From positions 1 to 38,517 of the forward strand of contig JAQUIV010000006.1 in NCBI GenBank assembly GCA_028681275.1: 38,517 nt of DNA, read 5' to 3'. Made by a program: the position numbers and the translations under genes. Below, one piece after another: positions 1-38,517 of the stretch. Positions within the stretch are counted from its first letter, which is position 1; each line of letters starts with the position of its first letter. This DNA comes from Aliarcobacter sp. Lineage in GTDB: Bacteria; Campylobacterota; Campylobacteria; Campylobacterales; Arcobacteraceae. Below the pieces are notes generated by a model. The model had not been told where the DNA came from. It saw only the letters and a list, made by a program, of their open reading frames with translations, and did not search any database.

Positions 1-609
1 TCATGGAGTGGAATTCGACCACTTGTAAAAAGCAATAAAAACACAACTGAACAAATGGTACGAGAACATATTATTTTAAAATCTCAAAATGATTTAATCA
101 CAATAGCTGGTGGAAAATGGACAACTTATAGAAAAATGGCTGAGGATTTAGTAGATTTTTTGATTAAAAATAAGTTTTTAGAAAAACAAAAAAAGTGCCA
201 AACGAAAAAATATAAACTAGAGGGAAATAGTGGCGATATTAAAGAACTTGATAAATTAATGAATTTTTATCCAATCTCTAAAAAAACAAAAGAGTCATTA
301 AAAACTTTATATGGGAACTCTTGTTTGAAAGTTCTACATTTAGCAAATGAAATAGATAATTTTGAGTTAATAAATTCTAATTTGCCATATTTAAAAGCTG
401 AAATAGATTATTGTATAAAAGAAGAGTTTGTGGAAAAACCAATAGATTTTTTAGCAAGAAGAGTAGGGCTTTGTTTTGTAAATAAGAAATTATCACTTGA
501 TTGTGTTGATGTTGTTTGTGAAAGAATGGCAGAAGTCTTATTTTGGGATGAAAAAAGGCTTGAAAATGAAAAAATGGAGTCTAAAGAGGATATCAGTAAG
601 TATTTTTAA
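1..609 (+). CDS. glpD: Glycerol-3-phosphate dehydrogenase, C-terminal part (5' truncated by window)
   Basis: Frame 1 is open from base 1 (SWSGIRPLVKSNKNTTEQMVREHIILKSQNDLITIAGGKWTTYRKMAEDLVD...), matching the typical GlpD segment 'SGxRPL...GGKxTTYRxMAE'. Stop at 607-609. Confidence 0.88.
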   Translation, partial: SWSGIRPLVKSNKNTTEQMVREHIILKSQNDLITIAGGKWTTYRKMAEDLVDFLIKNKFLEKQKKCQTKKYKLEGNSGDIKELDKLMNFYPISKKTKESLKTLYGNSCLKVLHLANEIDNFELINSNLPYLKAEIDYCIKEEFVEKPIDFLARRVGLCFVNKKLSLDCVDVVCERMAEVLFWDEKRLENEKMESKEDISKYF

Positions 610-629
610 TAATTAACAGATAATTAACA

Positions 630-665
630 CCTGTTTGTAATAATAAAACAAAATTATTACACAGG
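630..665 (+). promoter_or_regulatory. Inverted repeat/hairpin in the TonB-receptor 5' leader, including the Shine-Dalgarno AGG
   Basis: CCTGT(630-634)-TT bulge-GTAATAAT(637-644), loop AAAACAAA(645-652), ATTATTAC(653-660)-ACAGG(661-665). 13 paired bp; AGG lies 8 nt before ATG 674. Confidence 0.6.
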
Positions 666-673
666 AAAACATA

Positions 674-2680
674 ATGAAAAAAATCCTTTCTTTATCACTT
701 GTAACAACTGCAATTTTATTAAATGCAAGTGAAGTTACAACATTAGATACAATTAGTGTAGTTGAAACTGCAAACTCTGAAATTGTAAAAAATGTAAGTG
801 ATGAGCAATTAAAAAGTGCCGATTTAGCTGAAGCTTTAAGTAAAAATGTTCCATCTGTTTCATTGGTGCGAAGAAGTGGAATTGCTAATGACATTATTGT
901 AAGAGGGCAAAAAAAAGATAATATTAATATTTTACTTGATGATGCAAAAATCTATGGGGCATGTCCAAATAGAATGGATCCAGCAACTTCTCATGTTTTA
1001 TCAAATAATGTTCAAAATGTAAAAGTAATTGAAGGTCCTTATGATGTTGAAAACTTTGGAACTTTAAGTGGACTTGTAAAAGTAGAAACAAAAGAACCAA
1101 CAAAAGATGTACATGGTGAAGTTAATCTAAATGCTGGAAGTTATGGATATAGAAAAGCTAGTGCAACTGTAAGTGGTGGAACAGATAAAGTTAAATTATT
1201 AGTTTCAACTTCAACAGAAGAGAGTGATCAATATAAAGATGGTAAAGGGAATAATTTTTATGACCAACAAATATTAAAAGGTTTAAATGCTATTCCAAAT
1301 CCTATGAACCCAATGATGCCTACTAATGCAACTTATATTAATCCAAATCAAAAAGCTTATGAAAAAGAGACTCTTTTAACAAAAGGGCAATTTAACATCA
1401 ATGATGACCAAGAGGTAAAACTATCTTATACAGCAAATAGAAGTGATAATGTTTTATACCCAACGGGAACTATGGATGCTGATTATGATGATTCAAATAT
1501 CTATACAGTTGGATATACAGCTAGAAATTTAGGAGATTTTTCTAAACAGTTAGATTTAGATTATTATTATTCAGATGTTGACCATCCTATGAGTACAAAA
1601 CTTAGAAATAGTGGTTTAGCAAGTTACATGACAGCAAGATATAAAACTTCTATTTGGGGAAGTAAAATCAAAAATAGTGTAGAAGTTGCTGATAGTTTAG
1701 TAACAGTTGGTTTAGATACAAGTGTTAGAAATTGGCGAGGACAAATGTATAGAACTAATGTATCAACAGGTGTTGTTGATATGAATTCTATTCCTTTAGC
1801 TTCTACTGATACAACAAATAAAGCAGTTTTCTCAAAAGTAGAAAAATCATTTGGTAAATTAGATTTAGAAGTAGGTACTAGATATGATTATACAGATGTT
1901 GATTCAGCAGATGTAGCAAAAGATGACAAAAAATATGTTGGTTTAAATGCAAATATTTTTGGTATCTATAATGTAGATGAAAAAATGAAATATTTTGCAG
2001 GTGTTGGAAAATCTTCAAGGGTTCCAGATGCTAGAGAATTATACTCAAGTACTGGTGATTCTAATTTAGAGCAAACAAAAAATTATGAAGCAGATTTAGG
2101 ATTTGATAAAACTATTGGTGATTTTAATATCAGACCAAAATTATTCTATTCAGTTTTAAAAGATTATATATATAATTCTACAATTACGCCAACTACAACA
2201 AGATTTGAAAATATTGATGCAAAAATTTATGGTTTAGATATTAGTGGATTATATGCAATGACTGATAATTTATCTTTAGATTATGGAGTAGCATACCAAA
2301 GAGGTGAAAAGGATGATAAATATATAGGAAATGATAAAGATTTAGCAGAAATTCCACCATTAAAAGGTAATTTAGCATTAAATTATGAAATGGATAAATC
2401 AAAATATACAGCAGAAGTTGTAGCTGTTGATAGATGGGATAGTTATGATAGTTCTGCAAAAGAGCAAGAGTTAGCTGGTTATGCACTATTTAATTTAAAA
2501 TATTCAAATCAACTACACAAAAATATTGGTGTAACTTTAGGTCTTGATAATGTATTCGACAAAACATATAATTCAACAAATACATACCAAGATATTACAT
2601 ATGCAACGATTAATTCAGAGAGAGTATTATTCAACGATCCAGGAAGATATGGATACGTAAATTTAAAATATAGCTTCTAA
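674..2680 (+). CDS. TonB-dependent outer-membrane receptor, probably copper-type (OprC/NosA-like)
   Basis: Signal peptide, plug domain ('DIIVRGQKKDNINILLDD'), C-terminal aromatic beta-strand (YGYVNLKYSF). Contains 'GACPNRMDPATSHV' (CxxxM) and 'DVDHPMST' (HxM). Confidence 0.85.
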   Translation: MKKILSLSLVTTAILLNASEVTTLDTISVVETANSEIVKNVSDEQLKSADLAEALSKNVPSVSLVRRSGIANDIIVRGQKKDNINILLDDAKIYGACPNRMDPATSHVLSNNVQNVKVIEGPYDVENFGTLSGLVKVETKEPTKDVHGEVNLNAGSYGYRKASATVSGGTDKVKLLVSTSTEESDQYKDGKGNNFYDQQILKGLNAIPNPMNPMMPTNATYINPNQKAYEKETLLTKGQFNINDDQEVKLSYTANRSDNVLYPTGTMDADYDDSNIYTVGYTARNLGDFSKQLDLDYYYSDVDHPMSTKLRNSGLASYMTARYKTSIWGSKIKNSVEVADSLVTVGLDTSVRNWRGQMYRTNVSTGVVDMNSIPLASTDTTNKAVFSKVEKSFGKLDLEVGTRYDYTDVDSADVAKDDKKYVGLNANIFGIYNVDEKMKYFAGVGKSSRVPDARELYSSTGDSNLEQTKNYEADLGFDKTIGDFNIRPKLFYSVLKDYIYNSTITPTTTRFENIDAKIYGLDISGLYAMTDNLSLDYGVAYQRGEKDDKYIGNDKDLAEIPPLKGNLALNYEMDKSKYTAEVVAVDRWDSYDSSAKEQELAGYALFNLKYSNQLHKNIGVTLGLDNVFDKTYNSTNTYQDITYATINSERVLFNDPGRYGYVNLKYSF

Positions 2681-2694
2681 AAGCTATATTTTAA
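2663..2694. terminator. Bidirectional hairpin between convergent genes
   Basis: TTAAAATATAGCTT-CTAA-AAGCTATATTTTAA: perfect 14-bp stem, 4-nt loop. Receptor stop codon (2678-2680) is in the loop; the opposing gene's stop (2691-2693) is in the stem. Confidence 0.8.
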
Positions 2695-3917
2695 TCAAAT
2701 TCCATTCGAACTTGTGTTTGTCCAGTTGTTCCAAATTCATAGTCAATTTGTGTAGCAATTGCTTTAAAATCAACCCCTTGAACTACTTTTAAACCTTTTA
2801 AAATCTCTTTTTTACCACTTATTAACTCTTTTGATTTTATACCATGTGAAATTGATAAACTAGCTTCTACAAAAGCAGATAATTTATCACATTGTTTAAG
2901 TGCAAGTCCATCAATAGCATTATATTTATTTGAGTTATATTTTGAAACATCTTCCACAATTTGAATTTTATCTTCATAGATTTTATTTTGGAATTCTTCT
3001 TTTATTCCATCATAAAGCCCTAAAATATAAGAAAATTCATCATGTAAAACTTCTGGAATATTTGGCAAAATATCATCTTCAATTTTTTCAATTTCATATT
3101 CAGCAATAATATCTGATAATTCATCAACACAATATTTTACAGGTGTAATAATATCTCTTGTTAGAGCTTCAGGTAAATCATGGAAAAGTGCTGTAAAGAA
3201 GTTATTTTGTAATCTTTTGTCACAAGCATTTACTTCAAGTGAGAAAAAATATCCAAAAATTGCAACTGTAAGCATATGTCCTAAAACAGAAGTTTCAGGG
3301 ATTCTTGGAGTTTGAGCCCATCTTTTTTGAAATCTTAACCTTCCACTTAAATCGATGATTTTTCCAAGTTTTTTATTAAGAGCAATTTTTCTAACACCAA
3401 TTAACTCATAATAATCTTCAATCTCTTCATCAACACTTTTTTTAACATCTTCAATGTCATTTAAAAATTGACTTGTTTGATATACAATAGAAAATTCCCA
3501 TTTTGTTGCTAAATATGAAGCAGCTTTTAGGATAAATCGCTCTTTTTTGTACATCTCAGGGTTAGATAAATACTCTTCAAATTTTTGTAAAAAATTTCCA
3601 TCATTTATATCTTTTATAGATGGAGTTAGTTTTGAAATAACCCAAGCATTTATCTCTTTAGATTTTTTTTGTAAAGCTTTTCTGAAAACATCTGGTCGAA
3701 TATCAGTTACAACCACTCGTCTTAAAAACTCGAAAATCCCAGCTTCTATTAGATGAGTGTAGTTTATATCATTTTCAAGTTTTGCTATAAAATAGGCAAT
3801 TATAAATTTATGAGCTTGTTTATCAAGTTCAACTAGTTCAACCATTCTTGGATAATCATTCCATCTTTGAATTGAAGCTGATGAAAAAATATAATCTATA
3901 AGTCTTGGATTTATCAA
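2691..3917 (-). CDS. HD-domain (YfbR-like) phosphohydrolase
   Basis: HD signature 'ETSVLGHML...FFTALFHDLPEALTRDIITPVK...CDKLSAFVEA'. TTG start with upstream AGGA. Confidence 0.8.
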   Translation of the reverse strand: MINPRLIDYIFSSASIQRWNDYPRMVELVELDKQAHKFIIAYFIAKLENDINYTHLIEAGIFEFLRRVVVTDIRPDVFRKALQKKSKEINAWVISKLTPSIKDINDGNFLQKFEEYLSNPEMYKKERFILKAASYLATKWEFSIVYQTSQFLNDIEDVKKSVDEEIEDYYELIGVRKIALNKKLGKIIDLSGRLRFQKRWAQTPRIPETSVLGHMLTVAIFGYFFSLEVNACDKRLQNNFFTALFHDLPEALTRDIITPVKYCVDELSDIIAEYEIEKIEDDILPNIPEVLHDEFSYILGLYDGIKEEFQNKIYEDKIQIVEDVSKYNSNKYNAIDGLALKQCDKLSAFVEASLSISHGIKSKELISGKKEILKGLKVVQGVDFKAIATQIDYEFGTTGQTQVRMEFD

Positions 3918-3925
3918 TTTAGTTC

Positions 3926-4027
3926 CTATTTATCTTTTTTTGTATCATCAAAAAACATCATTTTTTTACCAAGTAACATTAAACTTACAATTACAAACAT
4001 CATTAAATATACTTGCCAATCACTCAA
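3926..4027 (-). CDS. Small single-TM protein, 33 aa (not in ORF track)
   Basis: TTG start at 4027, 6 nt after an AGAGG that overlaps the end of rpiB. Translation: MSDWQVYLMMFVIVSLMLLGKKMMFFDDTKKDK*. One hydrophobic helix plus charged tail. Confidence 0.55.
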   Translation of the reverse strand: MSDWQVYLMMFVIVSLMLLGKKMMFFDDTKKDK

Positions 4028-4029
4028 AA

Positions 4030-4485
4030 TTAACCTCTACAACTTCCGATTTTTCCTAAAGCATTAACTTTTTCAACTCGTCCTGCGTGTCTTCCACCCT
4101 CAAATTCTGCTTTGTCCCAAGCTTTGATTATAGCATCAATCATTCCATAACCAGAAACTCTTTCCCCTAAACAAATAACATTTGCATCGTTGTGTTTTCT
4201 AGCCATTCTTGCACTATATTCATTGTGACAAAGTGCTGCTCTAATTCCATCAAATTTATTTGCAGCCATACTCATTCCAAGTCCTGAACCACAAATTAAT
4301 ATTCCCATAGTTCCTTGCTCTTCTAATACTTTTTTACAAACTTTTGCAGCATAATCAGGATAATCAACTCTATCTTTACTAAAAGGTCCTAAGTCAACTA
4401 CTTCATGTCCTCTTTCTTCAAAAAGTTCTTTAACATAATCTTTTATATCAATTCCAGCATGGTCTGCACCAATAAAATACTTCAT
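4030..4485 (-). CDS. rpiB: Ribose-5-phosphate isomerase B
   Basis: MKYFIGADHAGIDIKDYVKE... LICGSGLGMSMAANKFDGIRAALCHNEYSARMARKHNDANVICLG: RpiB/LacA family. Confidence 0.95.
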   Translation of the reverse strand: MKYFIGADHAGIDIKDYVKELFEERGHEVVDLGPFSKDRVDYPDYAAKVCKKVLEEQGTMGILICGSGLGMSMAANKFDGIRAALCHNEYSARMARKHNDANVICLGERVSGYGMIDAIIKAWDKAEFEGGRHAGRVEKVNALGKIGSCRG

Positions 4486-5273
4486 TAATAGATTCCTTTT
4501 TCATGTTCAATTTGTTTAAGTTTTTCAAAATCAACTGTTTCTTCTAAAGTTTCAACAGTTTTTAAAACTCTATCCCATCTAATTTCTTTATTATCATCCC
4601 AAGAGAAATATATAAACCAAGGTTTTCCAACTATATCTTTATATGGAACTGTTCCCCAAAATCTTGAATCATTTGAGTGGTCTCTATTATCACCCATCAT
4701 AAATGTTTCATCTTCTGGAACAATAATAGGCATCATGTTAAATAATTCTTTAGGGTTTAAACCATTATCTACAACATTTTCATCATTGTGAATTCCAGGA
4801 TGTTCTTTGTTATATGGATTTACAACCCAAAGTTTATCTCCAACTTCAACAATATTTTCTTTTGGATAGTTTGCTTTTACAAACTCATTTCCTTCTTTTG
4901 GATGAAGTAAAAGATGTTTATCTTTAAGTGCAACTAAATCTCCACCAGTTGCAACAGCTCTTTTTACATAATGAATATTTTCATTTTTTGGGTATCTAAA
5001 AACTACAATATCACCACGTTTAGGTCTTTCACCTTCAATCAAGTGACCATTACCATTAAAATCAGGTAATACTTTTATCTCAAGCCATGGAATTCTTGGA
5101 GTTGGAATCCCATAAGCAAATTTTTTTACAAAAAGCATATCACCGATTAAAAGTGTATTTTTCATACTTCCACTTGGAATTACAAAAGCTTGTGCAACAA
5201 AAAATATAATTCCAAGAACAATTACAATTGTTCCAGTCCATGAAGAAGACCAGTTATATACTTTTTTTAACAT
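4485..5273 (-). CDS. lepB: Signal peptidase I
   Basis: N-terminal TM, 'IPSGSMKNTLLIGD' catalytic Ser box, 'RGDIVVFRYP...YVKRAVATGGD' Lys box, 'MGDNRDHSNDSRFWG'. Confidence 0.96.
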   Translation of the reverse strand: MLKKVYNWSSSWTGTIVIVLGIIFFVAQAFVIPSGSMKNTLLIGDMLFVKKFAYGIPTPRIPWLEIKVLPDFNGNGHLIEGERPKRGDIVVFRYPKNENIHYVKRAVATGGDLVALKDKHLLLHPKEGNEFVKANYPKENIVEVGDKLWVVNPYNKEHPGIHNDENVVDNGLNPKELFNMMPIIVPEDETFMMGDNRDHSNDSRFWGTVPYKDIVGKPWFIYFSWDDNKEIRWDRVLKTVETLEETVDFEKLKQIEHEKGIY

Positions 5274-6134
5274 CTATTTCGTTTCTCTTTTTTCTCTTAA
5301 TTTTGCAGCTTTAATTGTATTTTTTAAAAGCATTCCAATAGTCATTGGTCCAACACCACCTGGAACTGGAGTTAAATGTGAACATTTATCTTTTAAACTT
5401 TCAAAATCAGCATCTCCAACTAATTTTCCAGTTTCAAGTCTGTTGATTCCTACATCAATAACAACAGCACCATCTTTTACCATATCACCTTTTAAAAGGA
5501 ATGGAACACCAACAGCAATAACAACAATATCAGCAGCAAGTGTGTGAGCTTTTAAATCTTTAGTTCTTGAATTACAAACAGTTACAGTTGCTTTTGCATT
5601 AATTAAAAGTGAAGCCATAGGTTTTCCAACAATATCACTACTTCCAATTACAACTACATTTTTTCCACTTAATTCTATTCCATACTCTTCAAACATTCTC
5701 ATAACACCAAATGGAGTTGCTGGTAAAAATGCATCAAGATTTGAAACCATTCTTCCTACATTGTAAGGATGAAAACCATCTACATCTTTTAAAGGGTTAA
5801 TTGCTTCAAGAACAACAGTTGTATCTATATGTTTTGGAAGTGGAAGTTGAACTAAAATTCCATCAAGTTTTGGATTCTCATTCATTCTTGCAATTGTTTC
5901 AAGTAACTCTTCTTGAGTAATACTTTCAGGCATTTCATGAACAACTGAATAAATTCCTGCATTTTTACAAGATTTTGCTTTACTAGCAACGTAAGTTGCA
6001 CTTGCTGCGTCATTTCCAACTAAAATAACAGCTAAACCTGGAGTAATTTGTTTTTCTTCTACCAGTTGAGCTACTTCAACTTTAACTTCTTCTTTGATTT
6101 TTTCAGATAATGCTTTTCCATCTAATAATATCAT
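5274..6134 (-). CDS. folD: Bifunctional methylene-THF dehydrogenase / methenyl-THF cyclohydrolase
   Basis: 'DGILVQLPLPKHID', 'IGSSDIVGKPMASLL', 'TPVPGGVGPMTIGMLL'. Confidence 0.97.
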   Translation of the reverse strand: MILLDGKALSEKIKEEVKVEVAQLVEEKQITPGLAVILVGNDAASATYVASKAKSCKNAGIYSVVHEMPESITQEELLETIARMNENPKLDGILVQLPLPKHIDTTVVLEAINPLKDVDGFHPYNVGRMVSNLDAFLPATPFGVMRMFEEYGIELSGKNVVVIGSSDIVGKPMASLLINAKATVTVCNSRTKDLKAHTLAADIVVIAVGVPFLLKGDMVKDGAVVIDVGINRLETGKLVGDADFESLKDKCSHLTPVPGGVGPMTIGMLLKNTIKAAKLREKRETK

Positions 6135-6249
6135 CGGATTTTTACCTTATTTTGTATTTATATTAAGGGATTATATTATCCAAAAATCAATTAATAAAAG
6201 TTAAATAAAATATAATAAGAACTTAAACAAATATTTAGAAAACTTTTTA

Positions 6250-6255
6250 TATAAT
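6250..6255 (+). promoter_or_regulatory. Putative -10 box of rplY
   Basis: TATAAT, 32 nt upstream of rplY ATG 6288, in the folD/rplY divergent gap. Confidence 0.5.
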
Positions 6256-6287
6256 CCAGCCATAAAAATTAAAACAAAGGAAAAGTT

Positions 6288-6824
6288 ATGTTAGAGGGTA
6301 TCATCAGAGATAGTATGACAAAACAAGCTACTAAAACTTTAAGAAGAGAAGGATATTTAATTGCAAATATCTATGGTAAAGGTTTAGAGAATATTTCAGC
6401 GGCATTCAAAAAAAATGAATTTATCAAATTTTTAAGAAATAAAGAAACATTAGCATTTGATGTAAATCTTTCTGGAAACATCGTAAAAGTTGTAGTTCAA
6501 GAATATCAAAAATGTCCATTAACTTCTGAGTTATTACATGTTGATTTAATGGTAGCACAAGCGGGTGTTAAAACTTCATATAAAATCCCAGTTAAAACAA
6601 CAGGTATTGCAAAAGGTCTTAAAAATAAAGGTCTTTTAATGATTCATACAAAAAGAGTACCTGTTAAATGTACAATTGAACAATTACCAAATGACATTAC
6701 TTTAGATGTAACAAACTTAGATACAGGTGATAATATCTTAATTAGAGATTTAACTTTACCTGAAACTTTAGAGTGTTTCTTAGATCCAAGAGTTCCTGTT
6801 GTTGGTATAATTAAAGCTAAATAG
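6288..6824 (+). CDS. rplY: 50S ribosomal protein L25/general stress protein Ctc
   Basis: L25/Ctc N-domain ('[16 protein letters not shown]') and TL5-type C-domain; located directly before pth. Confidence 0.93.
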
Positions 6825-6834
6825 TTTTAATTTA

Positions 6835-7386
6835 ATGCATTTAATTGTAGGTCTTGGAAATATTGGTGAAAAATATCAATTAACAAGACATAATGTAGGA
6901 TTTATGGTTATCGATGAGATAACCAAAAATCTTTCAACTTCAAATATACAAAAATCAAATTTTCATTCTACACTAGAAAAATCAGCTTACGATTTATATT
7001 CAAAACCAACTACATTTATGAATAATTCTGGTATGGCAGTTCAGGCCATAAAAGAGTATTATAAATTAGATATGGAAGATATTATTGTAATTCATGATGA
7101 TATAGATTTACCATTTGGAACAGTTAAGTTCAAAATTGGTGGTGGTCATGGTGGACATAATGGTTTAAGATCAATTGATGCACATATTGGAAAAGAGTAT
7201 ATTCGTGTAAGAATTGGTGTAGGAAAACCACAAGATAAAGCAGATGTTGCTAATTATGTATTAAATAATTTTTCAAAAGAAGAATTAAACAAACTACCTG
7301 ATATAATAAGCCACACTATAAACGCTATAAAAGCACTAAAAAGTGAAGATATAGAACAAGTAAAAACTAAATTCACATTGAAGTAA
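6835..7386 (+). CDS. pth: Peptidyl-tRNA hydrolase
   Basis: 'LIVGLGNIGEKYQLTRHNVGFMVID', 'KPTTFMNNSGMAV', 'IHDDIDLPFGTVKFKIGGGHGGHNGLRSID'. Confidence 0.97.
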   Translation: MHLIVGLGNIGEKYQLTRHNVGFMVIDEITKNLSTSNIQKSNFHSTLEKSAYDLYSKPTTFMNNSGMAVQAIKEYYKLDMEDIIVIHDDIDLPFGTVKFKIGGGHGGHNGLRSIDAHIGKEYIRVRIGVGKPQDKADVANYVLNNFSKEELNKLPDIISHTINAIKALKSEDIEQVKTKFTLK

Positions 7387-7387
7387 A

Positions 7388-8455
7388 ATGAGCATATTAA
7401 GCAAATATATTTTAAAAAAATATCTAATAAATTTTACTATTGTTCTTATTTCCTTAGAAATATTTTTTGTAGGTATTGATTTTCTACAAAATTTCAAGTC
7501 AATTCCACATTCTGCAAATTTACAAATTTTATATGTATTATATATGGGATTTTTTACACTTACAATTACTTTACCATTATCAATTGTTTTTGCTTGGATT
7601 ATAACTTTAGTTATATTTATAAAAAACAATGAATTTGTTGCTTTTAATGCACTTGGTGCCACAAATAAAAAAATTATATTACCTGTCATAAGTGTATCTA
7701 TTTTTTTAGTATCATTACTTATTGTAATGCAAATGACTCCTTTAGCTTACTCTTCAGATCAAAAAAGAAAGATTTTAGATAATGAATATTTTACAAATAC
7801 TAAAAGTGATATTTTTTTAAAATATAATGACTATTATGTATATTTTAAAAAGTTATTACCATTGGAAAAAAGAGCTGAAGATATTCATATTTTTAAAGTT
7901 TCTGGAAAAGATATTGTTGAAACAATCATTGGTGAAAAAGCATATTTTCAAAATGATAAATGGTATGTTTTGAATGTTAAAATTATCGAAAAACCAAAAG
8001 ATTTGAATATAGATAGTTCTAAATTAGATATTAGATATGAAAAATTTCTGCATACTTTAGATGGATTTAAACCAAAAATTCTTGATAATGTGTATGATAC
8101 TAAATCAGAGTTTTCTATATTAGATGCTGTTTCAGCAGTAATTTTATTAAATGAACAAGGGATTAATACGGATAAAATAAGAAGTATTTTATATAATTTA
8201 ATTGTTATTCCATTTTTTGTTATTCCTCTTATTTTATTAATTTTTGCATATGCATCTTTAAATAGTAGATTTTTTAATATGGGTAAATTTACTTCTATTT
8301 CTATTTTTGGAACACTAGTTATTTGGGGTGTTTTCTTTATGTTATACAAGTTTACAAGTGGGGGAGTAGTAATCCCTGAAGTATCTATCTTGATACCAAT
8401 GTTATTGTGGGTAGTTATTTCAATCTATTTTTATAACAAAAAAATAAATTCTTAA
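7388..8455 (+). CDS. LptF/LptG (YjgP/YjgQ) family permease
   Basis: N-terminal 'ILSKYILKKYLINFTIVLISLEIFF', 'FAWIITLVIFIKNNEFVAFNALGATNKKIILPV', six predicted TM segments. Confidence 0.85.
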   Translation: MSILSKYILKKYLINFTIVLISLEIFFVGIDFLQNFKSIPHSANLQILYVLYMGFFTLTITLPLSIVFAWIITLVIFIKNNEFVAFNALGATNKKIILPVISVSIFLVSLLIVMQMTPLAYSSDQKRKILDNEYFTNTKSDIFLKYNDYYVYFKKLLPLEKRAEDIHIFKVSGKDIVETIIGEKAYFQNDKWYVLNVKIIEKPKDLNIDSSKLDIRYEKFLHTLDGFKPKILDNVYDTKSEFSILDAVSAVILLNEQGINTDKIRSILYNLIVIPFFVIPLILLIFAYASLNSRFFNMGKFTSISIFGTLVIWGVFFMLYKFTSGGVVIPEVSILIPMLLWVVISIYFYNKKINS

Positions 8456-8464
8456 AGGGAAAAA

Positions 8465-8911
8465 ATGAGATCTCATGTAAAAGCTTATGGAGTTGTCCCT
8501 TATCTTCTAAATGGTCAAGATATAAAGATATTGTTATGTAAGTCAGTAGCAAGCAAAGATAAATGGGGTTGTTTAAAAGGGACTAAAACAAAAAATGAAA
8601 CTGCATTTGAATGTGCAAAAAGAGAGTTTACAGAAGAGAGTTCAATTAATGTAGATATTGCTTTATTTGAAGATTATTTTGAGCAAATCAATATAGATAA
8701 GGATATTGGTATTTGGTTAGTTAATGCAGAAAATATTGAAAATCTTAATAAGTATTTTGATGGAGATACACTAAAAAACAACTATTTATCTTGGGAAAAT
8801 TCAAAGGTTAAATTTTTCTCTTTAAATAATTTACCAAGAATAAAAAGTAAACAACTTACCTTAATGAAAGAGATTAAGGATTTTTTGAAAAATAAGAATC
8901 TACACCATTAG
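8465..8911 (+). CDS. NUDIX hydrolase
   Basis: Nudix box 'GTKTKNETAFECAKREFTEESSI' (Gx5Ex7REx2EE; usual Gly near the end replaced by Ser). Confidence 0.85.
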   Translation: MRSHVKAYGVVPYLLNGQDIKILLCKSVASKDKWGCLKGTKTKNETAFECAKREFTEESSINVDIALFEDYFEQINIDKDIGIWLVNAENIENLNKYFDGDTLKNNYLSWENSKVKFFSLNNLPRIKSKQLTLMKEIKDFLKNKNLHH

Positions 8912-10268
8912 CAATTCCATTTGCTAATAATTGTTGATATGCTTTATCATATAATCTTTTACCCTCAACAGGGTGAGAGATATATCCTAATTCCACTAAA
9001 ATAGAAGGCATTTGAGCTCCTACAAGTACCCAAAATGGTCCTTCTCTAACACCTGAGTCTGTAATATCTTTATATTTACTTCTTGTAGATTGTAAAATAC
9101 CAGCTTGAACATCAATTGCAAATTTGTGAGAAGCTGTAATTCTTGGTCGATTTAAAGACTCTAAAAATACATCTTTTGAAGAGCTACTCATCTCTCTAAT
9201 ATCTGATTTATTTTCTAATGCTGCAACTCTTTTTGCTCTTTCATTTCTAGCAGGACTTAAGAAAAATGTCTCTATTCCATCAATTTCATTTGCTTTTTCT
9301 GGAGGCACTGCATTAGTGTGAATAGACATAAATAAATCAGCATTTTTTTCATTTGCTAAAACAGTTCTATCCATAACTTTTATGAAAAAATCAGAATTTC
9401 TAGTTAGGTAAACGTTGTATCCTCTTTGTTTTAGAATAGCAGCTAAATATTTAGTTACATTTAAGTTTATAACTTTTTCATATCTTTTATTTGGTCCTAC
9501 TGCACCAACATCATCTCCCCCATGTCCAGCATCAAGAACTATCGTTTTATTTCTACTTTTTGGAGCATTTGTTATTTGATTTGAAATTGAAGGAGGCAGA
9601 GCTGAAGGAATATTTTTATCAGCTTTGTTTGTATCTTCACTTTTTTTCTTATCAGTTGAAACAGTAGCATTATTGTTAATTATGTTTATAACTAACTCCC
9701 TTGAAGCGATAGTATAAGTTATTTTTGGGTTACTTTTATTTGATATTACAATGCCAATGTTATCTTTATTATCATTAACACTTATATTATCTATATTATC
9801 AATATTTAATCTCGTAGGTAAGTATTTATATTTTCCAACTATATTAAAGGTGTATTCGTAATTAGAACCATTTTTTCTTGAAATTTGTGTAATATCATTT
9901 TTTGAATAATTTCTATTAAATTTAACAATGATTTTATTATCATTTGTTTCTATAGAACGAATAGAGTTTTGTGTATCGATATTAACTGAATTAAGTGGTT
10001 TGCTATTTTGTTTAATTGCTTCACTATTTTGTCTTTCTAATAAAATCTCTAGCTTTTTTTTATCTGGTCTAACATCTTTTTTTAATTTTTCACCAATAGA
10101 TATTATATTTTGAAGCTCAGCAATTTTTCGCTGTTCATTTTTTTGTGTAACAGCTTGTAGATAATTCATTTTTGATTTATGGTATTGTTCATTTAAACTA
10201 CTAATTGATTCTGCTGCAATTAGCAGTTTAAAAGATAGAAGGGTTAGAATAAAAAATTTTTTAAAAAT
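8874..10268 (-). CDS. N-acetylmuramoyl-L-alanine amidase (Amidase_3, AMIN-like N-domain), extended 5' to a probable ATT start
   Basis: 'IVLDAGHGGDDVGAVGP', 'SIHTNA', 'ILVELGYISHP'. ORF track begins at ATG 10169; the in-frame upstream extension encodes a signal peptide. Confidence 0.85.
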   Translation of the reverse strand: MFKKFFILTLLSFKLLIAAESISSLNEQYHKSKMNYLQAVTQKNEQRKIAELQNIISIGEKLKKDVRPDKKKLEILLERQNSEAIKQNSKPLNSVNIDTQNSIRSIETNDNKIIVKFNRNYSKNDITQISRKNGSNYEYTFNIVGKYKYLPTRLNIDNIDNISVNDNKDNIGIVISNKSNPKITYTIASRELVINIINNNATVSTDKKKSEDTNKADKNIPSALPPSISNQITNAPKSRNKTIVLDAGHGGDDVGAVGPNKRYEKVINLNVTKYLAAILKQRGYNVYLTRNSDFFIKVMDRTVLANEKNADLFMSIHTNAVPPEKANEIDGIETFFLSPARNERAKRVAALENKSDIREMSSSSKDVFLESLNRPRITASHKFAIDVQAGILQSTRSKYKDITDSGVREGPFWVLVGAQMPSILVELGYISHPVEGKRLYDKAYQQLLANGIANGVDSYFSKNP

Positions 10269-10270
10269 TT

Positions 10271-11350
10271 TTATTCTCCTTTAGTTAATTTTTCCATTAG
10301 TTCTTTTACAGAGATGATTTTTTCAATTCTGTATCCATTTGAACCTGAAAAGAATAAACCAGTTTCAGTATCACCTTGATAAGCGGCACCTAATCTATCA
10401 GCAATACAATAACCAACAAGTTTTGCTTCATGCCCTCTATTACAAGGCGCTACACAATTTGATATACATTGAACTTTTGGAGCTGTTTTATTTTCAATAG
10501 AAAATTGTAAATTTGTCATAACACCACGTGCAGGAAGACCAACAGGTGATTTCATAAGTTGAATATCTTCTGCTTTTGAATTTAATAAAACATTTTTAAA
10601 TTTAGCATCAGCATCACATTCAAAAGTACCTATAAATCTAGTTGCCATTTGAACACCAGCACAACCCATTGCCATAAATTTATCAATATCTTTTTTGTCC
10701 CAAACTCCACCTGCTGCAATAACTGGAATATCTCCCCATGTTTTTGCTTCTTCAATAACTGGACCAATGATATTTTCTAATTGATACTCTTCTTGAGAAC
10801 ATTGTTCGTAAGTAAAACCTTGATGTCCTCCACTTAATGGACCTTCTACGATTACTGCATCTGGAAGTTTATTATATCTTTGCCATTTTTTACAGATTAG
10901 TTTTAACGCTCTTGCACTTGAAACGATAGGAACTAATGCTACATCTGGAAAATCTTTTGCAAATTCAGGCATATTCGTAGGAATCCCAGCACCAGTAATA
11001 ATAATATTAATACCAGCTTCACAAGCATCTCTTACAACTCTTCCATAATCATTAATTGCATATAAAATGTTACATGCAAGTGGTGCATCTCCACAGATTT
11101 TTCTAGCATTTGCAACTATTTCAAAAAGAGATTCTCTGTTATAAAAGTTTGCAACATCTTTTGGTTTATCTTTTTTTGTAACAATGTGAATATTTTCACT
11201 TTTGTTTTTATAATAACCAGTACCAACTGCTGATATAACTCCTAGACCACCCTCTAAACTTACATTTCCTGCTAATTGATCCCAACTAATTCCTACACCC
11301 ATTCCACCTTGAATAATTGGATGCTTTATCTCATATTTTCCTATTTTCAC
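10271..11350 (-). CDS. Nitronate monooxygenase / 2-nitropropane dioxygenase-like flavoprotein
   Basis: 'HPIIQGGMGVGISWDQLAGNVSLEGGLGVIS', 'GPLSGGHQG', 'IPVIAAGGVWDKKDI', 'GCAGVQMATRFI'. Confidence 0.9.
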   Translation of the reverse strand: MKIGKYEIKHPIIQGGMGVGISWDQLAGNVSLEGGLGVISAVGTGYYKNKSENIHIVTKKDKPKDVANFYNRESLFEIVANARKICGDAPLACNILYAINDYGRVVRDACEAGINIIITGAGIPTNMPEFAKDFPDVALVPIVSSARALKLICKKWQRYNKLPDAVIVEGPLSGGHQGFTYEQCSQEEYQLENIIGPVIEEAKTWGDIPVIAAGGVWDKKDIDKFMAMGCAGVQMATRFIGTFECDADAKFKNVLLNSKAEDIQLMKSPVGLPARGVMTNLQFSIENKTAPKVQCISNCVAPCNRGHEAKLVGYCIADRLGAAYQGDTETGLFFSGSNGYRIEKIISVKELMEKLTKGE

Positions 11351-11361
11351 AACTAGCCTTT

Positions 11362-12570
11362 CTATTTTATTACTATCTTAGCGAAATTTTTTTTACCTTT
11401 TTGTAAAATATACTCGCCAATTTCTAAATTTAATTTATCATCGTTTATTTTTTCTTGATTTATTGATACTGCATTTGCTTTTATATCTCGTCTAGCTTGT
11501 GAAGTTGAATCAACAAGTTTACTATCAACTAAAGCTTGACAAATCCAAATTGGAGCTTCAAATGTAAATTCAGGCATATCTGTTGGAATATCTTTTTTTG
11601 CAAATACTCTTTCAAACTCTTCTTTTGCCTTTTCACCTTGACCATTTCCATGGAATCTTTCAACAATTTCCATTGCAAGAGATTCTTTTACTTTTTTAGG
11701 ATGTAAAGTTTCATTTTTTACACCTTTTTTAATCTCTTCTATCTCTTTTAAAGATTTTGATGATAAAAGTTCAAAATATCTCCACATTAATTCATCACTA
11801 ATTGAAAGAATTTTTCCAAACATATCAAAAGGTTCATCAGTTACACCAATGTAGTTTCCTAATGATTTTGACATTTTTTGAACACCATCAAGACCCTCTA
11901 AAATAGGCATCATTAGAACAGCTTGTTGTTTTTTACAGTTATAAGCTTTTTGTAAAGTTCTTCCCATTAAAAGATTGAATTTTTGGTCTGTTCCACCAAG
12001 TTCAATATCTGTATTCATAGCAACAGAATCATAACCTTGTAATAATGGATAAGTAAATTCACTTAAAGCAATAGGAGTATTTGAAGCATATCTTTTTGAA
12101 AAATCATCTCTTTCTAACATTCTAGCAACTGTTAAATTTGAAGCTAATGAGATTAATCCACCAGTTCCTAACTCTTTTAACCAAGTTGAGTTAAACATAA
12201 CTTGTGTTTTTGATTCATCTAATATTTTGAAAACTTGTTCTTTATATGAAACAGCATTTCTTTGAACATCTTCTTCACTTAAAACTTTTCTCGTTTCGCT
12301 TTTTCCTGTTGGATCTCCAATAGTTGCTGTAAAATCTCCAATTAGAAATTGAACAATTCCACCAAATTTTTGGAAAGTTGCAAGTTTTTGAATAAGAACT
12401 GTATGTCCTAAATGTAAATCAGGTGCTGTTGGATCAAATCCAGCTTTTACATAAAAATTTTCACCTGTTTCAAAATATTTTTTTATAAGTTTTTCTATTG
12501 CTTCAATATCAATAATTTCAGAAGTTCCTCTTTTTATCTCTTCTAGTGCTTCTTGAACTCTTTTTTCCAT
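11362..12570 (-). CDS. tyrS: Tyrosyl-tRNA synthetase
   Basis: '[15 protein letters not shown]' (HIGH), 'KMSKSLGN' (KMSKS), C-terminal S4-like region. Confidence 0.97.
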
Positions 12571-12588
12571 TAATCTTAACCCTTTAAA

Positions 12589-14733
12589 TTATTTGTTATA
12601 TGCATCTTTTTTTGAGTAGAATTCTATAACTTTTACTTTCTTCTCTATTATTTTTCTAACTTCATCTATATTTGATTTGTTTATTTCAAACTCAATATAG
12701 CAGTATTGTATATAAGAGTGAGCTTGTCTTCCAAACTCTACGCCTAAGATATAAAATTCATATTCTGCTAGGTAAGTTAGTACTTTTGCTAATTCACCTT
12801 TTGTATTTGGAATACTTATTACCATTTTATATTGGTAAACTTTATCTTTTGTCCACTTACAAAAAAGCATTTCTTGATTTGTTTTAATTTTATCGTAGGC
12901 TTTATCACACATTTTGTGATGAATTACAGCTTCGTTTCCATTCTTAAATGCAACAATATCATCACCAAATTTTGGATGACAACAATGGTCAAATGATACA
13001 GAACTTATACTGAAATTTGAATATATTAATACATTATCAAACTTAGATTCTTTGATTTTACTAGTCAAAATTTTAAATCTTGTCATTAAACCTTTAGAAG
13101 AAACAATTTTTTTCTCAATTATTTGTTTTGAATGTTTGAAAAAGTCTAAAATTTGAGGAATTTTATGGGGTGATTCAATTGGATATAGTTTTGTAATATC
13201 TTCTGAATATCTTGAAAATACAGTATTGATAATATTTTTTCCAGATAATTCATCAATTTCTTTTTGTCTATGGGCACAAAGAAGTTTAATTTGTTTTTTT
13301 GCCCTTGAAGTTTTTACCATATCCATCCAAGAACATCTAACAATAGTTTCATTACCTAATTCAATAGAGACAATATCTGTACTTTTTAATTCACTTAAAA
13401 GAGGTTTTTTAATCTTATTTATATAACATCCAATAGCTTTTTTACCGATATTTGTATGAACTGCAAAAGCAAAATCATAGGCAGTTGAACCAACAGGAAG
13501 AGTAAAAATCTCACCTTTTGGAGAATAAACTATCATCTCTTCTGTATATAAATTGTCTTTTGTTTCTTGGTAAAACTCTTCTACATTTTCATTTGAAAAC
13601 TCTAAAGATTTTAACCAATTAAGATTTGTAGTATTTTTTGCACCTGTTTTATATTTCCAGTGCGCAGCAATTCCAAATTCAGCAACTTTATCCATTTCAA
13701 AAGATCTAATTTGGATTTCATAAATTTTTGAATTATAAAAAACAGTTGTATGAATAGTTTGATAACCATTCTCTTTAGGTGTTGCTACATAATCCTTAAA
13801 TCTTGAAATTAAAGGCTTAAACTCTAAATGAATATAACCTAAAACCTTATAACAATCTATATCATCTTCAACTAAAATTCTAATCGCAAATAAATCTAAA
13901 ACTTCATCAATTGAAATTCCTTTTCTTTGCATTTTTAGATAAATAGAGTAGTGATGTTTTATACGGCTATATATTTTGATTTTATTTAAATCGTAACCGT
14001 TTTTTTCTAAAAGATTTTTTGTTGTTGATATAAATGTATTAAAAGTAAGTTGCATCGCATGTTGTTGCTCTTTTAAGAAATTATCAATTTTTTTATACTC
14101 ATTTGGATAAATATAAAAAAATGCTAAATCTTCTAATGCATTTTTTAGTGTTGAGATTCCTAATCTATTTGCAATTGGAACATAAACAACTAAAGTTTCT
14201 TCTGCAATTCTTTTTTGTTTATTTGCTGGTAAAACACTAAGTGTTAGCATATTATGTAATCTATCACAAAGTTTTACAATTAAAACCCGAACATCATCAA
14301 TAGAAGCAATTAACATTTTTCTAAAAGTAAGTGCAGAAGATATGATTTTTGAGTCACTTGCATCACTTGAAGCTATAAATTCATGTTCTCTGATTTCAAC
14401 AATTTTTGTTAGACCATCAACCATATGGGCAATATCATTACCCCATTTTTGTTTTATATAATCTAAAGAGTATTCTGTATCTTCTACTACATCATGAAGT
14501 AAAGCTGTTGCAATAATTGCTTCATCTTTTGAAAAATGGGCAGTTATAGAGGCAACTAAAATAGGATGAACACAATAAGGTTCGCCACTTTTTCTATATT
14601 GTCCTTCATGGGCTTTTATAATAAAATTAATTATTTCAGTTAGTTTGGGAGTTAATTCAGTTTGAGTATTAAGTTTTTTAATTGCATCTTCAACACTATT
14701 TATTTGTTGAATTTCTTTGATAAATGGATCCAT
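12589..14733 (-). CDS. spoT: RelA/SpoT-family (p)ppGpp synthetase/hydrolase
   Basis: HD hydrolase 'HDVVEDTEYS', synthetase 'RIKHHYSIYLKMQRKG', TGS 'VYSPKGEIFTLPVGSTAYDFAFAVH', C-terminal ACT. Confidence 0.96.
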   Translation of the reverse strand: MDPFIKEIQQINSVEDAIKKLNTQTELTPKLTEIINFIIKAHEGQYRKSGEPYCVHPILVASITAHFSKDEAIIATALLHDVVEDTEYSLDYIKQKWGNDIAHMVDGLTKIVEIREHEFIASSDASDSKIISSALTFRKMLIASIDDVRVLIVKLCDRLHNMLTLSVLPANKQKRIAEETLVVYVPIANRLGISTLKNALEDLAFFYIYPNEYKKIDNFLKEQQHAMQLTFNTFISTTKNLLEKNGYDLNKIKIYSRIKHHYSIYLKMQRKGISIDEVLDLFAIRILVEDDIDCYKVLGYIHLEFKPLISRFKDYVATPKENGYQTIHTTVFYNSKIYEIQIRSFEMDKVAEFGIAAHWKYKTGAKNTTNLNWLKSLEFSNENVEEFYQETKDNLYTEEMIVYSPKGEIFTLPVGSTAYDFAFAVHTNIGKKAIGCYINKIKKPLLSELKSTDIVSIELGNETIVRCSWMDMVKTSRAKKQIKLLCAHRQKEIDELSGKNIINTVFSRYSEDITKLYPIESPHKIPQILDFFKHSKQIIEKKIVSSKGLMTRFKILTSKIKESKFDNVLIYSNFSISSVSFDHCCHPKFGDDIVAFKNGNEAVIHHKMCDKAYDKIKTNQEMLFCKWTKDKVYQYKMVISIPNTKGELAKVLTYLAEYEFYILGVEFGRQAHSYIQYCYIEFEINKSNIDEVRKIIEKKVKVIEFYSKKDAYNK

Positions 14734-14743
14734 ATTATTAAGA

Positions 14744-14770
14744 CCTAAAGATAAGTTTTTAGGCTTATCT
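14744..14770 (-). promoter_or_regulatory. Two mutually exclusive hairpins in the rpoZ-spoT intergenic RNA
   Basis: Minus-strand RNA: AGATAAG(14770-14764)/CTTATCT(14755-14749) versus CCTAAA(14763-14758)/TTTAGG(14749-14744). Confidence 0.5.
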
Positions 14771-14989
14771 CTATTTTTTGTCTACAAATCCTTCGATTTT
14801 TAGTAAACCACTTGCAATTTCATCAATTGCGATATCTGTATATTTCATTTTTTGAGTATTTAATTCTAATAGAGGTTTTGCACCTTTACTTAATTCATCT
14901 GCTCTTTGACCAACAGCAATTGCTAAAATATATCTGTCATTATCTACTTGTTTTAAAGCTTTTGATATTCTCTCTTCTAATCTTAACAT
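14771..14989 (-). CDS. rpoZ: RNA polymerase omega subunit
   Basis: 72 aa, 'RLEERISKALKQVDNDRYILAIAVGQRADELSKGAKPLLE'; located between pyrH and spoT. Confidence 0.92.
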   Translation of the reverse strand: MLRLEERISKALKQVDNDRYILAIAVGQRADELSKGAKPLLELNTQKMKYTDIAIDEIASGLLKIEGFVDKK

Positions 14990-15014
14990 ATGTTATTCCT
15001 TTTGTGGTATTTAA

Positions 15015-15734
<720 letters not shown>

Positions 15735-15776
15735 CTATAATTTTTGGATTTTATCTAAAAAATCATTAACAAATAC

Positions 15777-16844
15777 TTAGCTTAGCGCCCATTCATAAAA
15801 TGGAATAATATTAATTTTCAATTTTGGGTCTGATATTTTTTCATTGTTTGAAATAGTAATAATATTTATCTCATTTATTTCAAATTCATGGGCAGTTTTT
15901 ATAATTTTTTTTAGAGCATTATTCATTAGAAATCTATTAAAAAATGGAATAGGTACAATTGCTATATTTTTTGATTTAATATAAAAATCAATATTATCTA
16001 AATAATAAACTTCTTTATATTTATGAATTAATTCCAAAAAAATCATATTAGAAAACTCATTTTTAAACTTTTTTACATGTGAAATAGCATTTAAAAAAGA
16101 GTGATTATAACAATATATTTTTTTTACTGATTTTTCTTGATTATATTTTTGTAGAAAATAGATTGAATTATTATTTTCATAGATTTTACAAGTTTCATAA
16201 AATTTATCTTTAGATATTTTAATTTTAGATTTTAGATTATTAAATAGCTGAAAAAGAGATTTTTTTTCATCAATATTTTCTATTAAAATTTTAAATATTT
16301 CATATTGGGTTTCATCTTTACATTGAAGTTCAAATATCTCTTGTAAACGATGTATTTTTTTATGTTCTTCATAATTTATAAGTTCAGGTAAATTTCCAAA
16401 TTTTAGAAAACTATTAAAACTTTGAGTTATATTTTGATGTCTGTTATCATGTAATAAATACTCTTCAAAATCTAAAGCATTAATTCTAATATTTTCAAAT
16501 CCTCTGATTTTTTTTGGATTTAAAGTTGAAATTATAATATTTTCACAAGGAGGAAGTTCAAATTGGAAATCAAAATTTTCAAGAACTAAAACAATAATTT
16601 CATTCATTTTTATAAATTTCTCAAGATTTTTAGAAATTTCAGAAATATCATTTCTTAAATCAGAAAAATCGATATAAAGGTACTCTTTTGGTTTAAAAGT
16701 TGATAAAAAGTCATAAATAAGATAACTTTTTCCAGTTTTAAAAGCACCACTTATTATTGTTTTCGGTTCTGTAATTTTGATTTTTCGCTCTTGGAAATTA
16801 ACTTTTGAAAAGTTAATTTCATAACAAGCTTCTAGGGTTCTCAT
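15777..16844 (-). CDS. AAA_14/DUF4143-like P-loop ATPase
   Basis: Walker A 'GAFKTGKSYL', Walker B-like 'IIVLVLENFDF', C-terminal region resembling the DUF4143 nuclease-fold tail. Confidence 0.65.
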   Translation of the reverse strand: MRTLEACYEINFSKVNFQERKIKITEPKTIISGAFKTGKSYLIYDFLSTFKPKEYLYIDFSDLRNDISEISKNLEKFIKMNEIIVLVLENFDFQFELPPCENIIISTLNPKKIRGFENIRINALDFEEYLLHDNRHQNITQSFNSFLKFGNLPELINYEEHKKIHRLQEIFELQCKDETQYEIFKILIENIDEKKSLFQLFNNLKSKIKISKDKFYETCKIYENNNSIYFLQKYNQEKSVKKIYCYNHSFLNAISHVKKFKNEFSNMIFLELIHKYKEVYYLDNIDFYIKSKNIAIVPIPFFNRFLMNNALKKIIKTAHEFEINEINIITISNNEKISDPKLKINIIPFYEWALS

Positions 16845-17776
16845 TTTTTATTTTGTATTAAAATAATTGCTTCTTTAATTGCATTTACATAACTTTTTGT
16901 ATTTATTTTTTCATTTTTATATGCAATATTAAAAGCAGTTCCATGGTCAACTGAAGTTCTAATTATTGGAAGATTTAGACTCACATTTATGCTTTGTTCA
17001 AAATATAAAGCTTTAAGTGGAGCTAATCCTTGGTCATGGTACATTGCAACAAAATATTTATAATTTTTTCTTGAAAGTGGAGAAAATGCAGTATCTGGAA
17101 CTAATGGACCTTTAAAAATATTCTTTTCTAAATGTTTATTTGCTTTTTTTATAGCTTTGAAAATTTCTACTTCTTCATCACCTAAAACTCCATTATCACT
17201 TGCGTGTGGATTTAGACCTAAAACACCGATATTATCATTTTTTACATTTTTGTAAAAATCAATTAAAAATTTAGTTAAATCCTCTTCATTTACTTTTTTT
17301 GCAACTTTTTTTAAAGGAATATGTTCTGTGAAAAGCCCCACAAACATCTTTTTACAACCAAGCATCATAATGGCATTTTTACCAAAATAATCCCTTAAAA
17401 CTTCTGTATGTCCTTTGTATTTTATATCTGCTTTACTCCAAGATTCTTTGTTAATTGGAAGTGTACAAATTGCATCCACTCTTTTTTTATCTGCTAAATT
17501 TATAGCATCCATAAAAGAATCATAAGAATATTTTCCAGCTTTTTTTGAAACTGTTCCAGCTTTTATTTCAAAGTCACCTTTTGTTTCAAATATTTCAAAA
17601 TTATTTGGTATCTCTATTTTTAATTTATCACTTGCTTTTTTTAGCATAATATCGTTTATACAATAAATTGGTTGGCAAATTTTTGATATTTTTTCATGGC
17701 ATTTTAGAGCTATTTCAACTCCAATTCCATTTAAATCTCCGATACTTATTGCAATTTTTGGTTTAATATTAGTCAT
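16841..17776 (-). CDS. pdxA: 4-hydroxythreonine-4-phosphate dehydrogenase
   Basis: 'AISIGDLNGIGVEIALK', 'GHTEVLRDYF', 'GLNPHASDNGVLGDEE', 'MYHDQGLAPLKAL', 'SVDHGTAFNIAYK'. Confidence 0.97.
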   Translation of the reverse strand: MTNIKPKIAISIGDLNGIGVEIALKCHEKISKICQPIYCINDIMLKKASDKLKIEIPNNFEIFETKGDFEIKAGTVSKKAGKYSYDSFMDAINLADKKRVDAICTLPINKESWSKADIKYKGHTEVLRDYFGKNAIMMLGCKKMFVGLFTEHIPLKKVAKKVNEEDLTKFLIDFYKNVKNDNIGVLGLNPHASDNGVLGDEEVEIFKAIKKANKHLEKNIFKGPLVPDTAFSPLSRKNYKYFVAMYHDQGLAPLKALYFEQSINVSLNLPIIRTSVDHGTAFNIAYKNEKINTKSYVNAIKEAIILIQNKK

Positions 17777-18554
17777 TTTTAATTAACTCTTTCATATCAA
17801 TAATTGCTTGGCTTAAACCTGTAAAAACAGAACGAGCAATAATACTTTGTCCAATATTTAACTCTTCAACTTCAGGAATTTGTGAAATTAGTTTTACATT
17901 TTGATAGTTTAATCCATGCCCTGCTGCAACTTTTAAACCAAGTTTTTTTGCTAATTTTGATGAATTTTCTATCTCTTTGATAGATTTGTTTAATTTAGTT
18001 TTTAATTCGTTTTTACTTAATTCTAATTCTTTGATTGTATGATGAGTTTGAGATAAATTTGTATTTAACATTGCATAAATATTTGCAAAAGTTCCAGTAT
18101 GAAGTTCAATCCATTCAACTTCAAGTTCTTTTGAAAGTTCGATAATTTCTTCATTTGGGTCAATAAAAAGTGATACTTCAATTTCATTTGCATGAAGTTT
18201 ATCAATTACTTTTTGAAGTTTTTCAAAGTTTCCTTTTACATCAAGTCCACCCTCAGTTGTAACTTCATTTCTATTTTCAGGAACTAAAGTAGCTCGAGTT
18301 GGTTTTAATTTACAAACAATATCAATAATGTCACTATTTATTGAGCACTCTAAATTAACTGGAAGTGATGATTGCTGAATTATAGCAATTGCATCATTGT
18401 CATGAATGTGTCGTCTATCTTCTCTTAAATGAATTGTGATTTGATCAGCTCCACTTAGTTTGCAAATACCAAGTGCATCAAGGGGATTTGGGTCGTTAAT
18501 TTTTCTAGCTTCTCTTAATACTGCAATGTGATCTATATTTACACCAAGTAGCAA
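17769..18554 (-). CDS. pdxJ: Pyridoxine 5'-phosphate synthase
   Basis: 'LLGVNIDHIAVLREARKINDPNPLDA', 'GADQITIHLREDRRHIHD', 'AAGHGLNYQNV'. TTG start preceded by AAAGGA. Confidence 0.97.
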   Translation of the reverse strand: MLLGVNIDHIAVLREARKINDPNPLDALGICKLSGADQITIHLREDRRHIHDNDAIAIIQQSSLPVNLECSINSDIIDIVCKLKPTRATLVPENRNEVTTEGGLDVKGNFEKLQKVIDKLHANEIEVSLFIDPNEEIIELSKELEVEWIELHTGTFANIYAMLNTNLSQTHHTIKELELSKNELKTKLNKSIKEIENSSKLAKKLGLKVAAGHGLNYQNVKLISQIPEVEELNIGQSIIARSVFTGLSQAIIDMKELIKND

Positions 18555-18563
18555 TTTGTATCC

Positions 18564-18606
18564 TTTAATATTGGCTTTTTAGTACGAAATAATAGCCAAT
18601 ATTAAA
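18564..18606 (-). promoter_or_regulatory. 13-bp perfect inverted repeat between trpE and pdxJ
   Basis: TTTAATATTGGCT(18564-18576)-17 nt-AGCCAATATTAAA(18594-18606). On the minus-strand RNA the downstream arm abuts/overlaps the pdxJ AAAGGA. Confidence 0.7.
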
Positions 18607-18632
18607 TAAAGAAGTCTTTGTAGGATTTTAGA

Positions 18633-20042
18633 TTATGATAAGTCTTTTAATGTTGCAATATTAGCAGCAAGTTTATTTGTAACTTCAAGATATTCATCCT
18701 CTGGTTTTGAGTCTGCTACAACTCCAGCTCCAGCTTGGAAAATGATAGTATCAGCTGTAAGCATTGTAGTTCTAATAGTAATTGCACTATCCATATTTCC
18801 ATCAAAACCAAAATAAGCGATACTTCCTGAATAGAAGTTTCTTTTTATTCCCTCAAATTGTGCGATTAATTCCATAGCTCTAATTTTTGGAGCTCCTGTC
18901 ATTGTCCCTGCTGTAAATGTTGCTGCAAACAAATCAAACATATCGTATTTATCATCAATTACTGCTTCTACATCTGAAACAATATGCATAACATGAGAGT
19001 ATCTTTCTATTCTCATTAAATCAGTTACTTTTACAGTTCCTGGCTTTGCAACACGACCAACATCATTTCTTCCTAAATCAACAAGCATTAGATGTTCAGC
19101 TCTCTCTTTTGTATCGTTGATTAGTTCATTTTCCATTTCAATGTCTTTTTCTAAAGTTTTACCTCTTTTTCGTGTTCCCGCGATTGGTCTTAAAAGTAAA
19201 TGTCCATCAACAAGTCTAATCATAACTTCAGGAGAACTTCCTGCAATTGTGAATTTCTCAAATTCTAAAAGAAAAAGATATGGGCTTGGATTTTTACTTC
19301 TTAATGCTCTATAAAAACTAAGATGATCAACAATAGCTTTTTGAGTAAATCTGTTTGACATTAAAATCTGAAAAACATCTCCTGATTTTATCATCTCTTT
19401 TGATTTTGCAACCATTTCAAAAAACTCTTCTTTTGAAAAGTTGAATTTTCCTTCATCAAGTAAAGTTGCTTTTTTTAAAGGAGTGTATTCATAACTTTTT
19501 AAAAGTTCTTTTTCAATGATTTCTAAATCTTTTTGCTTTTCATCCATTGAAGTAATAATTACAAGTTTTGAAGTTTTGTGAGAAAATCCAAGAATTATTT
19601 TTGGTCTTATTAAATCTAAATCAGGAATATTTAATTGATCAACCAAAGAGTTCATAGACTCTTTTAGTTTTGGTTCGAATTCTTTTCCAATGTCGTATCC
19701 AACATTTCCAATAAATCCATCAATTAGCCCAACACCTAACTCTAAAGATTTATTTTTATAAAACTCTTTGTCAAAATTTTTATAGTATCTTTTTAAAAAA
19801 GTTAATGGATTTGATTCAACAGTTGAAACTTCTTGTTTTTCATTTTTATAAAAACAAGTTCCATTTTCATACCAAACTCTTTCTCTGTCACCAATAATGA
19901 TGTAAGAATAATTTCCAGTACTTGAATTAATAGTACTTTCAAATAAAAATGTTATTTCATCTTTATATAATTTTTTTATTTTTTCATATATTGAAACAGG
20001 TGTGAATTGGTCTAAAAATAGCTCTTTACTATAAAAATTCAT
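18633..20042 (-). CDS. trpE: Anthranilate synthase component I
   Basis: '[15 protein letters not shown]', '[25 protein letters not shown]', 'PIAGTRKRG', '[15 protein letters not shown]'. Confidence 0.95.
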
Positions 20043-20056
20043 TAATATCTACTTTT

Positions 20057-21052
20057 TTAAAATTTAACTACAAATGCACTTGTAACATTTAGTTTTTGTT
20101 TAACATCTTCAACATTTTCACTAGCTGCTGCTTTTGAAGAATATGGCCCAATTAGAACTTTGTTATAAGCTACACCATTTACTGTATCTTGATATATTTT
20201 ATATTTTAATTTTGCATTTCTAATTGTACTTACATAACCATCAGTCGGTTTTTTAGTAAATGCACCAATTTGAATAAAATAACCACTTGAAACATTACTT
20301 GAAGAAGATGTTTCTTCAGTAGAAGATGAAGGTGTTTCTACTAAATCTTTAATAGAAGATTTTTTAGTTTCTACTTTTTTAACTACATTTTCTTCTTTAG
20401 GAAGAGCTTCCTCTTTTTGTTTTACTACAGGTTTTTCTTTATTTACTGATTTACTTTTTTCAACTTTTTTTATAGTTTGATCGATTGCTTCATCAGAAAT
20501 TCCTGATTTATTTGGATTATAATTTTCAGCCTCTTTTTGTAAATTTTCAAAAGCTTGTGAATTACTATTATCTTCAACATTTTTATTTTGTGTTGTTGAT
20601 GTATTTCCTTGAACTTCAGGAACCATTGGTTCATTAGCATCTTTTTTTACTCTTTCGTTAATGATTTTTTGGAAGTTTTCTTCAATATTATCACTCTCTG
20701 ATAGTTTTTTCATTTCAGTCGAATTTGCACTATTAGATGTAAATTGATCTTCCTTTGGAGTATCACTTGTTAAAAGGCGAATAATAATTATAGTTAATAA
20801 AAATAAAACAACGAGGACAATACCTAAAATTAGGTATTTTTTCTTATTATCCTCATTTGTATTAGATGTCCCTAGCATAATATTATCAAGCTCATGTTCA
20901 TTTTGATCAACATTAGTGTTTCTCTCAAAAATAACAGAGTCATTGTTAATTGACATTTCTACTTCTTCAAGTTCATTTAACTTTCGTTCAAGTTCTTCTC
21001 TTTCTTGTTGAATTTGAACTTTTTTAATAAACTCATCACCTTTTATTTGCAT
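20057..21052 (-). CDS. SPOR-domain membrane protein
   Basis: Single TM 'YLILGIVLVVLFLLTIIIIRLL', low-complexity linker, C-terminal SPOR repeat 'SGYFIQIGAFTKKP...KVLIGPYSSKAAA'. Confidence 0.88.
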   Translation of the reverse strand: MQIKGDEFIKKVQIQQEREELERKLNELEEVEMSINNDSVIFERNTNVDQNEHELDNIMLGTSNTNEDNKKKYLILGIVLVVLFLLTIIIIRLLTSDTPKEDQFTSNSANSTEMKKLSESDNIEENFQKIINERVKKDANEPMVPEVQGNTSTTQNKNVEDNSNSQAFENLQKEAENYNPNKSGISDEAIDQTIKKVEKSKSVNKEKPVVKQKEEALPKEENVVKKVETKKSSIKDLVETPSSSTEETSSSSNVSSGYFIQIGAFTKKPTDGYVSTIRNAKLKYKIYQDTVNGVAYNKVLIGPYSSKAAASENVEDVKQKLNVTSAFVVKF

Positions 21053-21078
21053 AACTTATCCTTATTTAAATAGAAATC

Positions 21079-22341
21079 CTAGTAAGTTGATTTATTATAT
21101 ACAACAAAATTTCCTGCTAGCTCTTCTAATTCTTTATTGATTTTTGCATGAAGTTCAGTATCTTCAATGTTATCTAAAACATCACAAATTTTATTTGCAA
21201 TTAATTCAAATTCTTTTTCTTTCATTCCTCTAGCAGTTAGAGCTGGACTTCCAATTCTAATACCTGAAGTTACAAATGGAGATCTTGTTTCACCTGGAAC
21301 TGTATTTTTATTTACTGTAATTCCTGCATTTCCTAAAGCTGCATCTGCATCTTTTCCTGAGAAAGGTTTATTTAAAAAAGATACTAAGATTAGGTGATTA
21401 TCTGTTCCACCTGATACTAAATCGTATCCTCTTTTCATTAGAACTTCTCCTAATACTTTTGCATTAGCTTTTACTTGTTTTGCATATTCTTTCCACTCAG
21501 GAGCTAAGATTTCTTTGAATGCAACTGCTTTTGCAGCTATTACATGAACAAGTGGTCCACCTTGAAGACCTGGGAAAATTGCTGAATTAATTTTTTTAGC
21601 AATCTCCTCATCATTTGTCATAATCATCCCACCTCTTGGACCTCTTAAAGTCTTATGAGTAGTAGTCGTTACAACGTCAGCATAAGGGAATGGACTCATA
21701 TGTTCACCAGCAGCAACAAGTCCTGCAATGTGAGCGATGTCAGCAAATAAAATTGCTCCAACAGCATCAGCTATTTCTCTAAATTTTTTGAAATCAATTT
21801 CTCTTGCGTATGCAGATGCTCCACAAACTATGATTTTTGGTTGAGTAATTTTTGCAATATCCATAACTCTTTCATAGTTAATTCTTCCATCTAATTCTAC
21901 ACCATAATAAAACGCTTGGTAATTTTTACCAGAGAATGATGGTTTTGAACCATGAGTTAAGTGTCCACCATGAGATAAATCCATACCTAAAATTCTATCA
22001 CCAGCTTGTAATAATGCAGCATAAACAGCACCATTTGCTTGAGAACCTGAATGTGGTTGTACATTTGCATAAGAGCAACCAAAGATTTTACAAGCTCTAT
22101 CAATTGCTAATTGCTCAACTTGGTCAGCAAATTCACAACCACCATAATATCTTTTATAAGGATAACCCTCAGCATATTTGTTTGTAAAAACTGAACCCAT
22201 TGCTTCCATTACTGCTGGACTTGTAAAGTTTTCACTTGCAATCATCTCTAAATGATTAGTTTGTCTTTTTAACTCTTTTTCTACTATTGAAAATACTTCG
22301 TTATCTGCTTGTTCTAAATTTGCATTTGATAAAAAACTCAT
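21079..22341 (-). CDS. glyA: Serine hydroxymethyltransferase
   Basis: '[22 protein letters not shown]', '[16 protein letters not shown]', '[16 protein letters not shown]'. Confidence 0.98.
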
Positions 22342-22376
22342 TGTTTTGTTCTCCTTAAAATTATTAAATTAATATA

Positions 22377-23891
22377 TTATTCTTCATCATCGTGAAGATT
22401 GATTTCGTGTTTTATTGGTTTCATTGCTGGGAATAGTAATACATCTCTAATTGAGTGTTCATTTGTAAGCATCATTACTAATCTATCAATTCCAATACCT
22501 TGACCTGCTGTTGGAGCCATTCCATAAGATAAAGCATTTACAAAGTCTTCATCCATTTCATGTGCTTCATCATCACCGCTATCTTTTGCTGCCATTTGAC
22601 CTTCAAATCTCTCTAATTGATCAAGAGGGTCATTTAACTCACTAAATGCATTTGCAATCTCTTTTCCTGCAATAAATAACTCAAATCTATCTGTTAAATG
22701 AGGTTTTTCATCATTTCTTCTTGCAAGAGGTGAGATTTCAACTGGATATTCAGTAATAAACGTTGGATTGATAAGTTTTGCTTCAACATACTCATCAAAT
22801 AATTCACCTTGAAGTTGTCCAATATTCATTTTCTCATTTACATCTAATTTTTTCTCTTTCATAAATGCAATGATTTTATCTTTATCTTCAACTATATCTT
22901 TTGGAACACCACCAATTTCATATAAAGATTGAATTAATGGAATTTCAGTAAATTTATTAAAATCAATTGTTAAATTACCATAAGGTAAAAGAGTTGGTAA
23001 TTCTAAATGTTCAAATAAATATTCAAAATACTCTTTTGTTAAAACAATCAAATCTTTATAAGTTTTGTATGCCCAATAAAACTCAATAGATGTGAACTCA
23101 GGATTATGTGTTGCATCCATTCCTTCATTTCTAAAGTTTCTATTGATTTCAAATACAGCTTCAAATCCACCAACAATTAATCTTTTTAAATATAATTCAG
23201 GTGCGATTCTTAAAAATCTATCAATTCCTAAAGCATTATGGTGAGTAATAAACGGTTTAGCATTAGCTCCACCTGCAATTGGATGCATCATTGGAGTTTC
23301 TACTTCTAGGAAACCTTTGTTTTCAAAGAATCTTCTAGTTAATGAAATTACTTTACTTCTAATGTGGAAAGTTTTTCTCACTTCAGAATTCATAATTAAA
23401 TCTAAATATCTTTGTCTATATCTTAACTCTTTATCTTGAATACCATGATATTTTTCAGGAAGTGGAGAAATTGCTTTTGTAAGTATTTTTAAATCATCCG
23501 CATGAAGTGAAAGTTCACCATGTCCAGTTACAAATGGATAACCACTTACTTCTACAATATCACCAACTTCAATATTTTTTTTGAAAATGTCATTATAAAA
23601 ATTTTCAGGTAAATTGTCTCTTGCCACATAAACTTGTAACATACCACTTTCATCTTCAATTTTTATGAAAGATGCTTTTCCCATTAATCTGAAAAGTTTA
23701 ATTCTTCCAGCAACAATATAATTTCTTTTTTCATCTCTTTTTTCTTCTAAATTAAAAATATCACTATTTACATTTAAATATTTTGCAATAGTAGTATTTC
23801 TTGCACTTTCATTTGAGTAAGGGTTTATTCCTACTTCTCTTAATTTGTCAGCTTTTTCAATTCTTTGTTGTATATATTTATTTTCAAACAA
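22377..23891 (-). CDS. lysS: Lysyl-tRNA synthetase, class II
   Basis: OB-fold domain, '[12 protein letters not shown]', '[21 protein letters not shown]', '[27 protein letters not shown]'. Confidence 0.98.
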
Positions 23892-23906
23892 TATTAAATC
23901 CCTTTA

Positions 23907-24635
23907 TTAATTTTCTGGTTTATTAGCGATACTTTTTAATTTTTCTTTAGTTGTATCTACTTGTTCTTGAGTTGTAGTTTTAGTTTCTTCAATCTTTTTC
24001 TCAATATTATTAACTATCTCTTCTTTAACAGTTTCTTTTACACTTTCTGTTGTTGATTCAATACCTTGTTTAATATTGTTTTTTGTGTCATCAATAATTT
24101 CAGAAGCTTTTGTTGTATCTACAACTTTATCAACACTATTAGTAATTGAAGTAGTATCAAGTTTGATTATGTATGAACCAACACTTATTAAATGAGGCAT
24201 TACAAATGAAGTTGCAAATTTTTCATCCATCACTTTTTTGAAAGATTGTACTTGATAAAGAGAATAAGCAATTACTGAAAATATTAAAAATATTTTTGAA
24301 GCTCCAAATACAAATCCAAAAATTCTATCTACTGCACCTAAACCACTTGCTGAAAAAATTTTACTAATAATCACACCAAGAGTGTAAACAATTAACCAAA
24401 ACCCAACTAATGCAACAACAAAACCAATTAGTTTTATAGTCGCTTCACTTTGAATTGCTAAAATTGGAGCAATTGCATCTCCTGCATCTTTTGAAATTCT
24501 TGAAGCTACAAAAATTGCTCCAATAATTCCAATAATTCCAAATATTTCTTTTATTAATCCTCTAAAAAGACCTTTTAGTCCCAATATTAGAGTAATTGAT
24601 ATAATTATTAAATCAAAAATAGAAAAATCTTGCAT
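23907..24635 (-). CDS. CvpA family membrane protein
   Basis: Four TM segments with 'FDLIIISITLILGLKGLFRGLIKEIFGIIGIIGAIFVAS' typical of CvpA; charged coiled C-tail. Confidence 0.85.
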   Translation of the reverse strand: MQDFSIFDLIIISITLILGLKGLFRGLIKEIFGIIGIIGAIFVASRISKDAGDAIAPILAIQSEATIKLIGFVVALVGFWLIVYTLGVIISKIFSASGLGAVDRIFGFVFGASKIFLIFSVIAYSLYQVQSFKKVMDEKFATSFVMPHLISVGSYIIKLDTTSITNSVDKVVDTTKASEIIDDTKNNIKQGIESTTESVKETVKEEIVNNIEKKIEETKTTTQEQVDTTKEKLKSIANKPEN

Positions 24636-24690
24636 AATGCCCCTTTTCTTATAATTCGTGCATTGTATCCAATCTTTGCAAAATAGAAGT

Positions 24691-26766
24691 TTAATTAAAA
24701 TCTATAATAAAGTTAGTACCAATATAATTTTTGTTTTTATAGGTATAAGTTACATTTTGAATATCAATTTTGTAACCTAAATTTTTAACAAAAAATTCAT
24801 TTACCATATATAACCCTAGTCCTACACCAAAAGATTGATGTTTAGTTGTAAAATATGGTTCGAATATTTTTGAAATTATGTTTTCATCAATTCCATTTCC
24901 AGAATCTCTTATTTGTAAAATATTGTTTTTAAACTCAATAAATATAAATCTATCATCTTGATTTTGATTAGTTATCAAGGCATGTATTGAATTATCTAAA
25001 ATATTTAATATAGCTTGTGAAAAATCATTTTTGTTAGCATTCAAAATAAAATCATTATCATAGGTAAAAGAACATTGTATATACTCTTTTTCAAAAGTAG
25101 AATCCATAATTTTTTTTGTATTTTCTAATGTTTCTATTAGTGAAAATCTAGTTATTTTTTCATCATTATTAAAGAAAATTGTGAAATCTTCTATCGTATC
25201 TGATAGTTTAGTTGTATTATTTATTATGGCATCACATGATTCATTAAAGTTTTTATCATCAAGGATATCTAGCTCTTTTTGAAGTTTCATTCCACTTGTT
25301 ATTGTACTAATTACACTTAAAGGTTGTCTCCAATGATGGGCTATATTTTTTAATATATCTGTAATTGCTGCAATTTTTGATTGTTGAAAAAGTATTCTAT
25401 CTTTTTCTTTATTCTCTTCAATTCTAAATATTTCTTGGGTTATATCTGTAAAGGTTGCAATGATAAAATTTTCATCTTTAATTTTTGAGCATTTTACAGA
25501 AAAATGATTTATCTCATTTTCCATATTTTTTATAGCTACTCTAAAATTTTTATCTTGATTGTTAAGAACATATTCTGCCCAATTTCTTCCATTATAATAT
25601 TTGTCAATAATATAATTTTCATCATCCATATTTAAAAAAGTTTTACATATACAAATATATTTATTTTTGAATTGTTCAAGAGTTGATACATCTTTAAAAA
25701 ATTCATAAAGTCTTTGGTTTGCATCAATTATATTTGTTCCATTTGTAATTACAATTATATTTTGTTGAGAATCCAAAATGGATTGTTTTTTATTCTCTTG
25801 AATTTTTAATTGTCTTAAATAACTTGTATATAAATAGATTAAAAAAGAGAAAAATATTATGATTAAGGCAATTACTGAAATCATAATGATTTGAACTTTA
25901 AAAGATTTAACCATTTGTACATCAATATCTTTTAGTTTTACAAAATTTAAAATATAACCTAATTTTTCATTTCTTTCATTATAAAGATTGTAAGTTGATA
26001 TTAAATGGTCATTTTCAATAATATAACCATCTATTTCCAAATATTTTTCAATGCGATTTTCTTGTAAATAGTCTATTAAATCCTTATTTGCATTTATATT
26101 TGCTATGTAATAATCATTAATAAATGTATTTGTATGAGGAAATTTTATTCTTTCTTTATATTTTTTGTCTGTTACTACTATTGAATCAATATTATTTTCT
26201 TTTAAGTCATTAGCAATAGAATTAAAGTGTGAAATAACTTCAATAGCACCTAAAAAATTGTTATCTGTATCAAAAATTGGAGCTCTTGCTTTTATTGTCA
26301 TTGAAAATAATCCAACACCAATAGAAGTTGAAATATCTCTATTTTCAATAAATTTTTTCAAATCTTTTCTAAAAAGTAAATTATCTCCTTTTTTATCTGT
26401 CCATGAACGATATACGCTATTTCCTTCTTTATCAACTATTTGAATCCAAATATTTTTAAATTTAGTATTCTGTTTTATTTGTTCTGTAAGTTTTGTATAT
26501 TCAAATTTGTCATATTCTTGAGAGTTCATATATTCAAATAATTTGTTCTCTTTTGATAAAGATAAAGCTATTGATAAAGTAGTATTTTTTTTATTTTCTA
26601 AAAAGTTTTCAGTTAGTTTTATGATGTTTGTATTTGTAGAATTATAGATAGAATTTAATAAATTCTGTTGTTTATTTGAAATGTAATAATAAGTTCCTAC
26701 TATTATAAAAATAGCTAAGATTAAAAATGAAAAAATAGTGATACGAGTATTTTTTTTTGAATACAT
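24691..26766 (-). CDS. Membrane sensor histidine kinase (periplasmic sensor + PAS + HisKA/HATPase)
   Basis: Two TM segments flanking a ~240-aa extracytoplasmic domain; H-box 'KNIAHHWRQPLSVIST'; 'DSGNGIDENIISKIFEPYFTTKHQSFGVGLGLYM'. Confidence 0.9.
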   Translation of the reverse strand: MYSKKNTRITIFSFLILAIFIIVGTYYYISNKQQNLLNSIYNSTNTNIIKLTENFLENKKNTTLSIALSLSKENKLFEYMNSQEYDKFEYTKLTEQIKQNTKFKNIWIQIVDKEGNSVYRSWTDKKGDNLLFRKDLKKFIENRDISTSIGVGLFSMTIKARAPIFDTDNNFLGAIEVISHFNSIANDLKENNIDSIVVTDKKYKERIKFPHTNTFINDYYIANINANKDLIDYLQENRIEKYLEIDGYIIENDHLISTYNLYNERNEKLGYILNFVKLKDIDVQMVKSFKVQIIMISVIALIIIFFSFLIYLYTSYLRQLKIQENKKQSILDSQQNIIVITNGTNIIDANQRLYEFFKDVSTLEQFKNKYICICKTFLNMDDENYIIDKYYNGRNWAEYVLNNQDKNFRVAIKNMENEINHFSVKCSKIKDENFIIATFTDITQEIFRIEENKEKDRILFQQSKIAAITDILKNIAHHWRQPLSVISTITSGMKLQKELDILDDKNFNESCDAIINNTTKLSDTIEDFTIFFNNDEKITRFSLIETLENTKKIMDSTFEKEYIQCSFTYDNDFILNANKNDFSQAILNILDNSIHALITNQNQDDRFIFIEFKNNILQIRDSGNGIDENIISKIFEPYFTTKHQSFGVGLGLYMVNEFFVKNLGYKIDIQNVTYTYKNKNYIGTNFIIDFN

Positions 26767-26859
26767 AGATATTAACTTTTAGTAGATTTATAAGAGTTTA
26801 TCATATTAAAATGTAACTTTTCTTTTGATTAATGTTTTCATTTAGAATTAATAAATTTG

Positions 26860-26868
26860 TGATAAAAT
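26860..26868 (+). promoter_or_regulatory. Putative extended -10 of ispG (TGaTAAAAT)
   Basis: TGA-TAAAAT ends 6 nt before ATG 26875, so the expected start of transcription is at or next to the A of ATG. Confidence 0.45.
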
Positions 26869-26874
26869 CACACC

Positions 26875-27936
26875 ATGATAAAAAGATACCCAACTAAACA
26901 AATATTCGTCGGAAACGTACCAATTGGTGGTGATGCACCAATTCCTGTACAATCAATGACATTTACAAAAACATCAGATGTTAAAGCAACAGTAGAACAA
27001 ATTACAAGATTACATTTTGCTGGAGCTGATATAGTAAGAGTTGCTGTTCCAAATATGGAAGCAGCATTGGCATTAAAAGAGATTAAATCTCAAGTTCAAT
27101 TACCACTTGTAGCAGATATTCATTTTCACCATAAATTAGCTTTAATTGCTGCTGAAGTTGTAGATTGTATTAGAATTAATCCAGGAAATATTGGTGATAA
27201 AAAAAGAGTTCAAGAAGTAGTAAAGGCTTGTACTGAAAGAAATATACCAATTAGAATTGGAGTAAATTCTGGTTCACTTGAAAAGCAGTTTGAAGATAGA
27301 TATGGACAAACACCAGAGGGAATGGTTGCAAGTGCTGATTACAATATCAAATATCTTGAAGATTTAGGTTTTACAAATTTAAAAGTTTCTCTAAAAGCTA
27401 GTGATGTTCAAAGAACAGTTGAAGCTTATAGAAAATTAAGACCTATGAATAACTATGCTTTTCATTTAGGTGTTACAGAAGCAGGAACACAGTTTCACTC
27501 AACAATCAAATCTTCTATTGCTTTAGGAGCTTTATTACTTGATGGAATTGGTGATACTTTAAGAGTTTCAATGACTGGTGAACTTGAAGAAGAGATAAAA
27601 GTAGGGCGAGCAATACTTAAAGATGTTGGAATTGCAAAAGACGGATTAAATATTGTTTCATGTCCAACTTGTGGAAGAATTGAAGCTGATTTAGTAAGTG
27701 CTGTTAGTGAAATAGAAAAAAGAACAAAACATATAAAAACTCCACTAGATGTTTCAGTTATGGGATGTGTTGTAAATGCAATTGGTGAAGCAAAATCTGC
27801 TGATGTTGCAATTGCTTTTGGAAAAGGAAGTGGACTTGTAATGAAAAAAGGTGAAATTATTGCAAAACTTTCAGGAGATGCTTTGATAAATAAATTTATT
27901 GAAGAAGTTGAAATCGAAGCAGAAAAAAGAAAATAA
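26875..27936 (+). CDS. ispG: 4-hydroxy-3-methylbut-2-enyl-diphosphate synthase
   Basis: '[15 protein letters not shown]', '[11 protein letters not shown]', '[10 protein letters not shown]', '[12 protein letters not shown]', '[17 protein letters not shown]'. Confidence 0.98.
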
Positions 27937-29378
27937 TGGATAGCGTATATAGTATAAACATAGAAAGAGCTGTATTAAGTTCTATTTTATTTAATCCGGA
28001 AGAACTTGAAGATGTTTTAGGTGTTTTAAAACCAAAAGATTTCTATTTACCAGCCCATAAAAAAATATTTGAAGTAATGGTAAAACTTCATGGCGATGAT
28101 ATGCCAATTGATGAAGAGTTTATACGAAAAAGAGTTGATTCAAAAGATGTTGATGACTCTATTTTACTTGAAATTTTATCAGCTAATCCAATTACAAATA
28201 CTTTAGCGTATGTAAGAGAAATTAAAGATGGCTCTGTTAAAAGAGAGTTAGCAACACTTGCAACAACTATAAAAAAAGTTGCTATTGAAGAAGAAGTAAG
28301 TGCAAATGAAGCCCTTGATACTATTCAAGGGGAACTTTATAAAATCTCAACAGATTCTGCAACTTCTGAATTAAAAGATATGCATGTTGTTACCCACGAT
28401 ACTCTTTCATATATTGAAAAAATGAAAAAGATGGGGAATAAACATCTAATTGGTGAAACAACGGGATTTGAAGCCCTTGATAGAAGAACAACAGGTTTTA
28501 ATGCAGGGGATTTAATTATTATTGCTGCCCGTCCTGCGATGGGAAAAACTGCACTTGTTTTAAATATGGCTTTAAAAAATGTTGAAGCTGGAAAAGGCGT
28601 GATTTTTTTCTCTCTAGAGATGCCAGCTGAACAGTTGATGTTAAGGATGTTATCTGCAAAAACTTCTATTCCATTACAAAACCTTAGAAAAGGTGATATG
28701 GATGACCAACAATGGACAAATTTAAGTGGTGCTTTTGATGACTTAAATACTAAAAAACTTTTTGTTGATGATGGGGGAAGTGTAAATATTAATCAGCTTA
28801 GAGCAAGGGTGAGAAAACTTGCTCAAAATGAAGCAAATAATATAAAACTTGTAATTATCGATTATCTTCAACTTATGCAAGGGACTGGAAATAAAGATAG
28901 ACACCAAGAGGTTTCGGATATTTCAAGGGGTTTAAAAATGCTTGCTAGGGAGATGAAAATTCCTATTATTGCCCTTTCTCAGCTAAATAGGGGACTTGAA
29001 AATAGACCAGATAAAAGACCAATGTTATCAGATTTAAGAGAATCTGGAGCAATTGAGCAAGATGCCGATATTATCATGTTTGTTTATAGGGATGATGTTT
29101 ATAAAGAGAGAGATGAAGCAAGAAAAGAGAAAGAAGCTAAAGATAAAGGTGAAGATTACAAATCAAAATTTGTAAATAAACCAGAAGAAGAGGCTGAAAT
29201 AATCATTGGAAAACAAAGAAATGGACCAATTGGAACAGTAAAACTTAATTTCCAAAAAGCACTTACTAGATTTGTTGATAAAGAAAATGACCATAATCAC
29301 GCACCTATTGAAATGATATTTGAAACAGTTGCCGATACACAAAAAGAGACGAGTATAGATATTCCTGATATTTTTTAA
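27936..29378 (+). CDS. dnaB: Replicative DNA helicase
   Basis: 'IERAVLSSILFNPEELEDV', Walker A 'IIAARPAMGKTALVLNMA', 'LVIIDYLQLM', 'LSQLNRGLENRPDKRPMLSDLRESGAIEQDADIIMF'. Confidence 0.98.
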   Translation: MDSVYSINIERAVLSSILFNPEELEDVLGVLKPKDFYLPAHKKIFEVMVKLHGDDMPIDEEFIRKRVDSKDVDDSILLEILSANPITNTLAYVREIKDGSVKRELATLATTIKKVAIEEEVSANEALDTIQGELYKISTDSATSELKDMHVVTHDTLSYIEKMKKMGNKHLIGETTGFEALDRRTTGFNAGDLIIIAARPAMGKTALVLNMALKNVEAGKGVIFFSLEMPAEQLMLRMLSAKTSIPLQNLRKGDMDDQQWTNLSGAFDDLNTKKLFVDDGGSVNINQLRARVRKLAQNEANNIKLVIIDYLQLMQGTGNKDRHQEVSDISRGLKMLAREMKIPIIALSQLNRGLENRPDKRPMLSDLRESGAIEQDADIIMFVYRDDVYKERDEARKEKEAKDKGEDYKSKFVNKPEEEAEIIIGKQRNGPIGTVKLNFQKALTRFVDKENDHNHAPIEMIFETVADTQKETSIDIPDIF

Positions 29379-29412
29379 ATAATAAATTATATTATTTTAA
29401 GAAACAAACACA

Positions 29413-29418
29413 TATAAT
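29413..29418 (+). promoter_or_regulatory. Putative -10 box of the pseudopilin gene
   Basis: TATAAT 28 nt before ATG 29446, in the gap after dnaB. Confidence 0.4.
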
Positions 29419-29445
29419 CTTTAAAATTATTTTTTAAGGATTATT

Positions 29446-29841
29446 ATGAAATCTGCATTTTCACTTTTAGAACTTATTTTTGCCATTGTAATTTTAGGGA
29501 TTGTTGCATCTTTTGCAATTCCAAAGTATATTGATACAAAAGATTCAGCTTTAGTTTCAACTATAAAAAGAGATGTAAATACAGCAGTTTCTTCGATACA
29601 AAGTTATTATTTATTAAATCAAAAAATTGATAAAATCAGTGACGCTGTGACAGTAAATAATACAAATTGGACAGCAACAGACACAAAATTAACAGATAAA
29701 AATTCTTGTTTAACTCTTGAAGTAAAAACAACAAATAATGTAAAATCAATAGAATTAACAGTTGATACAACAAAAACAACAACTATTTGTAAAAAAATCC
29801 AAGATGCAGGTTTACTTACAACATCTTATGAGCTTTATTAA
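29446..29841 (+). CDS. Type IV pilin / type II secretion pseudopilin-like protein
   Basis: 'MKSA|FSLLELIFAIVILGIVASFAIPKYID' N-methylation-type leader; C-terminal Cys pair. Confidence 0.85.
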   Translation: MKSAFSLLELIFAIVILGIVASFAIPKYIDTKDSALVSTIKRDVNTAVSSIQSYYLLNQKIDKISDAVTVNNTNWTATDTKLTDKNSCLTLEVKTTNNVKSIELTVDTTKTTTICKKIQDAGLLTTSYELY

Positions 29842-29843
29842 AA

Positions 29844-30647
29844 TTACTCTTTTTTTCTTATTCTCAAAAAAGAGGCAAATTTTGGTTTATTATTTTTTGT
29901 TAAATCATAATATTTAAAAGTTACAATATCTCCAATTTTTGGTGGATTTTCTTTTTGCATATTTGAAAAACCACCACCTAAATTAAAAATTATTCCATTT
30001 TCTAGTTTGAGTTTTAGACTTTTAAACTTTCCCTCTTTTGAGTAATTTAAAGCAATTACTAACCCCTCTTCATCATAAAATTTTTTTACCTTTAAAATAT
30101 TTTCATTTCTTCCTGTAAAGTAGTCTAAATTAGGATTTTTTAGTATGATTCCCTCTGCTTTTTTAGCTATTAACTCTTTTAAATAATTATCTAAATCAGA
30201 TTCATTTTTACAAATTTTTTGAGGAATTATTTTTATAAATTTATTAGGATTTTTTTCTAGCCAAAGTTTTATTTTTTCTAATCTTTTATTAAAGTTACCA
30301 TCTGTATTTGGTACTTCAAATATATTGTAGGTAATTTCATTCCATTTTGTTGTTGGAGTTTCATCTAAAACTATGTTTTGAATGTTCTCAAAATCTTCCC
30401 TTTTACTCCATAATTCACCATCAAGTTCAAAAGCTGGGAAATCTTTTGTAAACCAAAACGGAGCATAAATTTTATTTCCATTTTTACTTATAAACTCTTT
30501 GCCATTCCAATAAGCTCTTATTCCATCTAGTTTTTCACTCATGTACCAATTTGTAATATTGTGTTTTGATTTATCGTAGATTTTTGCTTTTTGAAGTTCA
30601 TAGGAATATAGATTTAGATATAAAAAAATAAGGATTAAAAGTCTCAT
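29844..30647 (-). CDS. ATP-dependent DNA ligase with N-terminal signal peptide (LigE-like)
   Basis: Signal peptide 'MRLLILIFLYLNLYSYEL'; motif I 'SEKLDGIRAYW', motif III-like 'FELDGELW', motif IV 'AEGIILKNP', motif V 'ILKVKKF'. Confidence 0.9.
   Translation of the reverse strand: MRLLILIFLYLNLYSYELQKAKIYDKSKHNITNWYMSEKLDGIRAYWNGKEFISKNGNKIYAPFWFTKDFPAFELDGELWSKREDFENIQNIVLDETPTTKWNEITYNIFEVPNTDGNFNKRLEKIKLWLEKNPNKFIKIIPQKICKNESDLDNYLKELIAKKAEGIILKNPNLDYFTGRNENILKVKKFYDEEGLVIALNYSKEGKFKSLKLKLENGIIFNLGGGFSNMQKENPPKIGDIVTFKYYDLTKNNKPKFASFLRIRKKE
29847..29874. terminator. Hairpin at the convergent pseudopilin/ligase 3' ends
   Basis: CTCTTTTTT(29847-29855)...AAAAAAGAG(29866-29874), 9-bp stem, ~10-nt loop, inside the ligase C-terminal codons. 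Confidence 0.5.
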
Positions 30648-30781
30648 AAAATACCTTTAAATAATAAAATATATTATATTTAATAGATTCTTAAATATTT
30701 GAGAAACATCATAAAATCATAATAAATATTTAGATAGAATAAAAAGCTTTTCACAAAGTAATGATTTTAAAAGGATTTTGA

Positions 30782-31339
30782 TTGAGTGGAAATAAGATGT
30801 TAACTGAAAATGATAAAAAAATATTATTAGATTCAATAAGAAGTATTAATGATTTTCCAAAACCTGGAATAGTTTTTAAAGATATTACAACTTTATTAAA
30901 TAATAAAGAAGCATTTAAACTTTTGATGAATCATTTAGAAGAAAGATATAAATCTTATAATTTAGATTATGTTGCAGGAATTGACTCAAGAGGGTTTATT
31001 TTTGGGGCTGCACTTGCTGATAGATTAGGTGTTGGATTTGTTCCTGTTAGAAAAAAAGGAAAACTTCCAAGTACAACAGTATGTGAAAAATATGAACTTG
31101 AATATGGTTTTGATGAAGTTGAACTTCATTTAGATGCTTTTAATAATCAAAAAAATGTAAATGTTTTATTGATTGATGATATTGTTGTAAGTGGTGGAAC
31201 AGCTAACGCAGCAGCTACATTAATTAAAAAATTAGAAGTAAATTTAGTAGAAGTATGTTTTTTAATGAATATTCAGATTTTAGATGGTGCGAAAAAACTA
31301 AGAGAAGTAACGCCTGTTTATTCAGTGTTAGAAATTTAA
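30782..31339 (+). CDS. apt: Adenine phosphoribosyltransferase (start may be TTG 30782 or ATG 30797)
   Basis: '[18 protein letters not shown]', '[31 protein letters not shown]', '[17 protein letters not shown]'. Confidence 0.96.
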
Positions 31340-31354
31340 TAAAAAGAGAAATAA

Positions 31355-32563
31355 ATGAGTAATTATATTCCAAAACCAAGTATTTTTGACCCTGATGAAA
31401 AGGGTCAATTTGGTATTTTTGGTGGACAATATGTTCCTGAAACTTTAATGCCAATTTTAAAAGAGTTAGAAGCTGAATATAAAAAATATAGATTTGATAA
31501 AGAATTCTGGGCTGAAGTAAATTATCTATTAAAAGATTATGTTGGACGAGAAAATCCTTTATATTTTGCAAAAAATATAAGTGATGAAATAGGTGCAAAA
31601 GTTTATTTAAAAAGAGAAGATTTAAATCATACGGGTGCTCATAAAGTAAATAATGTAATTGCTCAAGGATTACTTGCAAAAAAACTTGGAAAAACAAAGG
31701 TAATTGCAGAAACTGGGGCTGGGCAACATGGTGTTGCAACGGCAACAATTGCTGCTCTTATGGGACTTGAATGTACTATTTTTATGGGTGCAAAAGATGT
31801 TGAAAGACAAGAATTAAATGTATTTAGAATGAAACTTTTAGGAGCAAAAGTAATTGCTGTTCAAAGTGGAAGTAAAACTTTAAAAGATGCAATGAATGAT
31901 GCAATTAGATACTGGGTTACAAATGCTAGAGATACATTTTATATAATTGGAACAGTAGCAGGTCCTCATCCATATCCTATGATGGTGCGAGATTTCCAAG
32001 CTGTTATTGGTTATGAAGCTAGAAAACAAATCTTAGAAAAAGAGGGTAGATTACCTGATTATGTGGTTGCATGTATTGGTGGTGGATCAAATGCTATTGG
32101 TATGTTTTCTCACTTTTTAGAAGATAAAGAAGTTGAGTGTATTGGTATTGAAGCTGGTGGTTTAGGACTTGATACTGATAAACATGGATGTTCTTTAGAA
32201 AAAGGAAGTCCAGGTGTTTTACATGGTCAATGTTCATATTTACTTCAAGATGAAGATGGACAAATAATTGAAGCACACTCATTTAGTGCAGGACTTGATT
32301 ATCCAGGAATTGGACCTGAACATGCATTTCATAAAGATAACAAAACTGTTTCTTATGACTCAATTACAGATAAAGAAGCTTTAGATGCTTTTGTATGGTT
32401 AAGTCGACGAGAGGGAATTATTCCAGCTTTTGAATCATCACATGCAATTGCATATTTGAAAAAAGCAAAAGAGAAATTCAAAGATAAAATAGTTATTATA
32501 AATTTATCAGGTCGAGGTGATAAAGATATGGTACAAGCGAAGAGTTTATTAAATTTTGAATAA
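31355..32563 (+). CDS. trpB: Tryptophan synthase beta chain
   Basis: '[16 protein letters not shown]', '[16 protein letters not shown]', '[13 protein letters not shown]', '[12 protein letters not shown]', 'LSGRGDKDM'. Confidence 0.97.
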
Positions 32564-32575
32564 TTAAGGGATATT

Positions 32576-33277
32576 GTGAAAGAGCTTTTTAGAAAAATTC
32601 AACCCCATTTTGGAAAAATACTTGCAGTTATATTAACTCTATTTCTGGCTTTTTTAGCATATAACTTATATCAAGCTCCAGTTGATGGTTTTGAAGAAAA
32701 ATTTGTTTATTTACTTAGAAAATATGGTTATATTATACTTTTTGCATGGGGAATGTTAGAGGGTGAAGCTGGTCTTGTAATGGCTGGATTATTATCTCAT
32801 ACGGGTGATATGAATTTGTATCTTGCAATATTTGTAGCAGGTCTTGGTGGTTTTGCAGGTGACCAAGTCTATTTTTATATTGGAAGATTTAACAAAGCTT
32901 ATGTTCATAAAAAATTTAAAGGTCAAAGAAGAAAGTTTGCATTAGCACATTTACTTCTAAAAAAACATGGTTGGCCAATTATTTTTGTTCAAAGATATAT
33001 GTATGGAATGAGAACTGTAATACCAATTTCTATTGGATTAACAAGATATGATGCAAAAATGTTTGCTTTTATCAATCTAATTTCAGCATGGTGTTGGGCA
33101 GCAATTACTATTGTACCTGTTTGGTATTTTGGAAATGAAATTTTAGTTGTTTTACATTGGGCAAAGGAACATTGGTATTTAGCAATTCCTATTGTTGTGA
33201 TTTTTGGTGGAACAATAATATATTATTTTAATAAAGCTACACAAAAAGTAGAAAGAAGGATGACAAATGAAAATTAA
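32576..33277 (+). CDS. DedA family membrane protein
   Basis: 'AWGMLEGEAGLVMAGLLSHTGDMNLYLAIFVAGLGGFAGDQVYFYIGR', 'FVQRYMYGMRTVIPISIGLTR'. GTG start. Confidence 0.9.
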   Translation: MKELFRKIQPHFGKILAVILTLFLAFLAYNLYQAPVDGFEEKFVYLLRKYGYIILFAWGMLEGEAGLVMAGLLSHTGDMNLYLAIFVAGLGGFAGDQVYFYIGRFNKAYVHKKFKGQRRKFALAHLLLKKHGWPIIFVQRYMYGMRTVIPISIGLTRYDAKMFAFINLISAWCWAAITIVPVWYFGNEILVVLHWAKEHWYLAIPIVVIFGGTIIYYFNKATQKVERRMTNEN

Positions 33278-34688
33278 TTTACTTGAAAAAGGTATAGAAC
33301 AAAGTAGTGCAGAAGTTGAAATTATTTTTGTAAAAAATATTGAAATGACAGCTCATAAAGAACTTTTAGAAACATTAGAATTTAAAGCAAAAGATGAAGC
33401 TTGTGTTTTATTAGCAGAATCGAAAAAAATTTATGTAGGTTATGAAGAAGACAATTATGACTCAGTTGCAATTGCAAGTGCAACAGCAATTAAAAAACTT
33501 CAAACAACAAAATTTACAAGTGCAAAAATCGAATTAATTGAAAAATTAGAGAGTAATTTTAAAGCTTTAATTGAGGGTGCATTACTTGGTGAATATAAAT
33601 TTACTACTTATAAATCGGAAAAAGATAAAAAGAAAATTGAACTTCAAATTTTAGTATCGACTAAAAGTGAGAAATTAGAAGAGATATTAAGAGAATCAAA
33701 AATTATCTCAAAAGCCGTAAATAAAACAAGAAATATGGTAAATACTCCACCTGCTGATTTTTATCCAGAAATTATGGCAAAAACTGCAAAAAGACTTGCA
33801 AAAGATGTGGATATTGAAGTAAAAATTCAAGGTGAAAAATTCTTAAAAGAGAATGGAATGAATGCAATGCTTAGCGTTGGACGAGCTTCTGTTCATGAAT
33901 CAAAACTTATTCATTTAACATATAAACCTCAAAATCCACAAGCAAAAATTGTTTTAGTTGGAAAAGGTTTAACTTATGATTCAGGGGGACTATCTTTAAA
34001 ACCTGCTGATTTTATGGTAACAATGAAAGCTGATAAATCAGGTGGTTGTGCAGTAATGTCAACTATTTGGGCAATTGCAAAATTAGAATTACCTTTTGAA
34101 GTTCACGCTATTGTTGGTGCTGTTGAAAATATGATTGGTGGAAATGCATATAAACCTGATGATGTTTTAAAAGCAAAAAATGGTAAAACTATTGAAATCA
34201 GAAATACAGATGCAGAAGGAAGACTTGTTCTTGCTGATTGTTTATCTTATGCTCAAGATGAAATTAAAGATATTGATTATATTTTTGATTATGCGACACT
34301 AACTGGTGCTTGTGTAGTTGGAGTTGGTGAATATACAACAGGAATCATGGGAAATAATGAAATTTTAAAAAGAAATGCTGTTTTAGCTGCTTTAAGATCA
34401 GGTGAATATGCAACAACTTTAGATTTTAATAGATTCCTAAAAAAAGCTATTAAATCAGAAATAGCAGACATTTGTAATATTGCGAATACAAGATACGGTG
34501 GAGCAATCACAGCTGGAATGTTTTTAGATAACTTTATTAGCGATGAAAATAAAGAAAAATGGATACATTTCGATATTGCAGGACCTGCCTTTGTAGAAAA
34601 ACCTTGGGGATATAATCCACATGGAGCAAGTGGAACAGGTGTTAGAATGACTATTAAATTTTTACAAGATTTAGTAGAAAATAATTAA
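33267..34688 (+). CDS. pepA: Leucyl aminopeptidase (M17)
   Basis: 'VGKGLTYDSGGLSLKPADFMVTMKADKSGG', 'NTDAEGRLVLADCL', 'ATLTGACVVGVG'. Confidence 0.96.
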   Translation: MKINLLEKGIEQSSAEVEIIFVKNIEMTAHKELLETLEFKAKDEACVLLAESKKIYVGYEEDNYDSVAIASATAIKKLQTTKFTSAKIELIEKLESNFKALIEGALLGEYKFTTYKSEKDKKKIELQILVSTKSEKLEEILRESKIISKAVNKTRNMVNTPPADFYPEIMAKTAKRLAKDVDIEVKIQGEKFLKENGMNAMLSVGRASVHESKLIHLTYKPQNPQAKIVLVGKGLTYDSGGLSLKPADFMVTMKADKSGGCAVMSTIWAIAKLELPFEVHAIVGAVENMIGGNAYKPDDVLKAKNGKTIEIRNTDAEGRLVLADCLSYAQDEIKDIDYIFDYATLTGACVVGVGEYTTGIMGNNEILKRNAVLAALRSGEYATTLDFNRFLKKAIKSEIADICNIANTRYGGAITAGMFLDNFISDENKEKWIHFDIAGPAFVEKPWGYNPHGASGTGVRMTIKFLQDLVENN

Positions 34689-34711
34689 GTTTAAAAGTAA
34701 GGAAAAACAAA

Positions 34712-35197
34712 ATGAAAAAAATATTAACTATCTCTTTATTATCAGCAACATTATTATTAACTGGTTGTACAAACTCTGGATTAGGTGTTAATCCATCTTC
34801 TAGTGCAACAATAAAACAAGTTTTTGAAGTTGGAACTATTCAATCTTCTCAAAAAGTATTAATTGACGAAGGTTCAATGAACACAACTTTAGCTGGTGCT
34901 GGAATTGGTGCTGCTGGTGGAGCATTAATTGGAAGTGCAAAAGGTGGGAAAAATGCTGCTGTTGGTGGATTAATAGGAGCTGGAGTTGGAGCATTAGCAG
35001 GATTTGCTGGTGGAAAAATGGCTAATAACAATGAAGTAGAAGCTTATGAAGTAACTATTAGATCAGATAATGGAAGACTTTATAAAACATACATAAAAAA
35101 TGATTTACCTGCTGGCACAAGAGTAGAATTCTTAGTAAGAGAAGATGGTACAGTATCAAATATTGATATTAAAAAACCTGGTAAAAGCGTAAATTAA
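34712..35197 (+). CDS. Glycine-zipper outer-membrane lipoprotein (SlyB/Pcp-like)
   Basis: Lipobox 'LLTGC'; glycine zipper 'GAGIGAAGGALIGSAKGGKNAAVGGLIGAGVGALAGFAGG'. Confidence 0.9.
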   Translation: MKKILTISLLSATLLLTGCTNSGLGVNPSSSATIKQVFEVGTIQSSQKVLIDEGSMNTTLAGAGIGAAGGALIGSAKGGKNAAVGGLIGAGVGALAGFAGGKMANNNEVEAYEVTIRSDNGRLYKTYIKNDLPAGTRVEFLVREDGTVSNIDIKKPGKSVN

Positions 35198-35205
35198 TTT
35201 TACTA

Positions 35206-35227
35206 GAGCCTATTTTTTAATAGGCTC
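35206..35227 (+). terminator. Hairpin after lipoprotein gene
   Basis: GAGCCTATT-TTTT-AATAGGCTC: perfect 9-bp stem, no strong U-tract after it. Confidence 0.65.
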
Positions 35228-35248
35228 ATGTAAGATTAATAAAACTAC

Positions 35249-35277
35249 TTGACATGTGAATAAAAAAATCTTACAAT
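35249..35277 (+). promoter_or_regulatory. Sigma70-type promoter of the Rrf2 gene
   Basis: TTGACA(35249-35254)-17 nt-TACAAT(35272-35277). Confidence 0.75.
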
Positions 35278-35280
35278 CCT

Positions 35281-35300
35281 ACCAATTTAATAGGTGATAA
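35281..35300 (+). promoter_or_regulatory. Putative operator copy 1
   Basis: ACCAATTTAATAGGTGATAA, starting 3 nt after the -10; shared with copy 2 at 35948-35967 with one mismatch. Confidence 0.65.
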
Positions 35301-35302
35301 TT

Positions 35303-35764
35303 ATGAAAATTTCAAAAAAAACAGATTATGCATTAAGAGCTTTATTTGCAATTGCAGAGTTAAAAGAGGGTTCTATCTCAATTAGAGAATTATCTGAAAA
35401 TACAGATGTACCAAGAAGATTTCTTGAAAATATTATGCTTGAAATGAACAAAGCAGGTTGGGTTAGAAGTATTCCTGGAAGATATGGTGGATATGCACTA
35501 GCAAGAGGTTCACATGAGATTACTTTAGGTGAAGTTATTAGATACTTTGAAGGTATGATAGCTATGATTTCTTGTGTATCAGTTTCTAGTTATGAGCCAT
35601 GTAGTCAAGAGGGGAAATGTTATTTTAGAAGGGTGTTTTTAAATATTAGAAATTTAACTGCACAAATTCTCGATAGAACAACAATTGCCTCTTGTTTATC
35701 ACAAGAACCAATAACAAAAGATGATATATTTAAAGAAGAGTTTATAGGTGGTTTAGGTATTTAA
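35303..35764 (+). CDS. Rrf2-family transcriptional regulator with three-Cys cluster (track start GTG 35294; ATG 35303 preferred)
   Basis: 'MKISKKTDYALRALFAIAELKEGSISIRELSENTDVPRRFLENIMLEMNKAGWVRSIPGRYGGYAL', then C91-x8-C100-x5-C106. AGGTGA lies 5 nt before ATG 35303. Confidence 0.92.
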   Translation: MKISKKTDYALRALFAIAELKEGSISIRELSENTDVPRRFLENIMLEMNKAGWVRSIPGRYGGYALARGSHEITLGEVIRYFEGMIAMISCVSVSSYEPCSQEGKCYFRRVFLNIRNLTAQILDRTTIASCLSQEPITKDDIFKEEFIGGLGI

Positions 35765-35850
35765 TACTTAAATTAGTCATTTATAATCAATAAAAATAGT
35801 TCAATTTCTACTAATCTTGTGTATATTAACCAAAAAAACTACTTAAATAA

Positions 35851-35871
35851 AAAGCCCATTTATAGGGCTTT
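35851..35871 (+). terminator. Terminator after the Rrf2 gene
   Basis: AAAGCCC-ATTTATA-GGGCTTT, 7-bp stem flanked by A and T tracts. Confidence 0.75.
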
Positions 35872-35916
35872 ATTCTAAAATAATTAAAAGCAATCAAAAA
35901 TTTTTTTACAAATCTC

Positions 35917-35944
35917 TTGACAAATAAAAAAATGCTATTATAAT
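35917..35944 (+). promoter_or_regulatory. Sigma70-type promoter of the sulfate-binding-protein transcript
   Basis: TTGACA(35917-35922)-16 nt-TATAAT(35939-35944). Confidence 0.75.
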
Positions 35945-35947
35945 TTC

Positions 35948-35967
35948 ACCAATTTAGTAGGTGATAA
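35948..35967 (+). promoter_or_regulatory. Putative operator copy 2
   Basis: ACCAATTTAGTAGGTGATAA, starting 3 nt after the -10; 19/20 identical to 35281-35300. Confidence 0.65.
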
Positions 35968-36009
35968 ATAAAAACCTATTTTGTACATATCAAATAAGAA
36001 GGATTTCAA

Positions 36010-36042
36010 ATGATGTGCGACATGTGTAAAAAGTTGTATTAA
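36010..36042 (+). CDS. Leader ORF, MMCDMCKKLY
   Basis: ATG ATG TGC GAC ATG TGT AAA AAG TTG TAT TAA, with GAAGGA 6 nt upstream; lies between promoter and sulfate-binding-protein gene. Confidence 0.6.
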   Translation: MMCDMCKKLY

Positions 36043-36132
36043 TTGGAAAAAAGAAAAAAGGTGAGATTTTTTTAAATCTTTAAATTATCACACACTTAGT
36101 GTATATTAAATAAAAAAGAAAGAGAAAATAAA

Positions 36133-37212
36133 ATGAAAAAAGTATTTAAAAGTTTAGTTTTAGCAGCATTATTAGTTCCAGCAGTAGGTTTCTCAGCAGA
36201 TAGTTATGATTCAAAAGCAGAAGCAGCAAAAAAATCAGTAGACTTATTAAATGTATCTTATGACCCAACAAGAGAGTTATATGAAGCATACAACAAATCA
36301 TTTGCAACATATTGGAAAAATAAAACAGGTCAAGAAGTAACTGTAAAACAATCACATGGTGGTTCTGGAAAACAAGCACGAGCAGTAATCGATGGATTAG
36401 GTGCAGATGTTGTTACTTTAGCTTTAGCTTATGATATTGATGTAATTACTGAAAAAGCAAAACTGTTTGCACCTGATTGGCAAAAAAAATTAGCAAATAA
36501 TTCATCACCATATACTTCAACTATCGTATTTTTAGTTAGAAAAGGAAATCCAAAAGGGATTAAAGATTGGAATGATTTAGTAAAAGAGGGTGTTGAAGTT
36601 ATTACTCCAAATCCAAAAACATCAGGTGGTGCTAGATGGAATTATTTAGCAGCTTATGCATATTCACTTAAACAAGATTTAAGAGATTTAACAAAAATTG
36701 ATAGAAACTCAGACAAATTTAAAGCAGCAGATGCAAAAGCTTTAGAGTTTGTAAAAAAATTATTTAAAAATGTTCCAGTTCTTGACTCAGGAGCAAGAGG
36801 TTCAACAAATACATTTGTTCAAAGACAAATTGGAGATGTTTTACTTGCTTGGGAAAATGAGGCTTATTTAGCACTTAATGAGTTAGGAAAAGGTGAATAT
36901 GAAATTGTAACTCCATCTGTATCAATTTTAGCAGAACCACCAGTTGCAGTTGTGGAAGAAAATGCAAAAAAACATGGAACTTTAGATGTATCTAAAGCAT
37001 ATTTAGAAGCATTATATTCACCAGAGGGTCAAAAATTAGCAGCTAAAAACTATTATAGACCATATAAACCAGAACTAGCTGATAAAGAAGATATTGCAAG
37101 ATTTAAAAACCTTGAATTAGTAAAAATCAATGATGTATTTGTTGATTGGCAAACAGCTCAAAAAACACACTTTGATGATGGTGGAACATTCGATACTATT
37201 TATTCTAAATAG
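36133..37212 (+). CDS. Periplasmic sulfate/thiosulfate-binding protein (Sbp/CysP-like)
   Basis: Signal peptide '[15 protein letters not shown]'; '[20 protein letters not shown]', '[32 protein letters not shown]', '[23 protein letters not shown]'. Confidence 0.94.
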
Positions 37213-37333
37213 AAAATTAGTTTAAAGGAAATAAGGTGAGTCTTATTTTTTAATATAACACAAAAGAAGAAATTGACTTTTTAGTGGCTAAAATTAAAGA
37301 GTTTAAATATAGTCATTTTAGGGAGAGATAATT

Positions 37334-38517
37334 ATGAATAGAAGAGATTTGCTAAAATTCGGTACATTAGTGACTGCTACGACAGTTTTTGGTGCAACAA
37401 CTACAACAACTACTTCAAAAAATGAAGCAGTTGTTACAAAAGAGTTAGCTCTTTCAAAACCTTTGAATAACAAAGATAGAGTTATTATCATTGGTGGTGG
37501 ATATGCTGGTTTAACAGTTGCTAAAAATATTAGATTACATAATAAAAAGGCTCAAGTTATAGTATTTGAACCAAAAAATATATTTGCTTCTTGCCCATAT
37601 AGTAATCTTTGGTTTGGAGCAGTTCCAAATGTGAATTATGAAAATCTCATTTTTTCACCACTTGAACCAGCTTCAAAATATGATTTTGATATTGTAAATG
37701 ACAAAGTAATTTCAATAGATAGAAAAAGAAAAGTTATTACAACTTTAACTGATAGTTATGAATATTCTTTATTGGTTCTTGCAACTGGGATTGAATATGA
37801 TTATTCAACTTTTGGTTTAAATGATGAAGAAGCAAAAAAAGTTTATACAAAATTCCCAGCAAGTTATAGTGGTGGATTTGAACAGTTATCTTTGAAAAAA
37901 AATATTGAAAAATTCAAAGGTGGAACTTTTGTAATTACAGTTCCAAAAGGAACATATAGATGTCCACCTGCTCCTTATGAAAGAGCTGCTTTAATAGCTG
38001 ATTATTTCAAAACAAAAAAATTAGATGCTAAAGTTGTAATTCTTGATCCAAGGGAAAAACCAGCTGCAAAAGCAAAAGGTTTTTTAGAGGCTTATGATAC
38101 TTTATACAAAGATTATATTGAATATAGACCAAATAGTAATATCACAAAAATTGATTTGGATAAAAAAACGATTTTCTTTGATAAATTTGATGCAAAAGAA
38201 CAAGAGACAACAAAAGAGAGTTTAGTTTTTGATGATGCAAACATAATTCCAAGTAACAAAGCTTCAAAACTTTTACTTGAGAGTGGTTTAGAATTAACAG
38301 CTGAGGGTTGGGGAAGAGTAAAAGCACCAACATTTAGAAGTTTAAATGATGATAATGTTTATTTAGTTGGAGATGTTTTAGGTGAATATCCATTCCCAAA
38401 AAGTGCTCAAATGGCTCACTCTTGCGGAATTATTTTGGGTGAACAAATAGGAAAAAGATTAAATAAAGAAGACCCAAAAGAGGGTAGTGTATTCCCACAT
38501 AATGTGTGTTATTCACT
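37334..38517 (+). CDS. Tat-exported FAD oxidoreductase, sulfide dehydrogenase (FccB)/SQR-like; 3' truncated by window
   Basis: Open to the window end. Tat-type 'MNRRDLLKFGTLVTATTVFGA'; FAD motif 'RVIIIGGGYAGLTVAKNI'; conserved Cys contexts 'FASCPYSNLWFGAVPN' and 'GTYRCPPAPYERAALIADY'; 'VYLVGDVLGEYPFPKSAQMAHSCG'. Confidence 0.85.
   Translation, partial: MNRRDLLKFGTLVTATTVFGATTTTTTSKNEAVVTKELALSKPLNNKDRVIIIGGGYAGLTVAKNIRLHNKKAQVIVFEPKNIFASCPYSNLWFGAVPNVNYENLIFSPLEPASKYDFDIVNDKVISIDRKRKVITTLTDSYEYSLLVLATGIEYDYSTFGLNDEEAKKVYTKFPASYSGGFEQLSLKKNIEKFKGGTFVITVPKGTYRCPPAPYERAALIADYFKTKKLDAKVVILDPREKPAAKAKGFLEAYDTLYKDYIEYRPNSNITKIDLDKKTIFFDKFDAKEQETTKESLVFDDANIIPSNKASKLLLESGLELTAEGWGRVKAPTFRSLNDDNVYLVGDVLGEYPFPKSAQMAHSCGIILGEQIGKRLNKEDPKEGSVFPHNVCYS

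Follow-up and report, generated by a model that had tools for sequence, protein, structure and literature searches.

Gene Context of the uORF

The window, that is, the whole stretch of 38,517 nucleotides of Aliarcobacter sp. DNA that was analysed, carries on its + strand a gene for an Rrf2-family transcriptional regulator (35303-35764, Pfam Rrf2 E=1.3e-34) and sbp, the gene of a periplasmic sulfate-type solute-binding protein (36133-37212, Pfam SBP_bac_11 E=4.6e-32) whose specificity for sulfate is assigned from homology. The start of the Rrf2 gene was taken as ATG, with a GTG at 35294 as a possible alternative. The downstream neighbour of sbp is a flavocytochrome c sulfide dehydrogenase-like gene, and between these two lies a GGTGAGTCTTATTTTTTAATATAACAC stretch (37233-37262) that resembles the element GGTGAGATTTTTTTAAATCT of the sbp leader.

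A short upstream ORF (uORF) encoding MMCDMCKKLY lies on the + strand at 36010-36042 (ATG ATG TGC GAC ATG TGT AAA AAG TTG TAT TAA). The earlier note had placed it 90 nt before sbp, behind the Shine-Dalgarno sequence (SD) GAAGGA (35998-36003) with a 6-nt spacer, and all of this agrees with what we found. The uORF begins 65 nt past the -10 box of a promoter, P1 (TTGACA - 16 nt - TATAAT, 35917-35944, + strand), which matches the consensus at 12/12 positions and whose TATAAT ends at 35944. An operator-like dyad, O1 (TTCACC-AATTTAGTA-GGTGA, 35945-35964, + strand), overlaps the predicted start point and is found in every leader with a TTGACA-type promoter. With the Rrf2 gene adjacent, control of sbp by Rrf2 is plausible, O1 being its putative binding site; the Rrf2 gene adjoins the uORF on the upstream side in several further genomes too.

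Scanning the 38.5-kb window for intergenic ATG ORFs of 6-25 codons with an SD gave the uORF alone, apart from the ORF that starts at its own second ATG. When its leader was shuffled by mononucleotides, only 0.2% of 20,000 shuffles contained an SD-preceded short ATG ORF with at least two Cys codons. An Rfam scan of the window gave 0 matches at gathering score to known structured RNA families.

Conservation and Distribution

Among 104 Arcobacteraceae genomes surveyed, an Sbp homologue was present in 24, of which 23 belong to the genus of the window (Aliarcobacter by named records) and one to another genus. All 24 carry an SD followed by an ATGATG-NNN-NNN-ATG ORF before sbp, the uORF start lying 109-123 nt from the sbp ATG. 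The same cassette precedes sbp in a Sulfurospirillum-type genome (L037), and named records that contain it are Aliarcobacter/Arcobacter and one Sulfurospirillum MAG. Five more copies stand before sulfonate-type binding-protein (ssuA-like) genes, including one in a genome that has no sbp (G005), where the uORF is found before the sulfonate-type gene only. As the earlier note had predicted for an alignment across relatives, the start, the codons and the stop are kept while the flanks and the peptide tail drift.

The exact codon string ATGATGTGYGAYATGTGY was then looked for in 397 genomes of the phylum, giving 17 matches in 13 genomes, all of them preceding sbp or a sulfonate-type binding-protein gene, the latter as second copies; the reversed pattern, used as a control, gave 0 matches in the same 397 genomes. 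This comparison establishes the uORF as a conserved feature of sulfur uptake loci. In a third family, one genome (L121, around 1335, reverse complement) encodes MMMDMCKTK behind a strong SD, 109 nt before sbp, at a locus that contains neither the promoter/operator-like motif O2, which lies between uORF and sbp in the window, nor the GGTGAG element. What these loci share is therefore the codons and not the DNA motifs. The sbp leaders of family f6 (L113, L114, L124, and L125) have no such uORF. Matches to MMCxM or MMYxM in family f2 were set aside as chance, since they sit in unrelated, mostly coding sequence, and a Cys-rich uORF MAQMCSDCYCQYNMYFK before the sbp of one further genome (G108) was not counted as support because it has no relative in 120 genomes.

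Codon Pattern of the uORF

The 30 cassettes show a pattern expected of codons. AAGG precedes the ATG by 6-8 nt in 30/30 cassettes, all 30 have C or T as the third base of codons 3, 4, and 6, and the third-base changes at these wobble sites are all synonymous C/T changes. Mapped on the Sbp tree, codons 2-6 have undergone 8 changes at the three wobble sites and 12 at the other 12 sites together. Beyond codon 6 the tail comprises 2-14 residues that are not conserved in sequence and ends in TAA or TAG. Given the conserved start, SD, pyrimidine third bases and nearby stop next to a variable tail, the uORF is very likely translated. The rare codon TGC (8/95 Cys codons in the window) is chosen at codon 3 in 22/27 cases and the rare GAC (71/684 Asp codons in the window) at codon 4 in 18/26 cases, the rows being related, so that these counts are not a clean statistic. 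This use of rare codons recalls the rare Leu codons reported for LeuL (PMC3847290).

The earlier note had proposed a cysteine-responsive leader. A sulfur-codon ORF does stand at sulfate and sulfonate uptake genes; cysteine as the signal is not established, since Met2 and Met5 are better conserved than the two Cys. On the Sbp tree no change was found at any site of Met codons 2 and 5, whereas two events removed Cys3 and four removed Cys6, and one of the two Cys is missing in 7/30 peptides. The signal may therefore be methionine as much as cysteine. In its strongest form this becomes a variant of our preferred explanation, in which methionine alone is sensed and the Cys codons are secondary, as the MMMDMC peptide of L121 and the MMYQMR peptide encoded before a methionine transporter gene in C. 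jejuni would also suggest. We consider this variant rather unlikely, for at least one Cys is retained in 30/30 peptides, the sbp leaders of Sulfurospirillum are rich in Cys, and the sulfur brought in by the target genes goes to Cys first.

Leader RNA Structure

Downstream of the uORF lies a conserved element, GGTGAGATTTTTTTAAATCT, which contains a weak hairpin GAGAUU/AAUCUU (36060-36079, + strand); the AGATTT-TTTT-AAATCT hairpin of the earlier note was located within it, at 36064-36079. The T-tract misaligns the arms in the MAFFT alignment, so pair counts made on it were discarded and the arms were compared directly: the six pairs are present in 30/30 cassettes and the variants are compatible with RNA pairing. 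The GGTGAG at the beginning of the element (36060-36065) is nearly invariant across all 30 cassettes, is confined to them within the family and resembles the GGTGA half of O1.

A conserved SD and MMx-x-Mx ORF with codons of the regulated amino acid, a short leader and a sulfur uptake target are what one would expect of classical cysteine attenuation, in which stalling at the Cys codons would let an antiterminator form before sbp in place of a terminator. The other parts of such a switch were looked for and none was found. There is no intrinsic terminator on the + strand between uORF and sbp, and the 6-bp AU hairpin, being weak, with its T-tract inside the loop and no U-tract after it, is not terminator-like. 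The whole leader shows no excess folding stability relative to shuffled sequence (mean z = -0.28, 30 leaders), and the uORF does not coevolve with the downstream segment as an antiterminator pairing would require, nor is there any other conserved alternative pairing. With no terminator, no excess folding and no uORF:O2 coevolution, no switch structure is in hand, and terminator/antiterminator attenuation is not borne out. We regard it as very improbable; in the absence of an intrinsic terminator, control through Rho or at the level of translation is the likelier option.

It could also be asked whether the conservation reflects a DNA site (a third copy of the operator) or an RNA structure, the ORF being incidental. 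In some uORFs, ATGTGTGATA is the reverse complement of TATCACACAT in O2, and the energy of the uORF-leader duplex appears low when compared with mononucleotide shuffles. Much of this excess is lost when dinucleotide shuffles are the reference (median fraction 0.31), and the permutation fraction for uORF:O2 coevolution was 0.17, with no species-specific coevolution, so that uORF:O2 RNA pairing was rejected. The exclusively synonymous third-base changes and the recurrence of ORF and SD in L121, a genome without O2, make such an origin of the conservation hard to credit.

Promoters and Operator-Like Motifs

A second promoter/operator-like motif, O2 (TCACACACTTAGTGTATATTA, 36088-36108, + strand), lies between the uORF and sbp, after the element GGTGAGATTTTTTTAAATCT; its form in the leaders is TCACxCATTTAGTGTATATTA, and it stands 37-45 nt before the sbp ATG. 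A regulon scan by pattern, covering 8 genomes, found the same motif in other Aliarcobacter genomes 37-41 nt before a cysT-like permease gene and a second ssuA-like gene (ssuA2), both of which have no uORF. At the upstream position, 16/25 sbp leaders have the TTGACA type of P1 and the remaining 9 have an O2-like motif in its place, 37-38 nt before the uORF ATG, where it occupies the promoter position of the uORF. The tandem arrangement of motifs is thus evident from the comparison. Because O2 precedes both sulfur uptake genes without a uORF and, in nine leaders, the uORF itself, the copy that separates the uORF from sbp is most reasonably taken to be a promoter/operator of the latter gene, P2. 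As P2 lies downstream of the uORF, sbp mRNA made from it would be without the uORF, only P1 transcripts would carry it, and a portion of the sbp mRNA probably lacks it altogether.

This arrangement is what one would expect if the uORF were a micro-gene in its own right, transcribed from a sulfur-controlled promoter of its own and encoding a free MMCxMC peptide or a short RNA that is trans-acting or a by-product, while sbp would be expressed from P2. The spacing of the O2-like motif to the uORF ATG in the nine leaders (37-38 nt) is similar to that before sbp and before cysT and ssuA2, and peTrpL provides a precedent for a leader peptide that acts in trans (PMC7298713). The conservation of the first six codons only, with a tail that varies in length as well as in sequence, does not fit a free peptide well, and the uORF is invariably found 109-125 nt before a sulfur uptake gene, which suggests action in cis. 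A separate micro-gene is therefore, in our estimate, unlikely.

Two further observations concern the region between these promoters. In TTGACA-type leaders, including that of the window (35945-35987), a hairpin can form immediately before the uORF SD, and the changes in its arms between species are compensated (GGUGAU/AUCACC against GAUGAU/AUCAUC). At two loci with a cysT-like gene (L160 and L171, minus strand), a P1-type promoter (TTGACA...TATAAT and TTCACC) runs directly into a perfect intrinsic terminator, TAGATGATTAATTTAATCATCTATTTTTTT. Beyond this terminator stands an O2-type promoter, 37-38 nt from the ATG of the cysT-like gene. The terminator has the same position, between the P1-type promoter and P2, as the hairpin upstream of the uORF SD, and since the cysT P1-type transcript would end within ~40 nt, it may correspond to a tiny RNA or to an attenuator.

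Comparison with Known Leader Peptides

The closest relative in design is CJsORF19 (MMYQMR) of C. jejuni, which was found by Ribo-seq/TIS upstream of Cj0772c, a gene of metQ/NlpA type, and which its authors propose to be a leader peptide (PMC11955535). We located the ORF in two C. jejuni-group loci (L150 and L151), before an NlpA-type gene. Like the Aliarcobacter uORF, it is a tiny, unannotated MMxxM ORF with an SD, ~115 nt before the gene of a sulfur-nutrient binding protein. It differs in having no Cys, in preceding a methionine transporter rather than sulfate or sulfonate uptake genes, and in being known from Ribo-seq, its regulation being putative. A strong hairpin follows its stop in L150 and L151, whereas Aliarcobacter has the weak 6-bp AU hairpin only. 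With the MMxxM start, the SD and the binding-protein gene in common, the peptide of Aliarcobacter resembles a variant of the same design that combines Met with Cys. In L150 and L151, the uORF sequence ATCAGAT can pair with ATCTGA past the stop, and ATCTGACTATCA can alternatively pair with the downstream TGATAGTCAGA; a switch in the CJsORF19 leader is thus possible.

An unrelated uORF, MKS...HVFCLMCC-stop, was found in Sulfurospirillum-type sbp leaders in eight genomes (L111, L112, and L115-L120). It has a perfect SD and lies near the predicted 5' end of the transcript, and one Cys is replaced in two of the eight genomes. The presence of two unrelated sulfur-codon peptides at sbp points to selection for reading the supply of sulfur amino acids.

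Cys leader peptides without a terminator have been predicted in Actinobacteria (PMC1262725), and polycysteine ORFs of mycobacteria are reported to respond to cysteine (Canestrari 2020, as cited in PMC9094748 and PMC13236596). The mycobacterial ORFs share with the Aliarcobacter uORF the Cys codons in a short ORF before sulfur genes and the lack of a conserved terminator; they are leaderless and have Cys runs near the stop. The Aliarcobacter peptides, in contrast, have two isolated Cys by the start, single residues at codons 3 and 6 of 8-20, with Met mixed in; initiation is not leaderless, the SD being present in every cassette, and a second promoter stands before the target. Within the same phylum, the leader peptides LeuL, TrpL, and MetL of C. 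jejuni also carry codons of an amino acid, Met codons in the case of MetL. Their transcripts are reported to end shortly past the uORF stop (PMC3847290), whereas the Aliarcobacter leader has no such terminator, and no Cys leader was described among them. The uORF thus resembles an amino-acid leader peptide yet conforms neither to the classical attenuator nor to the mycobacterial type.

Proposed Function

The uORF is probably regulatory, and it is likely an undescribed sulfur-amino-acid leader peptide. We favour, with a probability of roughly 55%, the explanation that it is a real translated leader peptide on the P1 transcript, whose Met and Cys codons sense sulfur amino acids and which acts in cis. 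In this model, the P1 transcript would carry the uORF, and P2, with the same operator-like motif, would yield sbp mRNA without it. Ribosomes on the Met and Cys codons (MM-C-x-M-C) would gauge how well the cell is supplied with sulfur amino acids and, when Cys and/or Met is short, the share of the P1 transcript that yields the sulfate- or sulfonate-binding protein would be adjusted in cis, so that the uORF would modulate one of the two sbp outputs. We infer translation, stalling, the signal, the direction of control and the controlled step; it speaks against this explanation that the regulatory codons are codons 2-6, beside the start, and most attenuators have theirs near the stop. The proposal of the earlier note that the uORF tunes sulfate uptake is thus retained in part: a leader that is very likely translated is tied to uptake genes, no switch structure was found, and bypass from P2 would limit its reach.

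A literature search that reached few subscription papers found no published description of a Met/Cys leader in Aliarcobacter. In the literature found, cysteine leader peptides are from Actinobacteria, and the work on C. jejuni comprises LeuL, TrpL, MetL, and the tentative MMYQMR only. To these can be added the Met/Cys leader conserved at sulfate and sulfonate uptake genes of Aliarcobacter and another Cys leader, unrelated to it, at sbp of Sulfurospirillum. More tentatively, the Campylobacterota might use micro-uORFs of one family, with the design MMxxM(C/R), together with unrelated ones ending in Cys, as general Met and Cys sensors at the genes for sulfate, sulfonate, and methionine uptake; these sensors would work with no intrinsic terminator and beside a second promoter free of the uORF. 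The Aliarcobacter leader offers a small testable system for whether sulfur supply would be read via charged tRNA-Cys, tRNA-Met, or both, and for how a terminator-less leader may act beside a second promoter.
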